Shown: positions 1-64,000 of the stretch, in pieces | How the letters are laid out: each line of letters starts with the position of its first letter | How positions within the stretch are numbered: position 1 is the first letter of the stretch | Origin: Psychrobacter arenosus | GTDB taxonomy: Bacteria; Pseudomonadota; Gammaproteobacteria; Pseudomonadales; Moraxellaceae | Assembly: GCF_904848165.1 (NCBI RefSeq) | Contig: NZ_LR884459.1 | Coordinates: 1,054,001 to 1,118,000 of the forward strand | DNA: 64,000 nt | Direction: 5' to 3' | Program-made: the position numbers and the translations under genes | Notes under the pieces: model-generated | Databases searched by the model: none | Told to the model about the DNA's origin: nothing | Seen by the model: only the letters and a program-made list of their open reading frames with translations

Positions 1-176
1 GACAGCAGCCATTTTGTGCCGCACTACTTTGATTAACAGACTGTGATTAAAAAGTTTTTATTAATAAGCATTGATTAATCAGCTTCGATGACCCTATCAA
101 TAGTTCGCCAATTTTTCTTCCTATAATCTATAACTTTAACCCTATAACCTTTAACCGCTTGCAAGGCGCCTGCATC

Positions 177-584
177 ATGATTTTATCCAACTTATTAGCG
201 ACTCTGCCCAACTTCCTAGCTTATGGTGCCTCTGCTATCGTGCTAATGGGCGCCTTCGTTTATATTTATACTGCCATTACTCCCCATAAAGAATTTGCGC
301 TCATTAAAGATGGTAACGTGGCTGCCAGTATCAGTTTAAGCGGAGCCTTGCTGGGCTTTGTCTTAGCATTGGCTTCGGTCATCGAGCACAGCGTTAGCCT
401 AATCGATATGGTGATTTGGGGCATAGTAGCGCTTATTGTACAACTGTTGGCTTATTTCCTCGTACGCCTAGCCCTACCAGCACTCTCACAAGGTATTGAA
501 GACAATAATATTAGCAAAGCTATCTTGCTCGCCAGCACCGCGATTAGCTTTGGTTTGATTAATGCGGCTTGTATGGTGTATTGA
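177..584 (+). CDS. DUF350 family inner-membrane protein
   Basis: A 135-residue, very hydrophobic protein with four likely membrane segments (about residues 10-30, 45-65, 75-95 and 112-132), arranged as two repeated hydrophobic pairs. This layout and the Y-x-x-I/T-P-H-x-E-x-x-L-I-K-x-G-N stretch after the first segment fit the DUF350 (YjfL-like) family, whose function is not known. I chose the ATG at 177 rather than the upstream in-frame TTG at 159 because AAGG lies 10 bases before the ATG and the TTG has no ribosome binding site. It stands alone and converges on ruvB across a shared terminator. The family call is fairly secure; no function can be inferred. Confidence 0.8.
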   Translation: MILSNLLATLPNFLAYGASAIVLMGAFVYIYTAITPHKEFALIKDGNVAASISLSGALLGFVLALASVIEHSVSLIDMVIWGIVALIVQLLAYFLVRLALPALSQGIEDNNISKAILLASTAISFGLINAACMVY

Positions 585-619
585 AGACTAAAATTAAAAC
601 ACATTTTTCGAATATTAAA

Positions 620-651
620 AAAGCCTCCCTATCTATTAATAGTGAGGCTTT
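620..651. terminator. Bidirectional rho-independent terminator between DUF350 gene and ruvB
   Basis: The arms AAAGCCTC (620-627) and GAGGCTTT (644-651) form a perfect 8-bp stem with an A-run on the left and T-rich sequence on the right. It sits between two convergent genes and can end transcripts from both sides. Confidence 0.75.
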
Positions 652-702
652 CTGTTATTGGAAGGATAGGACTGTATTTTAGGAGTGTGAGTCGCTAAAT
701 AC

Positions 703-1686
703 TTAGCGCAACTGATCTATAGCCATTTGCGTTAAGACGCGACCACGCGCCGTACGTAACACATAGCCTTGTTGAATTAAGTAAGGCTCGATAACGTCTT
801 CTAATGTCCCGCGATCCTCTGCCATCGCTGCTGCAATCGCTTCCACACCAGCAGGCCCGCCATCAAAGCGGTCGTTAACCATCTCGATATAGCGTCTGTC
901 TAAGTGATCGAGACCGCGTCTATCGACCGCCAACATATCGAGCGCTCGCGCCGCAATATCTCCAGTCACATTACCATCGCCCTTCACTTCAGCATAATCT
1001 CGCACGCGTCTGAGCAGGCGGTTGGCAATACGCGGGGTACCCCGAGAACGTCGTGCTACCTCTACCGCACCCTCGCCTGTCATAGGCACATTCATCAATC
1101 TCGCTGAACGGCTGACAATAGTGGTCAAGTCTTCAATACTATAGAACTCGAGACGCTGCACAATACCAAAACGATCGCGCAGTGGTGAGGTAAGTAGACC
1201 AGCACGGGTCGTCGCCGCCACTAAGGTAAAGGGTGGCAAATCGAGCTTGATAGAGCGGGCAGCCGGGCCTTCCCCAATCATAATATCCAGTTGGAAATCT
1301 TCCATAGCCGGATATAGAATCTCTTCAATCACAGGGCTTAACCGGTGAATCTCATCAATGAATAAGACATCGCCTTCTTCTAAATTGGTCAGCATAGCCG
1401 CCAAATCGCCAGCCCGCTCCATGACCGGACCTGAAGTCGAGCGTAAATTACCGCCCATCTCTCGCGCAATAATATTGGCCAAGGTCGTCTTACCCAATCC
1501 CGGTGGGCCAAAAATCAACGTATGGTCTAACGATTCATTACGTTTTCGCGCTGCACCGATAAACACTTCCATCTGCTCACGCACTACAGGCTGACCAATG
1601 TAGTCGACTAAACGAGCGGGACGAATACCGGTATCAGGTGCATCATCTTGACGCTCTAGGGGATTAATCAAACGGTTTTCCATCAT
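703..1686 (-). CDS. ruvB: Holliday junction branch migration ATPase RuvB
   Basis: RuvB is the AAA+ motor that, with RuvA, drives branch migration of Holliday junctions before RuvC cuts them. The 327-residue product has the Walker A motif GPPGLGKTT (about residues 61-69), the Walker B/DEIH segment, the sensor region [17 protein letters not shown], and the C-terminal winged-helix region that contacts DNA. Length matches the family (about 330-350). The start ATG at 1686 has AGGAAG about 10 bases upstream; a second ATG follows immediately at 1683. It lies downstream of ruvA on the same strand, but a terminator and 230 bases separate them, so the genes may not be one tight operon. ruvC is 20 kb away in this window. 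Confidence 0.97.
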
Positions 1687-1827
1687 GAAATACGGACTTC
1701 CTAATATAGAACGGTGGTAATAAATTTAAATGGGTTTGGTTGAACCCTTATGGTTATAGATAAATATAAAGATAAGCATACGTTATCCTACGCTATTTTT
1801 CTTACCTCTTTTTCACTGCGCATAAAA

Positions 1828-1850
1828 AAGACGACATTCACTGTCGTCTT
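1828..1850 (-). terminator. Rho-independent terminator after ruvA
   Basis: AAGACGAC (1828-1835) and GTCGTCTT (1843-1850) form a perfect 8-bp stem with a 7-base loop. On the minus strand the stem is followed by a T-run (complement of the A-run at 1823-1827). A further GTCGTCTG lies just beyond, at 1865-1872. It suggests that ruvA transcripts partly end before ruvB. Confidence 0.7.
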
Positions 1851-1916
1851 GATTAAAAATGGCTGTCGTCTGAATTAAATAGAGTATAAAGGATAACAAT
1901 TCAGTGCTTAGCTGCT

Positions 1917-2540
1917 TTAAAAAGTAGACAGCTGCTTTAGCGTGGCTTTTAGTAAAGACTGGGTATCTTTAAAGCCGTCATCATTGCTCGAGCGCGCCGC
2001 TTTAATTGCCATCTGTGCCTCTCTATCTTTATAACCCAACCCTAGCAACGCCGACTCTACCTCAGCGATGATACTGCCTTCGCTAGGCATACCCGCCGCT
2101 CCCGTACTGAGCAAGGGCAAATCATCCGTGCCTTCCACATCTTTAAGCTTATCTTTTAGCTCAATCAGCAGTCGTTGTGCGGTCTTTTTACCAATACCCG
2201 GGATACGCGTTAGAGCAGCATCATCTTCGTGAGCTACGTGCGTTTTGAGCTCGCTAGCCGACATGGACGATAACATCGCTAACGCCATTTTAGCGCCTAC
2301 CCCATTGATTTTAATCAGGGTGCGAAAGACATCGCGGTCTCTTGGCTGCGTGAACCCATAGAGCAGTTGCGCATCTTCTCGCACATGCAAATGGGTCCAA
2401 ACTAGCGCCTCTGTATTGAGCTGTAATTGACAAAAGGCCGGCAATGGCAGCTCGATATCATAACCTACTCCGGACGCGGTCATCACACAAGCAACAGGGG
2501 CTGCCAAATGCGTGACCTGCCCTTTAATCATACCAATCAT
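1917..2540 (-). CDS. ruvA: Holliday junction DNA helicase subunit RuvA
   Basis: RuvA binds the four-way junction as a tetramer and loads RuvB. The 207-residue product starts MIGMIKG, like the family's N-terminal OB-fold, and has two helix-hairpin-helix stretches (LIKINGVGAKMALAML near 75-90 and LTRIPGIGKKTAQRLL near 108-125). A flexible linker leads to the small C-terminal domain III that contacts RuvB (about 155-205). I chose the ATG at 2540 instead of the one at 2546, because AAGGA lies about 5 bases before the inner ATG but overlaps the outer one, and because the family begins M-I-G. It is encoded upstream of ruvB on the same strand. Confidence 0.96.
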   Translation of the reverse strand: MIGMIKGQVTHLAAPVACVMTASGVGYDIELPLPAFCQLQLNTEALVWTHLHVREDAQLLYGFTQPRDRDVFRTLIKINGVGAKMALAMLSSMSASELKTHVAHEDDAALTRIPGIGKKTAQRLLIELKDKLKDVEGTDDLPLLSTGAAGMPSEGSIIAEVESALLGLGYKDREAQMAIKAARSSNDDGFKDTQSLLKATLKQLSTF

Positions 2541-2668
2541 AGTCATCCTTTTGTCTGCTACATAAAGGGTTAAAGCTCAGCAATTTGCCGAGCATCAACA
2601 CAGAGGTAAAGCTTAGCTATGGGCGAATAACTACTGACTCTATCCTACGCCCATTATGCGAAAATGAC

Positions 2669-3703
2669 TTAGTAGAAATCAACCATTTGCTCTAGGCTAA
2701 TCGGTTTAATCTTAGCCGCTTGGCCGGCAGTACCAAAGGCTTCATAGCGATCGATACAGATATCCGCCATGGCATCCATCGAGGCTTTAAAGTATTTACG
2801 TGGGTCAAATTCGCTTGGGTTTTCAGCCAAATAACGACGGATAGCACCTGTAGAAGCTAGACGTAAATCGGTATCGATGTTGACTTTACGCACGCCATAT
2901 TTGATCGCTTCAACGATTTGCTCAACCGGTACGCCGTAAGTCTCACCAATGTCACCACCGTGCTCATTGATGATTTTTAGCCACTCTTGTGGCACGCTTG
3001 ATGAGCCATGCATAACCAAGTGAGTGTTAGGAATACGTGCATGAATTTCTTTAACGCGCTCAATCGATAAGATATCACCTGTAGGAGGACGAGTAAATTT
3101 ATAAGCGCCATGGCTGGTACCAATGGCAATCGCTAGCGCATCAACACCAGTATCATTTACGAATTGCTCAGCTTCGTCTGCACTGGTTAATAGTTGCGAA
3201 TGGTCGAGGACGCCTTCAGCGCCAACGCCATCTTCTTCGCCCGCCATACCAGTTTCTAAGCTGCCTAGGCAACCGATTTCGCCTTCTACAGACACACCAC
3301 AAGCATGGGCTAACTTGACCACTTCACGGGTTACGCGAGCGTTATAATCATAGTCAGCAGGGGTTTTGCCGTCTTCTTTTAATGAGCCGTCCATCATCAC
3401 TGAGGAAAAACCCAATTGAATAGAGCGCTGGCAAATCGCTGGTGAAGTACCGTGATCCTGATGTAGCACCACAGGAATATGTGGCCATTCTTCGATAGCG
3501 GCCAACACGTTATGGCGTAGGAAAGCAGAGCCAGCATATTTACGCGCACCAGCACTGGCTTGCACGATTACGGGCGAGTTGGTTTTATCGGCGGCCTGCA
3601 TGATGGCCCGCATTTGCTCTAAGTTATTCACGTTAAACGCTGGCACACCATAGCCATTTTCTGCGGCATGGTCTAGGAGCTGACGAAGCGAAATTAAAGC
3701 CAT
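2669..3703 (-). CDS. fba: Class II fructose-1,6-bisphosphate aldolase
   Basis: Zinc-dependent aldolase that interconverts fructose 1,6-bisphosphate with dihydroxyacetone phosphate and glyceraldehyde 3-phosphate in glycolysis and gluconeogenesis. The 344-residue product has [12 protein letters not shown] at the N-terminus, the metal-binding segment VVLHQDHG, the zinc-ligand region near [17 protein letters not shown], and HGSSSVP. It ends in the flexible tail typical of the Calvin-cycle-type (CbbA-like) class II subgroup. It is cytoplasmic. pgk lies 1.3 kb upstream on the same strand, separated by a lipoprotein gene with its own terminator. This loosely keeps the common pgk-fba neighbourhood, but probably as separate transcription units. 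Confidence 0.96.
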
Positions 3704-4032
3704 AAATTACTCACTTATTAAACAATTCATATTTGAAGAAGGGTAGAGACAGACGAATCAAGACAGGGGGATGGCATAAAATACTTATAAACCAGCGCCG
3801 CCAAAGGTTTTATCTAATCAAAGGCATCAAGTTCTGCTGTAGATACGCCCTAGCTGTTAAGCTTAGCCTGACTGTAAATGACTAAGCTAAATTATAAGTA
3901 TGGGCTAACTTTTATAAAATTAACAAACATAACCAACAAACGACTCTGGCTTTCTCTGTCGAACGGCACAAGTATAACAAATATGCCTTTGTTTGCGCAT
4001 ACAAAAGCACTCATGCCGTAGATTATGCAAAC
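3704..4032. other. Intergenic region upstream of fba
   Basis: About 330 bases between the fba start and the terminator of the upstream lipoprotein gene. It must hold the fba promoter (minus strand). I see no confident -35/-10 pair and no RNA gene. A 78-codon minus-strand frame from 4128 to 3892 runs through the terminator hairpin, has no family resemblance and is treated as chance. Confidence 0.5.
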
Positions 4033-4062
4033 AAAAAAAGGCCCTGGTACATACCAAGGCCT
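4033..4062 (-). terminator. Rho-independent terminator after the Ala-rich lipoprotein gene
   Basis: On the minus strand, AGGCC-TT-GGTA pairs with TACC-AG-GGCCT (4040-4062), followed by seven T (complement of 4033-4039). It is a strong stem with a small internal loop, placed 180 bases after the stop of the minus-strand lipoprotein gene. Confidence 0.75.
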
Positions 4063-4241
4063 ACTTTTTAGTGGTTTTAACGGGTCTCTCACGCTAGATA
4101 CTAGGTAATAGACTAGCCCGCTACCCACTCACATAAGGGAGAAATACTTGTCGTTATCAAAATAAGTCCCATTAATAAAATACTATCAACAAGACCTTAA
4201 ATTAATCAAAAGCTAGGGAGTAATAAGTCCCTAACTAAAAA

Positions 4242-4682
4242 TTAGTACTTTTGATCTTCAGCAACTGCTTCTTCTACCGCTGGAGAGGCTTGTAGATCAG
4301 TTTTGCCTTTATTAGCAGCATCAGCAGCTACGTTTTGTGCGCTATCAGCTACCGCGTTTGCGCCATCAGCTACTGCAGAAGCAGTACCTTCAACCGCAGC
4401 GTTAGTGCCATCTGCAATAGCTTCGCCAGCATTAACCGCTGCACCAGCCGTTACAGCAGCAGCCGTCTTAGCGCCATCAGCCGCTTCTGCTGCAGCGTCT
4501 TGAGCAGCTACATCAGCATCAGCAGCCACTTCTTGCGTGTTGGCAGCGATATCATCACCGGCAGACTCAGCAGCTGCTTCAACGTTGCCCGCATCCGCTT
4601 GTTCTTCAGTCTGTTGGCTACAAGCTGTGACTGCAAAAGTACCCGCAAGTAAGCTAGCTAGCAATAAATGACGTTTTAACAT
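4242..4682 (-). CDS. Small Ala-rich lipoprotein, unknown function
   Basis: A 146-residue protein with a short type II signal peptide (MLKRHLLLASLLAG) and a lipobox ending V-T-A-C at about residue 21, so it should be lipid-anchored in the envelope. The mature part is almost only Ala, Asp, Glu, Gly, Asn, Val and Thr. It has recurring A-x-A-D-G-A/T-N-A-A/V units near residues 80-125, which suggest a long amphipathic helix. It ends with a short K/E/V-rich tail. I chose the ATG at 4682, 12 codons into the open frame, because AGAGG lies 9 bases upstream and the signal peptide begins there. I recognise no named family; such proteins are often annotated only as hypothetical lipoproteins. Confidence 0.75.
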   Translation of the reverse strand: MLKRHLLLASLLAGTFAVTACSQQTEEQADAGNVEAAAESAGDDIAANTQEVAADADVAAQDAAAEAADGAKTAAAVTAGAAVNAGEAIADGTNAAVEGTASAVADGANAVADSAQNVAADAANKGKTDLQASPAVEEAVAEDQKY

Positions 4683-5017
4683 AATAAACCTCTTTAAATA
4701 AATACATGTCAAATACATGGTGGCGCCATTCTATATCTGGATAAATGTATAGGCAATAGCGATTTTGCGTATTTTAACGATTTTTAATATAAGCGGTGTA
4801 TATTCCAGACAGAAAGTAACACAACCCTTAAAACGTCTACTAACTTTACTTTTTAAGGGCAGCTTTTATCTAGGATGGATAAGCTTATATAACCAGTATC
4901 TTCAATAACTTACCAAAATATGTTTGGCAACGATTGCTAATAACCTCGATAAAATAGCAAGTTACTTTAGCCATTACTAGCGGGTGTGCTAAAGACCCAC
5001 ACTTATTAACAAGCGGC
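4683..5017. other. Intergenic region between pgk and the lipoprotein gene
   Basis: About 335 A+T-rich bases downstream of pgk and upstream of the minus-strand lipoprotein gene. The lipoprotein promoter should be here. No clear hairpin with a T-run follows pgk, and I see no RNA gene or repeat. Confidence 0.45.
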
Positions 5018-6232
5018 TTACTTTTGGAGCGCGGCTACCGCAGGCAGCTCTTTACCTTCTACGAATTCTAAGAAAGCGCCGCCGCCAGTCGACATATAAC
5101 TAACCCCATCGGCTACTGCAAACTTATGAATAGCCGCTAACGTATCCCCACCGCCTGCAATGCTAAAGCCTGCACTATCACGTACGGCTGCCGAGATAAT
5201 CTCAGTACCGCCCGCAAAGTTTTCTGATTCAAATACGCCTACTGGGCCATTCCACAAGATAGTCTTAGCGTTAATAATATGTTCAGCCAACACCTTAGCG
5301 CTTTCTGGAGCGATATCTAAAATCATTTCATCATCTTGGACACTGTCTACCGCTTTGATAGTAGCCGTTGCTTGATTGAGCGACTCTACAAAGTCGTCAA
5401 AGTTAATGTCGTTTTTGTTGGCTACTACTACAAATTCAGGCAGCAAGATTTGCGTTTTTTTCATAATTTGCTTAGCAGCGTCTAACAGGTCCGCTTCGTA
5501 TAAGGATGCGCCCACAGGATGACCTTGAGCCGCCAAAAAAGTATTGGCAATGCCGCCGCCCACGATGATTTGGTCGCATAAGTCGGCTAAGCTGTGCAGT
5601 ACTTCTAGCTTGGTCGATACTTTTGAGCCACCCACAATAGCTAGCATAGGTTTAGCTGGAGTCTCTAAGGCTTGGCTTAGCGCATCTAGCTCTGCAGCCA
5701 ATAACGGACCGGCACAAACCGTTTTGCCCGCTTGTTTCATAGCGGTCGTCACGCCTTCTGTAGAAGCTTGCGCCCGGTGTGCCGTACCAAAGGCATCCAT
5801 CACGAAGACATCTGCTAAGGCAGCATAACGCGCAGATAAATCTGACTCATTGGCTTTTTCGCCCTTATTGAAACGGACGTTTTCCAGTAGAGCCACTTGT
5901 CCTGCTGCTACTGTAGTTACCGCCTCAGCGTCTACATAGTCTTTAATCAGTTGCACAGGCGCACTGATTTGACCCGCTAAATGCTCGCTTAGATAGGCCG
6001 CAACAGGCGCTAAACTATAAGCTTCTTCATACTGCCCTTCTGTTGGACGACCTAAATGCGAACTGACTAAGACCGCAGCACCTTTTTCTAAAGCTAACTT
6101 AATAGTGGGCAAGCTGGCCTGCAAACGGGCATCGCTACTGACTTGAGCATTTTTGATAGGCACGTTTAAATCTTCACGGATTAGTACCGTTTTGCCTGTT
6201 AAATCAAGTTCACTCATGCGTAAAAAGTTCAT
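5018..6232 (-). CDS. pgk: Phosphoglycerate kinase
   Basis: Transfers the acyl phosphate of 1,3-bisphosphoglycerate to ADP in glycolysis. The 404-residue product carries the N-domain signature [10 protein letters not shown], the substrate-binding SSHLGRP, the helix [10 protein letters not shown], the nucleotide-binding GGSKVSTKL, the segment [10 protein letters not shown], and the C-terminal GGGDT...[10 protein letters not shown]. The start [14 protein letters not shown] aligns with known bacterial enzymes and the length is normal. It is cytoplasmic. It is divergent from the DksA-like gene, with nearly 600 bases between them. Confidence 0.97.
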
Positions 6233-6826
6233 TGCTGCGCCTTATCAGTAGTCAAAAAAAGGAAGGTAACGCTATTGGGGTTAATAGCAGGATTTAAGGG
6301 AATTATATATAGGCCCGCTATCCACAGTCAGTAGGCTTAAACTGATGGTTTATTTTACTAAAATCAAAGCTCTAGCACTATAGACTCGCTAAAAATTTAT
6401 GCGTGTCCTAGCCGTGGTATGCGCCCCTTTATAACTGCGCCCCTAACAAGCCTATTGGCAGTTTTAATAGTGCGGCGAAGTTTAGCATATCTTACCCAAT
6501 ATCTCTAAAACCCATCAGCCATTTCAGCTTTTAGTTTTAACCGTTAATCATGGCCTTAAGTACCTACAATAAAGCCTTATAGCATTACATATTACAGTGG
6601 TAAGCGGCTGTCATCTTCCTTATCATAACCTCATAAAGCCTGTTTTGCCCTAGCTATGTTTGCCTTATTTATAGCCTTACTTTTTAGCGTTTTTATTGTC
6701 GGTAATTTTAATCGATACCCTGCTGTAGCTGTAAAAGTTAACAGCTGGCATCAAAAGGAGAAGGCAAAGGTTTTGAACAGGCAATAATACTTTTAACCCC
6801 ATTAAATATCATTAAGAGGTATAACA
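6233..6826. other. Long divergent intergenic region (pgk / dksA-like)
   Basis: About 594 bases carrying the promoters of pgk (minus) and the DksA-like gene (plus). No open frame of note, tRNA or terminator hairpin was found. The sequence is A+T-rich with no outstanding repeat. It is long for a simple divergent promoter, so a small RNA or leader is possible, but nothing in it proves one. Confidence 0.4.
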
Positions 6827-7156
6827 ATGAGCATTGATACTAATAAAGCCAAAGAACGTCTCCTGACTCTGAAAAAAGAATATGCAGAGCGTATTGAGAA
6901 AATTGAAGATCATATCCAGCACCCTCAAGATGATTTAAACGAGCACTGGGATGACCAAGCCATCTCTATGCGCCAAAATGATATGCGTAAGAGTTTGTTG
7001 GTAGAGGCCAAGCAAGGCTTGAATTACGTCCAGCATGCTTTAAGTCAAATTGAAAACGGCAGTTATGGTGAATGTGAAGTTTGCGGTGAAGCCATAGAAG
7101 AAAAACGTATGGAAGCCCTGCCTTATGCTACTTTATGTATGGAACATGCTGAATAG
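6827..7156 (+). CDS. DksA/TraR-type zinc-finger protein (short form)
   Basis: A 109-residue member of the DksA/TraR family, whose members bind the RNA polymerase secondary channel and tune transcription, often with ppGpp. Residues 1-75 form a charged coiled coil with a tip sequence H-W-D-D-Q-A (40-45). Full-length DksA (about 150 residues) has two key Asp and an Ala there; here only the second Asp position and the Ala are matched. The zinc knuckle is C83-x2-C86-x17-C104-x2-H107, so the fourth ligand is His instead of Cys. The ATG at 6827 follows AAGAGG by 7 bases. It is a single gene with its own terminator. It is a family member but not the housekeeping DksA. Confidence 0.85.
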   Translation: MSIDTNKAKERLLTLKKEYAERIEKIEDHIQHPQDDLNEHWDDQAISMRQNDMRKSLLVEAKQGLNYVQHALSQIENGSYGECEVCGEAIEEKRMEALPYATLCMEHAE

Positions 7157-7203
7157 TTAATCTTTTAGCCGCGGCTATTATTAACTCTGAATTGTGCAAA
7201 CCT

Positions 7204-7250
7204 AAGCTGCTTAAGCCTCTTGTTATCAACAAGTGCTAAGCAGCTTTTTT
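7204..7250 (+). terminator. Rho-independent terminator after the DksA-like gene
   Basis: AAGCTGCTTA (7204-7213) and TAAGCAGCTT (7237-7246) form a 10-bp perfect stem followed by TTTT. It lies 48 bases after the stop codon and also faces the end of the convergent thiE. Confidence 0.8.
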
Positions 7251-7308
7251 ACGGCTAATCTTTTTATTTTTCACAGAAGCTACCTCCTATTTCAGCGTCA
7301 GTTAGAGT

Positions 7309-7986
7309 TTATTGATACCAACGACGTAATTCCTGCTGCCACAGCTCACATCGCGCCGCTATTGCCGTTACGGGATGATTTAAAATATCGCCAACGACTG
7401 CTACGTAGCGAATTGCCACACCACGCAATTCCCCGATATTTTCTGCCGTTATGCCACCAATCACACACAAATCTATGCCTTGCTGTGCTCCTGCCACTAA
7501 CGCCTCACGCGAGACTATTTGCGCCTCCGGTTTGGTCGTAGAAGCAAAGACCGCCCCCATAGCGGCATAGTTTGCACCCTCCTGTAACGCTGCCTGTACT
7601 AAGTCTAGCGAGTGATGACAAGTCCGCCCTATAATGGCTTGTTCGCCCAGAGCCTGCCTTGCCATGGTCACATCACCATCGCCTTGGCCCAAATGCACCC
7701 CAATGCCTAACTGCTGCGCTAATGCGATATCGTCATTCATCACCATAGCCACGTTATAACGAGTAGCCAGCGCCAACAGTTGCTGCGCTTCACTATAGAC
7801 TTGCTCACGGCCATTCGACTGCGCCAATATTTGCTTGCGGCGCACTTGCAGTAAACTCACCACTCCAGTAGCTAAGGCTATCTCTAGCTTTTGATAGAGA
7901 AGCGCAAACTCATCATCGTTGGTCAATAGATAGAGTTGCGGAAACGTAGTCATCGCAGCTGAGTCAGCAAGTAAAAAGGAAGTCAT
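7309..7986 (-). CDS. thiE: Thiamine-phosphate synthase
   Basis: Joins the pyrimidine (HMP-PP) and thiazole phosphate moieties of thiamine. The 225-residue TIM-barrel protein shows YLLTND near the start, LLQVRRK, VMNDD, GVHLGQGDGD, IIGRTCHHS (the family's G-x-S/T-x-H phosphate-binding region), GAVFASTTKPEA and CVIGGITAEN. The set fits a genuine ThiE rather than the ThiE-like domain fused to Nudix enzymes. The start is uncertain: ATG 7986 gives an 11-residue extension over ATG 7953 (MTTFPQLYLL), and neither has a clear ribosome binding site. No other thiamine gene is nearby. Confidence 0.9.
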   Translation of the reverse strand: MTSFLLADSAAMTTFPQLYLLTNDDEFALLYQKLEIALATGVVSLLQVRRKQILAQSNGREQVYSEAQQLLALATRYNVAMVMNDDIALAQQLGIGVHLGQGDGDVTMARQALGEQAIIGRTCHHSLDLVQAALQEGANYAAMGAVFASTTKPEAQIVSREALVAGAQQGIDLCVIGGITAENIGELRGVAIRYVAVVGDILNHPVTAIAARCELWQQELRRWYQ

Positions 7987-8216
7987 AATTGGGCTACCAA
8001 AAGTAGAGGTAATACAGAACCTTGCATTAAGTCATCTGCAAAGAGAGTTACTGGCGACAAAGTGCTGCTAATTAGCAACGCTAAGCAATGAAGACTATAA
8101 GAAAGTTAGAAGGATAAAGTCGCTAAAATTATAACAGCCTTCATAATGGCAAGGGCTTAAAAAACCTATAATAAAATGCTAAGCCTAAAAGTAGCGGTAG
8201 CAAAAAGTTAAGGCAT

Positions 8217-8252
8217 AAAAAAAGCCGTTATTTTGCAATAACAGCTTTTTTA
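8217..8252. terminator. Rho-independent terminator after pbpG
   Basis: A-run plus GCCGTTATT pairs with AATAACAGC plus T-run (8217-8252), with one mismatch and a short loop. A/T tails on both sides make it usable on either strand. It lies just after the minus-strand pbpG stop at 8279. Confidence 0.8.
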
Positions 8253-8278
8253 ACTCAGGCTTATTTTTGGAGATTACC

Positions 8279-9352
8279 CTACACCGTGCGGCGAGTTGCG
8301 AGACCTGCCAAGATATTCTTAGCATCATCCCAACGCGTGGCCGAACTGTTTGCCCCTAAGATAACGATGATCGCAGGACGGTTATTCACCCGAGTTTCCA
8401 TAACGACACAATTACCAGCTTCATTAATAAAGCCCGTTTTAGAGATACCGATTGGGTAATCCCCTGAACGAACTAAACTACTGGTATTGTTGGCTTTATA
8501 AACACGGTTACCGGCTGAATAGTTGGCAACAAAGAAGTCGTAGCTCTTAGTGGTTGAAAAACGACGAATCACATCATAGTTACCCGCAGCTTTGACCATT
8601 TTTACCAAGTCATTAGGCGAAGCCACATTGCGCTTATCGAGACCTGTTGGGTCGCCAAAGAAGGCTGTGCTCATCCCTAACGAGCGCGCTTTTTGGTTCA
8701 TAGCGTTCATAAAGGCATCGTAACCGCCTGGGTAATGACGCGCTAAACTCTTAGCCGCTGGGTTTTCAGACTTCATTAGCATCATGAGCAGCAGCTCAGC
8801 GCGGTTCATGCGATCGCCCGACTTTAGGTTTGAGCTGGCGCGCTTAGGACCCACGAAATCAATGGGTTCAATCACGATTTCTTCGCGCATATCCTGCCCA
8901 CTGTCTAGCAGCACCATAGCGGTCATGAGCTTACTAACAGAGGCAATAGGACGCGCGATGTCAGCACTTTTTTCGTAGATAGGCTTACCCGATTCGACAT
9001 CTAGGACGACCACGCCGCGGGAGCCTGTACTCACGGCCAGTTGGTCATAGACGCTACCCGCATTATAAGTAGGGTTGCTATAACCGCCATTGTAAGACGT
9101 ATTGTAGCTTGGTGTACCAGAATTGGTAATGGTGCTGCTGCCATAGCCATTATCAATCGTCTTCACGCCACTACCAGATTTATTGGTATACATGATAGTG
9201 CGGGCTTCGGACAGACTGTCGGCGCCGCCCCAGCCTATTTTAGCATTAGAATTAGAGCTGCCACCCTCACTGATCGTCAAACCCGCTTGTGCCATACTGC
9301 CAAGACTCAAAGAAATCAGTGCTGCCATGAGCTGTTTTTTAGTCATTACCAT
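8279..9352 (-). CDS. pbpG: D-alanyl-D-alanine endopeptidase (PBP7/8 type)
   Basis: Penicillin-binding serine peptidase of the S11 family that cuts D-Ala-meso-DAP cross-bridges of peptidoglycan in the periplasm. The 357-residue product has a signal peptide ending M-A-Q-A-G (about residue 23), then S138-V-S-K141 (SxxK), S195-E-N197 (SxN) and K305-T-G307 (KTG). Residues 25-105 are an unusual Gly/Ser/Asn/Tyr-rich spacer with repeated S/N-Y-N-x-x-Y/G units between signal peptide and catalytic domain, longer than in enteric PBP7. The ATG at 9352 follows AGAGG by 8 bases. It is a single gene with its own terminator. PBP5-type carboxypeptidases are related, but the overall pattern fits PBP7. Confidence 0.9.
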   Translation of the reverse strand: MVMTKKQLMAALISLSLGSMAQAGLTISEGGSSNSNAKIGWGGADSLSEARTIMYTNKSGSGVKTIDNGYGSSTITNSGTPSYNTSYNGGYSNPTYNAGSVYDQLAVSTGSRGVVVLDVESGKPIYEKSADIARPIASVSKLMTAMVLLDSGQDMREEIVIEPIDFVGPKRASSNLKSGDRMNRAELLLMMLMKSENPAAKSLARHYPGGYDAFMNAMNQKARSLGMSTAFFGDPTGLDKRNVASPNDLVKMVKAAGNYDVIRRFSTTKSYDFFVANYSAGNRVYKANNTSSLVRSGDYPIGISKTGFINEAGNCVVMETRVNNRPAIIVILGANSSATRWDDAKNILAGLATRRTV

Positions 9353-10029
9353 GTTATTCGCCTCTCCCCCGCGTAACGCCTGCCGAGCTACAGCCTGCCA
9401 GTTACGGTGTAAAATTTCTGTGTGAGCTCGCTGTTACCGACCCACCATGAATGCTACTTGGACAACCCATTAGCCAATGGTTTGCCAACTTCCCTCTAGG
9501 CGCACCTGTGCAAGTACGCTGACCTCATAAACTGTAAGTAGCCGCTAAACTACGAGCTTAAACCAAAGCAAGCCAATCAACCCTGAGTACAATCGACTTA
9601 CTGACCTTAACTGCCTTATTTAACTGAATGGGCTTAGTTAACTTAATTGATTTAATCAACTTAATGAATAGAGGGGCAGTCGTTTAATTTCGTAGAATTA
9701 CGAAGATAAACCTTTAAATGAAGCAAAATTCACCAAATCATTAGCATAGACACTGTAAAACATATGTCAAAATTTTATGACCTTATTACGGGTCTGCTAT
9801 ACAGCTATCTTATTGTTTCATAACTTATAAAAAATTAACAAGCGCAAAACAATACCGCTAGATACCGCTAGATGGTGAGTTTTTGTATTTTTAGTGTATC
9901 ATGGATTTCCAAGTATTTTAATGCTCTAGATTTACTGAATAGTATGTTTTGTCCTGTAAACAAGATTTGCTACAGTTAACTCATAATGACGTAAGGTTCG
10001 TTAACATTATAGTAATATTAGCGGCAATC
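9353..10029. other. Long intergenic region between pbpG and gacA
   Basis: About 680 bases between divergent genes, increasingly A+T-rich from 9700 on. It contains the perfect 10-base tandem duplication ATACCGCTAG at 9852-9871. The strong inverted repeat at 10030-10081 is listed separately. I see no convincing ORF, tRNA or named ncRNA. The length and A+T-richness suggest regulatory DNA for gacA. Confidence 0.45.
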
Positions 10030-10081
10030 ATTTATCTTTACTAGCGGATTAGCTGGATATAACCCGCTAGTAAAGATAAAT
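10030..10081. repeat. 18-bp perfect inverted repeat upstream of gacA
   Basis: Positions 10030-10047 and 10064-10081 are exact reverse complements (left arm begins ATTTATC and ends TAGCGG), with a 16-base spacer. The repeat ends 38 bases before the gacA ATG. There is no T-run, so it is not a normal terminator. It could be an operator for a dimeric regulator or a hairpin in the gacA leader that affects translation. Confidence 0.8.
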
Positions 10082-10119
10082 AATCACACCACGAGCAGTT
10101 AGCAAAATTGAGAGGGTTT

Positions 10120-10755
10120 ATGATTCGGGTCTTAGTAGTTGACGATCACGATTTGGTCAGAATGGGCATTAGCCGGATGTTAAGTGATAGCCCTGATATT
10201 GAAGTGATTGGTGAAGCAGATAGCGGCGATATGGCGCTAAAGTTGGCCAAACAGCTCACACCTGATGTCGTGCTACTGGACGTCAATATGCCCAACATTG
10301 GCGGTCTAGAGGCGACCAAGCGTCTGGTGCAGCTGGATAAAGGCATCAAAATTTTAGCGGTGAGTAGTATGTCTGCTCAGCCCTACCCGTCGATGCTGCT
10401 AAAAGCAGGCGCGAATGGCTATATCACTAAAGGCACGCCCCTCGAAGAAATGATTCGGGCCATCAAAAAGGTCTATCAAGGTGGGCGGTATTTTAGCAGT
10501 GAAGTTGCTGAGCAACTGGCCGAGACCTTATTGTCTGATAATGCCGGCTCCCCTTTTGATTTACTCAGCGATAGAGAAAAGCAAGTCGCTATGATGGTTG
10601 TCAATTGTCAGAGTCCTCAGCAGATTGCCGATCAATTATTTGTCAGCGTGAAGACCATTAACACGTATCGCTATCGTATTTATGAAAAGGTGGGCGTAGA
10701 CAGTGATGTCAAGCTGACGCATTTAGCCATTCGCCACGGCTTGATTCAACCTTAA
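10120..10755 (+). CDS. gacA: GacA/UvrY-type response regulator
   Basis: Response regulator of the NarL/FixJ class. In gammaproteobacteria GacA/UvrY is phosphorylated by GacS/BarA and activates small RNAs that sequester CsrA/RsmA. The 211-residue product begins MIRVLVVDDHDLVR, with acidic pocket D8-D9, phosphoacceptor D54 (VVLLD54) and a C-terminal LuxR helix-turn-helix (LLSDREKQVAMMV ... VKTINTYRYRIYEKVGV). The start is the ATG at 10120, with AGAGGG just upstream (short spacing). The TTG at 10108 would add four residues and has no ribosome binding site. It is followed after 35 bases by pilS, so the three regulators may share transcripts. Confidence 0.9.
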   Translation: MIRVLVVDDHDLVRMGISRMLSDSPDIEVIGEADSGDMALKLAKQLTPDVVLLDVNMPNIGGLEATKRLVQLDKGIKILAVSSMSAQPYPSMLLKAGANGYITKGTPLEEMIRAIKKVYQGGRYFSSEVAEQLAETLLSDNAGSPFDLLSDREKQVAMMVVNCQSPQQIADQLFVSVKTINTYRYRIYEKVGVDSDVKLTHLAIRHGLIQP

Positions 10756-10790
10756 AGCTAGAAGTAGAGTAGATGAAAGGATAGCTCACA

Positions 10791-12596
10791 GTGCTAATGA
10801 CCCTAAAACAACGCGCGTTGAGTTACCTGCCCGCTGCTACAACCTCTGAGACCCTAGCCGAGCCGCAAGTGCGTAAGCTAGGGCTTATCTATAGTGTCTA
10901 TCGTATTATCGTCAGTGGTTTTTTGATGGCGAACAGTTATGCCGCGGTCAAAAGCTCCGATTTGCATATCCTACCTACGCTGTTACAACAGCTATCACTG
11001 ATTTTATATCTACTGCTCAGCTTCACTTTATTAGGCTTACTCTATTTTGCGTCGAGCCAGCCGCAGCGCCAACTGACCTTTGGTTTGGCGATTGATGTGA
11101 TTATTTTCAGCCTCCTTCTCTATTCGAGTGGCGCTCCTGATTTACAAATCACCATGCTATATATGGTCGTCGTTGCGGCCAGCTTTATGCTATTAAGGGC
11201 GGGGCAAGCCTTAATTGTTACCCTCCTCGCCATTATTTTTGTCATTTATCAGCAGTTCTTTTTTGCTATTGCTAATAGCATGAGTCTGTCCAATCTAGGT
11301 GATGCCCTGCTGATGTCCATGAGCTTTTTAGCGGTAGGTTTTCTCAGCTGGTCTATCTCTCAGCGACTCGTACAAGTGGAAAAGACCGCAGCGTTACAAG
11401 CACAAGAAGTCGCCAAGCTCAATAGGATTAACCAAGAGGTCGTTAGCAAAATCGTCAGCGGCGTCATGGTAATAGAAAATAAAAAAGTCGTTTTAGCCAA
11501 CCAAGCGGCTTGCCAACTGCTGCATATCGATGGTTACACTAGCGATGATGAGCGCAGTTTAGAGAGCTTACAACAACAGCTTATTACCTTGCACCCTATC
11601 CTATACGACTGGTTTTTATCGCTGCATGACGACCTTAGCGCCGCGTATCAAACGCCAAACAATAGCGCTAATAAAACCACGGCAGCTGTGCAAACCCAAC
11701 TGCAACTGCCTTATCCGATTACCTTTATCTATGAGCTGCCACCACTGGCCAGTAAGGGAGTGGTCAATAAACTGCGCATTGAGCTCACGCCCCTTAGAAA
11801 CAACAGCCAGTTGCTTATCATTGAAGACTTACGCCGTGAGCAGGCAGGTGCCCAACAGCTAAAGTTGGCGTCGCTAGGGCAATTGACCGCCAGTATCGCC
11901 CATGAGATTAGAAACCCATTGGCCGCTATTTCACAGGCTAGCCAGTTGCTCATCGAAGATTTAGCGGAGCAGGAACAGCAGCAAGCGCATGAACGAGCTG
12001 TGAATAGTGAAGCATTGGCTGCGCAATTAGAGGGCAATCGCGAGCTGTATCAAATGATCTTTAGCCAAACCAAACGGGTCAATCATATTATTGAAGATGT
12101 GCTAAAACTGTCGCGTCAGCAGAAACCTAAGCTCCAGCCTATCGATATTGCGCAGTGGTTAGCGGCTTTCATCGCTGATCACTTTAGCGCGCATGAAGTG
12201 ACACTGCAGGTACAGGCCACCCCCACTATTTACTTTGACTCGCAACATCTTGAGCAGATTTTGATTAACCTGATTAATAATGGGCTGCGCTATAGCCGTC
12301 GCGCCCAACCGCAAGCGTGGGTCGAAGTGGTGGTCTACGGTTTAGATAACGATGTTATAATCGATATCCTTGATGATGGTAAGGGTGTACAAGCTGCTGA
12401 CTTATCTAGATTATTTGATCCTTTTTTCACCACCGATGCCGAAGGTACCGGACTGGGGCTCTACTTATCCCAAGCCTTTACGGAAGCCAATCACGCGCGG
12501 CTGTTGTGTGTGCCTGAGCATGAAAAAACCTGCTTTCGCCTGATTATCCCACAACGACAGTGGGTAGCGACTGAGCTCAATCATGCCCACTTATAA
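10791..12596 (+). CDS. pilS: PilS-type sensor histidine kinase
   Basis: Membrane sensor kinase that controls type IV pilus genes through PilR. The 601-residue product has about six membrane segments in residues 30-190, a PAS-like region (215-345), the H-box SIAHEIRNPLAA with phosphoacceptor H371, N-box around 488-500 (ILINLINNGLRYS), G1 DDGKG (529-532), F-box FDPFFTT (542-548) and G2 GTGLGL (552-557). Small insertions (residues 280-305 and 390-420) lengthen it over the usual 530 or so. The GTG at 10791 follows AAAGG by 10 bases; an ATG two codons later is an alternative. It is separated from pilR by 159 bases. Confidence 0.88.
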   Translation: MLMTLKQRALSYLPAATTSETLAEPQVRKLGLIYSVYRIIVSGFLMANSYAAVKSSDLHILPTLLQQLSLILYLLLSFTLLGLLYFASSQPQRQLTFGLAIDVIIFSLLLYSSGAPDLQITMLYMVVVAASFMLLRAGQALIVTLLAIIFVIYQQFFFAIANSMSLSNLGDALLMSMSFLAVGFLSWSISQRLVQVEKTAALQAQEVAKLNRINQEVVSKIVSGVMVIENKKVVLANQAACQLLHIDGYTSDDERSLESLQQQLITLHPILYDWFLSLHDDLSAAYQTPNNSANKTTAAVQTQLQLPYPITFIYELPPLASKGVVNKLRIELTPLRNNSQLLIIEDLRREQAGAQQLKLASLGQLTASIAHEIRNPLAAISQASQLLIEDLAEQEQQQAHERAVNSEALAAQLEGNRELYQMIFSQTKRVNHIIEDVLKLSRQQKPKLQPIDIAQWLAAFIADHFSAHEVTLQVQATPTIYFDSQHLEQILINLINNGLRYSRRAQPQAWVEVVVYGLDNDVIIDILDDGKGVQAADLSRLFDPFFTTDAEGTGLGLYLSQAFTEANHARLLCVPEHEKTCFRLIIPQRQWVATELNHAHL

Positions 12597-12755
12597 AGTG
12601 ATAAACGGGGTCAGCAAAAGAGGTCTTACCCTAAAGCTGATAACTTTTAGCGCCGTTAGGTCTCAAAATTCAGCGCCTATTCACCGCAATATAGTGGCCA
12701 AATTTGATGGAAATATGATTTATTTTTATAAAGCAACAGTAGGGTTGGAGGGAGT

Positions 12756-14561
12756 ATGAGTGCTATTGCGCTGGTCGTCGATGACGAGGTGGATCTGTGC
12801 CGCTTAATGCAAATTACGCTCACCAAGATGGGCATCAAAAGCCATGTGGCCTATGATTTAGCCACGGCCAACCAGTATTTAGATGAGACGGTCTACGACT
12901 TTTGTCTCACCGATTTGCGCTTACCGGACGGCTCAGGTCTCGAGCTGGTTAAGCGTATTAGTGCTAGCGCTGCCAATACTCCAGTGGCGGTAATTACGGC
13001 TCACGGCAATATGGACTTGGCGATTCAAGCACTCAAGCTAGGGGCTTTTGACTTTGTGAATAAGCCGCTAGAGCTGCCGCGCTTACGCCAGCTGGTCGAA
13101 AATGCCCTCAAGGTGGCAGAACAAGCCAATATGCCAGCTGATGCTGCGCAAAAATCTCCTGAGCAGCAGTTATTAGATCGGCGCCTAATCGGTAACTCTG
13201 TGGCTATTCAACAGCTAAAAGCGACTATCGTGAAATTAGCACGCTCGCAGGCACCGGTGTTCTTATGGGGCGCTTCGGGGACCGGCAAAGAGGTCGTCGC
13301 TCGGCTTATCCATGATTTAAGCCCACGTCGTGACGGCAGCTTTGTGCCCGTAAACTGTGGTGCTATCCCTTCTGAGCTGATGGAGTCGGAGTTTTTTGGT
13401 CATAAAAAAGGCAGCTTCACCGGAGCATCCGCTGATAAAATCGGCCTCTTTCAACAAGCCAGTGGCGGGACTTTATTTTTAGATGAAGTGGCAGATTTGC
13501 CGTTAGCGATGCAAGTCAAACTGCTGCGCGCTATCCAAGAAAAGACGATTCGCCCTATCGGGGATACCAAAGAAGTTGCGGTAGATGTGCGTATTCTGTC
13601 TGCTACCCATAAAGATTTGAGCCGCTTGGTACAGGCTGGTGAATTTCGCCAAGATTTGTTCTACCGTATCAATGTGATTGAGCTGAAACTGCCCACTTTG
13701 AATGCGCGCGATAGCGATATTCCTGTCCTCGCTCAACACTTTTTACGCTTGATTGCAGAAGACTGGCAATTAGAGACAGCACCTGAATTAACCCCTGCTG
13801 CGTGTGAGCATCTAAAAACCCATGATTTTGCGGGTAATGTGCGAGAGCTACGCAACCTGTTAGAGCGTGCTGTTACCTTGACCGAGTCGCCTGTGATCGA
13901 TGTTGAGCACTTAGGTATTGAGACTGTGGCAACGCCAAACCCTGCCGCTACTCCTGAAGCTCAAACTATCGCAGCTGCTACTGATACTGGAGCTACTGTG
14001 AGCCATGCTAACGGGGCTTGCTTGGCTGCAAATAGTGAGCGTGTTAGTTCAGCGCTGCCTACTAATACTAAAACTCAAGCTCAAGTTCAAGTTCAGCAGA
14101 CGGAGCAGCCTTATCTCGCAGAGCAAAGCAAGGTAGAAGCCAGTATAGCCAAGCAGAACTATTCAGCAAATATGGCGCCTACTGCGCTTCCACAACCTAC
14201 CATTAAAATCAGTGCGCATGATGCTAGCTCTATTAAGCCACCTGCGCATAATGCCGCTAATACTCTGACTGCTAACATTGACAACGCCCTAGCGATCGCG
14301 GATGTATATGATGAGTCCAAAGCTTTTGCAGATAAAGTTTCTGCTGAAGTGCTGAAAAAGACTACCGCAGGCCAACTGCCTAAAGAAGGGCTAGAGGCTT
14401 ATTTGCAAGAGCAAGAAAAGATGCTGATTCTCACGGCTTTACAGCAGACCAATGGCAATAAAACCAAGGCGGCTGAACTGCTGGGCACGACCTTTCGCTC
14501 GCTGCGCTATCGTATGAAAAAGCTTGAATTAGAAGAGTCCTCTTCGGAAGAAGAGAGTTAA
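12756..14561 (+). CDS. pilR: PilR-type sigma-54-dependent response regulator
   Basis: Activates sigma-54 promoters, in pseudomonads that of the pilin gene, when phosphorylated by PilS. The receiver domain has acceptor D53. The AAA+ domain shows Walker A GASGTGKE (172-179), the sigma-54 contact loop GSFTGA (219-224), Walker B GGTLFLDE (237-244) and the R-finger region. A C-terminal Fis-type helix-turn-helix covers 556-592. The product is 601 residues, against about 450 for typical PilR; residues 391-535 are an Ala/Thr/Gln-rich linker of low complexity between AAA+ and the DNA-binding domain. The ATG at 12756 follows GGAGGGA. NtrC-type regulators are the alternative, but the neighbour pilS favours PilR. 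Confidence 0.88.
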   Translation: MSAIALVVDDEVDLCRLMQITLTKMGIKSHVAYDLATANQYLDETVYDFCLTDLRLPDGSGLELVKRISASAANTPVAVITAHGNMDLAIQALKLGAFDFVNKPLELPRLRQLVENALKVAEQANMPADAAQKSPEQQLLDRRLIGNSVAIQQLKATIVKLARSQAPVFLWGASGTGKEVVARLIHDLSPRRDGSFVPVNCGAIPSELMESEFFGHKKGSFTGASADKIGLFQQASGGTLFLDEVADLPLAMQVKLLRAIQEKTIRPIGDTKEVAVDVRILSATHKDLSRLVQAGEFRQDLFYRINVIELKLPTLNARDSDIPVLAQHFLRLIAEDWQLETAPELTPAACEHLKTHDFAGNVRELRNLLERAVTLTESPVIDVEHLGIETVATPNPAATPEAQTIAAATDTGATVSHANGACLAANSERVSSALPTNTKTQAQVQVQQTEQPYLAEQSKVEASIAKQNYSANMAPTALPQPTIKISAHDASSIKPPAHNAANTLTANIDNALAIADVYDESKAFADKVSAEVLKKTTAGQLPKEGLEAYLQEQEKMLILTALQQTNGNKTKAAELLGTTFRSLRYRMKKLELEESSSEEES

Positions 14562-14577
14562 GCCACTGTTGCCAACT

Positions 14578-14607
14578 GACCCTTAGCTTATAGATTGAGC
14601 TAGGGTC
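14578..14607 (+). terminator. Possible terminator hairpin after pilR
   Basis: GACCC-TT-AGCT (14578-14588) pairs with AGCT-A-GGGTC (14598-14607) with one bulged base. No good T-run follows, so it may be only a weak stop or an RNA-end structure. Confidence 0.35.
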
Positions 14608-14711
14608 TAGCTACCCGCTGTTATTGGCTTGATTTAATACAGCTTATTTAAAGCCCAGCATGTTGTCATACCAAGCTTATTCTAAGCCAATATAAACAGC
14701 TACGGCAGCGA

Positions 14712-16241
14712 CTACTGGGCAGACTTTAAGACAAACTTCATGCCTGCAGGACGAGGTTGCGCCAGTATTATCGCTAAAGCTCGCGCTTCCCATTGGTTTT
14801 CGTCTTCATCTTCATCCAGTCTCACATCGGGGGTAACCCCAATATCGTCGATTTGACGACCGTCTGCCGTTAGATAATGCGCTACCGTCAATTTGATAGC
14901 TTGCTCATCATTCACCGGAATCACCGACTGGACTGAGCCCTTACCATAGCTAATTTCACCTATGATTTTTGCTCGTTTTTGCGTCTGCAAACTGCTGGCC
15001 AATACTTCAGCTGCAGACGCCGAGTAACGGTTTTGTAGAATCACTACCGGCAATCCCTCTAACAAAGCTTTGGGGGCAGTTGTTAAAGTGCGCTCGACCC
15101 CTTTACGGCCTTCAATCTGCACCACATCGGTATTGGCCATAAATAAGCCGGCTATGTCTACTGCTGACTCTAAAACGCCGCCAGGATTGTCTCGCAAATC
15201 AATCACTAGTCCCGAAATGGGCGCTTCTAGTTTGGCCAATTCTAATAGAATTCTTTGGCGGCTATTATTCTGAAATACCGGCAGTTTGATAATAGCGATA
15301 CCTTGATCTAAACGGCTCATAATCTCCTGCTCACGCATTTGATTGCGTTGCACCGTAATCGTCCGTTTGCGCCGCCCTGCTCTAGACACTACTAGCTCAA
15401 CTTGTGTGCCAGCAATCCCAGTGAGCATCTGCTCAATATCGTTAGCCGTTTTTTTCTCTGTGAGTTTCACTTCATCGATTTGATGAATATAGTCACCGAC
15501 CTTAATACGCTCTTTTGCGGCAGGTGAGTTGGGCGTGACTTCCGTGACCACCCAATGCCCGTTTGCTGGCTCATATTCAGCATAGAGGCCCACTACCCCC
15601 ACATCCCCTTGAGTAAAGGCTCTTAGGCTCTCATAGGCCTCAGCATCCAAAAACTCAGCATGGCTGTCTAATTTGGTCAGCATGCCACTCATAGCATCGT
15701 TTAGTAGCACCTCATCGCTTACTGGATCCACGTACTCACGACGCACCAAATCAATAACTTCAACAAAGGTCTTTAAAGTGGTCGGTGAAATAGCATTGAG
15801 GGGAACCACCGGCTCGGGGCCAGAAAATTGTGGTAACGCCGCAATATTTGAGTCTTCATCGCCACTAGAGGCTAATGCCTCATCAAAAGGCGCACTTATT
15901 GCCCCATCATCTTCAACGATATCGTCTTCATTGACCGCATCTTCCCTGCCATTATAGCTCGCGCCATCATAGTCGGTTTCATCATAGCTGCTGTCATCTG
16001 AACCCATAGCAACGCTATCATCGGCTCCATCAAAATCAGGCACCGCATCTTCTGTTTGCCGCTCATCTTTTGCCAAATTAATCTCAGCGACTTGAGGGGA
16101 GACGGCCAGAGCCACTGGTGACGCCGCTCCGACTAAGACTAGGGCTAAAGTTAGACGGCTAACCATAGGGGCTAGCGTCTTTGCGGCTACAGTGGGAGGT
16201 AGCGATACCGATAAACGCATAGTAGGACTCACAAAATTCAT
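14712..16241 (-). CDS. ctpA: Periplasmic C-terminal processing protease (S41, PDZ)
   Basis: Serine protease of the Ctp family that trims or degrades periplasmic proteins from their C-termini. A signal peptide ending P-V-A-L-A is followed by a 75-residue Asp/Ser/Glu-rich segment. Then come the conserved N-terminal helices, a PDZ domain (VVGLYAEYE ... RIKVGDYIHQID), and the S41 core with V-I-D-L-R-D-N-P-G-G, the Ser of S-A-S-A-A-E (S409 from this start) and Lys of G-K-G-S-V-Q (K434). The 25-residue Ser-Lys spacing equals that of E. coli Prc. The start is uncertain: ATG 16241 or ATG 16220 are both possible, while TTG 16334 makes no sense before a signal peptide. It converges on pilR. Confidence 0.88.
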   Translation of the reverse strand: MNFVSPTMRLSVSLPPTVAAKTLAPMVSRLTLALVLVGAASPVALAVSPQVAEINLAKDERQTEDAVPDFDGADDSVAMGSDDSSYDETDYDGASYNGREDAVNEDDIVEDDGAISAPFDEALASSGDEDSNIAALPQFSGPEPVVPLNAISPTTLKTFVEVIDLVRREYVDPVSDEVLLNDAMSGMLTKLDSHAEFLDAEAYESLRAFTQGDVGVVGLYAEYEPANGHWVVTEVTPNSPAAKERIKVGDYIHQIDEVKLTEKKTANDIEQMLTGIAGTQVELVVSRAGRRKRTITVQRNQMREQEIMSRLDQGIAIIKLPVFQNNSRQRILLELAKLEAPISGLVIDLRDNPGGVLESAVDIAGLFMANTDVVQIEGRKGVERTLTTAPKALLEGLPVVILQNRYSASAAEVLASSLQTQKRAKIIGEISYGKGSVQSVIPVNDEQAIKLTVAHYLTADGRQIDDIGVTPDVRLDEDEDENQWEARALAIILAQPRPAGMKFVLKSAQ

Positions 16242-16410
16242 ATTCGATTTATAGTTATAAAAAATCAAGGTTATAGACTTGCTCAGGGGCAAGCGCACCG
16301 CCTCTAAGTTTAAGCCAAGAAGCCAAAGGGACAAAAGGCATTTATGTAGTGATATTTATTCCTAAGATTAAAGGGCAATGACCTGATTATATCGCGTCCC
16401 TGCTGATAAC

Positions 16411-16463
16411 AAAAAAGCCGCTTTTACCGGTTAGCTAAACACTAATCTTGGTAAAAACGGCTT
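16411..16463 (-). terminator. Rho-independent terminator after gpmI
   Basis: On the minus strand, AAGCCGTTTTTACC pairs with GGTAAAAGCGGCTT and is followed by a T-run (complement of the A-run at 16410-16416). The loop is about 21 bases. It lies just past the gpmI stop and upstream of ctpA. Confidence 0.75.
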
Positions 16464-16518
16464 ACAATCACGCTAGCGGCCTAAGAGTATTAAAACGGCT
16501 ACTTAGACTCATTTAACT

Positions 16519-18132
16519 TTATGCCGGCGCCAATAAATTAAGCCCCGTCATTTCTTTAGGAGCGGTAACCTCCATCAATGCCAAGATAGTTGGCGCCACA
16601 TCGCAAAGACGACCGCCATTACGTACCCGTACATTTTTATCACCCACATAAATCAGCGGTACATGCTCAGTAGTATGTTGGGTATGCACCTGCCCACTTT
16701 CGTAGTCTTGCATTTGCTCGCAGTTGCCATGGTCAGCCGTAATTAGCATATGACCGTGCATTTTACGTACGCTCTCAGTGATACGACCGACACACTCATC
16801 TAGAACCTCAACCGCTTTGACAGCCGCATCAAAAACGCCCGTATGCCCTACCATATCCCCATTGGCATAGTTGACGACCAGTACGTCATATTGACCTGAT
16901 TCGATAGCTTCGACTAACTTATCCGTCACTTCATACGCGCTCATTTCTGGCTTTAAGTCATAAGTAGCGACATCCGGCGAAGGAATTAAAATGCGCTCCT
17001 CGCCCTCATAAGTGTCTTCACGGCCGCCGCTAAAGAAGAAAGTCACGTGCGCATACTTCTCAGTCTCAGCGATACGCAATTGGGTCTTGCCTTGCGACTC
17101 TAAAAACTCGCCTAAAGTGTTGTGCAGCGCGGTAGGATAATAAGCAATCGATGTCTTAGCGTTATTTTCTAACTCGTCAGAATACTTGGTCAACATCACA
17201 AAGGCCGACAGCATAGGACGCTTATTACGGGCAAACCCTGAAAACTCATGGTCAGGCAGCACAAACGCTTGCGCCAACTCACGGGCGCGATCCGCTCTAA
17301 AGTTCATAAAGATAACGGCATCATTATCTTTAATCGTACAAGGGGTCTCACCGTGTTCGATAACCGTAGTAGGACTGACAAACTCATCAGTCTCACGCGC
17401 TTTATAAGCGGCTTGGATAGCGCCGTCGGCACGGGTAGCCATACGTTCAGACTTACCCTCGGTCATCAGCTCATAGGCTTTTTGCACGCGGTCCCAACGA
17501 TTATCCCGGTCCATGGCAAAGTAGCGACCTATGATGCTAGCAATCTGCACGTTACCTTCGTAATGCGCATTTAGGTTGTTTAAATATTCGCGCAAACGGT
17601 TGATATATTTGTCAGCCGACTTAGGCGGGGTATCACGACCGTCTAAAAAGCAATGCACATAGACTGATTTAGCCCCATGAACCAAAGCAGCGTGGCACAT
17701 CGCTTCGATATGGTCTTGATGGGCATGCACGCCACCGTCCGATAACAGCCCCATGATATGAATATCACCACCCATTTCATGAGCCGCATATAACGCATCG
17801 ACGATGGCTTTGTTTTTGTAAAACTCGCGGTTCTCTAATTCATTAGAGATTCTAGTAGAGTCCTGATAAAGCACTCGACCTGCGCCAAGATTCATATGGC
17901 CCACCTCAGAGTTACCAAATTGGCCACCCGGCAGTCCCACATCCTCGCCTGAAGCTGAGATGAGCCCATGAGGATACTCTTGGTATATTTTGTCTAAGTT
18001 GGGGGTTTGTGCAGCAGCAATAGCGTTGTCTTTGTTATCTTCTCGGTAACCAAAACCATCTAAAATCATTAATACATGAGGGGTTTTGCTAGATGCTTGC
18101 TTATTATTTTTACTATCTTGACTACTGGCCAT
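16519..18132 (-). CDS. gpmI: 2,3-bisphosphoglycerate-independent phosphoglycerate mutase
   Basis: Two-manganese enzyme of the alkaline-phosphatase superfamily that interconverts 3- and 2-phosphoglycerate in glycolysis. The 537-residue product has [12 protein letters not shown] (metal Asp), [14 protein letters not shown] with the phospho-acceptor Ser, [38 protein letters not shown], and the metal site [11 protein letters not shown] ... [10 protein letters not shown]. Residues 1-16 are a Ser/Lys/Asn-rich extension over typical enzymes. It is cytoplasmic. With fba and pgk it makes a third lower-glycolysis gene within 16 kb. It is divergent from the 6S RNA gene. Confidence 0.97.
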
Positions 18133-18546
18133 TGAGTACCGCTCCTACTGTGATTCAGATGAACTCTACCGCATTGATGGCGCAATAGAGATAAGAATAT
18201 GAAACAGGGCTAAAAAATGTAACAACAAAAATATCAGGGTTAATCAAGCCCTCTATCTTACCACAAAATGCAAAATTGCTGAAAAACCCCTGCGAAACCC
18301 ATAGTTTTCAAGGGTCTTGTCTTTTTTATTGCCATGAATAAGGCACTGTTTTAAACGTAAGCTATATTGGGGCTTTAAGTATTATTAGGCGCCTATACAA
18401 TCCGTACGAATGGCGCTTATGCTTTAATTTTACTAGCATTTTTTGATACTTGCTTAGGGGACTCTCCCTCTGCCTTAAATAGCGCATCAATATGGGTTTG
18501 TTAATTAACTGAATACTTTAGCGCAATATGCTAGTCAGATAGCCGC
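18133..18546. other. Intergenic region between gpmI and ssrS
   Basis: About 410 bases that should hold the gpmI promoter (minus strand). There is no credible ORF. A+T-rich with scattered short inverted repeats, none followed by a T-run strong enough to call a terminator. Confidence 0.4.
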
Positions 18547-18575
18547 TTGCAATCTGTCATTTCATTGGGTATGAT
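18547..18575 (+). promoter_or_regulatory. Sigma-70 promoter of the 6S RNA gene
   Basis: TTGCAA (18547-18552) and TATGAT (18570-18575) are separated by exactly 17 bases. The -10 ends about 6 bases before the predicted 5' end of 6S RNA, which is the expected geometry. Confidence 0.75.
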
Positions 18576-18580
18576 TATTG

Positions 18581-18772
18581 AACTCTGGAGTGTTTGCCAG
18601 TGGATGTTATTCCCTGAGCCGATAATGTAATACCCGGATGCGCTACCTATCGTCTTATTGTGTATGCCTGCACTGCTTGCAGTGTATCAGGAAACCTTAC
18701 GAGATGATGACGCATCCCCCTTGAACGTCACGGTTCATGGGTCCCCATCCTACAGCGGCACTCCGGTTCTAA
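18581..18772 (+). ncRNA. ssrS: 6S RNA
   Basis: 6S RNA mimics an open promoter and binds sigma-70 RNA polymerase, damping transcription in stationary phase. The conserved left side of the central bubble, CCCTGAGCCGATAATGTAAT at 18612, and its right side, CCCCCTTGAACGTCACGGTTCA near 18715-18736, match gammaproteobacterial 6S RNA. The closing stem pairs AACTCTGGAGTG (from 18581) with CACTCCGGTT (18759-18768). The length of about 190 bases is typical, and a good promoter precedes it. The usual downstream partner, the formyl-THF cyclo-ligase gene (ygfA), is absent; an IS sits 57 bases beyond the RNA. The exact ends are estimates. Confidence 0.9.
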
Positions 18773-18826
18773 TTTTTTAGTATAGTTTTTCTAGCTCTCA
18801 GAAGGGGTCAATGACTATATTATGCC

Positions 18827-18829
18827 CGT
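18827..18829. repeat. Target site duplication CGT, left copy
   Basis: CGT directly abuts the left inverted repeat and is repeated at 20156-20158 after the right inverted repeat. A 3-bp duplication is normal for IS3-family insertion. Confidence 0.7.
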
Positions 18830-18846
18830 TGTCCCGTCCTAAAATA
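18830..18846 (+). repeat. IS left terminal inverted repeat
   Basis: TGTCCCGTCCTAAAATA matches the reverse complement of 20139-20155 at 16 of 17 positions. It begins TGT, as many IS3-family ends do. Confidence 0.85.
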
Positions 18847-18864
18847 GATTGATGATTTTAAATG

Positions 18865-18894
18865 AGCCAGATACCCCATGTATCTGGCTTTTTA
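18865..18894 (+). terminator. Terminator hairpin inside the IS left end
   Basis: AGCCAGATA (18865-18873) pairs with TATCTGGCT (18881-18889), 9 bp perfect, followed by TTTTT on the plus strand. It would stop transcripts entering the element from the 6S RNA side, antisense to the transposase. On the minus strand it lies just after the orfB stop and could also end the transposase mRNA, although its T-run is weaker there. Confidence 0.7.
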
Positions 18895-18895
18895 T

Positions 18896-19726
18896 TCAAG
18901 CAGGACATGAATAATCTTGATGAACCTCAAAGGGGGTTCTCATATTTAAGCTTGAATGAGGTCGTAGGTGGTTATAAATATAAACGGACTCATCTACAAG
19001 TTGTTTGAGCTCACTCATTGTATTGCACTCATAGAGTAAGAACTCGCCCTTTAAGATCCCATTAACGCGCTCGGCCAACGCATTTTGATAACAATCATAA
19101 CCATCGGTCATAGAAGGTCTAATGCCGCTTCGCCTTAATGCTTCTTGATACTCTGATGCGCAGTACTGTAGACCTCGATCAGAATGATGAATCGCCTCAT
19201 GGCGATAGCAACGTCTCTCTACTGCCATGTTCAAGGCTTTAACGACTTCATTGACCGGCATGCTATCACTTAAGTGATAACCCATAATCTGCCTTGAGTA
19301 GGCATCTGTCACCAATGATAAGTAATGCGTGCCTTGTTTAGACGTCACATAGGTAATGTCAGCAACCAAGGTTTGTTCGGGTTTTACAGGCTTGGGTGCA
19401 TCCTTGGTTAAGTTAGGGTGTTTTCTCATCCAGTGTTTACTAAACGTGATTTTAGTATAGCTGCGTCTGGGCTTAACCAGCAGTCTATGCGCTCTTAGAT
19501 AAGCAAAGAACCCGTCACGTCCAATCTTGATACCCTGGGCAATCAGTTTGGGTTTGATGAGCCAATATAGCTTGCGACCGCCAATTCTCGGCATCAGCAT
19601 TCGATACTCTTGTATCCAGTCTTTGAGGATAGCCAGCGTCTGGCTTCTTTGTTGTTGCCTCACGCGGTGTTGGTAAAGCGCTTGCGGACTCACCTCTAGC
19701 AGACGACACCCTTGAGCCAGACTCAC
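18896..19726 (-). CDS. IS3-family transposase OrfB (integrase core)
   Basis: Catalytic half of the transposase, 276 residues as a separate frame. It has an N-terminal HTH_21-like region, then the DDE integrase fold: the first Asp in L-V-A-D-I-T-Y-V, the second in H-H-S-D-R-G-L-Q-Y, and Glu in Q-N-A-L-A-E-R-V-N-G-I-L-K. The C-terminal Y-N-x-x-R-P-H-S-S-L is typical of IS3. The formal GTG at 19726 overlaps the orfA stop by GTGA, but the protein is expected mainly as an OrfAB fusion made by -1 frameshifting about 45 bases upstream. The reading frame is intact. Confidence 0.92.
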   Translation of the reverse strand: MSLAQGCRLLEVSPQALYQHRVRQQQRSQTLAILKDWIQEYRMLMPRIGGRKLYWLIKPKLIAQGIKIGRDGFFAYLRAHRLLVKPRRSYTKITFSKHWMRKHPNLTKDAPKPVKPEQTLVADITYVTSKQGTHYLSLVTDAYSRQIMGYHLSDSMPVNEVVKALNMAVERRCYRHEAIHHSDRGLQYCASEYQEALRRSGIRPSMTDGYDCYQNALAERVNGILKGEFLLYECNTMSELKQLVDESVYIYNHLRPHSSLNMRTPFEVHQDYSCPA

Positions 19727-20115
19727 TTGTCGATCTTGTTTGAGTTGCCAGAGAATGCCGTAGGTGACTTTTTTCTGGTACTTGCTCCATGCTTGCCATC
19801 TAAAGCTTCAACGATCTTGCCGAGAATTAGGGTGCGAGCTTTCTCGTCAGCCAGTTCTCGCTCTAGACGTTTGATGGTTTGCGCAGGGGTTTCTTTATTT
19901 GGCATTTTTAAACTCTCAGGCGGTCGTGTCCAGTCTAATGTACCATATTTACGCAGCCAAACTAACACCGTACTACGACCTTGAATGCCATAGTGCTGTT
20001 GCGCCTGCTTATAGGTCATGTCGCCTTTTTCGACACGGTCCACCACCGCTAATTTAAAGCCTAGGGTGTAATCTCTTTGCGTGCGCTTAACCTTTACTGT
20101 CTCTACCTTGTCCAT
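19723..20115 (-). CDS. IS3-family transposase OrfA (helix-turn-helix)
   Basis: DNA-binding half of the transposase, 130 residues: a helix-turn-helix (Y-K-Q-A-Q-Q-H-Y-G-I-Q-G-R-S-T-V-L-V-W-L at about 36-55) followed by a leucine-zipper-like coiled coil (Q-T-I-K-R-L-E-R-E-L ... L-I-L-G-K-I-V-E-A-L, 78-104), which mediates multimerisation. It binds the terminal repeats. Near its end the codons AGA-AAA-AAG hold the slippery heptamer; ribosomes that slip by -1 continue into orfB, others stop at 19723. Confidence 0.9.
   Translation of the reverse strand: MDKVETVKVKRTQRDYTLGFKLAVVDRVEKGDMTYKQAQQHYGIQGRSTVLVWLRKYGTLDWTRPPESLKMPNKETPAQTIKRLERELADEKARTLILGKIVEALDGKHGASTRKKSPTAFSGNSNKIDK
19768..19774 (-). 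promoter_or_regulatory. A6G programmed -1 frameshift site
   Basis: On the minus strand the sequence reads A-AAA-AAG in the orfA frame. A -1 slip gives an open frame (K-V-T-Y-G-I-L-W-Q-L-K-Q-D-R-Q-V-S-L) that runs directly into orfB with no stop. This is the canonical IS3-family recoding signal. Confidence 0.85.
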
Positions 20116-20138
20116 AATAAGCTTCCTTTTCGTAAACT

Positions 20139-20155
20139 TATTTCAGGACGGGACA
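20139..20155 (-). repeat. IS right terminal inverted repeat
   Basis: Reverse complement reads TGTCCCGTCCTGAAATA, matching the left end at 16 of 17 positions. The CGT duplication follows at 20156-20158. The transposase is read away from this end. Confidence 0.85.
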
Positions 20156-20163
20156 CGTCCTAT

Positions 20164-20198
20164 AAAAAAGCCCTCTCATATTGAAAGGGCTTTTTTTA
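20164..20198. terminator. Bidirectional terminator after fxsA
   Basis: AAAAAAGCCCT pairs with AGGGCTTTTTT (within 20164-20198), with T-runs available on both strands. It ends fxsA transcripts (minus). Before the IS came in it would also have been the next terminator downstream of ssrS. Confidence 0.8.
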
Positions 20199-20245
20199 TC
20201 GCTTTAATTTGACTTTAACACTACTTCCATCACTATAAGCTACCG

Positions 20246-20881
20246 TTATTCATCATTGGCAGACTGAGTGATTTTCTTCACATCTTTAGGTACAGTTTTT
20301 GCGGTACCATCTACTGTGGTAGTTTGCTTAAAGACATTACCGAAGGGGTTGCCAGCGTTGTTCGGACCACTGCCGCCCATACCGCCGAACGGGTTTTGAC
20401 CCCCGAAAGGATTGCCGCCAGGACCCCCCATTCCGCCCATGCCGCCAGCGCCGCCGAATGGATTTTGTCCGCCCATTTGCTTCGCCATCATTTCCATCAT
20501 TTTTTGCTGATTGTTCATGACGTAGTTGTTGGCCAAGTCTTTTAGCTTTCTCTGCACCGGCGGTAGGATAACCAATAGCGCCAACACATCACTGATTAAC
20601 CCGGGGATTAATAGCAGCAAGCCGGCGACGGCCATGGCCACACTTTTAATCATCGTGTTTTCAGGAGGACGCATACCAGGGTTCATCATGCCCCCAGCTT
20701 TCATTTGCTGCGCCATAGGGTTCAGCGTCGCTAGGCCTTTGCGAATTAAGGTAATACCAATGACCGCTGCAATGATAAACCAAAAGAATACTAGCCAGCC
20801 GCTCATAAATTGGGCAAGCAAGTACCACAGCAACATCTCAATGATAAACCATACGATGGCGATGCCAACAATCTGACCCAT
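20246..20881 (-). CDS. fxsA: FxsA family membrane protein
   Basis: FxsA (suppressor of F exclusion of phage T7) is a small cytoplasmic-membrane protein; the wider family role is unclear. The 211-residue product has membrane segments at about 5-25, 29-47 and 80-105. It carries the family signature with M-A-x-x-G-L-L-L-L-I-P-G-L-I-S-D-V-L-A-L-L and P-P-V-Q-R near 83-112. After residue 120 there is a Met/Gly/Asn-rich tail with four N-P-F-G units and many G-G-M-G steps, then a Lys/Thr-rich end. The tail is much richer than in E. coli FxsA (158 residues). The single ATG at 20881 fits. Confidence 0.85.
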   Translation of the reverse strand: MGQIVGIAIVWFIIEMLLWYLLAQFMSGWLVFFWFIIAAVIGITLIRKGLATLNPMAQQMKAGGMMNPGMRPPENTMIKSVAMAVAGLLLLIPGLISDVLALLVILPPVQRKLKDLANNYVMNNQQKMMEMMAKQMGGQNPFGGAGGMGGMGGPGGNPFGGQNPFGGMGGSGPNNAGNPFGNVFKQTTTVDGTAKTVPKDVKKITQSANDE

Positions 20882-21289
20882 AATGCGTCGTCCTACAATA
20901 AAGAATTAATTAAAAAAAGAATGAGAATAAAAGCAGCCATAGTATCTGCGTAGCGGCTAATATTTGCTTCGTTAATAAGGTATATGGGGATGGCCTGCTA
21001 TACTATCAAATCCAATTGGCTTTTTTAAGCGAAACTCTAAGATAAATACTAACCCGCTATCCTGATAAATTGACGTCGATTTTCAGAAACTCCTCTGATT
21101 AATCAATATATTAATTATTCATTTTGTAAGATTTACAGGGGTGGTATCTGCTAAATTCAATGCAGTCGGTTTTTGCAATTTTTTTAGTCGTAGAGGCTTT
21201 ATGTTAGCTTAGCTTCAACTTCGCTATTACGACATCTGCGCATTTTTTACACTTATTCTTATCTTTATTAACCACAGGTTTTGGGCACT
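20882..21289. other. Divergent intergenic region between fxsA and ruvC
   Basis: About 408 bases containing the promoters of fxsA (minus) and ruvC (plus). No ORF, repeat or RNA gene is evident; a T-rich stretch lies near 21170-21190. Confidence 0.4.
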
Positions 21290-21877
21290 ATGGCAATTAT
21301 TATCGGTATCGATCCTGGCTCTCGTATGACGGGGTACGGTATCATCCGGCAAACGGGCGACAAACTTACCTATCTGGACGCCGGGACTATTCGTACGGAA
21401 ACCAAAGAGATGCCTGAACGTCTTAAACGTATTTTTCAGGGGGTCACGCGCATCACTGAACACTACTTAAAATATTTGGATGAGCCGATCTATGGGGCCG
21501 TAGAGCAAGTCTTTATGGCCGAAAACCCAGATTCAGCGCTTAAATTGGGTCAAGCTCGCGGTGCCGCTATTGCGGGTCTGGTAGCGTTAGATGTAGAAGT
21601 GGCTGAATACACCGCCAGACAAATCAAACAGGCGGTCTGTGGCTACGGGGCAGCAGATAAAGACCAGGTGCAAGAGATGGTCTGTCGTTTGCTAAAACTA
21701 GAGGTGACTCCGCAACAAGATGCGGCTGATGGACTCGCCTGCGCCATTTGCCACGCCCACTCGAGCCATTCGATGAATAAGCTGCTGCTGAATTCTGCCC
21801 TGCAGGGTCGCGGGGCGGCTTCTAAGAAAAAAGGCCGCTGGCGTCTGACAGAAGAAGATGTCGCTAAAATGCGCTGA
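21290..21877 (+). CDS. ruvC: Holliday junction endonuclease RuvC
   Basis: Dimeric, metal-dependent nuclease that cuts Holliday junctions symmetrically after RuvAB migration. The 195-residue product starts [17 protein letters not shown], with first catalytic Asp D7. Further catalytic residues are Glu in V-E-Q-V-F-M (about 68) and the pair of Asp in Q-D-A-A-D-G-L-A (about 140-143). I chose the ATG at 21290 because the TTG at 21281 would add M-G-T with no family support. A Lys/Arg-rich C-terminus follows (S-K-K-K-G-R-W-R). It is separate from ruvAB, unlike in enterics. Confidence 0.96.
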
Positions 21878-21938
21878 TAAATGACAGTCATTAACCTGTA
21901 CATTAATCTTAAGTACTCTTTAAAACCAAATTAAAACC

Positions 21939-21971
21939 AAAAAGCAGAACCCTCATGGCTCTGCTTTTTTT
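21939..21971. terminator. Bidirectional terminator between ruvC and META-domain gene
   Basis: AAAAAGCAGA (21939-21948) and TCTGCTTTTT (21960-21969) form a perfect 10-bp stem between convergent genes. Confidence 0.85.
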
Positions 21972-21993
21972 ATGCTAATGGGTCCGAGACTAC

Positions 21994-22863
21994 TTATTTA
22001 ACCATTTGGCTTTCTACTACCATATCTAACACATAAGCATACTGCTTGCCTTTGACATCGCTTGGGTCAACTGTGTAGCGCTTTAGACGCAGTACTTGGT
22101 CTTGGTTAGCATTATGAGTGAAGCCTTCGATTTCGCCGGCAAATAACGTCCATTTGCCTTCGTCAGTTTTCACCCCTTGCTCACTATAAGTAATTGGCTT
22201 AACTTTTAAACATTCTTTGGTCGTACCATCGGGGCAAGGCTCGGCTTTATGATCCACCGCCCAAAAGATAGTCTCCCCTTTTTGCTTATACTTGGCTTCA
22301 GCATTCATCTTACCTTGCCATACTAGCGTGGCCTTCTTAGCACTGCTGCTGTCTATTAAGGTTAATACTGGCGCAGCACCGTCTTTATAGCTAAGCTGAC
22401 TGTCGCCCTGCATTACGCTATTTAGCAGCTTTTCAGCAGCATCTAAATCCTGACAAAACATTTGCGTGCTCATGACATTACCTACCGTCATCACATTGCT
22501 CGCCAACTCATAGCTGCCGCCCATACGATTACAGCCCACGCCAAAGCCTACGGTATTGCCGCCATTCTGCTGAGCGAAGTTAAGGGTCACTTGGTCTTTT
22601 ACTGCGGTCAAAGGCGCTAGCGGTTGATTGTTGCCATCCACAGCGCTAATGAGGGTCCAATCGTAGCTCGCAAGCGTCTTGCTATCGATGACAGCTTTCG
22701 AATCTGCACTATTGGCATCGGTCATACCTTTATCCTTCACAACAGTTTCTGTAGTGCCACCACTAATAGGCGTGGTATTTTGGCAGCCTACGATAGTGAG
22801 CAGACCCGCCATGATGGCAGAAGATAACAATAATTTTTTATTGGCAAATGGCTGAATCGACAT
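21994..22863 (-). CDS. META and DUF4377 domain lipoprotein
   Basis: A 289-residue lipoprotein: type II signal peptide with lipobox I-V-G-C27, a META (HslJ-like) domain at about 63-175 (S-Y-D-W-T-L-I-S-A-V ... V-G-C-N-R-M-G-G ... M-F-C-Q-D), and a C-terminal domain (185-285) with Y/W-x-V-D-H-K-A-E-P-C ... E-C-L-K-V-K ... W-T-L-F-A-G-E-I-E-G-F that matches the DUF4377 pattern. META-domain proteins such as HslJ are linked to heat-shock and novobiocin tolerance, but the biochemical role is unknown. Paired cysteines suggest periplasmic disulfides. The next gene upstream is a META paralogue. Confidence 0.8.
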   Translation of the reverse strand: MSIQPFANKKLLLSSAIMAGLLTIVGCQNTTPISGGTTETVVKDKGMTDANSADSKAVIDSKTLASYDWTLISAVDGNNQPLAPLTAVKDQVTLNFAQQNGGNTVGFGVGCNRMGGSYELASNVMTVGNVMSTQMFCQDLDAAEKLLNSVMQGDSQLSYKDGAAPVLTLIDSSSAKKATLVWQGKMNAEAKYKQKGETIFWAVDHKAEPCPDGTTKECLKVKPITYSEQGVKTDEGKWTLFAGEIEGFTHNANQDQVLRLKRYTVDPSDVKGKQYAYVLDMVVESQMVK

Positions 22864-23131
22864 AAGGTTCCTTGTAAGATAATAGAGGACAGAATAATAG
22901 AGGTATTAACAAAATAATCGGTATATTAAACATGGGTTTAGATATTAGTATAGGGTATTAAATTTGTGCTAATATCCAATAAAGCTACTATAACCAACCT
23001 AGAATCTGATAATGTAACAAAATGTTTATTCCGTATAGGATATTGTTCGTTGATTAATAACGACTGTAAGAATATAGAATTAAATCATTTGTTATTGATG
23101 TGCTTCTTATTGGTGTAATTTACTGTACCTA

Positions 23132-24253
23132 CTATTCATTAAGTCCCATTGCTACGGTCTTTGCTTGACCCTGCCACAGCAATAGACTGCCCCGCTCATT
23201 GGTTTGCACTAAGAGTGGAGCCTCTGAACCCTCTAGCGCATAGAACCTACTAGGGCTAGCCAACTCTCTACCAAGCTGACCTTCGGCTTGCTCAATCTCG
23301 TCATTACAGCCCATGAGTGTGCTAATAGTGAGCCTACTGGGTTTGGTCATTTGGCCATCGAGCAATGTATAACCCGCTGAATGCCAATTGCAACCCATCT
23401 TATAGCCAAACCCTACCTCCTGCTTCGCCTCAGTATTTGCTTCGTTAAACTTAAGCTCAGCTTTTACCTGCGCTATTTTAGGGATAGCTTTAAAGGCAGC
23501 AATAGGCAAATGGCGATTATCAATAGCGAAGTCCAACGTCCAATCATATCGAGAGAGCCAGTTGGTAGTTGCTGGTATTAGCTGTACAGTTAATCCTTTA
23601 GCCTGTTTGTCCACGCGCGCTTGCCACAGCAGCACACTGCCCTCCTCCGTAATTTGCAGCATAATAGGCGTGTCACTCTTGGACTTAGCAGCGGTCAGTA
23701 ATTGCAACTGACTGCGCCCCTCCATAAACTCGCCCAATAGCTGCTCAGCATCTAATAAATCAGGACACATCTGCGCATCGCCCATCTCATCGGTTACCGT
23801 CAGAATACTGCTGTGCATCCCCAACTCTTGCAGGCGAAAGTTACCCCCACGAGCATTACATCCCACGGTATAGCCCATTCCCAGAGAACCCTCTGTTGGT
23901 AGGGTCAGTTGCACGTTATCTTTGATTTTATTGAGCAGCGCTATAGGCTGACGCTCGGCATCGAAGGCACTGATTAACTGCCACTTTGCGACAGGCAATA
24001 AGGGTGCACCAGTATTACTTACCACAGAAGCATTCTGCTCGATTGAAATTAACGGCGCTATTGCAGAATTACTTTTAGCCTCAGTAACCGTACTAACCAT
24101 TGTCACCTCCACTGCCCTGATGGGCGTTTGCACCTCCTCTGCGATAACGGGCGTTTGCACCTGCAACGGATGACACGCCAGCAAAAAAACAGGCGCTACG
24201 ATTAACATAGCGCCCACCCTTACTCTTATAGTTATAGTTATTCTTTTACTCAT
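23132..24253 (-). CDS. Lipoprotein with two META-like domains
   Basis: A 373-residue protein from ATG 24253, with an Arg-rich n-region and lipobox F-L-L-A-C27. Two META-type repeats follow: the first (about 100-220) has W-Q-L-I-S-A-F, Y-T-V-G-C-N-A-R-G-G and L-L-W-Q-A; the second (about 235-368) has Y-D-W-T-L-D-F-A, Y-K-M-G-C-N-W and L-L-W-Q-G. Each repeat keeps a Cys pair (G-C-N and a later Cys). It is homologous to the downstream META lipoprotein, so the two genes give three META units in tandem, probably from duplication. The start is uncertain (GTG 24277 and ATG 24262 are in frame). Function unknown. Confidence 0.75.
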   Translation of the reverse strand: MSKRITITIRVRVGAMLIVAPVFLLACHPLQVQTPVIAEEVQTPIRAVEVTMVSTVTEAKSNSAIAPLISIEQNASVVSNTGAPLLPVAKWQLISAFDAERQPIALLNKIKDNVQLTLPTEGSLGMGYTVGCNARGGNFRLQELGMHSSILTVTDEMGDAQMCPDLLDAEQLLGEFMEGRSQLQLLTAAKSKSDTPIMLQITEEGSVLLWQARVDKQAKGLTVQLIPATTNWLSRYDWTLDFAIDNRHLPIAAFKAIPKIAQVKAELKFNEANTEAKQEVGFGYKMGCNWHSAGYTLLDGQMTKPSRLTISTLMGCNDEIEQAEGQLGRELASPSRFYALEGSEAPLLVQTNERGSLLLWQGQAKTVAMGLNE

Positions 24254-24323
24254 ACTACGCATCTCATCAAGCCACACTTCTCTTAAGTGTCATAACGGTT
24301 TTCAATGTCTTAACCCCACAGGA

Positions 24324-24965
24324 TTAGCTGGTCGCTGGCTTTTTAAAGCCAAACCGCTCATTCATCATCTCATAAAAACGGGCAATCCCCTCGCCATGCG
24401 ATCTCGGATCGACCTTTAGGATTCGGCCAAAGTCTAAAGCGATATATAAGACAATATCCGCATAACTAAATTGGTTATCGACCAGGTACTCATTGTCTTT
24501 TAAAAAGCTTTCAAAGTAAGGCAAGGCTTTGGCAGCACGCGCAATAGACTTGGGTGCCAGCTCTGGAACCTGGTCCACACGCTCAGCTTTTGACGGGTGG
24601 CTGTGTTGAAACGCCAACATATAGTTATAGAGCACTTCAAACTCAGCAATCCGGCGCATAGAGCAGACTTTGGCGCGCTGTACCACATCATTGCCCATCA
24701 CCGAGCGCTCACCATAGACGCGGTCAAGATATTCACAAATCGCTTGGGAATCATTGAGTACCGTACCGTCCTCTAAAGTTAATACCGGCACAGTTTGCAT
24801 CGGGTTCATTGCGGTAAACGACTCTGAAAACTGCTCGCGTTTGGAGAAATCGACATCGAACACATCTAGGTCGTCCATATCGTCGACATCAATGCCTTTG
24901 GCTTGTAGCAAAATGACCACTTTACGCGGGTTTGGCGCTGTTCTTGTTAGATATAATTTTTTCAT
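24324..24965 (-). CDS. Glutathione S-transferase family protein
   Basis: A 213-residue cytosolic protein: an N-terminal thioredoxin-like domain (K-K-L-Y-L-T-R-T-A-P-N-P-R-K-V to about 80, including the T-V-P-V-L-T-L-E-D-G and D-S-Q-A-I-C-E-Y-L glutathione-binding motifs) and a C-terminal all-helical domain ending with Y-A-D-I-V-L-Y-I-A-L-D. No Cys occupies the first-helix active position; a Thr or Ser may act there. The ATG at 24965 has AGGAGA 6 bases upstream; the frame opens 8 codons earlier without support. The substrate cannot be predicted. Confidence 0.85.
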   Translation of the reverse strand: MKKLYLTRTAPNPRKVVILLQAKGIDVDDMDDLDVFDVDFSKREQFSESFTAMNPMQTVPVLTLEDGTVLNDSQAICEYLDRVYGERSVMGNDVVQRAKVCSMRRIAEFEVLYNYMLAFQHSHPSKAERVDQVPELAPKSIARAAKALPYFESFLKDNEYLVDNQFSYADIVLYIALDFGRILKVDPRSHGEGIARFYEMMNERFGFKKPATS

Positions 24966-25194
24966 TACAATCTCCTTTTGTATTTTCAATATGATACTTA
25001 TAGAACAATGCTACTTATAGAATCAAGGTGTTGCTGCACCGAACAAGGATGTCTTCCAATAATATAACAGGACATCATTGAGCTAAGTTATCTCATCATA
25101 GCAAACTTATTTCATTTAAGTTAGCCAGCTTATAAACACTTACGTAAGGATTAAAAAGCGAGCCATAACGGGTGAAAAGACCTGAACACCAGAG
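24966..25194. other. Intergenic region upstream of the GST gene
   Basis: About 230 A+T-rich bases before the terminator of the peroxiredoxin gene. It should carry the GST promoter (minus strand). No ORF or notable repeat. Confidence 0.4.
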
Positions 25195-25227
25195 CATAAA
25201 AAACCCTGCCACCTAAGTCGCAGGGTT
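25195..25227 (-). terminator. Rho-independent terminator after the peroxiredoxin gene
   Basis: AACCCTGC (25202-25209) and GCAGGGTT (25220-25227) form an 8-bp stem. On the minus strand it is followed by a T-run (complement of 25198-25203). Confidence 0.75.
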
Positions 25228-25271
25228 GGTCATCTTGCCCGTCTTACACATAGCTTACGCTTGGGCAACGC

Positions 25272-25910
25272 TTATTTATTTGGCGCTGGCGTAGTACGGA
25301 GATACGGTTTGATTTCAGTATAGCCTTTAGGATATTTCGCTGCGATATCTTCGTTTTTCACGCTTGGTGGGATAATAACGTCATCACCATCTTTCCAGTC
25401 TACTGGCGTCGCAATGTTATATTCGTCAGACAGTTGTAGCGCATCGATGACACGGATGATCTCGTCAAAGTTACGGCCACAGCTGGCAGGGTAAGTTAGG
25501 ATTAGACGAATTTTTTTATTGGCATCAATGATATAAACGCTACGTACCGTCGAAGTGTTGTCTGCATTGGGGTGCATCATGTCGTATAGATTCGCGACGT
25601 CTTTATTTGGGTCAGCGATGATAGGGAAGTTTAAGTCAGTCCCTTGGGTCTCACCGATATCTTTTCTCCACGCATGGTGGTCTTCTAAGCTATCGACTGA
25701 GATACAAATTGGTTTAACGTTACGCTTTTGGAACTCACCATTTAGCGCAGCAGCGCGGCCAAGCTCAGTCGTACATACTGGCGTGAAATCCGCAGGATGC
25801 GAAAAGAACACAACCCAGTTGTCACCCGCCCAATCATAAAAATTGATATCGCCATCAGTAGTAGGGGCGTCAAAGTTAGGAGCTGTATCGCCAAGTCTTA
25901 AATGTGCCAT
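25272..25910 (-). CDS. Peroxiredoxin, Prx6 (1-Cys) type
   Basis: Thiol peroxidase that reduces hydrogen peroxide and alkyl hydroperoxides. The 212-residue product has the active site F-S-H-P-A-D-F-T-P-V-C46-T-T-E with peroxidatic Cys46. It has the long C-terminal domain of the Prx6 group (P-V-D-W-K-D-G-D-D-V-I-I-P-P, Y-P-K-G-Y). Extra cysteines C69 and C144 are present; the latter sits in T-Y-P-A-S-C-G-R-N-F, at a position typical for bacterial Prx6 enzymes. It is cytoplasmic and a single gene. Neighbouring GST and Ter-like genes give the area a stress-response flavour. Confidence 0.92.
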   Translation of the reverse strand: MAHLRLGDTAPNFDAPTTDGDINFYDWAGDNWVVFFSHPADFTPVCTTELGRAAALNGEFQKRNVKPICISVDSLEDHHAWRKDIGETQGTDLNFPIIADPNKDVANLYDMMHPNADNTSTVRSVYIIDANKKIRLILTYPASCGRNFDEIIRVIDALQLSDEYNIATPVDWKDGDDVIIPPSVKNEDIAAKYPKGYTEIKPYLRTTPAPNK

Positions 25911-26048
25911 AAATCTTTCCTTAATGGTTATAGTTTAGGGGTTATAAATTCTTTGTAGTTGCCTTTATCTTACCAAATTCATTATTTAATTCATGTGCTT
26001 GATTGTAAATCTTATATTCCTTCGTGGAATATTGCAACTGTCTTAGTA

Positions 26049-27356
26049 TTACCCTAGCTTAAACATAGCAGCGCCATCAATTTTCATATCTACCTTATCA
26101 CCTTTCCACAGCAATCTTGGCGTCGCCTCACTCATACGTTTACTGGTCTCACCTGAATGCTGCAAGGTAATGCCATGCTCATCAATGATAGCGATACCAA
26201 TCACATAGGTATAGACCACGCTACTCTTCGCCTTAGGGGATGCTTCGATATTAAAGACGCACTCGACGACCTGATCCTGGTATTGCATACGCATCTTTGG
26301 CTGTAAGGATGCGATTGAGACCACGCCATTACTCACGGCAGAATAAACCGAAAATACGAGCGCCACCTTACCGCCGTAATGTTTGGCAATTTCGGGGTTG
26401 ACCAATACCACTTCTTTGCCAGGCTCATTGGCACTAGCGACCCGCACATCGCCTTGATGTTGTACGTAAGGCTTTTTGCTTAGACTGCCCACTTCTTGCG
26501 GGGCATGGATGTAGGTCATCGCCTTACCGTGCTTACCGTGCTGCGCTAAGAGGCCCACGCGTAAATCCAAGTCGTCGTTGTTCGCACTGGCATCGCCATT
26601 ATCAACCCAGATAGCCTCCACCCGCAGGACGTCTTTGCTGCCTTTAGTGAGGCTGACTCGGTGCTCGCTCCCAGGTTTATCTAAAGTGATTTTCTTTAAA
26701 TTGATATTAGGTTGCGGCGCAGAAGCTGATGAAGAGGAGGAAGATGATGTTGACTTCGATGCTGATGAAAATGCTGTGCTGCTAGCAGTTGTGGTCGGAG
26801 CAGCCGTTGACTGTGCTACTGGGGCGCTACTCTCCTCCGCCACTTCGCCACCAAAATGGGTAACGAGAGCGGCCAAACCGCCATTAAAGCCTTGACCAAT
26901 AGCATTAATACGCCAAATACCTTGCTTACGATAGACCTGCAGTAGCATTACCGCGCGCTCACTAGCGAACGCTGAGCCTGAAAAGGGATATGCCGCTAAC
27001 CTCTGCTCCGCCTGCTCAAGCCACACTTGACTGGCGCCCAGCTCCTGCATGGTTTGCTGACCTTCGATAGTCGCAGTAATCACTAGATAATCGACCGTGT
27101 TGGGCAACTTATTTAAATCAATATCAAAGCGCTGCTGCGTGCCCATCGCCTGCCAACGTACCGCCCCACATGGGGTAATCGGCTGATTATAAAAGGTCAT
27201 ATAATCATCATTCACTAGCTTTTGCTGAGCATCTAAGCCAAAGCAAGCAACGTCCACTACGGCAGACTGACTGGTAATATCTGCGGTTAAACTAAACTGT
27301 AGTGTAATGCCTAAATCGGTAAATTTGGCTTTTTGGCCGGCGACCATCTGTAGCAT
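26049..27356 (-). CDS. TerD-TerA-like stress protein
   Basis: A 435-residue two-part protein. Residues 1-172 form a TerD-like calcium-binding fold (start M-L-Q-M-V-A-G-Q-K-A, then L-Q-F-S-L-T-A-D and V-D-V-A-C-F-G-L-D). Residues 173-216 are a Ser/Ala/Thr linker with an eight-residue Ser run. Residues 217-435 begin N-I-N-L-K-K-I-T-L and contain V-S-L-T-K-G and D-D-L-D-L-R-V-G-L-L, like the second TerD-type region of TerA. Ter proteins are tied to tellurite, phage and chemical-stress tolerance, but the mechanism is unclear. It is followed 45 bases upstream by a PLD-fold gene, probably in the same operon. No TerB, TerC or TerZ is present. Confidence 0.8.
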   Translation of the reverse strand: MLQMVAGQKAKFTDLGITLQFSLTADITSQSAVVDVACFGLDAQQKLVNDDYMTFYNQPITPCGAVRWQAMGTQQRFDIDLNKLPNTVDYLVITATIEGQQTMQELGASQVWLEQAEQRLAAYPFSGSAFASERAVMLLQVYRKQGIWRINAIGQGFNGGLAALVTHFGGEVAEESSAPVAQSTAAPTTTASSTAFSSASKSTSSSSSSSASAPQPNINLKKITLDKPGSEHRVSLTKGSKDVLRVEAIWVDNGDASANNDDLDLRVGLLAQHGKHGKAMTYIHAPQEVGSLSKKPYVQHQGDVRVASANEPGKEVVLVNPEIAKHYGGKVALVFSVYSAVSNGVVSIASLQPKMRMQYQDQVVECVFNIEASPKAKSSVVYTYVIGIAIIDEHGITLQHSGETSKRMSEATPRLLWKGDKVDMKIDGAAMFKLG

Positions 27357-27401
27357 AAAAACATCCTTGGATAATAGTAGCTCGCCAGCCTATGACGAGG
27401 C

Positions 27402-28280
27402 TTAAATCTGCATTTTTGCATCCCATACGCAAAACTCACCAAACCTTCCCTTTCTGCTTTCTCCACCCGTTTTCCTACCCGCCTCCGAAAGCACCATCTC
27501 CCCGTTTATCTCTTCTAAATAGCCCAACTCCATTAACTTGCTTTTGAGCTCTGGCGTCTTGAGACCGAGAGATTTGGCCAACTTTGCGGTAGTGAGTTTG
27601 TCAGGAGTCGTTGTTGGTGTAGCAGTAGTGGGTTCTTTTTCTTTGTTTTTCTCTTTATCTTTTAATTTATCAGTAGGTTGCTGAGTATCTGGCGCCTTTG
27701 CCTTATCATCTACCTTATTACTTTGCTGCGCAACCGTATTTTTGCTAGCCTTCGGTTGCTCTAATACTTTGGGTTTAAAGGAGTTATTGTCAGGCTTAAT
27801 GGTATCTATAGCGAAATCTTTATTTGTTGAGCTCAGCACCTCTATCGTTATACGCACGGCCTCGCTAATACTAAGCAGGCGCTGCACTTCGTCATGAGTC
27901 TCTTGGTACAGCTCAGTATCCGTATCGCGATGTATTACCACGCCCATTTCATTGTGCTGTTCTTGGCCAATAGTATGGAGTTGTAGACTGGTAATAATAG
28001 CCTCACTAGCATTCAGATAGCACTGGGCCTGCAAGTTTTTGCAGAAACTCGTGCGTAAATGAGTCAGGGTATTGAGCCACTGCATCTCAGTCGGTTGCAA
28101 GTGATTTTTTTGATATAGGATATGCGTGGCAGCTTGCGCACTATCGCGATGTGCTAACAGCTCTTGCACCCGCTCGTTCAGCTTAAGTGTAGGAGTGACA
28201 ATGATTAATTGCTCGGTGGTATCTTGCAGTAGATGCTCTAAATGGTAGGTGGTCGCACTAGCGCTTAAAAACTTGGCCAT
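27402..28280 (-). CDS. Degenerate PLD-fold protein with winged-helix-like tail
   Basis: A 292-residue protein, probably the first gene of a pair with the Ter-like gene. Residues 1-145 look like a phospholipase-D-type domain: Q-L-I-I-V-T-P-T-L-K-L, then L-Q84-A-Q86-C-Y-L-N and I-I-T-S-L-Q-L-H ... N-E-M-G-V-V-I, where active relatives have L-H-A-K-C-Y-L-N. The catalytic His and Lys are therefore both replaced by Gln, so it is probably not an active hydrolase. A Lys/Thr/Pro/Asp-rich linker (170-230) leads to a C-terminal domain (230-292) with T-A-K-L-A-K-S-L-G-L-K that resembles a small winged helix. Function unknown; binding of nucleic acid or lipid is possible. Confidence 0.65.
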   Translation of the reverse strand: MAKFLSASATTYHLEHLLQDTTEQLIIVTPTLKLNERVQELLAHRDSAQAATHILYQKNHLQPTEMQWLNTLTHLRTSFCKNLQAQCYLNASEAIITSLQLHTIGQEQHNEMGVVIHRDTDTELYQETHDEVQRLLSISEAVRITIEVLSSTNKDFAIDTIKPDNNSFKPKVLEQPKASKNTVAQQSNKVDDKAKAPDTQQPTDKLKDKEKNKEKEPTTATPTTTPDKLTTAKLAKSLGLKTPELKSKLMELGYLEEINGEMVLSEAGRKTGGESRKGRFGEFCVWDAKMQI

Positions 28281-28367
28281 GGTTGTGTCCCTTATTTATA
28301 GTCATTATTAGCGTTCGCAGGACTTTTCTGTCTTCTTTCTCTACAATAAAAAGTCCACTACCACCAT

Positions 28368-28432
28368 ACTAAAATTATTTTATATTTAAAATAAATAAAT
28401 TTTTATTTAAATAATACTAATTAATATAGATG
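28368..28432. other. Extreme A+T tract upstream of the Ter/PLD pair
   Basis: Some 65 bases contain only a few G or C and many A/T-tracts with partial self-complementarity (TTTAAAATAAATAAA and TTTTTATTTAAATAA). It lies 90-150 bases upstream of the first gene of the pair and may be a promoter UP-type or silencer-binding region. Confidence 0.4.
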
Positions 28433-28455
28433 CTCTTTTAAATAACCCACCACTG

Positions 28456-28481
28456 AAAAAGGCCTATCCAAAGATAGACCT
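28456..28481 (-). terminator. Rho-independent terminator after the acetyl-CoA hydrolase gene
   Basis: On the minus strand, AGGTCTATC pairs with GATAGGCCT around a 4-base loop, followed by TTTTT. Almost the same sequence ends glnS at 30770-30797. Confidence 0.75.
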
Positions 28482-28542
28482 AATGCTTGCTAAGCGTCAG
28501 CCAGTTCAACCTTAAAGCAATCCAGTGCGACTGGGAACAGTT

Positions 28543-30594
28543 CTACAAGGTCTCGCGCAGGGCATGTTCAAGCAGCTCTGAGTTCAGACCTTCATCAGTT
28601 TCATTATCCTCAGTATCCAGATAGCCCATTCTAATCATAGCCGCACGGACACGCTGTTCGATTTTATCAGCGTCTGTTTCACGATCCTGCCGACTCAAAA
28701 TGCTAGTGAATTTATCAGAGATGTTTTGCATAAACACATCAAAGACTGTGGTCAACTTATCCGGAGTGGTTTGAGTATTCGACTTTAGCCAGCCTAATGC
28801 GCGTACGATATCTTGCTCGGTATCGGTGAAATCACTGCCTAGAGGATAATCGGGTAAAGTACCGTCTTGGCGAAAGGGTTGTAGCTTCGCGCTTAAAACT
28901 TCGGCGGTATTTTGCTCGGAGGCGAGCGTCTCATTAAGCGCTGACTCATGGATTTTACGGTTGTCTTGTGCGGTCGCTAACAACTCCTGCTGAAACTCGC
29001 TATCGGTGATGGTTAGCATAGCGCTGATACATTCGCTATCGGCCGCATAGCGCAAATCGGCGATGCCATATTCGGTGATATAAACGTCGCGCAAATGCCG
29101 TGGAATCGTCAGCTGCGAGACATCCCATAAGATATTACTTTTGGTCTTGCCCCTACTGGTACGGGTTGATCGCAGTAATAGCATCGACTTAGCTTTTGGC
29201 AAACTGTGCGCCATACTCACAAAGTTATATTGACCGCCAACCCCCGAGACCACCTTACCATCAGGCAACGTCTCAGAAGCAGCACCTCCTAGCGCCGTGG
29301 CCATCATACAAGTGTTAAAGAAGCGGGCGTGCTGGCGTTTATAGGTTTCTAGCCTATAGTGCTCGCCTATCACTGAGTTGATTTGACTGATACGCCGCAT
29401 CCCCACGGTATTAGTGGTTGACTCTAGGCTACGCAGCCAATCATAAAATTCTGGCGACCCTAAAAAAAACGCGCCGTCTAAAAAGTGGCCTTGGGTCTCA
29501 ATAAGGTTATTATCGGATTCGGTGGCGTTACTATTAGCCACCCGGCGCATGACCTCTTCATCTTCGACCACCCGGCGCTTCACGATGCCGTGGTTGACCA
29601 ATAGACGAAACCCTTCGTTGAGCATTTCGCTACAGCCATATAACCCCCTATCAAAGGGCTCTAAGCCGCCAAATTCCTGAACAGTAGGGTGATTTTCAAT
29701 ATCAGGAGCTAAAGCTTGTAGCACTCGTCGATAAGTAGCATTGTCGGTCTGTCTTAATACTAGCGCGTGGCAAAGCGCATCCGCCAAAGCGCCAATACCA
29801 ATCTGCAACGTACCGCCATCTTTGACCAAGGTGGAGGCATATAGGCCAATCGCGTAGTCTGCATCGCCTACGGGCTGACGCGGCGCCGCAAATAGTTTGG
29901 CGTCTATAGAACCAGTATTATCCTCTCTATAATCAGCATTTTCCTCACCCGCATCTTGAGTAACGATGACCTCAAAAAGACTGGCGTCAACGATTGCTTC
30001 TCCCCCTACAAAAGGCAGTTTGGCATCGACCACCCCGATACAAAAAGGCTTGGGCGCCCCTTTAGCCGCGATAGCATCAAGCGTATCTAAGGTCAGGTCA
30101 GTGTTGCAAGCTAAGGAATAATTGCCCTGATTATCTTGCGCTAATTTTTGCACGACGACATTAATATCGCGTGAAGCTAAAGCTTCTGGCACATGGGTAT
30201 AATTGAGACTGGCATAAAAGCTCTGCGCGCTAAGACTGTCAAGTAAAGCTCCCGAACTCATATAGAACTCTTGTACTTGGATATTATCAGGCAAACTATC
30301 GCTACTATTGGCCTCCGCATATTTCAGGCGCGGAAAGTCTGCCCCATAGAGCCGCTCAACAAAGGGCGTCAAAAAGCGCTTTTCTAATTCAGACTTGCCC
30401 TCGGGTGGATTCAAAGACAAGGCGGTATAAATAGCCAGCTTGCGCGAGGGGTCATTCGCCACCTGGTCATAGAGGGCGTTAAGTAAATAATACGGCTTGC
30501 CCAATCCTAGCGGCGTCGCTAAACGAATGGGGCCGGTAATGTTTTGCAGTATTTGCGCGACGGCAGCGTCAATAGAATCGGTTATTATTGTCAT
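28543..30594 (-). CDS. Acetyl-CoA hydrolase/transferase family protein (long form)
   Basis: A 683-residue protein of the class I CoA-transferase fold. The two-domain CoA-transferase region shows L-Q-I-G-I-G-A-L-A-D-A-L, F-G-G-L-E-P-F-D-R-G-L-Y-G-C-S-E-M-L-N-E (likely catalytic Glu region), and the C-terminal signature G-V-G-G-Q-Y-N-F-V-S-M-A followed by Y-I-T-E-Y-G-I-A-D-L-R. Ach1-type enzymes are near 500 residues; this one has a longer N-terminal half and a C-terminal tail (570-683). It may move CoA between acetate and succinate or other acids; the true substrate is open. It is encoded as a single gene between glnS and the Ter/PLD pair. Confidence 0.82.
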   Translation of the reverse strand: MTIITDSIDAAVAQILQNITGPIRLATPLGLGKPYYLLNALYDQVANDPSRKLAIYTALSLNPPEGKSELEKRFLTPFVERLYGADFPRLKYAEANSSDSLPDNIQVQEFYMSSGALLDSLSAQSFYASLNYTHVPEALASRDINVVVQKLAQDNQGNYSLACNTDLTLDTLDAIAAKGAPKPFCIGVVDAKLPFVGGEAIVDASLFEVIVTQDAGEENADYREDNTGSIDAKLFAAPRQPVGDADYAIGLYASTLVKDGGTLQIGIGALADALCHALVLRQTDNATYRRVLQALAPDIENHPTVQEFGGLEPFDRGLYGCSEMLNEGFRLLVNHGIVKRRVVEDEEVMRRVANSNATESDNNLIETQGHFLDGAFFLGSPEFYDWLRSLESTTNTVGMRRISQINSVIGEHYRLETYKRQHARFFNTCMMATALGGAASETLPDGKVVSGVGGQYNFVSMAHSLPKAKSMLLLRSTRTSRGKTKSNILWDVSQLTIPRHLRDVYITEYGIADLRYAADSECISAMLTITDSEFQQELLATAQDNRKIHESALNETLASEQNTAEVLSAKLQPFRQDGTLPDYPLGSDFTDTEQDIVRALGWLKSNTQTTPDKLTTVFDVFMQNISDKFTSILSRQDRETDADKIEQRVRAAMIRMGYLDTEDNETDEGLNSELLEHALRETL

Positions 30595-30769
30595 AAGGGC
30601 TCTATTATTAGGCAGATAAACGGGAAATAAAAATAGTATCGAAAGTCATTAACCTAATAATGCCTGACTTTAAAATTGAAAAGTAGCTTAAGCTATTATT
30701 TTTATCACTCCCTTAAAGCTTATCTGTCAAAGCTCATTCATCAAACATTGCTTATCAAAGCTCACCCAT

Positions 30770-30797
30770 AAAAAAAGGCCTACCCAAAGGTAGACCT
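30770..30797 (-). terminator. Rho-independent terminator after glnS
   Basis: On the minus strand, AGGTCTACC pairs with GGTAGGCCT around a short loop, followed by seven T. It closely matches the terminator at 28456-28481. Confidence 0.8.
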
Positions 30798-30843
30798 AAT
30801 TCTTTTTATTAACCATTAACCCGTTATCTAGCCAGCCATAAAC

Positions 30844-32586
30844 TTAAGCTGGTTTAAAAGTATCGCGTAAGCTAACGATTTGGTTAAACACCGGTTTGTC
30901 ATTGCTATGGTCTTCGTTATCCGCAATGAAATAGCCTTCACGCTCAAACTGGAAGCGCGTACCCGCAGCGCTATTAGCCAATGACGGCTCAACGACCGCT
31001 TCTAATACGGTTAGCGAATTTGGGTTCAACGCATCGTGCACATCGCTGACACTGCTTGGGTCTGCTACCGCAAACAGTTGCTCGTAGAGACGTACAGTAG
31101 CAGGCACCCCTTGGCTCGCCGACACCCAATGAATCACGCCTTTTACTTTGCGGTCTTCGGGATTTTTACCCAAAGTCGTTGGATCGATAGTCGCTTTTAA
31201 TTCAACCACATTGCCCGCATCGTCTAGCACATGCTCAGTGATCGCTAACACGTAAGTATTGCGCAGGCGAATCTCTGGTTTCTCTGGTGACAGACGTTTA
31301 TAGCCTTTAGGTGGCTCAAGCTCATAGTCGCCTTGATCGATATAAATGGTTTCAGTGAAAGGAATTTCACGTTCGCCCATATCGACATTTGGATGATTGG
31401 GTTGCGTTAACCACAGGGTATTTTGCTCATTATCCCAACGGGCTACGACACCCTCATCTTTTAAGCTGTCCCACTCTTTAAGCGCTTCATCAAAGTTGGT
31501 GATGGTCACTTTTAGAGGCTTTAATACGGCCATACCACGTGCAGTAGTGGTCTCTAAGGACTGACGAATACTGAATTCAAGTAAGCGGAAATCCACTACC
31601 CCATCTGACTTCGCCACGCCAACGCGATCACAGAAATCACGTAAGCCTTCTGGCGTATAACCGCGGCGACGCATACCTGCGATAGTCGGCATACGTGGAT
31701 CATCCCAACCGCTCACGATATTTTCGTCGACCAATTGCTTTAATTTACGCTTACTGGTCAAAGTATGGTCGACGTTTAGACGGCTAAATTCATACTGATG
31801 CGGCGCTAGTTTGATACCGCCTTTCTCACCGATTTTCTCGACCGCCCAATCATAGAACGGACGGTGATCGGCAAACTCTAGCGTACAGATCGAATGGGTA
31901 ATGCCTTCAATCGCATCCGATAAAGGATGGGCGAAGTCATACATAGGATAGATACACCACTTGTCGCCAGTTTGATGGTGCGACTGGTGCATCACGCGAT
32001 AGATAATCGGATCGCGCATGTTCATATTTGGGCTTGCCATATCGATTTTGGCACGTAATACGGCTTCGCCCTCTTTAAACTTGCCGTTTTTCATATCATC
32101 AAATAATTGCAAGTTTTCAGCGATAGTGGCCTCACGATGGGTTGACGGCTTGCCTACTTCTGCAAATGAGCCGCGATTATCACGAATTTGCTCAAGGGTC
32201 TGTAGATCCACATAGGCATCACCCTGCTCGATAAGCTGGACTGCCCAAGCATACAATTGGTCAAAATAGCTAGACGCATGACGCGCTTCCCCTGACCACT
32301 CAAAGCCTAACCACTGCACATCATTCTTAATGTTATCAATATAGTCTTGCTTTTCAGCGGTCGGGTTGGTGTCGTCATAGCGTAAGTTACAAACGCCGCC
32401 AAACTCATCGGCAATACCAAAGTTTAGGCAAATAGACTTTACATGGCCTAGATGCAGATAACCGTTAGGCTCTGGTGGAAAACGAGTGACGATCTGCTGG
32501 TATTTCTGCGCCGCTATGTCTTCTCTAATAATTTGACGAATAAAGTCATTTTTTTGTTCAGCGGGCTTGGTTGAGTGGTCACTCAT
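30844..32586 (-). CDS. glnS: Glutaminyl-tRNA synthetase
   Basis: Class I aminoacyl-tRNA synthetase that charges tRNA-Gln. The 580-residue product shows T-R-F-P-P-E-P-N-G-Y-L-H-L-G-H (HIGH motif), the glutamine/tRNA acceptor-binding segment F-D-D-T-N-P type (here Y-D-D-T-N-P-T-A-E-K), V-T-H-S type (I-T-H-S-I-C-T-L-E-F), the KMSKS-equivalent L-T-S-K-R-K-L, and the C-terminal beta-barrel anticodon domains. Length is close to the usual 550-580. It is cytoplasmic and monocistronic, with its own terminator. Confidence 0.97.
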   Translation of the reverse strand: MSDHSTKPAEQKNDFIRQIIREDIAAQKYQQIVTRFPPEPNGYLHLGHVKSICLNFGIADEFGGVCNLRYDDTNPTAEKQDYIDNIKNDVQWLGFEWSGEARHASSYFDQLYAWAVQLIEQGDAYVDLQTLEQIRDNRGSFAEVGKPSTHREATIAENLQLFDDMKNGKFKEGEAVLRAKIDMASPNMNMRDPIIYRVMHQSHHQTGDKWCIYPMYDFAHPLSDAIEGITHSICTLEFADHRPFYDWAVEKIGEKGGIKLAPHQYEFSRLNVDHTLTSKRKLKQLVDENIVSGWDDPRMPTIAGMRRRGYTPEGLRDFCDRVGVAKSDGVVDFRLLEFSIRQSLETTTARGMAVLKPLKVTITNFDEALKEWDSLKDEGVVARWDNEQNTLWLTQPNHPNVDMGEREIPFTETIYIDQGDYELEPPKGYKRLSPEKPEIRLRNTYVLAITEHVLDDAGNVVELKATIDPTTLGKNPEDRKVKGVIHWVSASQGVPATVRLYEQLFAVADPSSVSDVHDALNPNSLTVLEAVVEPSLANSAAGTRFQFEREGYFIADNEDHSNDKPVFNQIVSLRDTFKPA

Positions 32587-33203
32587 TGGCTGGGTGCTCC
32601 TAACACGGTACGAGTCGTCTGCCGTATTGCGGCGACAACTAACTAAGTATGAAATAAAGGGATAATAAATACTGATGGCACTATTAACTTAACTATCAGC
32701 GATGTAGCTATAAAAACACAATGAAGACAAATAATATGGGGCATATCTTACCGATAACAACCGCTAGGGACAACTGTTGTCTTCTGGCAAACGGTCTATT
32801 ATGTCTCAACTTTACCTAAACCCCTAACCCATAAAGCGAAACCTAGTATTAAGCCCCTAATTCGTAACTGGCGGGCTAATGACACCTAGTTGCACATAGT
32901 GCCTTATTCTATCAGCAATCTTGCTACTTTGAGCGCCTCATTAACAGCCTGATACATGACAGCTCGCCAAAAAGTCGTTAGACTACGGCTAATCAATGGG
33001 CTTGTATGAATGGATTATCATTTATCAAGTCATGAACGATCAGTTAGACTATTTATAATAAGTTTATGCGGCTCACTTAGTCTAGACCATGCCCCTCTAT
33101 ATTCAGTAACGAGTACTTATTTAGCAATGAGTAATCTTAAGCTGCGGGGCATCGTTTAAATTTTTGCTAATTTTTGCGCCCATCAAATCAACAAGGATAA
33201 GAT
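32587..33203. other. Long divergent intergenic region (glnS / PPIase)
   Basis: About 617 bases holding promoters for glnS (minus) and the PPIase gene (plus). No ORF, tRNA-like fold or clear terminator was seen. It has several T-rich and A-rich stretches but no strong repeat. Longer than needed for two simple promoters. Confidence 0.4.
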
Positions 33204-33851
33204 GTGACTGCCATTAAAATGTTAAATCTTAGAACACTAGGCTATTCGAGTCTGCTATTGCCAATCCTACTAGCGGGTTGCGCAAATTCTACTGTAAACG
33301 CCAATTCAACTACTAAACCAAACCTCAAGGAGCAACACATGAGTGACATGCCAGTCGTACAACTCGATACTACTATGGGTGCTATCACCATCGAATTGAA
33401 TGAAAAAGCTGCCCCAAAAACGGTCGCAAACTTCTTAAACTATGTGAATGCCGGTCACTATAATGGCACTATCTTCCATCGCGTTATCCCAGGCTTTATG
33501 GTTCAGGGCGGCGGTATGGATGCGGATATGAATGAGAAAAAGACCAACGCTCCTATCGAAATCGAAGCGGATAACGGTCTAAAAAATGACCTAGGCACTA
33601 TCGCTATGGCGCGTACGCAAGATCCTAACTCTGCGACCAGCCAATTCTTCATCAACGTAAAAGACAACGACTTCTTAAACCATTCTGGCAAAAGCATGCA
33701 GGGTTGGGGCTATACCGTATTTGGTAAAGTCACTAGCGGTATGGACGTAGTACAGAAAATCGAAGGCGTTCCTACTGGTCGTTTTGGTATGCATGCTGAT
33801 GTGCCAAAAGAGCCTGTTATCATTAATTCGGCTAAAGTTATTAGCGAATAA
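33204..33851 (+). CDS. ppiB: Cyclophilin-type peptidyl-prolyl cis-trans isomerase, lipoprotein form with internal start
   Basis: Cyclophilin that speeds proline isomerisation during folding. From the GTG at 33204 (AAGGA 6 bases upstream) it is 215 residues with a lipoprotein signal (lipobox L-L-A-G-C at about 26) and an Asn/Thr/Ser-rich linker. The cyclophilin domain (50-215) shows [21 protein letters not shown] and V-F-G-K-V. An internal ATG at 33339 in the same frame has the stronger site AAGGAG with 6-base spacing, and would yield a 170-residue protein of normal cytosolic PpiB size ([11 protein letters not shown]). Both products are plausible. The next gene is lpxH, as in the common ppiB-lpxH pairing. 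Confidence 0.9.
33321..33341 (+). promoter_or_regulatory. Internal ribosome binding site and ATG for a cytosolic PpiB
   Basis: AAGGAG (33327-33332) with a 6-base spacer precedes the in-frame ATG at 33339, inside the longer lipoprotein reading frame. It is better than the site for the upstream GTG. The downstream frame corresponds to a complete cytosolic cyclophilin. Confidence 0.65.
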
Positions 33852-33998
33852 TTTATTAGCGAGTAAGTTACCCGCTAGTACAAGGTTAGCGATTAGACCT
33901 GCTAGTATTCCCTACCCATTAGCCTCTAGTTGCTAACGATTAGCCAATAGCTTACCCGCTATAGCCATAACCCCGTAAACTCAATAGGTTGTTATTCG

Positions 33999-34910
33999 AT
34001 GACCCCATTTAGAGATTACCATCATTTAGTTACGACCCGCCCGCATGATGTGCAGCAGGTCATGATTAGTGATTTGCATTTGTCTGCCTCAGAGCCTGCC
34101 TTAGTGCAGGCTTTTTTGTCATTACTGAGCGACTTGCAAGCCCTACCCCAGCTACGTTGCCTATATATCTTAGGCGATTGGTTTGACGCTTGGATTGGCG
34201 ATGATGCTTATCTGTCGTTGAGCGATGCTGAAAAAGCCAACCATTGGATAACTCCGCTGATAGAGCAACTCAAACAATTGCGCCTACAAGGTTGCGATAT
34301 TTTCGTCATGCATGGCAATCGTGATTTTCTGATTGGTCAGCCATTCTGCAACACTTTTGGTGGGCTATTAATCGACGAGCCCTACGATATTCAAATCGGC
34401 AGCCAACACTTCCGCTTAGAGCACGGCGATGCCCTTTGTACCGACGATCATGCTTATCAACGTTTTCGTAAACTGATGCGCAATCGCTTGGTACAGTGGT
34501 ATCTGCTGAATAAATCTTTAGAGAAACGCCAAAAAATAGCGGCGAAGATGCGGCAAAAGAGCAAGACCGACACAGCCCGTAAAACTGAATTTATTATGGA
34601 TGTTAATGAGGGCGCCGTAGCACAAGTCATGCTAGCGTATGATGGTCTGTTGCATGGCCATACGCATCGACCTGATATTCATCCCGTACCTAATAGCTCT
34701 CAAAGTATTAGCATTAAGCAAAGCATTGTTGCTAATAATAAAGATGACACTGAGAACACCCATAAGACCCGCTATGTTCTGGGGGATTGGCGAGTGTTAA
34801 ATAGTGGCACCTCCCGTGAAAAAGTCGAGGCTGTGATTGGGGTGGTCGTTGCTGAAGCAGATGAAGTAACTAGCGATGAAACTTTTATGATGGTTTGTTA
34901 TACGAATTAG
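33999..34910 (+). CDS. lpxH: UDP-2,3-diacylglucosamine diphosphatase
   Basis: Calcineurin-like phosphoesterase that releases lipid X from UDP-2,3-diacylglucosamine in lipid A synthesis, at the inner face of the membrane. The 303-residue product has V-M-I-S-D-L-H-L (metal site 1), Y-I-L-G-D-W-F-D-A-W-I-G-D-D (site 2), M-H-G-N-R-D-F-L, L-E-H-G-D-A-L and L-L-H-G-H-T-H-R-P. It is about 60 residues longer than E. coli LpxH, mainly from an N-terminal extension and an insertion near 227-250 plus an acidic tail. It is downstream of ppiB, 147 bases away. Confidence 0.93.
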   Translation: MTPFRDYHHLVTTRPHDVQQVMISDLHLSASEPALVQAFLSLLSDLQALPQLRCLYILGDWFDAWIGDDAYLSLSDAEKANHWITPLIEQLKQLRLQGCDIFVMHGNRDFLIGQPFCNTFGGLLIDEPYDIQIGSQHFRLEHGDALCTDDHAYQRFRKLMRNRLVQWYLLNKSLEKRQKIAAKMRQKSKTDTARKTEFIMDVNEGAVAQVMLAYDGLLHGHTHRPDIHPVPNSSQSISIKQSIVANNKDDTENTHKTRYVLGDWRVLNSGTSREKVEAVIGVVVAEADEVTSDETFMMVCYTN

Positions 34911-35046
34911 AAGCTTTCTTTAGCAGCTAACTTTATAGAAGACCTTTATGAACTTTTATAAATTCTGATTGATATAGATTTTTGCTGTCTGTCACTTTAA
35001 GCTGAATAGAATGCTAGACTAAGGTATGTCCGCAATTGAGAAAGAA

Positions 35047-35319
35047 ATGAACATTACAATTTCTATTCCCGATGAAATAGCGAAAGATTATCTAGGTAAA
35101 AACCTTGAACAGCAGATGACATTAAGCTTTGTGATTGATCAATATCGTCAAGGTCATCTCACTTTAAGACAAGCTCGTACTTGGGCGCAGTTAGAAGAAA
35201 CTGAGTTCCTGACTCAATGCCAACTGCGTGGCGTCAGCCGGCAAACTTATGCTTCTGAAGCAGATTTGCTCAATGAGCTTACTCGATTACAAAACAACTT
35301 TCCTACTTCGCAATTGTGA
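35047..35319 (+). CDS. Small UPF0175-like (antitoxin-type) protein
   Basis: A 90-residue protein: M-N-I-T-I-S-I-P-D-E-I, then a helix-turn-helix-like stretch Y-R-Q-G-H-L-T-L-R-Q-A-R-T-W-A-Q-L-E-E-T-E-F. This fits the UPF0175 pattern, in which small DNA-binding proteins are often antitoxins for PIN-domain toxins. No toxin gene adjoins: the next gene is orn on the opposite strand. The start may instead be ATG 35026 (seven more residues), but its AAGG is only one base away, while the family start fits ATG 35047. Call it an orphan family member. Confidence 0.55.
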   Translation: MNITISIPDEIAKDYLGKNLEQQMTLSFVIDQYRQGHLTLRQARTWAQLEETEFLTQCQLRGVSRQTYASEADLLNELTRLQNNFPTSQL

Positions 35320-35342
35320 TTATCATTTGCCACAAATAATTA

Positions 35343-35376
35343 AGGTGCTACTCACCCAAATGGATGAATAGCACCT
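35343..35376. terminator. Hairpin between UPF0175 gene and orn
   Basis: AGGTGCTA (35343-35350) and TAGCACCT (35369-35376) form a perfect 8-bp stem with extra pairs inside. It lies between convergent genes and probably ends both transcripts, although T-runs are short. Confidence 0.55.
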
Positions 35377-35402
35377 CAATAATAAACACCAGAACTTTAA
35401 GC

Positions 35403-35993
35403 CTACTTCTCTAACAAATTAAAGAAGTGGGTGCGGTAGTGTTTAAGCTCGCGAATCGAGTCACGGATATCGTCCATGGCCAGATGGCTGCCGTTTTTCT
35501 CAAAACTACGTAAAATGTCAGGGCGCCAGCGGAAGCACAACTCTTTAATCGACGACACATCCAAGTTGCGATAATGGAAAAAGCGCTCAAGCTCAGGCAT
35601 TTGCCGCGCCATAAAACGGCGATCTTGGCAGATGGAGTTGCCACACATGGGCGACTTGCCCGCATCCACCCATTTATTCAAAAAGGCGATGGTCTCAGCT
35701 TCTGCTTGCTCAAGCGTCACTGTACTGCGGCGCACGCGATCTATCAAGCCGGATTGACCATGCTGCTTGGTATTCCAATCATCCATGCCATTGAGCTTTT
35801 GATCCGAGACTTTGATAGCAAAGACTGGCCCTTCAGCGAGAATGTTTAAATCTTGATCGGTAACAATAGTGGCGATCTCAATGATTTCATCGTTCAGGGT
35901 ATCGAGACCCGTCATTTCTAAATCTATCCACACCAGCCCTTTTTTACCTTCGTTCTTAATCTTGATTTTGTTGGGGTGGTCGGTCGTGGCCAT
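35403..35993 (-). CDS. orn: Oligoribonuclease
   Basis: DEDDh 3'-5' exoribonuclease that degrades 2-5-mer RNAs and linear dinucleotides such as pGpG. The 196-residue product has [12 protein letters not shown] (first Asp-Glu), [10 protein letters not shown] (third Asp), and [13 protein letters not shown] (His-Asp). The start ATG at 35993 has AGGAAAG 4 bases upstream, and about 18 charged residues precede the usual first strand. It is divergent from rsgA, a common neighbour in gammaproteobacteria. Confidence 0.95.
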
Positions 35994-36393
35994 ATGCTTT
36001 CCTATTCATCATGCGATGTTATAAAACGGGGTTATTAAATTAAGTTATGAAACTGACTTATACAACTTGCTGAGCTTTAAAATTGCAGGGGGTTTTGCCA
36101 TTATAAAGGCTAAATTGCTGAGATAAGCAGCTTGCTACCCTTGCGAAACACCACCCCTGCCTAAATATAGCTACCCTATAGCTTAAGCCGCGCTATTTTC
36201 TATAACACTCTTTAAGCCCTATACCTCTAGCCATTTGCCCTCTCTAGGTACAAATAATGAGATAAGGAACTGAGGTATAAAATGGGCAAAACCTATACGA
36301 TAAGCGGTGTATGTTAGCAAATTTTCACGGTACACTGAGTTAAATTTGTTATTGCAAAAATAATTGGGATATTCGCATGAAAGGTTATAAATA
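35994..36393. other. Divergent intergenic region between orn and rsgA
   Basis: 400 bases with the promoters of orn (minus) and rsgA (plus). A minus-strand frame of about 95 codons starting inside rsgA has no ribosome binding site or family resemblance. No RNA gene seen. Confidence 0.4.
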
Positions 36394-37539
36394 ATGGCAT
36401 TAATTCGAAAACGCAAACTGACCAAACAGCAGATTCGCCGTATCGAAAAGCAACAACTCGACCAGCAAGACAGCTTGGATGACAGCCTAATGGATGGCGT
36501 CGTCATGGCGCACTATGGCAAACAGTTGGAAGTGCAGATTACTAGCCTGCCCAACGTCATCCCAGAAAAGCCGGAAGTGGCCGCAGATGACCCCGACCCT
36601 TTTTGGCAGCCTATCGAACTGCATGATATTTGGCGCTGTCACGCCCGTACTAACCTGCCGATGTTGGTCGCCGGGGACCATGTGCGCTGGATTGCGGACT
36701 CGAATACCGGGTTTGGCCGGATTGAATCGGTAGCGCCGCGTACTTCCTTAGTGTCGCGCCCTGACCGTTATCATAAGCTCAAACCTGTCGCTGCTAATGT
36801 CGATATTCTCGCCATTGTCTTTGCGCCATTACCGATGGCTGCGCCTAGCTTAATCGACCGCTATCTTGTCGTCTGCCACCATGCAGGTGTACGGCCACTA
36901 TTGGTATTAAATAAAGCCGATTTACTTGCGCAAGAAGCTTATGCTTCAGTACAGACGCTATTGGATGACTACGAGGCTTTGGGCTATGAGACAGTATTAA
37001 CCTCAGTAGATTGCCCTGAAAATTTACTCAGTCAGCAGTCTACTGAAACCTCTGCTAGTAATGGCAAAGAAGACGTTATCTCACAGCAAGGGTTACAGGC
37101 TTTAAAGGCTAAAATTGACCATAAACTGGTTATCTTTGCAGGACAATCTGGCGTGGGCAAGAGTACCTTGATTAACGCCCTACTGCCTGAGTCTGAGCAA
37201 AGCGTCAACGTGATTTCGGAAAACTCTAAATTGGGTCAGCATACCACCACGACCAGCAGACTTTTACCTTTTGTCACTGAAGACTTAAGCCAAGGCGGTA
37301 TTGTCGATACCCCTGGCATTCGCGAATATGGTATTTGGCATTTGACCCCAGACGATATTATCTCTGGTTTTATCGAGTTAGCTCCCTTATCCGCTGAGTG
37401 TAAATTCCGCGATTGCAAACATACGCAAAACGCCAAAGGCTGCGCGCTTTGGGAAGCAGTTGAGAATGGCGAAGTTTTACAACGCCGCGTTGAGAACTTA
37501 GTGGTGTTGCAAGCAGAAGCGGATACGAAAGACTACTAA
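36394..37539 (+). CDS. rsgA: Ribosome small-subunit GTPase RsgA
   Basis: Circularly permuted GTPase that checks and releases RbfA from the maturing 30S subunit. The 381-residue product has an N-terminal OB-fold, then G4 L-N-K-A-D (about 171), G1 G-Q-S-G-V-G-K-S-T-L (about 250), G2/G3 with T-T-T-S and D-T-P-G, and a C-terminal zinc knuckle with C-K-F-R-D-C-K-H ... G-C-A-L. It is longer than typical (about 350) owing to a Ser/Gln/Thr insert near 210-235. AAAGGT lies 8 bases before the ATG. Confidence 0.95.
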   Translation: MALIRKRKLTKQQIRRIEKQQLDQQDSLDDSLMDGVVMAHYGKQLEVQITSLPNVIPEKPEVAADDPDPFWQPIELHDIWRCHARTNLPMLVAGDHVRWIADSNTGFGRIESVAPRTSLVSRPDRYHKLKPVAANVDILAIVFAPLPMAAPSLIDRYLVVCHHAGVRPLLVLNKADLLAQEAYASVQTLLDDYEALGYETVLTSVDCPENLLSQQSTETSASNGKEDVISQQGLQALKAKIDHKLVIFAGQSGVGKSTLINALLPESEQSVNVISENSKLGQHTTTTSRLLPFVTEDLSQGGIVDTPGIREYGIWHLTPDDIISGFIELAPLSAECKFRDCKHTQNAKGCALWEAVENGEVLQRRVENLVVLQAEADTKDY

Positions 37540-37785
37540 AGCAAAATATCAGTGCGGAGTATGATGACAACTGCGTTAGTCTATTAGCTTTTAATGCAAT
37601 TGGGCTAGCTTGTCGGTATAATGCGCACTGTTGATTATATTTACCGGTATTTACTGCCCTTTTCTTAGCCAAGTTAGTCTAATAATAGACGCCTATTGTG
37701 TCTGGTTAGCTCGCTTGCCAAGTATGATATTAGGTCATTAGCAGGAATTTTCGGTAAAGCGCACGCTCACTATTGGAGGTAAGTT

Positions 37786-38235
37786 TTGGATTTTAGTCGT
37801 TGGTTTGATTTCATGGGCAACCACCCTTTCCTATTTGGACTGTTGGGTGTGCTTATTGTCTTGTTTTTCACTATTGAAAATAAACGCAGTGGCAAAAAAG
37901 TTTCTCCCAATACTTTGGGGATGATGGTGAACTCCCAAAATGCACAGTTGATCGATGTGCGCGCCAAAAATAAATTTGAGACCGGCTATATTCAAGGCAG
38001 CCGCAACATTCCCTTTACCCAATTAAAAGACCGTATGGACGAAATCCGTGCGATCGAAAACCCAATTATCATTATTTGTGATATGGGTGTCCAGGCAGGT
38101 GCCGCTGTACAATTGATTGGTAAAGACAATGTCTTTCGTTTAGAAGGCGGTATCAATGGTTGGCAAGCTGCCGGTATGCCACTCGTCGGTGCCAAAGGCG
38201 GTAACAAAAAGCCTGTATTGAGTAAAAGCAAATAG
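37786..38235 (+). CDS. Membrane-anchored rhodanese-like protein
   Basis: A 149-residue protein with one N-terminal membrane segment (13-31) and a rhodanese domain (40-140): L-I-D-V-R-A-K-N-K-F-E-T-G-Y-I-Q-G-S, then I-I-I-I-C98-D-M-G with the active Cys98. Start is a TTG with a very strong site, GGAGGT and 5-base spacing. It corresponds to YibN of E. coli, which also precedes grxC and secB. It may carry sulfane sulfur at the membrane; the substrate is unknown. It is first in a co-directional group of three. Confidence 0.9.
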   Translation: MDFSRWFDFMGNHPFLFGLLGVLIVLFFTIENKRSGKKVSPNTLGMMVNSQNAQLIDVRAKNKFETGYIQGSRNIPFTQLKDRMDEIRAIENPIIIICDMGVQAGAAVQLIGKDNVFRLEGGINGWQAAGMPLVGAKGGNKKPVLSKSK

Positions 38236-38398
38236 ATATTGAATAAATCTGGATTACCCCCATGTTAACGGTAGTCCAAAGAAATAGTCGCTATCCATAA
38301 CTTATCATCTTGTATTACTTCTAGTTGTTCAGTTGATGCTTTATAAATAAACGCCTGTTTTTTATTCGCCATTTATTCATTTCTCCCAAGGAGCTCTT

Positions 38399-38662
38399 AT
38401 GACCGTCCCTGTTATCGTTTACTCTACCCCTATCTGCCCATACTGCTCAAATGCCAAGCAATTATTAACGTCTAAAGGCGTTGAGTATCAAGAGATTGGT
38501 ATGCACGACATGAGCCGTGAAGAGCGTATGGAATTGATGCAAAAAACCAATAACTACCGCACTGTGCCGCAAATCTTTGTGGGTGACACTTTCGTTGGTG
38601 GTTTTGATGAGTTGAACAAGTTAAACCAAGCAGGTAAGCTTGATGAGATGTTAAACGCTTAA
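38399..38662 (+). CDS. grxC: Glutaredoxin 3
   Basis: Small 87-residue dithiol glutaredoxin: S-T-P-I-C-P-Y-C near residues 10-14 gives the C-P-Y-C active site, followed by T-V-P-Q-I-F-V-G (cis-Pro, glutathione site) and G-G-F-D-E-L. It reduces protein and ribonucleotide-reductase disulfides in the cytosol with glutathione. AAGGAG precedes the ATG with 6 bases spacing. It sits between the rhodanese and secB genes, the conserved gammaproteobacterial order. Confidence 0.96.
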   Translation: MTVPVIVYSTPICPYCSNAKQLLTSKGVEYQEIGMHDMSREERMELMQKTNNYRTVPQIFVGDTFVGGFDELNKLNQAGKLDEMLNA

Positions 38663-38725
38663 TTTGCCGCTTAGCAATTCTCATTTATTACTATAAATTA
38701 TAATACTTATTTTAAGGAGCAACCC

Positions 38726-39172
38726 ATGGCTGACGAACAAGCCCAACCACAGCTAGCTTTAGAGCGTATTTATGTAAAAGATATGTCTTTAGAAGTGCCT
38801 GGCGCTGAAGTTTTCACTAAAGAGTGGAACCCAGAGCTCGACATCAACTTGTCTAGCAATGCTGACAAATTAGATGACGACCATTATCAAGTAGTCCTAA
38901 CTGTAAACGTTACGGCGAAGAACTCTGACACTACAGCTTTTATCGCTGAAGTCCATCAGGCGGGTATTTTCTTATTGCAAAATATCCCTGAAGATCAAAT
39001 TGGTCAGATCCTAGGGGCTTATTGCCCGAATGTCTTGTTCCCATACGCTCGTGAAGTCATCAGCGACATCGTGACGCGTGGCAGCTTCCCACAGCTATTG
39101 CTTGCTCCGGTTAACTTTGACCAAGCTTATGCGCAAAGCCAACAGCAAATCGCTGGTGAAGGCAACGCTTAA
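38726..39172 (+). CDS. secB: Protein-export chaperone SecB
   Basis: Tetrameric cytosolic chaperone that keeps preproteins unfolded and hands them to SecA. The 148-residue product has [16 protein letters not shown], the tetramer-forming strands, and [15 protein letters not shown] near 112. The strong site AAGGAG precedes the ATG. It follows grxC after 63 bases. The expected gpsA does not follow; instead a terminator and two repeat copies separate it from adk. Confidence 0.97.
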
Positions 39173-39222
39173 GCCTAGCTTGATGTATAGCTAGCTGAGT
39201 TACCGAATAGCTTATTTTGAAG

Positions 39223-39253
39223 ACCGTCAGGCTTATTGCTTGGCGGTTTTTTT
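39223..39253 (+). terminator. Rho-independent terminator after secB
   Basis: ACCGTCAGGC (39223-39232) pairs with GCTTGGCGGT (39238-39247) including two G-U pairs, followed by seven T. Confidence 0.75.
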
Positions 39254-39262
39254 GTGGGTGGT

Positions 39263-39379
39263 TTTTGGACTTTTAAAACAAAATCCTCCCCAACCCTCCT
39301 TTACAAAGGAGGGGGCGTTCTTAATTAAATGGTGTGCTTTTAAGTCTCCCTTTTTTAAAAAGAGATTTAGAGGGATTTT
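39263..39379. repeat. 117-bp dispersed repeat, copy 1
   Basis: Very similar to 39418-39534. It contains the palindrome CCCTCCTT-tac-AAGGAGGG and a partly decayed second hairpin (TCTCCC...AAGAGA). It is bounded by near-inverse AAATCCTC and GAGGGATTT. No coding potential. Looks like a small palindromic intergenic (MITE-like) repeat. Confidence 0.8.
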
Positions 39380-39417
39380 AGCTCATAAAGATTGATTGGC
39401 AGTATTCTATAGGCAGC

Positions 39418-39534
39418 TTTTGGACTTTAAAAAACAAATCCTCCCCAGCCCTCCTTTACAAAGGAGGGAGCGTTCTGAATTAAATGGTGTGCTTTCAAGT
39501 CTCCCTTTTTTAAAGGGAGATTTAGAGGGATTTA
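39418..39534. repeat. 117-bp dispersed repeat, copy 2
   Basis: Near-identical second copy in the same orientation, 155 bases after copy 1. Both hairpins are intact here: CCCTCCTTT-ac-AAAGGAGGG near 39449-39468 and TCTCCCTTT-ttt-AAAGGGAGA (39500-39520). A short plus-strand frame crossing it is not considered a gene. Confidence 0.8.
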
Positions 39535-39548
39535 AAATCAACGCCCAT

Positions 39549-39582
39549 AAAAAACCCCAACCACCAAAGCAGTCAGGGTTTC
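39549..39582 (-). terminator. Likely terminator after adk
   Basis: On the minus strand, AAACCC pairs with GGGTTT around a loop of about 18 bases, followed by more T. The stem is short, but the position 35 bases after the adk stop fits. Confidence 0.45.
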
Positions 39583-39615
39583 TATAAATACTGTCTTACT
39601 AACCACTCATAAAGC

Positions 39616-40266
39616 TTAGTCTAAAGCAGATAGGATTTGCTCTTTTACCGTTTCAATACCTTGAGTACCATCAAACTGATGATAATGCGGCGCTGCCCCA
39701 CTCTCTTTAGCTTTGTCTTGATAGAAACCCACTAGCGTAGAAGTCTGCTCATGGTAAGTCGCTAGGCGCTCACGAATCACTTCTTCTTTATCGTCATCAC
39801 GTTGAATCAGCTCTTCACCAGTCACATCATCCAAGCCTTCGTTTTTAGGTGGATTGTGCTGTAAATGATAGACACGACCCGAGCCTGGATGCTGACGACG
39901 GCCTGATAGACGCTGGACAATCTCGTCATCCGGTACGCGGATTTCTACCACATTATCAATCTCTACCCCAGCATCCGCTAAAGCTTGCGCTTGAGGGATA
40001 GTACGCGGGAAACCGTCAAAAATACAGCCATTCACACAATCAGGCTTTGCGATACGTTCTTTTACTAGGTTGATGATCAAGTCATCCGATACCAGTCCGC
40101 CAGCTTTCATAACGTCTTGAGCTTTACGGCCCAACTCACTGCCTTCTTTGATAGCAGCGCGAAGCATATCGCCGGTAGAAATTTGCGGAATATCAAACTT
40201 TTTAGAGATAAATTGCGCCTGAGTGCCCTTACCGGCGCCTGGTGGCCCTAACAAAATAATACGCAT
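39616..40266 (-). CDS. adk: Adenylate kinase
   Basis: Balances AMP, ADP and ATP in the cytoplasm. The 216-residue product has [15 protein letters not shown] (P-loop at 7-15), the AMP-binding [18 protein letters not shown], and a long-type LID region ([10 protein letters not shown] ... N-P-P-K) without the four zinc-binding Cys. The start is ATG 40266 or the preceding ATG 40269, with AAGGA about 9 bases upstream; the eleven codons before that are not supported. Confidence 0.96.
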
Positions 40267-40269
40267 CAT

Positions 40270-40676
40270 ACTTGCTTGTCCTTTTCTAGGTTGTATCAAT
40301 ACTCACAAATGTTACCCGAATACCTTACCTTGTGAGGGGTTAAAGCTCAAGTAATTTTCGCAGTAGTTGATAATCGCTTTTTAAATTATGGTCATTGATA
40401 GCAGTCGGTACTGTAAAAGCCGCCTTATATTACCCTAATAAAGCCGCTTATCCGCATAAAAATTGTGCGTACTATGATAAAAATTGGTTATATTTCACTG
40501 AATAGCTTTTGGTGTAAGCCAATCTAGGCTGGTCAAAGACTAGGGTAGTTAAAGATTAGGCTAGTAACTCATTTATATAGCAAAAATTAAGGGATTAAAA
40601 GACTGAGCTAATAACCCCTTAAGTTAAGTGGCTCACTTATTGTTTAAATAAGCCACTAAGCTAAGCCAAGCCATAC
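40270..40676. other. Intergenic region between ccmI and adk
   Basis: About 407 bases with the adk promoter (minus strand). An imperfect hairpin at 40625-40659 (AGTGGC...TTATT / AATAA...GCCACT) could end the ccm transcript, since it lies just after the ccmI stop. No ORF or RNA gene seen. Confidence 0.45.
40625..40659 (-). terminator. Possible terminator of the ccmFGHI operon
   Basis: AGTGGC...TTATT and AATAA...GCCACT form a two-part stem with a four-base bulge, 18 bases after the ccmI stop. There is no clear T-run, so it may serve as an mRNA 3'-end structure. Confidence 0.4.
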
Positions 40677-41954
40677 TTAAGGTACTTGACTGTTAATTTC
40701 AATATTCACCTGCTTCTGATCTTTGGGTAATACTACAGGGTTAGCCGATAAATCGCCGGACTGACTGATAGCGTTGCCAGATTGGCTGACTCGGGCCGTT
40801 AAGACCAACTGCTCACCAGCTGTACGGGCGCTCTCCAAAGTGCGATCGGGCATCATAGCATCGGCATCGCTTAGATTAATAGCGATACTGCCATTGGTCA
40901 GACTAGTGACCGGGATACGCTTCGCCGCATACGGTGGTCCACCAGCCGCCGCACGAATCGCCACAAACAAGACATCTTCCGCTTTAATCAGCGGCAGTAA
41001 GCTTGGATTAACACTGACGTTGACCGCTACGCCCGCTGAAGCTTGTTCTTGTTGCATAGCAATATTGGCTTTAAGCTCATCTAAGCTCGCCAAAGCTGAG
41101 GTATGGTCGCCCGGCTTTTGCGCAATACTAGCGCGCAATTTACGTATCCACCCTTGCGCCTGCTCAAAATTACCTGCACGCGCCTCACCCATAGCCAAGA
41201 GCATTTGTGCGCCCTCATGGTCAGGCTGCTTTTGTAAGACGCCTTGCAAGACACGGCGGCTGCTTTCATCGAGACTGCCGCCTTTAGCAAAGAAGCTAAT
41301 CTGCGCATAAGTGGTTGCAATACCGATATCATCAGGAGATAGACGATAAGCTCTAGATAGGGCTTCTAGCGCTGAATCGGTAGCTTCTAACGATAAAAAT
41401 AACTCGGACAAACGCATCCAACGGTCCGGATCATCTGCATGACTATAAACGTTGGTCTGCATCGCAGAAATTAGTGCTGTACCGTCTTCAACGGCCCACT
41501 CGGGTGGCTGATCAATCTTACCCGTTAGTAAGTCATCAGCGACTTGGCCTACGCTATCTTGAGCATGCCACATTTTAAACACATCACTGCGATCGCTAAT
41601 CAAGTAATAAGCTAGACCTGCCAAAATAGGCACCCAGATCATAATGATAAGACGACTTTTAATCCCTGGCGAATTCATAGGGGTGGCTTGCTGTTCAGCG
41701 GCGATTAACTGGCGCTCAAGCTCGGTCTTTTGCACTTGATACTGACTTTCATTAATCACGCCCGTGTCTCTGTCCGTCACAATCTCCGCCAAGCGTGACT
41801 TAAACACGTCGATATTAATATCAACCAACTGGTTGTCTACCTGATCCATTTTACTGCTGGAGCGCAACCAAGGAACAATGACAATCAATGCCAACAGCAG
41901 CGCGATCAATAGGCTTAAGGAAATAAATAGCCCTAGCGTTGAAAATACACTCAT
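40677..41954 (-). CDS. ccmI: Cytochrome c biogenesis protein CcmI
   Basis: Membrane protein that holds apocytochrome c for haem ligation. The 425-residue product has an N-terminal membrane segment (10-30), a cytoplasmic loop with N-I-D-V-F-K-S-R-L-A-E-I typical of CcmI, and a second membrane segment (105-122). A periplasmic TPR region (150-310) and a C-terminal beta-type domain with V-F-V-A-I-R-A / G-P-P-Y-A-A-K-R-I-P-V (about 325-400) follow. Its ATG overlaps the ccmH stop (ATGA), so the two are translationally coupled. Last gene of ccmF-G-H-I. Confidence 0.92.
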   Translation of the reverse strand: MSVFSTLGLFISLSLLIALLLALIVIVPWLRSSSKMDQVDNQLVDINIDVFKSRLAEIVTDRDTGVINESQYQVQKTELERQLIAAEQQATPMNSPGIKSRLIIMIWVPILAGLAYYLISDRSDVFKMWHAQDSVGQVADDLLTGKIDQPPEWAVEDGTALISAMQTNVYSHADDPDRWMRLSELFLSLEATDSALEALSRAYRLSPDDIGIATTYAQISFFAKGGSLDESSRRVLQGVLQKQPDHEGAQMLLAMGEARAGNFEQAQGWIRKLRASIAQKPGDHTSALASLDELKANIAMQQEQASAGVAVNVSVNPSLLPLIKAEDVLFVAIRAAAGGPPYAAKRIPVTSLTNGSIAINLSDADAMMPDRTLESARTAGEQLVLTARVSQSGNAISQSGDLSANPVVLPKDQKQVNIEINSQVP

Positions 41955-42562
41955 GACGATGCCCCTTTTTCTTGACTACTTGGATCGTCTTGACCGATAG
42001 CAGTGGTATGGTTTAACGGTGTTTTTTGCTCTGCTGCTGGTTGCTGCTCAGCAGGCGTCTTACTGGCGGTACGACTGGCCAAAAGGCGGTCTAAAGTGGC
42101 TTGCTCCTCTGGCGAGAGTTGCCCGCGACCTTTGGAAGTATCGACCACGGTGTTGCTGCGATGGCGACGGCGTTGGGTGCGCCAGAACCAACCGCCCAAG
42201 ATTAAGATAAGCAATAAAGGAGGAAAGAACCACAGCACCCAAGTTGACGGGCGCACTGGTGGCTTATAGCTGATAAAGTCCCCGTAACGCTCTTGCATAA
42301 ATTGACGAATCTCAGCATCCGTACGCCCATCTTGAATCATGTCGTAGGTCTTTTGCTTAAGGTCTTGGGCAATAGGCGCATCTGAGCCTGCCAAGTTTTG
42401 GTTCTGACATTTGGGGCAGCGAAACTCTTCGATTAGCCCGCGATACTGCGCTTCTTGCTGATCACTTTTAAACTCATAAACCTCGATTTCAGCATAGCTG
42501 GTCATAGGCATAAAAGTCGCCGAAGCTGCTAGTAGCAGTAAAATATTTATTAGGGCTTTCAT
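41951..42562 (-). CDS. ccmH: Cytochrome c maturation thiol protein CcmH
   Basis: Membrane-anchored periplasmic thiol-oxidoreductase that reduces the CxxCH Cys of apocytochrome c. The 203-residue product has a signal peptide, E-F-R-C-P-K-C-Q-N-Q-N-L-A-G-S-D-A-P-I-A (active-site CxxC), the helix R-Q-F-M-Q-E-R-Y-G-D-F-I, and a membrane segment (105-127). The tail is cytoplasmic and Gln/Thr/Pro-rich. I chose ATG 42562 (GGAGG 7 bases upstream) over ATG 42568, whose GGAGG would be one base away. It overlaps the ccmG stop by 4 bases (ATGA). Confidence 0.94.
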   Translation of the reverse strand: MKALINILLLLAASATFMPMTSYAEIEVYEFKSDQQEAQYRGLIEEFRCPKCQNQNLAGSDAPIAQDLKQKTYDMIQDGRTDAEIRQFMQERYGDFISYKPPVRPSTWVLWFFPPLLLILILGGWFWRTQRRRHRSNTVVDTSKGRGQLSPEEQATLDRLLASRTASKTPAEQQPAAEQKTPLNHTTAIGQDDPSSQEKGASS

Positions 42563-43137
42563 CGACATGCCTCCTCAATACTCGACTTATCGCTATTCGC
42601 TTTATTCAGCACCATCATGCAAGGCGCCATACGCTCTTGCCAATTGACCTCATTCACCTCACCCACGATGTGCTGACGAATGACCCCTTTGCCATCTACG
42701 ACGAAGGTCTCAGGAGCACCGGTCAAGCCTAAATCTAAGGCAAACTGTCCTGATTTATCTTGCACCGATAACAGATACGGGTCGCCACGCCCATTGAGAT
42801 AATTTAGCGCATCGCCAATCTCATCTTTATAGTTGACGCCAACGATATCGACACCGCGCTCTTTTAGCTCTAAAAGAAAGGGATGCTCAACGATACACGT
42901 TGGGCACCATGAGCCCCAGATATTGATTAAATAAGGCTTATTTGGCAGCTGTGAGGTCTTTATCGTCCGTGAAGTATCCGACAATAAAGGCAGCTCAAAA
43001 GTGGGTACAGGACGCTCTAAGGCGGTATTGGTCTCAATCTCGGTTGGCTTTCCTAAGCGAAAAAACAACATTATGATCAGACCAATAAACACAATCAATG
43101 GAATCAAAAACCAAAGCTTTAACTGCTGCTTTTCCAT
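42559..43137 (-). CDS. ccmG: Thiol:disulfide interchange protein CcmG/DsbE
   Basis: Membrane-tethered periplasmic thioredoxin that passes reductant to CcmH/apocytochrome. The 192-residue product has one N-terminal membrane segment (8-28), then the thioredoxin fold with N-I-W-G-S-W-C-P-T-C active site and G-V-N-Y-K-D, and the cis-Pro region G-A-P-E-T-F-V-V-D-G. The start at ATG 43137 has GGAGAG 7 bases upstream and follows the ccmF stop after one base. It overlaps ccmH by ATGA. It is part of a tight operon. Confidence 0.95.
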   Translation of the reverse strand: MEKQQLKLWFLIPLIVFIGLIIMLFFRLGKPTEIETNTALERPVPTFELPLLSDTSRTIKTSQLPNKPYLINIWGSWCPTCIVEHPFLLELKERGVDIVGVNYKDEIGDALNYLNGRGDPYLLSVQDKSGQFALDLGLTGAPETFVVDGKGVIRQHIVGEVNEVNWQERMAPCMMVLNKANSDKSSIEEACR

Positions 43138-43138
43138 G

Positions 43139-45214
43139 TTAGCGCTCTCCTCTTGAAGCATCTACTGAGGCATCGGATGCGACAGTCGTGGTCGATGCTA
43201 CTGCTGCATTCGCTGCGTTAGGCACTACCGTTGTAGAGGCCGTAGAAACAGTAACTGGCAACCCAGTACGGCGTTTAGGCTTTAACCGATAACGGCGGTC
43301 TAGCATCGCTAGTAACGCCCCTAGCGCCATAATAATAGCGCCAAACCATAACCAACGAACCAAAGGCTTCACATAGATACGCACCGCCCATTCGTTACTG
43401 CCATCACTGATGGGTTCGCCAAGAGCCACGTAGATATCACGGCTTAATTTAGCATCGATAGCAGCTTCCGTCATCGGCATCATGCTAACGATATAAGTGC
43501 GTTTTTGCGGGCGTAAAGTCGTGACTGCTTTACCGTCTTGGCTGACCAGCACTTCGGCTTCGGTCGCATCAAAGTTACTGCCTTTAACCTCACGGAAACC
43601 CGCAATCTCAAAGTCGTAGCCTTGTACATGAAGCTTATCGCCCTGCGCGAGTGCCACATCTTTTTCGATACTGGTACCGCTAGTGACGGCTACCCCGATA
43701 GCGACGATTAACACCCCAACGTGGGCGGTTTGCATGCCCCAATAGCTGCTTTTAAGCTTGGTCAAACCAACCAGACGGTTGCTAGCATTTTTGGTTTTGT
43801 CTTTAATGTCGACCAACATCCAACCCAATACCCATAGACTTAAGGCAATGCTGACCGCGATATTCAGCATATCCGTAGGGTGAACAAAATAGGTGATGAT
43901 AGCGGCTAATACTGCACTGCTGACGGCTATCGTCAACGCAACCCCTAATAAAGGGCGCTTGTCTTTTTTCCAACGGATATTTGAGCCCATGCCCATCGCT
44001 AATAACAGCAACCAAGTGAGCGGCACAAATAAAGCGTTAAAGTATGGAGGGCCTACTGACACTTGGCCTAAACTAAAGGCATCCGCGATAATCGGATAGA
44101 GCGTGCCCAATAGCACCACTAAGGTCGCAATAAGGATAATGACGTTGTTAATCACTAAAAAGGTTTCGCGTGAGATCAGTTGATACTGACTCTCTACGGT
44201 CAGACGCCAACCGCGTAGGGCGAACATCAATAAGCCACCGCCGATCACCACGCCTAGAATGACTAGAATAGCTAGACCACGAGTGGGGTCCGCAGCAAAC
44301 GAGTGCACCGAAGTAATGACGCCAGAGCGCACCAAGAACGTGCCGAGTAAACTGAGCGCAAAGGTAAAGATGGCCAACATAATGGTCCAAGCTTTAAAGA
44401 CGCCGCGTTGCTCAGTCACTGATAAGGAGTGCAGCAAGGCGGTACCAGCCAACCAAGGCATCAACGAAGCGTTTTCTACCGGATCCCAGAACCACCAACC
44501 GCCCCAGCCCAGCTCGTAATAAGCCCACCAAGAGCCTAGTGCGATACCCAAGGTTAAAAAGCCCCAAGCCGCTTGTGTCCACGGGCGTGACCAGCGGGTC
44601 CAGACTGCATCCAAACGTCCCGCCCATAGCGCTGCCATACAGAAGGCAAACGGCACGACCATACCCACATAACCCATATATAGCATAGGTGGGTGGATAA
44701 TCAGGCCAGGATCTTGCAGGACTGGGTTTAAGTCAGCGCCATCAACCGGTAGGTTGGGCAAAGTACGCTCAAAAGGTGACGACGTAAAGATTAACATCGC
44801 CAACATCATCAGCTGCACGACTGACAGAATCACCAACACTCGTGCTCGCATCGATAGCGGCAAACCGCGGCTGAAATAAGACACCAAGGCACACCAAGTG
44901 GCCATGATGGTCATCCATAATAGCAGTGAGCCTTCGTGCCCGCCCCAAGTCGCCGACAAGCGATAATACCAAGGCAACAAGGTATTAGAGTGCTGGGCTA
45001 CATAGACGAGGCTGAAGTCATTGTAATAAAACCCGGCCATAAGCGCTGTAAAAGACAGCATCATAGCGACAAACTGCGCCCAAGCTAAACTTGGGGCCAA
45101 GCGTTGCCAGGCAGGCTCGTTACGGTATATACCAAGGGTGGGTAGGACCACTTGTAGGATGGCCAGCACGAAGGCGGCCAGCAAGGCAAAATAACCCAGC
45201 TCTGTGATTAACAT
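43139..45214 (-). CDS. ccmF: Cytochrome c haem lyase subunit CcmF
   Basis: Large integral-membrane haem lyase component with about 15 membrane segments. The 691-residue product carries the haem-handling W-rich motif G-W-G-G-W-W-F-W-D-P-V-E-N-A-S (about 233-247) and conserved His residues (for instance W-G-G-H-E-G-S). The C-terminus (660-691) is an Ala/Thr/Val-rich low-complexity tail longer than in relatives. It is first gene of the ccmF-ccmG-ccmH-ccmI operon here. The other factors (CcmA-E) are not in the window and must be elsewhere. Confidence 0.95.
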   Translation of the reverse strand: MLITELGYFALLAAFVLAILQVVLPTLGIYRNEPAWQRLAPSLAWAQFVAMMLSFTALMAGFYYNDFSLVYVAQHSNTLLPWYYRLSATWGGHEGSLLLWMTIMATWCALVSYFSRGLPLSMRARVLVILSVVQLMMLAMLIFTSSPFERTLPNLPVDGADLNPVLQDPGLIIHPPMLYMGYVGMVVPFAFCMAALWAGRLDAVWTRWSRPWTQAAWGFLTLGIALGSWWAYYELGWGGWWFWDPVENASLMPWLAGTALLHSLSVTEQRGVFKAWTIMLAIFTFALSLLGTFLVRSGVITSVHSFAADPTRGLAILVILGVVIGGGLLMFALRGWRLTVESQYQLISRETFLVINNVIILIATLVVLLGTLYPIIADAFSLGQVSVGPPYFNALFVPLTWLLLLAMGMGSNIRWKKDKRPLLGVALTIAVSSAVLAAIITYFVHPTDMLNIAVSIALSLWVLGWMLVDIKDKTKNASNRLVGLTKLKSSYWGMQTAHVGVLIVAIGVAVTSGTSIEKDVALAQGDKLHVQGYDFEIAGFREVKGSNFDATEAEVLVSQDGKAVTTLRPQKRTYIVSMMPMTEAAIDAKLSRDIYVALGEPISDGSNEWAVRIYVKPLVRWLWFGAIIMALGALLAMLDRRYRLKPKRRTGLPVTVSTASTTVVPNAANAAVASTTTVASDASVDASRGER

Positions 45215-45734
45215 ATATCTGACCTTTGACCTGTAATGGTCATCGTTGACAATAACTATGACAGTGATTTATGGCAGGCGCTTAGCAGCGTGACTGCAGA
45301 TCGCTATTTATGACAAATACTTTTGATGGCTATTTAATAATCGCTAGCTGACCTTCTATAAACAACTTCTTCTACACAGATAACTATGTTTACTCTGTTA
45401 AATGGGTTGTTTCGGCGGCTGGCTGAACGGATATAAATAAACATTATAAAATGCTTTACGAATTATAGAGCTAAAGCTTGTAACAAGCAGCCCTATTCTA
45501 CTCATACTGGTTATTTTATTGGCTTTACGACTACTAAAAATGCTTTGTTTTAAACGAGCAAAGGTTTAGACAAGCTGAACTGTAAGCTAACAGTGCTTAT
45601 CTAAACCTAGAGGATTAATACTAAATTATATAAAACTATCAGTAGTTTAATTAGAGTTATCAGCCATGATTTTGGCCAATAAACTGCCTATACCCTACCC
45701 TTTAATGCCCATAAACTCAAAAAATATTTTAGGG
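45215..45734. other. Intergenic region between ccmF and the DUF445 gene
   Basis: 520 bases that should hold the ccm promoter (minus strand). It includes the long imperfect inverted repeat at 45562-45608. No ORF or named RNA seen. Confidence 0.45.
45562..45608. repeat. 47-base imperfect inverted repeat
   Basis: AGGTTTAGA / TCTAAACCT (9 bp), AAGC / GCTT (4 bp) and ACTGT / ACAGT (5 bp) form three stacked stems with small bulges and a 6-base loop. It lies 127 bases after the minus-strand DUF445 stop. It may be a distal terminator, a processing site, or part of a small RNA. Confidence 0.65.
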
Positions 45735-47069
45735 TTAACCGGCGACTGGGAAAAACACTAACACCAAATGCAGCCACCCAGCTAAAAAGCCCGTGATACC
45801 GCCCAAGATAATCAAGGTTAATTCGTCTTCACGAAACGCAGGGCGCAGCAGGTTTTGAAACTCGCTAGGCGACAGTGCGCGAATACGATCCCGAAACAGC
45901 CCAAAAATTTTGCTGGCACGGCTGGCATTCAACGACGGGTCGCGTATAGGCACCATAGTGGCATCGATTGATTTATCAATAATAGTATTCTTTAACTGAC
46001 CAAATTCGCGACGCCCTAGACCTACTTTTAAGGTGGTACTTACTAAAGGCGACTCTAGTATCTCATATAAATGATTTTTCATCAGCTCACGCGTCTTATC
46101 AGAGCGGGCGCCAAACATCATCTCGTTCATGATATTTTCTAATGTGACCAAGTCTTTAACGACGATTTCAGCAAAGACGGTCGATACTTCTTCTTGCCGC
46201 TTCATAAAGCCACCTTGGAAATTATAGGTGCCCATGTGTGGCAGTTGCGGAATAATGAAGGGAAAAGATTTAGAGGTTTTGAAAAACTTAGGATAACGAA
46301 TATAGTTGGGCTCAACGGGGTTGAAAACCATCCAGATAGCAATCCAGTTGGTCAGGACGCCCCAAATCGCAGCAAAGAAAGGTACGGTCCAATGCTGCGG
46401 CACCACTATAAAGATACCCATCTGGATGATACCAAATATCAGACCAATCAAAGCACTGATATGCCAGATAAAGTTAATTTCTTTTTGCCCAACTTTGAGG
46501 AACATCTCCACCATTAAACGGCGATCGTTTTCCATCGTACGGACGATCATTTCGCGCATATCGACCAAATCTTCGACGTTATAAGTCAGGTCAACGACCA
46601 AAGCTTTCATGATTTTAGGCAACTCTTGGTGCGCATGCGCATAGATGCGTCTTTTTACTGCATAAGGCACTCGCCCCCACAGGGCATCCGAGCGCTCTTT
46701 CATAATTTCATCGATGAGATAGTCTAAGTTTTCATCAACCGCTTTGGTGATGAACTCCGCCATCTCCTCAGGCTCCATAGCCTGAAAGAACTCATCGAGT
46801 GAGCCGAGCTTAGAGAGCGTCTGATCAACGATAACCCCAGATATCTTACCCGCTTTACGCGGCACAATACCTTGCCAACCAATCCCGGGTAAACCAAAAG
46901 GCAAATTGCGAATAGGCAGGCGAATACCCCAGAATTTGATAGGGTAAAATAGCATTTTGAGCGCCATCCACACGTGCACCCACGTCACAAAAGCCGTGAC
47001 TGGTGGAATAGTCAGCATCGCAATAAATTCTGGATGTTCGATGAGTGTCTGCCATAATGATGCACCCAT
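45735..47069 (-). CDS. DUF445 family membrane protein
   Basis: A 444-residue protein with membrane segments near 15-40, 203-225, 228-250 and 420-442 and long amphipathic helices between them (R-S-D-A-L-W-G-R-V-P-Y-A-V-K-R-R-I-Y, and V-F-A-E-I-V-V-K-D-L-V-T-L-E-N-I). It carries K-F-W-G-I-R-L-P-I-R-N-L-P-F-G-L-P-G-I-G-W-Q-G-I-V-P and G-A-R-S-D-K-T-R-E-L, typical of the DUF445 group related to B. subtilis YheB. Function is unknown. It is a lone gene, divergent from mrdA. Confidence 0.82.
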   Translation of the reverse strand: MGASLWQTLIEHPEFIAMLTIPPVTAFVTWVHVWMALKMLFYPIKFWGIRLPIRNLPFGLPGIGWQGIVPRKAGKISGVIVDQTLSKLGSLDEFFQAMEPEEMAEFITKAVDENLDYLIDEIMKERSDALWGRVPYAVKRRIYAHAHQELPKIMKALVVDLTYNVEDLVDMREMIVRTMENDRRLMVEMFLKVGQKEINFIWHISALIGLIFGIIQMGIFIVVPQHWTVPFFAAIWGVLTNWIAIWMVFNPVEPNYIRYPKFFKTSKSFPFIIPQLPHMGTYNFQGGFMKRQEEVSTVFAEIVVKDLVTLENIMNEMMFGARSDKTRELMKNHLYEILESPLVSTTLKVGLGRREFGQLKNTIIDKSIDATMVPIRDPSLNASRASKIFGLFRDRIRALSPSEFQNLLRPAFREDELTLIILGGITGFLAGWLHLVLVFFPVAG

Positions 47070-47719
47070 AATTGCGGTTACCCCTAATTTAACTGGTAAA
47101 ATGATTAGATTAGCTCAAACTCACTGCAAACCTATTAACATAACCCTAGCGTAATGCGCCACTATGCAATGACTGGCCGGCATTATAAGACCGGTCCTCG
47201 TCACCCAAGAGTCTCTTTAGTGATAGGTAAAAAGTCACGTCAACGCCTACTTATACTACACAGCGCCTACAGTTCATAGCAAAAGTTCTGACGAACCCGG
47301 CAGCTAACTCGTTTATCATGATTTTTTATAATAGCTAAGAGTAATGCCTCGCTAACTTAGCCTATCCATGGCTTTGCTTAGCCCAGCGTGGAAGTTTTGC
47401 CAGCCCGTCTCTATGTCCCGACTGCCCTCTACCTACCGCTACGCTACCCGCAAAATCGAGTGATTTTAGCATATTTCCTTAGGCTTAACACGCCTACTCC
47501 CTGGCTATTACCGACCCTTAAGTCGTTTATAACAATCAATAAAATCTATAGCTTAATAAAAATGTTAGCGTTTTAGAAACCCTGTTAACTTAGGGCTTAT
47601 GCTAGAGTCTATACCGCCTAAAGATAGCGGGCAGAGTTAAGCGTAAGAGTTGTGTAAGGCTGTAGCAAGGAATCTCACGCAATCTTACGGACAGAGCTGC
47701 TCATGCTTTCTCGGTTCTA
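47070..47719. other. Long divergent intergenic region (DUF445 / mrdA)
   Basis: About 650 bases with no convincing gene. One 62-codon plus-strand frame (47388-47576) has no ribosome binding site or family resemblance. It should carry the DUF445 promoter; a candidate mrdA promoter lies at its right end. No tRNA or repeat identified. Confidence 0.4.
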
Positions 47720-47728
47720 TGATATAAT
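47720..47728 (+). promoter_or_regulatory. Extended -10 promoter for mrdA
   Basis: TG-A-TATAAT (47720-47728) is a perfect extended -10 element 34 bases before the mrdA ATG. No good -35 is present at 17 bases, which is tolerated by extended -10 promoters. Confidence 0.5.
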
Positions 47729-47761
47729 TTTGCCCACTTTAGCCAAGCTTGTCAGCGCTCC

Positions 47762-49729
47762 ATGAACCAACACTCCTCTCCAGATACCGAACAAGTCAAC
47801 CGCATCTTTATGCGCCGCGTCATCGTTGCCGGTATCTTTATCTTTTTGGGCCTGCTTGGTCTCATCGCTCGCTACAGCTATCTGCAGCTGTATGAGCATG
47901 AGCTCTATAGTACCGAGGCCGATAACAACCGAATCAAATTGATTTCGGTGCCGCCAAGTCGTGGCTATATTTACGACCGTAACGGGGTGATTTTGGCTGA
48001 CAATCAGCCGGTATTTACGGCGATGTTGAGCCCTGACGAAGTGACTGATCCCAAACGTACGCTTGAGCTGCTCGCCCCTATCTTTGATCTGACTGCCGAA
48101 GAAATCACTGATATCTTAGCGCGGATTGAAAACAATAAGAAAAACGATCCTGTGACGGTCAAGATTGATTTGTCTGAAGCCCAGGTGGCGCAATTTAGTG
48201 AGCGTAAGCCCTTTTTCCATGGTATCGCTATCCAAAGTAAGTTGACCCGCACTTACCCTTATGACGAGCTGTTTGCTCATGTTATAGGTTATGTCGGCCG
48301 GATTAATGATAAAGAAACCAAGACCATCGATAAAGACCGTTATGCAGGTACTGATCTCATCGGTAAGCTCGGTATCGAGGCGCAATACGAAGATTTATTA
48401 CTCGGCCAACCCGGCTACCAATCAGTAGAAACGGATGTGCATAATAATATTCTGCGGCAGCTAGATACTAAGCCGTCTACGCCCGGTAACGATATTTATC
48501 TCAGTCTAGATTATGGTTTGCAGAAAGTAGCGCAGGATCAACTGAATGGGCGCCGCGGTGCGGTGGTGGCCATTGATCCTAGAAACGGTGACGTGCTGGC
48601 TTTTGTCAGTAATCCTAGCTACGATCCCAACCCTTTTATCTCGGGGATTTCCTTTAAGGATTATGGGGCATTACGCGACGATATTGACCAACCACTATAT
48701 AACCGAGCCCTCCAAGGCATGTACCCACCAGGCTCTACTATTAAACCTTTTGAAGGCTTGGGCGGCATTCACTATGGCCTAATGGACTGGGACAGCACTA
48801 TTTATGACCCCGGTTATTTTACCCTACCCGGTGACAGTCATCGTTTTCGCGATTGGAAACGCGGTGGCCATGGTACGGTAAACCTGACAAAATCTATTAT
48901 GCAGTCGGTAGATACTTACTACTATAAGCTGGCTTACACTATGGGTATTCAGCGGCTGCACGACTGGATGGTGCGTTTTGGTTTTGGCTCTGAGACCGGT
49001 ATTGATTTGCCCAATGAAAAGCCAGGCGTCTTTCCTTCACCGCAATGGAAAAAAGACACTTATGATAAAGGTTGGCTGCCAGGTGAGACCATCTCAGTCA
49101 GTATTGGTCAAGGTTATTTCTTAGCCACGCCGCTACAGATTGCTAATGCGACCGCTATGACCGCCAACTTGGGGCAACACATTACGCCGCACCTTTTAAA
49201 GCGTAGTGAAGGCGCTGTTCGCTTTGATGCCATCGAAAAGCCAGATGGTCAAATTGAATTTAATGGCACTAAGTTGGATTGGTTACGCATGCGTTCGGCG
49301 ATGGAAGAAACCGCCAAACATGGTACTGCTCGCGCTATCTATAACCCAAGATATCGCAGTGCGGGTAAAACAGGGACGGCGCAGGTCAAATCTATCGCCC
49401 AAGGTAAAAGCTATAATAAAGCCGCACTGGATGAGCGTCATTGGGACCATGCTTGGTTTAATGGCTTTGCCCCTGTGGAAGATCCTGAGATTGCCGTGGC
49501 TGTTTTAGTAGAAAACGGCGGTGGCGGTAGTACCACAGCAGCGCCCATCGGTAAGGCCTTAATGGATTATTGGATGCTGCAACGCGAAAAAGACCCTATC
49601 TTGCCTCCAACGGCGGCAGAAATTAGAGCCATCAGAGCACAAAAGGCTCTTGATAAAGCACAACTTGAAGCCGAGCAGGAACGGCTAGCAAAATTAGCAC
49701 CCGCTACTGCAGAAAAACCTGCCGAATAA
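47762..49729 (+). CDS. mrdA: Penicillin-binding protein 2 (elongasome transpeptidase)
   Basis: Peptidoglycan transpeptidase that works with RodA in cell-wall elongation. The 655-residue bitopic protein has a membrane segment at about 18-38, the pedestal domain with P-P-S-R-G-Y-I-Y-D-R-N-G, and the transpeptidase motifs P-P-G-S-T-I-K-P-F (SxxK), Q-S-V-D-T-Y-Y-Y-K (SxD) and A-G-K-T-G-T-A-Q (KTG). The C-terminal 35 residues are Ala/Gln/Lys-rich. The ATG at 47762 lacks a strong site. rodA does not follow; rsmD does after 33 bases. Confidence 0.95.
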   Translation: MNQHSSPDTEQVNRIFMRRVIVAGIFIFLGLLGLIARYSYLQLYEHELYSTEADNNRIKLISVPPSRGYIYDRNGVILADNQPVFTAMLSPDEVTDPKRTLELLAPIFDLTAEEITDILARIENNKKNDPVTVKIDLSEAQVAQFSERKPFFHGIAIQSKLTRTYPYDELFAHVIGYVGRINDKETKTIDKDRYAGTDLIGKLGIEAQYEDLLLGQPGYQSVETDVHNNILRQLDTKPSTPGNDIYLSLDYGLQKVAQDQLNGRRGAVVAIDPRNGDVLAFVSNPSYDPNPFISGISFKDYGALRDDIDQPLYNRALQGMYPPGSTIKPFEGLGGIHYGLMDWDSTIYDPGYFTLPGDSHRFRDWKRGGHGTVNLTKSIMQSVDTYYYKLAYTMGIQRLHDWMVRFGFGSETGIDLPNEKPGVFPSPQWKKDTYDKGWLPGETISVSIGQGYFLATPLQIANATAMTANLGQHITPHLLKRSEGAVRFDAIEKPDGQIEFNGTKLDWLRMRSAMEETAKHGTARAIYNPRYRSAGKTGTAQVKSIAQGKSYNKAALDERHWDHAWFNGFAPVEDPEIAVAVLVENGGGGSTTAAPIGKALMDYWMLQREKDPILPPTAAEIRAIRAQKALDKAQLEAEQERLAKLAPATAEKPAE

Positions 49730-49762
49730 TTTTTAACCCTCTAACATTAACAAGCCGCTATC

Positions 49763-50488
49763 ATGTCCAAAAAATCTGCTCGCTCCTCTCGTCTTTCTAC
49801 GAGCAAACACTATACCGCTACCAGTGCTGTGCGCATCATCGGCGGTCGTTTTAAACGCCGTCAATTGGATTTCATTGATGCCGAGGGGCTGCGTCCGACC
49901 CCCGACCGACTGCGGGAGACTTTGTTCAGTTGGCTTATGGCCGACCTTTATAGCGCGCGAGTGTTAGACTGCTGCGCCGGCAGTGGCGTGCTAGGGTTTG
50001 AAGCATTATCGCGCGGGGCGGCGCACTGTACTTTTATTGAAGCCAATCCCAAACAAAGCCAATTGCTCGCTGACAGTGCAGAATTACTGCAAGTGAGTCA
50101 AACCGATGCGGATATCTTGACGGGCCGTGCAGAACTAGTGATTGAGCAGCAAGCAGAGAACTTCTCTGCCTTTGATGTGGTGTTTATTGACCCCCCTTAT
50201 GAGCTGGATCTCTGGCAACCTATTCTCAAAGCATTGTTATCGCATCAGTTGATTCATAGCGACACGCTACTATATCTCGAAGCAGACCGCCCTATTAATG
50301 ACATTGTGACTGTCATTGAAAAAGCAGCAAAAGAACCAACAGCAACTATTGTAGCCAACGATAATTTAGATATTAATAATGATACCGATACTGTTATTAA
50401 TAGTGCAGAACCCAGCTTTTACTGCCTAAAAGAGACGAAAGTGGGGCAAATACACGCTGGTATCTATCAATATGCAGTTAATTCGTGA
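49763..50488 (+). CDS. rsmD: 16S rRNA (guanine-966-N2)-methyltransferase RsmD
   Basis: SAM-dependent enzyme that methylates G966 of 16S rRNA in the 30S subunit. The 241-residue product shows I-I-G-G-R-F-K-R-R-Q-L, R-P-T-P-D-R-L-R-E-T-L-F-S-W-L, the SAM motif V-L-D-C-C-A-G-S-G-V-L-G-F-E-A, and catalytic V-F-I-D-P-P-Y-E. It is about 40 residues longer than E. coli RsmD, with a Ser/Thr N-terminus and an Asn/Asp-rich insertion near 192-215. It may be co-transcribed with mrdA. Confidence 0.93.
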   Translation: MSKKSARSSRLSTSKHYTATSAVRIIGGRFKRRQLDFIDAEGLRPTPDRLRETLFSWLMADLYSARVLDCCAGSGVLGFEALSRGAAHCTFIEANPKQSQLLADSAELLQVSQTDADILTGRAELVIEQQAENFSAFDVVFIDPPYELDLWQPILKALLSHQLIHSDTLLYLEADRPINDIVTVIEKAAKEPTATIVANDNLDINNDTDTVINSAEPSFYCLKETKVGQIHAGIYQYAVNS

Positions 50489-50623
50489 AACACATAACCA
50501 TTGCGCGTAATATCTGTTAGAATACCGACACCAAATTAAGCTCGAGGACTAGAAACCGTGATTAATAAACGGTAAATAAGTATGCCTGTTTATTATTTGC
50601 GATAAAATAACCCTCGATTGAGC

Positions 50624-50652
50624 TTGCAAGCTTAGATACTACTGCTTATAAT
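50624..50652 (+). promoter_or_regulatory. Strong sigma-70 promoter of rplM-rpsI
   Basis: TTGCAA (50624-50629) and TATAAT (50647-50652) with an exact 17-base spacer, close to consensus. It would start transcripts near 50659 and give a 5' leader of about 57 bases. Confidence 0.8.
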
Positions 50653-50666
50653 GTGCAGTCTGTTTT

Positions 50667-50691
50667 TTGAGAGCCCCGTTACAACTCTCAA
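50667..50691 (+). promoter_or_regulatory. Leader hairpin upstream of rplM
   Basis: TTGAGAG (50667-50673) pairs with CTCTCAA (50685-50691) around an 11-base loop, in the short leader 25 bases before the rplM ATG. Ribosomal leaders like this can be autogenous control sites for L13; that role is inferred. Confidence 0.5.
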
Positions 50692-50715
50692 CGACTATTA
50701 ATTTAAGGTTTTATC

Positions 50716-51144
50716 ATGAAAACACTTAGTGCCAAACCAGCTGAGGTTACCCATGACTGGTATGTCGTGGATGCTAACGGCAAAACTCTCGGTCGCCTAG
50801 CTACTGAAATCGCTTCTCGCCTACGCGGTAAGCACAAAACCAATTATACTCCGCACGTTGACACCGGTGATTACATCGTTGTTATCAATGCTGAGAAAAT
50901 TGCAGTAACTGGTAAAAAAGCTCAAGACAAAAAGTACTATCGTCACAGCGGTTACCCAGGCGGTATTAAAGAAACCAACTTTACTAAGTTGATTGCGCAT
51001 AAGCCTGAAGATGTACTACACAAGGCAGTCAAGGGTATGCTTCCAAAAGGCCCTCTTGGCTATGCCATGATCAAGAAGCTTAAGCTATATGCGGGTACTG
51101 AACACCCACATGAAGCGCAGCAGCCTCAAGTATTAGACATCTAA
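50716..51144 (+). CDS. rplM: 50S ribosomal protein L13
   Basis: Early-assembly 23S rRNA-binding protein. The 142-residue product has [16 protein letters not shown] near the start, [27 protein letters not shown], and [11 protein letters not shown], all conserved. AAGG lies 7 bases upstream. It is followed after 10 bases by rpsI, the universal pair. Confidence 0.98.
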
Positions 51145-51154
51145 GGAGACACTT

Positions 51155-51556
51155 ATGGAACTCAGCACAACTGACAGAAATTATGGTACAGGTCGTCGTA
51201 AGACGTCTACCGCTCGTGTCTTTTTAGCTAAAGGTACTGGTAATATCGTTGTAAACGGTAAGCCACTTGACGAGTATTTCAGCCGCGAAACAGCTCGTAT
51301 GGTTGTTCGTCAGCCACTAGAGCTACTTGACTCAGCTACTAGCTATGACCTATACATCACTGTTAAAGGTGGTGGTATTAGTGGTCAAGCAGGCGCAATT
51401 CGCCATGGTATCACTCGTGCATTGATCGAAGCTGACGAAACTCTTAAGTCTGCCCTAAAAGCAGCTGGTTTCGTAACTCGTGACTCACGTCAAGTTGAGC
51501 GTAAGAAACTTGGTCTACGTAAAGCACGTAAGCGTCCACAGTTCTCAAAACGTTAA
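51155..51556 (+). CDS. rpsI: 30S ribosomal protein S9
   Basis: 30S head protein whose C-terminal tail reaches the P-site tRNA. The 133-residue product has [33 protein letters not shown], and the basic C-terminus [11 protein letters not shown]. It is second gene of rplM-rpsI, with AAGGAG upstream, and ends before a strong terminator. Confidence 0.98.
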
Positions 51557-51586
51557 TCCGTTTTGTCCTAGACCTTATAGTGTTAA

Positions 51587-51615
51587 AAAAGGCGACTGTT
51601 TACAGTCGCCTTTTT
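51587..51615 (+). terminator. Rho-independent terminator after rpsI
   Basis: GGCGACTG (51591-51598) and CAGTCGCC (51603-51610) form a perfect 8-bp stem with a 4-base loop and TTTTT after it. Confidence 0.88.
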
Positions 51616-51750
51616 GTCGTTTACATTCCCGCCAATAAGCCCTGCCCGCTTGTGCCGCTGATTCAGCTATAATAGAGCCATCCTATTGCTCTATTGAGCA
51701 TTTATTGCCCATACAGCATTTATTACTCTGATAATGTATTTGCTACGCTT

Positions 51751-52968
51751 ATGAAAGCTCCCCAACAGTACGATCCTGCCAATCCCAATACCTCGGTGCC
51801 TATTGCTACCGATTCGCGCGACACTACTACTCGCAGCCACCATGACTCGCGTATTAAAATTGCGACGTCAGAGATAGCGACTCCGCCTATTTATGATCCT
51901 AGTAACCCGACGGCTACTTCTGCAAACGGTAATATAGGCAATGCGAGCAATCCGAAAAAGTCCCCGCCTATTCCGGCAGGTATGCCGAGTATAACGGACA
52001 ATCATAAACAAACTCACTTGGCAGCAAAGCGTCCGTTTGAGTGGCGATTTCTGCACCCTAAATATTGGGGCATCTGGTTGGTTTTTGCGCTGATACTACC
52101 GTTGATATATTTGCCGCTAGCTTGGCAGTTTTGGTTAGGTCGCAAGCTCGGCATTATAATCTATCATGTGGCTAAATCGCGTCAAAATGACACTTTGGTC
52201 AATTTACGCTTAGCTTTTCCAGAAAAGCCAGAGGTGGAGCGCGAGCTGATGGCCAAGCAAACCTTTGTTAATCAAGGTATTGGTATCTTTGAGACCTTGT
52301 GTGCTTGGTTCCGCCCTAACTTATTTACCCGTACCCTCTCTATCTCAGGTCTGCAGCATTTAATCAATGCGCAGAAGGAAGGCCGGGCGGTGTTGTTATT
52401 AGGCGCGCATTATACGATGCTCGATTTAGGCGGTCGCTTGTGCACGCAGTTTTTCCCAGCTGACTGCGTTTATCGCCCGCAGAATAATGCCCTACTCGAC
52501 TGGTTTATCTTTAACGGTCGTCGCCATATTTTTGATCAACAAATCCCGCATCAAGACATGCGCGCTTTGGTCAGTAGTATTAAAGCGGGTAAAGTCATTT
52601 GGTACTCACCCGATCAAGACTACGGTCTTAAACACGGGGTAATGGCGCCTTTCTTTGGTGTTCCGGCAGCGACGATTACCGCCCCTAGACGGTTAGCGCG
52701 TTTAGGCGATAAGGCTAATCCTCCTGCTATTATGGCGCTGCATACCTATCGGCAGACCCCAGACAATCTCCCTCGAGGTAAACGTCCGCATTATCATCTT
52801 ACCATCACCCCACCACTAGAAAATTATCCTAGTAACGATGAGGTGGTCGATGCTACCCGGGTCAACGAGCTGTTAGAGGGGTTAATTCGAATCGACCCAA
52901 CTCAATGGATGTGGTTCCATCGCCGCTTTAAAAACAATGAAGCTGGCCGCTCGAATTACTATGACTAG
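51751..52968 (+). CDS. lpxL: Lipid A biosynthesis acyltransferase (LpxL/HtrB family)
   Basis: Inner-membrane enzyme that adds a secondary acyl chain to Kdo2-lipid A precursor. The 405-residue product has an Asn/Thr/Pro-rich N-terminal extension of about 85 residues, a membrane segment near 105-130, the catalytic H-Y-T-M-L-D (H-x4-D), Y-R-P-Q-N-N-A-L-L-D, W-Y-S-P-D-Q-D-Y-G and W-M-W-F-H-R-R-F. I chose ATG 51751; the frame opens at a TTG 57 bases earlier without a signal. The extension is unusual against about 310 residues in enterics. Whether it acts as LpxL or LpxM type is not decided. Confidence 0.9.
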   Translation: MKAPQQYDPANPNTSVPIATDSRDTTTRSHHDSRIKIATSEIATPPIYDPSNPTATSANGNIGNASNPKKSPPIPAGMPSITDNHKQTHLAAKRPFEWRFLHPKYWGIWLVFALILPLIYLPLAWQFWLGRKLGIIIYHVAKSRQNDTLVNLRLAFPEKPEVERELMAKQTFVNQGIGIFETLCAWFRPNLFTRTLSISGLQHLINAQKEGRAVLLLGAHYTMLDLGGRLCTQFFPADCVYRPQNNALLDWFIFNGRRHIFDQQIPHQDMRALVSSIKAGKVIWYSPDQDYGLKHGVMAPFFGVPAATITAPRRLARLGDKANPPAIMALHTYRQTPDNLPRGKRPHYHLTITPPLENYPSNDEVVDATRVNELLEGLIRIDPTQWMWFHRRFKNNEAGRSNYYD

Positions 52969-53184
52969 TGGGCTATTAATTAATTAATGAATTCATAACC
53001 AACCATCTAACCATAACGACTCATTAAACACTGACTGGTCTCAAGCGTCAAAGCCGTAAGATAATTTGTTATACTTAGCGGCTTGCGTGGACTCAGTGCC
53101 TTATACGCTACTTAATATCTTTGTTTAATCTAGTTATACCCAACCTATTTATCCCTAAAATTAAAATCATTGATTGGATTTATC

Positions 53185-54258
53185 ATGACCGATTCTGCTA
53201 AAAACCCTACTAACGACAGTACCCCTAGACGTATCTTAACCGGGATTACCACCACCGGTATTCCGCATTTAGGCAACTATGTAGGGGCTATTCGTCCCGC
53301 TATTCAGTCTATACAAGACAGCGATGACGAAGCGTTTTTCTTCTTAGCGGATTATCATGGCATCATTAAGTGCTATGACCCGCAGCAGATTCATGAGTCC
53401 ACCAAAATCATCGCCGCCACTTGGCTCGCTTGTGGCCTTGACCCTGAGCGCGTGACTTTTTACCGCCAGTCGGATGTGCCAGAAATCCCTGAATTAGCTT
53501 GGGTATTAAACTGCTCATGTGCCAAAGGGTTAATGAACCGTGCTCATGCTTATAAAGCGTCTGTCGATGCCAATATGGAAAAGAACGACGTTGATCCCGA
53601 TCAAGGAATTACCATGGGCTTGTTTGGCTATCCGGTATTAATGGCAGCGGACATTCTTATGTTTAATGCCACGCATGTGCCTGTTGGCCGCGATCAAATT
53701 CAACATATTGAGATGGCGCGCGATATCGCCGGTACCTTTAACCACAAGTACAAAGAGCTCTTTACCCTACCTACCGCTATGGTCGATGACGACATGCCGC
53801 TATTGACCGGACTTGATGGTCGTAAAATGAGCAAAAGCTATGGCAACACTATCCCTTTATTTGGCGATAATAACCCACAAGTTGATGCCGAAAAGCAGAT
53901 GCATAAAGCCATTATGAAAATTGTCACTAACTCGCAGTTGCCTGAAGAAGCTAAGAACCCAGACGACTCTGCAATCTTTGAAATCTATAAAGCTTTTGCT
54001 ACTCCCGCAGAAGTGGCTGAGATGCGTGCAAGATATGAGTCTGGTATCGGTTGGGGTGAGGCCAAAGAAGCGTTATTTGATAAGATTAACTCAGAGGTCG
54101 CGCCTTTCCGTGCCCGCTATAATGAGCTAATGGCGAACCCTAAAGAGTTGGAAGAAATCCTACAGATGGGGGCGGAAAAAGCCCGTCGTCATAGCCGCAA
54201 GCAATTGGACAAAGCCCGCCGTGCCATTGGTATTAAACCTTTAGCAAAGCTGAAATAA
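53185..54258 (+). CDS. trpS: Tryptophanyl-tRNA synthetase
   Basis: Class Ic synthetase that charges tRNA-Trp. The 357-residue product shows [13 protein letters not shown] (HIGH-like), [28 protein letters not shown], and the KMSKS motif [11 protein letters not shown] chose ATG 53185 over TTG 53170, which would add five residues. The last 25 residues are basic. It is followed after 3 bases by scpA, so they are likely co-translated. Confidence 0.95.
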
Positions 54259-54261
54259 TCC

Positions 54262-55248
54262 ATGTCGTTAACCGATAGTCCGTCAGGTCGTAAGCAAGAT
54301 AGCGACCATGACCATCCCGACAGCATGAGCACTGATATTGATGCTAACATCAGTGTTGGCGCTCCTACTGCTACGGGGACTCAGGCAGCTAGCACCGCCG
54401 TGCGGATTTATCAGACGGCTATCGAGGCGTTGCCAGACGACTTATATATTCCGCCACAAGCGTTTGCGATTTGGCTCGAGCAATTTGAAGGGCCACTCGA
54501 CTTTCTCCTGTATTTGGTCAAAAAGAATAACTTCGATTTGACTGATACGGCTATTTTGCCGATTACTGAGCAATATCTAGCCTATATCAATGCTTTAGAT
54601 GAAGATCACTTTGAGTTGGCAGGTGATTATCTACTGATGGCCTCTACCCTTATTGCGATTAAAACCGAGTTATTATTACCGTTACCTGAAAATACGCAAG
54701 GCGACGGTGAGGTGCGCGATCCGAAAGCAGAGCTCATCGCCCGTTTAGAAGAGTATGCGCAGATTAAAGAGGCCAGCCGCCGTTTGGATGCTTTGGTGCG
54801 GCTAGAGCGGGATGTCTTTGTAGCGATGGCGAGTTTGCCTAATCCTGAAGTTATGGCAGCGCAACTGCCTAATTATCCTGCTACCTTGTTGGTGGATAGT
54901 CTACTGAAAATGCAACTTAAGCCCGATTATCAGATGCATACGGTGAAAGCAGATAGCGTTCCCTTAGAAGACCGCATTGCCAGCATCACCCGGCAGCTGT
55001 CAGAACGCGGCGAAGGTCGCTTTGCGGAGCTACTGGATAGATCGCAAGGTCGTTTGGGGGTTGTGGTCAGCTTCGTCGCGGTATTAGAGCTGATTAAACG
55101 GCATTTGATTGTCGTGGATTATCAGCCTGAAACTACAACTAATAGTCTGGCAAGCAATGACCCAGATCAAGTTGACACTGCCGCGCGCAATGAAGATGAT
55201 TTTGCGAACTTTACCCTGTCCGAACTGTCGCTAAAGTGGGTTAGCTAG
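54262..55248 (+). CDS. scpA: Segregation and condensation protein A
   Basis: Kleisin subunit of the Smc-ScpAB condensin. The 328-residue product has a Ser/Asp/Thr-rich N-terminus (1-65), then F-E-G-P-L-D-F-L-L-Y-L-V-K-K-N, the family hallmark, D-I/T-x-x-I-L-P-I-T-E-Q-Y-L and Y-L-L-M-A-S-T-L-I-A-I-K-T-E-L-L-L-P. A C-terminal winged-helix region (V-V-V-S-F-V-A-V-L-E-L-I-K) follows. The ATG at 54262 is 3 bases after the trpS stop. No smc gene is in the window. Confidence 0.93.
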   Translation: MSLTDSPSGRKQDSDHDHPDSMSTDIDANISVGAPTATGTQAASTAVRIYQTAIEALPDDLYIPPQAFAIWLEQFEGPLDFLLYLVKKNNFDLTDTAILPITEQYLAYINALDEDHFELAGDYLLMASTLIAIKTELLLPLPENTQGDGEVRDPKAELIARLEEYAQIKEASRRLDALVRLERDVFVAMASLPNPEVMAAQLPNYPATLLVDSLLKMQLKPDYQMHTVKADSVPLEDRIASITRQLSERGEGRFAELLDRSQGRLGVVVSFVAVLELIKRHLIVVDYQPETTTNSLASNDPDQVDTAARNEDDFANFTLSELSLKWVS

Positions 55249-55293
55249 TTTTTTAATTCTCTGTAAATTTTAATTCATTATCGTGACTATCCT

Positions 55294-55947
55294 ATGAGCG
55301 TTTCCGCTAATTCTACCGCTGCTACTGACGACCCTTCTGAGTCGTTAGCGGCTCCTAAATCAGTTGATACTAAATCTCACTCTACTAGCAATGACGCTCA
55401 GTCTATTGCGGACTCGCACGCGCGCTTCGAGACTTTGAGCCGCTATATCGAGGTTTTGCTGCATGCCTCTGAAACCCCGCTTAATGACAGTCAACTGCGG
55501 CGGCATTTATCGCTCTCTAAACCAGAATTAGAGACGGCATTATTAGTGTTGCAGCAGCGTTTATCGACTGGGGTATTACAGCTTAACCACTCCGCTACCG
55601 GCTATCGGCTACAGATTACAGATCGTTATAGCGGTTTGATTCAAAAGGTCTTTCCCCAGCGGTTAGAGAATCTAAGCCAAGCCCTGCTTGAGACCCTTAG
55701 CGTGGTCGCCTATAGACAACCGGTCACCCGTAGCGATATTGAGCAAATTCGCGGGGTCACAGTCTCGAGCAATATATTACGCCAACTGTTTGATAAAGGT
55801 TGGATTGTAGAAAAGGGTTATAAAGAAACCTTGGGTCGTCCAGCGCTCCTCCATACTACCCCTGAGTTTCTGGATGCTTTTGGGTTAGCTAGTTTAGATG
55901 AACTCCCGTCCCTGCCGGATTTGGGTGCTATATCACAGCCGGAGTAA
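55294..55947 (+). CDS. scpB: Segregation and condensation protein B
   Basis: KITE subunit of the Smc-ScpAB complex with two winged helices. The 217-residue product has a Ser/Asp/Thr-rich first 45 residues, then the first winged helix (Y-I-E-V-L-L-H-A-S-E-T-P-L) and the hallmark L-S-V-V-A-Y-R-Q-P-V-T-R-S-D-I-E-Q-I-R-G-V with G-R-P-A-L-L-H-T-T-P-E-F-L. It follows scpA after 45 bases and precedes rluB, the usual scpA-scpB-rluB order. Confidence 0.94.
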   Translation: MSVSANSTAATDDPSESLAAPKSVDTKSHSTSNDAQSIADSHARFETLSRYIEVLLHASETPLNDSQLRRHLSLSKPELETALLVLQQRLSTGVLQLNHSATGYRLQITDRYSGLIQKVFPQRLENLSQALLETLSVVAYRQPVTRSDIEQIRGVTVSSNILRQLFDKGWIVEKGYKETLGRPALLHTTPEFLDAFGLASLDELPSLPDLGAISQPE

Positions 55948-56227
55948 TGACGCTATATTTTCACTCATCAGCTTTTGGCGAACAATTACAGTATTTATCC
56001 TACATTTAGCGTAAACTATGCCTGTATTTTTGCCTGTGACCTATCTATAGTAATAGCTAATTACCGCATTTATTATTTTAGTCAGCAGCTTATTTGCTTA
56101 AGAGCAAACAGGCGCTAATATCGACCCCTTTTGCTACTGTGCCTTTAGAGAGACCCTATTTTTAACAAGTACAGTCAGTTATTCACATTGCGAAATGTGC
56201 CACCCACCGATTCAAGGAGTTATTCCC

Positions 56228-57361
56228 ATGAGTAAACCTACCCACCCTACCCGTAATCCCCGCAACCCTAAGCTGTCTACGCCGGATCCAGAAGCGGAAA
56301 ACTATAATTTAGATGGCGAAGCTACCGTAGCGACCAAAGTCAGCACGGCGGGTACCGAAAAATTGCAGAAAGCACTAGCGCGTATGGGCCTAGGTTCACG
56401 TCGTCAGATGGAAGAAGTCATCAAAGCCGGTCGTGTTTCTATTAATACCAATGCCGCTAGCATCGGTGATCGCGTCGCTCAAGGCGATGAAATCCGTGTC
56501 GATGGCCGCTTGATTAAATACAAATCTGAAAATGAAAAGCGTCGCCGTATTATTGCCTACTATAAGCCTGAAGGTGAAATCTGCTCGGCCAATGATCCAG
56601 AAGGTCGTCCGACTGTTTATGACCGTCTGCCTAAATTGACCCATGACCGTTGGGTTATGGTCGGCCGCCTCGATATTAACTCGACCGGCCTATTGCTATT
56701 CACTAACGACGGCGAGTTGGCGCACCGTTTGATGCACCCATCAAATCAAATCGAGCGCGAATACGCTGTGCGGGTATTGGGTGAAGTGACCCCGCAAATC
56801 GCCAGTAAACTGACTGCCGGCGTCGAGCTTGAAGATGGTCTAGCGAAATTTGATGATATCCAAGAAGCCGGTGGTAGTGGCGTCAACAAATGGTATAACG
56901 TCAAACTCAAAGAGGGCCGTAACCGTGAAGTTCGTCGTCTGTTTGAGTCGCAAGATCTAAAGGTCAGTCGCCTACTGCGTACTAAATATGGCAGCTTTAG
57001 CTTACCTAAAGAGCTGCGTACTGGTCGTTTCCTTGAGCTCGACAAACGCGATATCCATGATTTGACTGACTTGGTCAATCTGCGTCCGCGTCAAGGCACA
57101 GGCCTATACGGTATGGCCAAGCGTAAGCAAGAGCGTATTAAAGATAAGCCGTTGAAAGCGCGTCGTAGCCGTACGTCTGACCGTATTGAAAGTGGTAGCC
57201 CGGCGAGTAAAGGTCGTCCTGCTAGCTCAGGTGGTCCTGCCAGTAAAGGCCGCTCAGGTACTGCAGGTAGCCCCGCTAGCAAAGGCCGTTCTGAAGGTCG
57301 CAACCGTTCTGATCGTCCAAATGGTACTGATACTCGCGGAACTAAACGTGGTCGCTCGTAG
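56228..57361 (+). CDS. rluB: 23S rRNA pseudouridine synthase RluB
   Basis: Converts U2605 of 23S rRNA to pseudouridine. The 377-residue product has an S4 RNA-binding domain (45-95: L-Q-K-A-L-A-R-M-G-L-G-S-R-R), then the RsuA/RluB catalytic core with V-G-R-L-D-I-N-S-T-G-L-L-L-F-T-N-D-G (catalytic Asp) and K-L-K-E-G-R-N-R-E-V-R-R-L-F. After residue 300 there is a basic Gly/Ser/Ala/Arg-rich tail with four S-K-G-R units. I chose ATG 56228 (AAGGAG about 8 bases upstream), not the frame opening 33 bases earlier. Confidence 0.93.
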   Translation: MSKPTHPTRNPRNPKLSTPDPEAENYNLDGEATVATKVSTAGTEKLQKALARMGLGSRRQMEEVIKAGRVSINTNAASIGDRVAQGDEIRVDGRLIKYKSENEKRRRIIAYYKPEGEICSANDPEGRPTVYDRLPKLTHDRWVMVGRLDINSTGLLLFTNDGELAHRLMHPSNQIEREYAVRVLGEVTPQIASKLTAGVELEDGLAKFDDIQEAGGSGVNKWYNVKLKEGRNREVRRLFESQDLKVSRLLRTKYGSFSLPKELRTGRFLELDKRDIHDLTDLVNLRPRQGTGLYGMAKRKQERIKDKPLKARRSRTSDRIESGSPASKGRPASSGGPASKGRSGTAGSPASKGRSEGRNRSDRPNGTDTRGTKRGRS

Positions 57362-57400
57362 ACCTTTATAAAAAAGTACAGATTGTAAAAACAGCTCCAA

Positions 57401-57440
57401 AAAAACCCCTTGTATTAAGCAACTAGTACAAGGGGTTTTT
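57401..57440. terminator. Bidirectional terminator after rluB
   Basis: AAAAACCCCTTGTA pairs with TACAAGGGGTTTTT, a long perfect stem, with tails for both strands. It lies between rluB and the convergent three-gene cluster. Confidence 0.88.
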
Positions 57441-57485
57441 CGTGGGTATCGCTATAATGGTTTAGGCATGCCCATAGCTTAGTAA

Positions 57486-57516
57486 CTTATTAGCTTATTA
57501 GCTTATTAGCTTATTA
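57486..57516. repeat. 8-base tandem repeat, about four units
   Basis: CTTATTAG is repeated three full times and a fourth partly. It is a short simple repeat at the 3' end of the minus-strand cluster, likely to vary in copy number by slippage. Confidence 0.85.
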
Positions 57517-57526
57517 AAATTACAGC

Positions 57527-58114
57527 CTAGGATTTATCATCCAACTTTTGCAAATAACGCTGCATAATCAATAACTCCTGATAGCTACTGTCGCGACATT
57601 GCGCCAGTAAATTATCCAAACGCTGCTCGGTTGACGCTAATAACGCCGCTAATACGCCTAAATCTGAGCTAAGCGCCTCGGAATTAGTAGTAGACGTTGC
57701 TGTAGCGAATTTAGGTAGACTGGCCATACGCTGTTGATGCTGCGCTAGGATATGATAATGCTTAAGCATCTCTGGCAGACGCTCATTTAATAGTTTACGG
57801 AGGGTGAATTGCGCTTCACTGGTGGGCACGGTGTTACCCTGCTGGGCTAAATCCTCTAGCCATTGTTGATAAATATCTGCCTTGTGGTCGATACGAGATA
57901 ATTGCTCCAGCAGTTCTGCAGGAAGATACGTCAGCACTGCATCATCTAACGTTAATTGCATGAGATTGGGCAACGCTAGCGGCTCGGATGGCGGCGTATA
58001 AGTTAGAGTACCCGGAGTAATACCGACGGCACGGTGGAAAGCATACCACCCTTTGCGGCCAATATAAGCTATGCCTAAGGTAGATACTAGCGCTACGCCA
58101 ATTAATAAACTCAT
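57527..58114 (-). CDS. Membrane-anchored protein of a three-paralogue cluster (member A)
   Basis: A 195-residue protein with one N-terminal membrane segment (2-20). A helical C-terminal domain (about 70-190) includes F-T-L-R-K-L-L-N-E-R-L-P-E-M-L-K-H-Y near 104-120, then L-A-S-T-E-Q-R-L-D-N-L-L and M-Q-R-Y-L-Q-K-L near the end. The same pattern recurs in the two genes upstream. The arrangement (I/L-x-x-L-L/I-x-x-x-L/I-P-x-x-L-x-x-Y, then a helix ending L-D-x-L-L) resembles the XpaC-type domain found beside TelA toxic-anion genes, but this is only motif-level. It is last gene of the cluster. Function unknown. Confidence 0.65.
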   Translation of the reverse strand: MSLLIGVALVSTLGIAYIGRKGWYAFHRAVGITPGTLTYTPPSEPLALPNLMQLTLDDAVLTYLPAELLEQLSRIDHKADIYQQWLEDLAQQGNTVPTSEAQFTLRKLLNERLPEMLKHYHILAQHQQRMASLPKFATATSTTNSEALSSDLGVLAALLASTEQRLDNLLAQCRDSSYQELLIMQRYLQKLDDKS

Positions 58115-58235
58115 AAGCCTTTGTGCCTGAATGGCCCCTTTGCGAATGGTTAGCCGCTTATAGCTAATAATTACAGCCTAATACTTCATCATGATAATAA
58201 AAATTCCTACTAAAACCTGCTGCCAAAAACTAAGG

Positions 58236-58784
58236 CTATAGCGCCTCATCTTCAAAACGTTGCTTTAAGTAGCGATTGGCTACCAATAGCTTTTGACCGT
58301 CTTTATGGTAGGAGGCATTCAGTAACTCGTCAAATTGCGCGTTGACCGTATTTAAAACTTCCAACAACGCTTCTTTACCGGTGACATTTGAGTTTTGAAT
58401 CTTGGTGGTGTCGGTACGGTCGCCATCTAAATCATGCAAACGGCGATAATCTTTAATCGCTTGCGGCACGTGTTTGTCCATCAAGTTTTTAATCATCACA
58501 TAGGTTTCAGTGACCGTATCTTTATCATCAATGACGCCATCATTATTGGTATCGCCATAAATTAGCCGCAGCTTTTCACCCTTTTCATTGATCTGCGATA
58601 AGGTCAGTTTGATATCTTGCGGCAAGCTTTTTTCAGGGATATAGCCCAATTGCGGCATGGCTTTATACTCAAGCATCTTAGGCTGAGTCAGTTTTTTGAC
58701 GCCGCGGTAGCCCAAATAGAGCCCAGCAGCAGGCAGCGCGCCGTATAAGACAAACATCAAAAACATGGCGGTTAACTGGGTCAT
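58236..58784 (-). CDS. Membrane-anchored protein with EF-hand loop, three-paralogue cluster (member B)
   Basis: A 182-residue protein with one N-terminal membrane segment (5-25). Residues 78-89 read D-T-N-N-D-G-V-I-D-D-K-D, a complete EF-hand calcium loop (ligands at 1, 3, 5, 9, 12 as D, N, D, D, D), directly before the shared domain: I-K-N-L-M-D-K-H-V-P-Q-A-I-K-D-Y (98-113), and F-D-E-L-L ... N-R-Y-L-K-Q-R-F near the end. A second acidic D-L-D-G-D-R-T-D follows (118-125). AGGA lies 8 bases before the ATG. It is middle gene, 82 bases after member C. Function unknown. Confidence 0.65.
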   Translation of the reverse strand: MTQLTAMFLMFVLYGALPAAGLYLGYRGVKKLTQPKMLEYKAMPQLGYIPEKSLPQDIKLTLSQINEKGEKLRLIYGDTNNDGVIDDKDTVTETYVMIKNLMDKHVPQAIKDYRRLHDLDGDRTDTTKIQNSNVTGKEALLEVLNTVNAQFDELLNASYHKDGQKLLVANRYLKQRFEDEAL

Positions 58785-58866
58785 AGTCCAAATCCTAACT
58801 GTACAATTTTAAAATTTAACGCCTTAAATTTAGCAGCGTTATGCCTGTATTTTTGTATTTATTGGT

Positions 58867-59640
58867 TTAGCTTTTAGTGCGGCTTTTTACATAACGATGC
58901 GTTGAGGCCAAGCGATTGAGGACAGTATTATGCAACTCGTCCAATAGCTCATCGAGCTCGTAATCAATCTCTAAGAATAAATCCGTCAACATATCCCCTG
59001 CCGTCATTTTACCCTGAACGGTATTATTGCGGGTACGATGCGGGCTAAAGCGCAGCAGCTGCTCATAATGATTGAGAGCTTCAGGAATGCTCTCATTGAT
59101 CAGCTTATCAATCACAAACTGACGCTCGCAAATCCACTCTTCTTGCTCGCCATGCAGCTCACTAGACCACTCCCGATAGCGGCCCAATTTTTGATTAATA
59201 CGATCTAAAATAGCGACCGCCTCAATAGGCATGGCGTTGAGCGTACGTTCATCGACGACGTGGATAAGTTCAGTCATGATAGGGCAGCGTCCGTGTTTTA
59301 AGGTCCATAAAGTAGCAGGATCAAAAGGGGGGCGATTGGGAGAGCGATAGTGCTTTCTGTTTTCTAAATAGCGGTCGGTCAAGGGCGTGGGCGATAGATG
59401 GTTATTCACCTGTGCGACGGCGGCTGATACCCGCTCTGCTCTTGAGCGCTGATTGTCACGCTCGGTAGGGTCTGCACGCTCTTGCGCAGGCGTTGTTGCT
59501 GGTTGGGCCGCTTGTTGCTGCTGCGCCGCGACTGAACCGGGATAAGTCAATGGGGGTAGCGTCGCTCCATTTAGCAGAGCCTCGACATCACGAGATGCCG
59601 GCTCGGTCAACGATTTAAACATTCTGGCTAGACTGACCAC
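58867..59640 (-). CDS. Soluble protein of a three-paralogue cluster (member C)
   Basis: A 257-residue protein without an obvious membrane segment. It has a Gln/Ala/Arg-rich first part (35-75), then the shared helical domain: V-A-I-L-D-R-I-N-Q-K-L, F-V-I-D-K-L-I-N-E-S-I-P-E-A-L-N-H-Y-E-Q-L (about 173-193), and I-D-Y-E-L-D-E-L-L-D-E-L with S-T-H-R-Y-V-K-S at the end. Start GTG 59640 has AAGGTGAG with 5-base spacing; ATG 59622 is the alternative. It is first gene of the presumed operon C-B-A. Function unknown. Confidence 0.65.
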   Translation of the reverse strand: MVSLARMFKSLTEPASRDVEALLNGATLPPLTYPGSVAAQQQQAAQPATTPAQERADPTERDNQRSRAERVSAAVAQVNNHLSPTPLTDRYLENRKHYRSPNRPPFDPATLWTLKHGRCPIMTELIHVVDERTLNAMPIEAVAILDRINQKLGRYREWSSELHGEQEEWICERQFVIDKLINESIPEALNHYEQLLRFSPHRTRNNTVQGKMTAGDMLTDLFLEIDYELDELLDELHNTVLNRLASTHRYVKSRTKS

Positions 59641-60087
59641 TATTGCTCACCTTATGTCACGCAAACGGGCGCGACCGTATTCACATCAATTCTGTTACGC
59701 CGTTGGTATTACCGTACTCTTTATAACTGCCGTTTTGCCACGCTCTTGCTTAGCTTTAGCCTTTTGCGACCGGACCTAATGGTTATTATTATGCGCTCAG
59801 CAATGCTTATAATACCTTTATCACCGCTAAAACTCTGTACAAAAAAAGCAAGTGTTTGCCTAGCCATAGCGATATGGCTTAAGATACGTCCTCTTTGCCC
59901 ATTAGTGGCTATATGACTAGCTATACTACCCGACTTATGACCACTCAATGCAGCGCTTGCCTTAGTCTATTATCCAGTAGTTATTAGTCTAATATGAGGG
60001 TATTAAGCGGTATAAATCAAGTCAAACTTCCCCCCTCTCCTCCTCCTCGGTTTTATATTGCCAGTTTTTGCTTCAATTAGGACAGTC
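59641..60087. other. Divergent intergenic region (cluster / LysE exporter)
   Basis: About 447 bases with the promoters of the three-gene cluster (minus) and the exporter gene (plus). A 75-codon minus-strand frame (59721-59948) shows no family resemblance and poor start context. No repeat or RNA gene seen. Confidence 0.4.
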
Positions 60088-60684
60088 ATGCCAGATTTTA
60101 TCTCAGGGTTTGCGGTTAGTTTTTCGCTAATAGTAGCAATCGGCTCACAGAATGCTTTTATTTTGAAGCAAGGTTTAAAGCGCGAGCACGTCTTTGCGGT
60201 CTGTCTTTTCTGCGCTTTATCTGATGCCGTATTATTATCTGCTGGGGTGGCTGGTTTTGGCGCTATTACTGCCCGTTATCCTGACTTTATAACTTTCGCT
60301 AAGCTCGGCGGCGCGCTCTTTTTATTAGTCTATGGTTTACTCAGTTTGTACGCCAGTGCGACCAAAAGCCATGCTATGACTACGACTGGTACGACTACCA
60401 GCAGCTTGAAACAAGCCTTGCTACTCTGTATCGGATTTACCTGGCTCAATCCTCACGTTTATCTCGATACCTTAGTGATGGTGGGGATGGTATCGACCAA
60501 TGCCGCCAGTAAAGTTTGGTTTGCCATTGGTGCTATTACCGCCTCGGTGTCGTTCTTCTTCGCGTTAGGGTATGGCGCGCGCCTCCTTGCCCCTATCTTT
60601 ACCAAACCGAAAGCTTGGAATATTTTGGATGCCCTGATTGGTGTGTTAATGCTCTATCTCTCTTGGCATCTATGGCAAAGCTAA
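60088..60684 (+). CDS. LysE/ArgO family amino acid exporter
   Basis: Inner-membrane exporter of basic amino acids in characterised relatives (LysE of Corynebacterium, ArgO of E. coli). The 198-residue product has about six hydrophobic segments and the family motif I-V-A-I-G-S-Q-N-A-F-I-L-K-Q-G-L (18-33), plus F-T-W-L-N-P-H-V-Y-L-D-T near 118-130. I chose ATG 60088 (AGGA 6 bases upstream) over the ORF opening 30 bases earlier. No LysG-type regulator is adjacent. ArgO is the better parallel by length. Confidence 0.88.
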   Translation: MPDFISGFAVSFSLIVAIGSQNAFILKQGLKREHVFAVCLFCALSDAVLLSAGVAGFGAITARYPDFITFAKLGGALFLLVYGLLSLYASATKSHAMTTTGTTTSSLKQALLLCIGFTWLNPHVYLDTLVMVGMVSTNAASKVWFAIGAITASVSFFFALGYGARLLAPIFTKPKAWNILDALIGVLMLYLSWHLWQS

Positions 60685-60743
60685 GGATAGGGACATTAAT
60701 TGCCGTAGGGTTAGCTGTTGTAAGCAGTCCTAGGGCTTAGACA

Positions 60744-60776
60744 ACCTACAAAACCTACAAAACCTACAAAACCTAG
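60744..60776. repeat. 9-base tandem repeat, about 3.6 units
   Basis: ACCTACAAA is repeated three times and followed by ACCTAG. It is a simple repeat in the 3' region of the exporter gene; slippage is likely. Confidence 0.85.
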
Positions 60777-60786
60777 TAATTAGGCG

Positions 60787-60822
60787 AAAAAAAACAGGGC
60801 ATCGACAATGTCCTGTTTTTTT
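60787..60822. terminator. Bidirectional terminator between exporter gene and marC
   Basis: AAACAGG pairs with CCTGTTT, extended by CAT/ATG inside, with A and T runs at the ends. It serves convergent genes. Confidence 0.75.
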
Positions 60823-60875
60823 ATGAGTACGGCTGTTATGGTCAATTCAGCTAAATCGCCGACTGCTTTAAACCG

Positions 60876-61514
60876 CTATAGCAACTGCGGAAACAGCGTG
60901 CGCAAGCCACTAACAATAATTTCAATAGAGACAGCAGCCAATAACATGCCCATGATTCGACTCATAATATTGAGACCGGTATCGCCCAAAAAGCGGCTGA
61001 TACGACCCGCCATCATTAATGATAAATAGCAGAATAAGCTAATGAATAACCCAGCGATAATCACCGCTGATACCCGCCAGATGCCTGAAATCTGCGAAGA
61101 ATAAATAATAACGGTCGAGATACCACCAGGACCAATCATCATCGGGATAGCAATCGGTACTACCGCAGCACCCATACTGGCGGGCGCTTGAATATGATCG
61201 ACATCGAAGTTTTCTTGATCCGGCTTTACCGGGTTGCCCTCACCATTCATCATATTAATGGCGATTAAGAAGACCAACACCCCACCGGCAACTTGGAAAG
61301 AGCCGATAGAAATACCCAAGCCTTGCAACAGACTGGAGCCCGCTACGGTAAAAAAGGCAATGGTAATAAAAATAGTAAAACAAGATATCCGAGCGACTTT
61401 ACGGCGGTCGGCCATCGAGTAACCACGCGTCAAATCCAAAAACAGTGACAGGGCACCGAATGGGTTAATTAGCACCACAAATGCTAAGACGATTTTGATG
61501 ATTTCTGTGTCCAC
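60876..61514 (-). CDS. MarC family membrane protein
   Basis: A 212-residue integral-membrane protein with six hydrophobic segments, opening with I-I-K-I-V-L-A-F-V-V-L-I-N-P-F-G-A-L-S-L-F. It also has the family segments V-P-I-A-I-P-M-M-I-G-P-G-G-I-S-T-V and I-M-S-R-I-M-G-M-L-L-A-A-V-S-I-E. Relatives include YchE and YhgN of E. coli, and the function of the family is not settled (it is not clearly a drug pump). It is a lone gene, 345 bases after nadC on the same strand. Confidence 0.9.
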   Translation of the reverse strand: MDTEIIKIVLAFVVLINPFGALSLFLDLTRGYSMADRRKVARISCFTIFITIAFFTVAGSSLLQGLGISIGSFQVAGGVLVFLIAINMMNGEGNPVKPDQENFDVDHIQAPASMGAAVVPIAIPMMIGPGGISTVIIYSSQISGIWRVSAVIIAGLFISLFCYLSLMMAGRISRFLGDTGLNIMSRIMGMLLAAVSIEIIVSGLRTLFPQLL

Positions 61515-61859
61515 AGCGAACTCACTTTAGCCGAAATGTCTGGTGAATTACCCTTAAAACAGCGATAGTAATCGCCGTTAGTTCAGCTATTAGTTGACTG
61601 AGCTTTTGACCCTGATTTAATAGCTGGCGTAAATGCTTATTGAGCGAATTAAGGGCAATGCCAATTGCTTGCTAATCGTCACAGGACTGACCGCAAATAA
61701 AAGGCGGCCATTGTAACATACCTTGTTTTTATGACACGATTTTTCAAAACTTATTTTGACTATTTTTGTCTGTTGCTGACTGTTTAAAAGGGGTTGCTTT
61801 GACCAATAAAGTCCGCGCTAATGCTAGGATTTTAGCCCACCTTAGCTACCTTACTCTCC
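61515..61859. other. Intergenic region between marC and nadC
   Basis: 345 bases, carrying the marC promoter (minus strand). No hairpin with a T-run follows nadC in a convincing way, and no ORF or RNA gene is evident. Confidence 0.4.
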
Positions 61860-62783
61860 TTACGCAGTAAAGTCTAAGCCAATATCTAGCGCTGTAGAGC
61901 TGTGGGTCAAATAACCCATGGCAATAAAGTCTACGCCTGTTTTGGCCACCTCAATGACACTCTGTGGCGTAATGCCACCGGAGGCTTCTGTCAGCGCTTT
62001 ACCGGCGCACATTGTGACCGCTTCTCGTAAGGTATCTGGGCTCATATTATCCAATAACACCAATTTTGCGCCTGCGGCTAAGGCTTGCTCAAGCTGCTTT
62101 AAAGTATCCACTTCGACTTCAATAGGAATCAAATGACCGGCAAATTGCTGCGCTTGTTTGACCGCAGTAGCGATATCACCTGCGATAGCAATATGATTGT
62201 CTTTAATCAGAATAGCATCGTCGAGACCCAAGCGATGGTTACGACCGCCACCACAACGTACGGCATATTTTTGCAGGGTACGCAGGCCAGGAATAGTTTT
62301 ACGGGTACAAGTAATCTGCGCTTTATAGTCCGCCACACTAGCAACGATTTGCTGGGTTTCGGTGGCTATGCCACTTAAATGGGTCATAAAATTCAGCGCG
62401 GTACGCTCAGCCGTGAGCAGGTGTCGCGCATTGCCACTGACCGTAGCTAAGACCGTGCCGGCAGTGACCTGCTGACCATCGTAAGCATGCGCAGTAAATT
62501 CAACCGTACTATCCACTAAGGCAAAAGACAACCTCGCCAAATCCAAACCACAGATCACGCCAGCATCGCGTGCTTTAATCACTAAGCTTGCGGTCTGCTC
62601 AGCAGGTATAGTCGCTTGCGAAGTCACATCGCCACGACGACCTAAATCTTCCGTTAGCGCTGCGGTGACCCAAGGCGTGAGCAAAACATCATCAATGCTA
62701 GGTTCCCGCATGTTTGGAGTCTGCTGTTTAGTATTGGTTGCTTGCTCGCTAGCTTGTAGACTCTGCATCCCTTGAACTCCCAT
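61860..62783 (-). CDS. nadC: Nicotinate-nucleotide pyrophosphorylase (quinolinate phosphoribosyltransferase)
   Basis: Forms nicotinate mononucleotide from quinolinate and PRPP in de novo NAD synthesis. The 307-residue product has E-D-L-G-R-R-G-D-V-T-S, E-R-T-A-L-N-F, and T-C-T-R-K-T-I-P-G-L-R, G-G-G-R-N-H-R-L-G-L-D-D, I-L-I-K-D-N-H-I and E-V-E-V-D-T-L, all of the active site. It ends with V-D-F-I-A-M-G-Y-L-T-H-S. I chose ATG 62783, because AGAGGG lies 6 bases upstream; the first ATG (62798) has none. The first 25 residues are Gln/Ser/Thr-rich. An NrtR-type regulator gene lies upstream. Confidence 0.95.
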   Translation of the reverse strand: MGVQGMQSLQASEQATNTKQQTPNMREPSIDDVLLTPWVTAALTEDLGRRGDVTSQATIPAEQTASLVIKARDAGVICGLDLARLSFALVDSTVEFTAHAYDGQQVTAGTVLATVSGNARHLLTAERTALNFMTHLSGIATETQQIVASVADYKAQITCTRKTIPGLRTLQKYAVRCGGGRNHRLGLDDAILIKDNHIAIAGDIATAVKQAQQFAGHLIPIEVEVDTLKQLEQALAAGAKLVLLDNMSPDTLREAVTMCAGKALTEASGGITPQSVIEVAKTGVDFIAMGYLTHSSTALDIGLDFTA

Positions 62784-62875
62784 TGCTCGCCCTCTCATAA
62801 TATGAATTTACGCCAGTCATTGCTTGTTATGCAAGGTTTGTTATACAAGCTTATAACCTAGCGTAAAAAAAGCTA

Positions 62876-62898
62876 TTTATACTCAGTTGGAGCATAAA
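62876..62898. promoter_or_regulatory. Palindrome upstream of nadC, candidate NrtR operator
   Basis: TTTATACTC and GAGCATAAA flank AGTTG, giving a 23-base near-perfect palindrome (eight of nine pairs). It lies 93 bases upstream of the nadC start and downstream of an NrtR-type gene. Its size suits a dimeric regulator; the assignment to NrtR is inference. Confidence 0.45.
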
Positions 62899-62975
62899 TA
62901 TAAAGAATAATAGGGCTTACTGCAAACTTTTTGTTTAATTTTAGGGTTTTATTCTAATAGCTGTACGAGCAAACT

Positions 62976-64000
62976 CTACTTGCGTTTGGGTAATTTGCTG
63001 TCCATCAATAAACTCTGTAGCTCAATGTCATAGCGGAACCGATATAGCTTAGCAGGACGACCGCGACTGGCATTGCTACTCTCTCCTGTAGGCTCTACCA
63101 AATCTTGATGCTCAAGCAGACGACGGAAGTTTTGCTTATGCAGTTTCACCCCTGACAGCGCCTCCACACTTTGCTGCAACTGCGACAAGGTAAAGGCATC
63201 TGGCATCAGGCCAAAGATTAGCGGACGGTATTCAATCTTAGCGCGTAAGCGTGATATCGCAGTAGCAATCACCCGGCGATGGTCGTAATACATAGGCTTG
63301 CCAATGATTTTTGACCAACTGGCGGGCAGCTTATTAGGCTGATACGTGGGTGATTCAGGCAACAACCCCGCTTCATAAAGCATCTCGTACCGCAGTAACG
63401 CATGCTCGGAGACCCAATCAATATCTGTAGCTTGAGTCTTGGCTGTATCAGTCTTAGGAGTAGCAGTCTTGGTAATATCAGGCTCGCTAGCTACCTGCAA
63501 GCCCCAACACAAGGCAATCCTTTGCTCACGGCGCAAACGCTGATTGGCAGTTTCGCTAGCAGCTGCCCATTTAGCCAACTCTGGCATGATTAAATCGCTA
63601 ATAGCTTCCGGTGGGCCCTGTAAATGGTTTTCCCACGGAAAATAGTCATACCAATCGCGCCAGACTGCTTGCGTCTCTAGCTCACACAGTTGCGTCTCTT
63701 GCACTAGTCCTAGATAGCTGACATACACCAACGCATGACCATCTGCGTTGCGACGATGCGTATCAACAAAGGTATAAAGCTGTTCGATATAGCCGAGCGG
63801 CTGCTGCGTCTGCTCTTCCACCCATTGACGCACGCCCGCTTGCAAAGAGCGATGCAATGGCATCAAGGGACCATTGGGCAACAGTTTGCCAGTATCAACC
63901 GTCAGGACTCGCGCTTTATCTCCCGTGATAGCGATAAGCACAGCCACCACTTCAGTGGTACCACTGCCCTGACGGTGCGCATGCGTATAAGACCAATTCA
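62976..64000 (-). CDS. nrtR: NrtR-type NAD-metabolism regulator, cut by the window end
   Basis: Partial gene: the frame stays open to the window edge and should start beyond 64000. The N-terminal part is a Nudix-like domain (L-L-P-N-G-P-L ... W-V-E-E-Q-T-Q-Q-P-L-G, then Y-I-E-Q-L-Y-T-F-V-D). The Nudix catalytic box is missing, as in NrtR repressors that sense ADP-ribose. A variable linker (165-200) follows. The C-terminal winged helix has L-R-A-K-I-E-Y-R-P-L-I-F-G-L, F-T-L-S-Q-L-Q-Q-S-V-E-A-L, N-F-R-R-L-L and G-R-P-A-K-L-Y-R. Its neighbour nadC supports an NAD role. Confidence 0.8.
   Translation of the reverse strand, partial: NWSYTHAHRQGSGTTEVVAVLIAITGDKARVLTVDTGKLLPNGPLMPLHRSLQAGVRQWVEEQTQQPLGYIEQLYTFVDTHRRNADGHALVYVSYLGLVQETQLCELETQAVWRDWYDYFPWENHLQGPPEAISDLIMPELAKWAAASETANQRLRREQRIALCWGLQVASEPDITKTATPKTDTAKTQATDIDWVSEHALLRYEMLYEAGLLPESPTYQPNKLPASWSKIIGKPMYYDHRRVIATAISRLRAKIEYRPLIFGLMPDAFTLSQLQQSVEALSGVKLHKQNFRRLLEHQDLVEPTGESSNASRGRPAKLYRFRYDIELQSLLMDSKLPKRK

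What the first reader, a model, noticed from the sequence alone, without database searches (positions are those of the whole stretch)
57527..59640. Three-gene cluster of mutually similar unknown proteins, one with an EF-hand loop
The three minus-strand genes at 57527-58114, 58236-58784 and 58867-59640 each end with the same helical pattern. It runs: a helix with K-L-L/I/M-x-x-x-L/I/V-P-x-x-L/I-x-x-Y, a loop, a helix ending L/F-D-x-L-L, then R-Y-L/V-K/Q near the C-terminus. The paralogues differ elsewhere: two have an N-terminal membrane anchor, one is soluble with a Gln-rich start, and the middle one has a complete EF-hand loop (residues 78-89) just before the shared domain. The layout recalls XpaC-type proteins linked to TelA and Ter stress systems. 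A calcium-dependent, membrane-linked trio of this kind is not one I can name.
Basis: partly seen in the sequence, partly recalled or inferred. Interest (0 to 1): 0.75.

Follow-up and report, generated by a model that had tools for sequence, protein, structure and literature searches.

The report
Calcium-loop protein in a paralogous trio
Psychrobacter bacteria carry three neighbouring genes that descend from one ancestor and make small, mostly membrane-anchored helical proteins; one of them has gained a conserved calcium-binding-type loop, and together they may be a distant stand-in for a known but poorly understood envelope-stress protein.

Summary
Genes A (57527-58114), B (58236-58784) and C (58867-59640) are true paralogues: profile-profile probability 97.6-99.0% for each pair. 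The shared part is one ~125-residue helical domain. Homologues occur in 40 of 41 sampled genomes of the genus and 6 of 6 of a sister genus. Order C-B-A is kept in 28 of 34 examined genus loci; the other 6 have B-A without C. B's loop GDxNNDGxIxDxD is in 35 of 36 B proteins and in no A or C; loop positions 1, 3, 5 and 12 are invariant while their codons vary. A and B are predicted anchored with the domain in the cytoplasm; genus C lacks an anchor that its 6 sister-genus relatives have. XpaC is not met as Pfam membership; its C-terminal domain outscores 152 of 152 decoy windows, but at only 3-7% HHalign probability. A standalone TelA lies about 1 Mb away. Best reading: a derived XpaC-like partner set for TelA in envelope stress, with one ion-responsive member. 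Kinship, partnership and calcium binding are inferences.

The parts
57527..58114 (-). Gene A, 195 aa: N-terminal membrane anchor (residues 1-19), juxtamembrane motif WYAFHRAVGITPG, then the shared helical domain (about residues 55-193)
58236..58784 (-). Gene B, 182 aa: N-terminal membrane anchor (about residues 4-22), then the shared helical domain (about residues 53-178) with the calcium-type loop
58518..58553 (-). Codons of the EF-hand/dockerin-type loop DTNNDGVIDDKD (B residues 78-89)
58867..59640 (-). Gene C, 257 aa: no membrane anchor; variable Gln-rich start, a conserved RPPFD...CPIMTEL segment (pattern in 27 of 35 C rows), then the shared helical domain (about residues 128-256)
57393..57450 (-). 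Strong hairpin with a T run after gene A, likely terminator shared with the converging rluB (56195-57361, +)
   Evidence: -24 kcal/mol, z -5.2, 0 of 200 shuffles as good; the pattern scan did not list it

Best explanation
Genes C-B-A arose by tandem duplication of one single-pass membrane protein whose cytoplasmic part is a helical bundle. A and B still hang the bundle from the inner membrane; C has lost its anchor and probably joins from the cytoplasm. B has gained a calcium-type loop in the turn between helices 1 and 2, so binding of calcium (or another divalent ion) would change how the bundle packs. The set most likely does for the standalone TelA of these bacteria what XpaC does for TelA elsewhere: a membrane platform in the response to envelope or toxic-ion stress, with B as the ion-responsive member. 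Shown: paralogy, conservation, locus, loop sequence. Predicted: anchor and topology. Inferred: kinship to XpaC, partnership with TelA, ion sensing.
For: Paralogy. Tandem C-B-A locus in 28 of 34 genus loci. Hydrophobic N-terminal stretch in 33 of 35 A and 36 of 36 B; more positive charges after it than before it in 32 of those 33 A and 36 of 36 B, so the domain should face the cytoplasm. All 6 sister-genus C-like proteins have an anchor plus the motif W..[FLM]H...G[ILM]..G (6 of 6; also 35 of 35 A, 0 of 29 genus C, 0 of 36 B), so A and C probably share an anchored ancestor. Loop: positions 1, 3, 4, 5, 6, 8, 10, 12 invariant in 35 of 35 unique genus B, changes only at 2, 7, 9, 11, with synonymous codon changes at each invariant position. 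XpaC: its C-terminal domain scores 22.6 (19.5 on the filtered alignment) against our domain, above 152 of 152 decoy windows (best 17.4), its reverse (13.0) and 60 column shuffles (best 16.3); the sister-genus B aligns along most of it. TelA: in 45 of 46 genomes with the domain against 31 of 103 without. In genus g9 only 1 of 4 genomes has a remote homologue, about 1.8 kb from a TelA 45% identical to that of Psychrobacter, and by eye the g9 protein starts with two hydrophobic stretches. XpaC loci carry a TelA-like gene within 3 kb in 61 of 80. Passages read: xpaC-yaaN is core sigma-W in B. subtilis (PMC3498285); an XpaC-like gene and telA1 stand together in a transcriptome table of a Lactococcus paper on the CesSR envelope system (PMC3139573); the Listeria XpaC/TelA operon is discussed under bacteriocin stress (PMC12791056).
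Against: HHalign probability to XpaC is 0.1-3.3% for full-length trio profiles and 2.9-6.9% for the C-terminal domain; the larger XpaC alignment lowered it. The decoys are of unequal depth and not all helical, so that control is soft. Single-sequence XpaC hits are weak (best 11.3 bits, reversed control 6.9) and the top one is in a shifted register. The g9 link is mostly to C: combined profile 69%, C 56%, A 0.8%, B 2.5%, and a database search with the g9 protein at E up to 1 returned 6 relatives and no trio member. TelA is about 1 Mb from the trio in this genome, between infC and rnr. G043 has TelA and no trio; G108 has the trio and no TelA found. Shared ancestry alone could give most of the co-occurrence. 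The AlphaFold model of B is poor (mean pLDDT 53.5). The loop has D, not E, at position 12, no partner EF-hand, and is missing from the one sister-genus B.
Confidence: 0.4

Rival explanations
1. The trio is a Moraxellaceae-specific membrane scaffold unrelated to XpaC and TelA: three paralogous bundles form a hetero-oligomer at the inner membrane, and the loop in B is a structural calcium clamp that stiffens the helix turn.
For: No named family passes its cut-off; order sample 6 of 244 genomes (all in the genus) and class sample 2 of 274 (own genome and one marginal hit), so the family is narrow; XpaC kinship stays below 7% HHalign probability; TelA is not linked in Psychrobacter. The sister-genus B lacks the loop and keeps the domain.
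Against: XpaC outranks 152 of 152 decoy windows; the remote g9 homologue lies near a TelA of the Psychrobacter type.
Confidence: 0.35
2. The set is a cation-handling or osmotic regulator: the loop of B senses cytoplasmic divalent ions and gates an unknown membrane partner.
For: Loop invariance and predicted cytoplasmic side, where calcium is normally low and can signal (general knowledge); 17 of 52 domain members touch the coiled coil of osmosensory transporters (PF08946) at weak E-values, best 3.2e-5.
Against: Coiled-coil matches are nonspecific; no transporter lies inside the cluster (lysE- and marC-type genes are only neighbours); A and C have no ion loop.
Confidence: 0.15
3. On the loop alone (compatible with any of the above): it is not a calcium site but a conserved acidic turn, for instance a protein-contact surface.
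For: Single loop without a paired EF-hand; D at position 12; no Pfam EF-hand match at E up to 5.
Against: D1, N3, D5, G6, I8 and D12 never change in 35 of 35, while 2, 7, 9 and 11 do; D at position 12 is usual in dockerin-type loops (recalled).
Confidence: 0.15

Closest known systems
XpaC (PF10112, Halogen_Hydrol), partner of TelA
   Same: N-terminal membrane part followed by a helical domain with a similar pattern in its last helices (weak signal); TelA present in nearly all sampled genomes that have the trio
   Different: One membrane helix or none instead of several; three paralogues; no match at the Pfam cut-off; not beside telA in Psychrobacter; ion loop in B
EF-hand / dockerin-type calcium loop
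   Same: D-x-N-x-D-G-x-I-x-x-x-D between two helices
   Different: Single loop, D at position 12, set in an unrelated helical domain; no Pfam EF-hand match
TelA operon of genus g15 (about 258 aa - TelA - 304 aa)
   Same: A membrane protein is encoded beside TelA
   Different: Its neighbours do not match the trio profile; the two tested (L111) match no Pfam family above cut-off

Membership tests
XpaC / PF10112 | Match to PF10112 above the curated cut-off (29.8 bits) | tested here: not met
   0 in own genome; A, B, C no match; 1 of 52 members at E 0.0084
XpaC / PF10112 | Homologous C-terminal helical domain | tested here: inconclusive
   HHalign 2.9-6.9%, but above 152 of 152 decoy windows; collinear alignment of one B; full-length trio profiles 0.1-3.3%
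XpaC / PF10112 | Several N-terminal membrane helices (four helices precede the C-terminal part in the XpaC model; that they are membrane helices is inferred) | tested here: not met
   One hydrophobic stretch in A and B, none in genus C apart from one marginal row; XpaC model
XpaC / PF10112 | Gene beside telA | tested here: not met
   61 of 80 XpaC loci have a TelA-like gene within 3 kb; Psychrobacter TelA sits between infC and rnr. The remote g9 homologue is about 1.8 kb from TelA
EF-hand calcium-binding protein | 12-residue loop with side-chain ligands at 1, 3, 5, 9, 12 | tested here: met
   Positions 1, 3, 5, 12 invariant, 9 is D in 34 and N in 1, of 35 unique genus B
EF-hand calcium-binding protein | Match to a Pfam EF-hand or dockerin model | tested here: not met
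   None at E up to 5
EF-hand calcium-binding protein | Measured calcium binding | not testable with these tools
   Needs purified B
Ter stress system | ter genes (TerB, TerC, TerD) present and linked | not tested
   No search for ter families was run

The most novel reading that the evidence does not exclude
The trio is a split, calcium-switched form of the XpaC/TelA envelope-stress machine: one ancestral anchored bundle duplicated into two membrane subunits and one soluble subunit, and a calcium loop was inserted into the middle one, giving TelA an ion-responsive platform seen so far only in Psychrobacter.
Probability: 0.25. Interest if true: 0.7.

Novelty: new variant of a known kind. Interest (0 to 1): 0.45.

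Why it matters
XpaC and TelA are envelope-stress genes whose biochemical role is, to my knowledge, unknown. A genus in which TelA stands without XpaC but with three possible distant look-alikes, one carrying a ready-made ion switch, gives a concrete handle: change one loop and read out stress tolerance. It also points to a protein family that no Pfam or NCBIfam model recognises in the copies searched here.

Full report
What is there. Three minus-strand ORFs, here A (57527-58114, 195 aa), B (58236-58784, 182 aa) and C (58867-59640, 257 aa), lie between a converging rluB and a diverging lysE-type gene (these two names are my reading of the proteins). Names given by sources to relatives of B place them in Psychrobacter. 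A strong hairpin with a T run follows A. The gaps between the genes are 82 and 121 bases, so one transcript from C to A is likely but not shown.

Paralogy. Profile-profile comparison gives 97.6-99.0% for all three pairs (35 A, 36 B and 35 C rows, sister-genus proteins included). In the own genome the C query finds A and B, and the A and B queries each find C; A and B do not find each other there. The shared part is about 125 residues, with conserved L, I and K in helix 1, E, P and Y around helix 2, and L, D, L and Y in the last part.

Distribution. Of 149 genomes of the family, 46 have a match with the B query, 43 with A and 46 with C. For B, 40 are in the genus (40 of 41; G043 is the exception) and 6 in genus g7, which has 6 genomes held. 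With the domain profile, an order-wide sample gave 6 of 244, all in the genus, and a class-wide sample 2 of 274: the own genome and one marginal hit at E 7.8e-4. I fetched the loci of 34 of the 40 genus genomes with a match: 28 have C, B and A in this order, 6 have B and A without C. In one search, 6 of the 40 likewise lack a strong C match. rluB is not next to A in L066, and lysE is missing in L057.

Anchors and history. B has a hydrophobic N-terminal stretch in 36 of 36 proteins and A in 33 of 35, followed by positive charges, which predicts a cytoplasmic domain. Of 29 genus C proteins one (L066) just reaches the threshold; all 6 sister-genus C-like proteins pass clearly. Those 6 also have the motif W..[FLM]H...G[ILM]..G found in 35 of 35 A and in 0 of 29 genus C and 0 of 36 B. 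The simplest history is an anchored ancestor, duplication, and loss of the anchor in C. One g7 genome (G050) also has a 341-aa relative beside rluB.

The loop. B carries GDTNNDGVIDDKD in the turn between helices 1 and 2. Of 36 B proteins 35 have the pattern; the exception is the only sister-genus B in the set (L047). In 35 unique genus proteins, loop positions 1, 3, 4, 5, 6, 8, 10 and 12 never vary; 2 is T or S, 9 is D or N, 7 and 11 are free. Codons at the invariant positions do vary, so the protein sequence is what is kept. This is the signature of a calcium-type loop; binding itself was not tested.

Selection. B is the most conserved: best matches in other genus genomes are 69-92% identical to the window's B against 38-60% for A. 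dN/dS is 0.03-0.28 in the 14 of 23 pairs where dS could be computed; the others are saturated.

XpaC. No trio member reaches PF10112. I collected proteobacterial XpaC proteins (97 hits) and one Bacillota XpaC. Full-length profile comparisons gave 0.1-3.3% for the trio profiles, 5.6% and 0.3% for the g9 protein alone and its family. The C-terminal 135 residues gave 6.9% (2.9% on the filtered alignment), scores 22.6 and 19.5, against 13.0 for the reversed profile, at most 16.3 for 60 column-shuffled ones and at most 17.4 for 152 windows (76 and their reverses) of other protein families from these loci. Those families differ in depth and fold, so the control is soft. Of 263 sequences scanned the twelve best printed reach 6.5-11.3 bits; reversed, the best is 6.9. 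The sister-genus B aligns over most of the XpaC domain, several A proteins over the last helix in one register, the top-scoring A in a different register. I take this as a lead, not as proof.

TelA. The genome has one TelA, between infC and rnr, with no XpaC in the genome. In 149 family genomes TelA occurs in 76 (74 over cut-off): 45 of the 46 with the domain and 31 of the 103 without. Kinship among genomes explains part of this. More telling is genus g9: of 4 genomes only G024 has a remote homologue of the domain (hhalign 69% to the combined profile, 56% to C, 0.8% to A, 2.5% to B), and it lies about 1.8 kb from a TelA 45% identical to that of Psychrobacter. G044 has a more divergent TelA and no domain; G009 and G035 have no TelA match. 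This is one case.

Literature. Passages read: xpaC-yaaN is listed as core sigma-W regulon in B. subtilis (PMC3498285); an XpaC-like protein and TelA1 are listed together, with ratios 10.3 and 3.44, in a transcriptome table of a paper on membrane-protein overproduction and the CesSR system in L. lactis (PMC3139573); in Listeria the putative XpaC/TelA operon is discussed with bacteriocin stress, and a mutant of the telA gene is reported as more susceptible to nisin and tellurite (PMC12791056 citing Collins 2010). Collins 2010 itself was not held.

Verdict. The finding is real: a narrow, unnamed protein family with a well-supported calcium-type loop in one member. The link to XpaC and TelA is the best functional lead and is testable, but unproven.

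Noticed in passing
L233:988-2013 (G050): A 341-aa membrane-anchored relative of the domain sits beside rluB in one g7 genome, on a very long branch of the tree.
   Followed up: partly
L111:5744-8598, similar order in L112-L114 and L120: In genus g15, TelA is encoded between a protein of about 258-307 aa and a membrane protein of about 303-315 aa; the two tested (L111) match no Pfam family above its cut-off.
   Followed up: partly
L115:8206-10632: Three minus-strand genes beside TelA in G024; the 242-aa one is a remote relative of the trio domain with an N-terminal hydrophobic region, the other two are unnamed and look membrane-anchored by eye.
   Followed up: partly
L059:8319-9386: A 355-aa ORF lies between A and B in G083, the only large interruption of the cluster noticed.
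   Followed up: no
L053-L058: Six genus genomes lack C; in four of them (L053-L056) B has an extra stretch with NKTVVISAEKS.
   Followed up: no
L116, L117, L118: Sampled genomes of genera g5 and g12 with TelA have two or three TelA matches, some close together.
   Followed up: no
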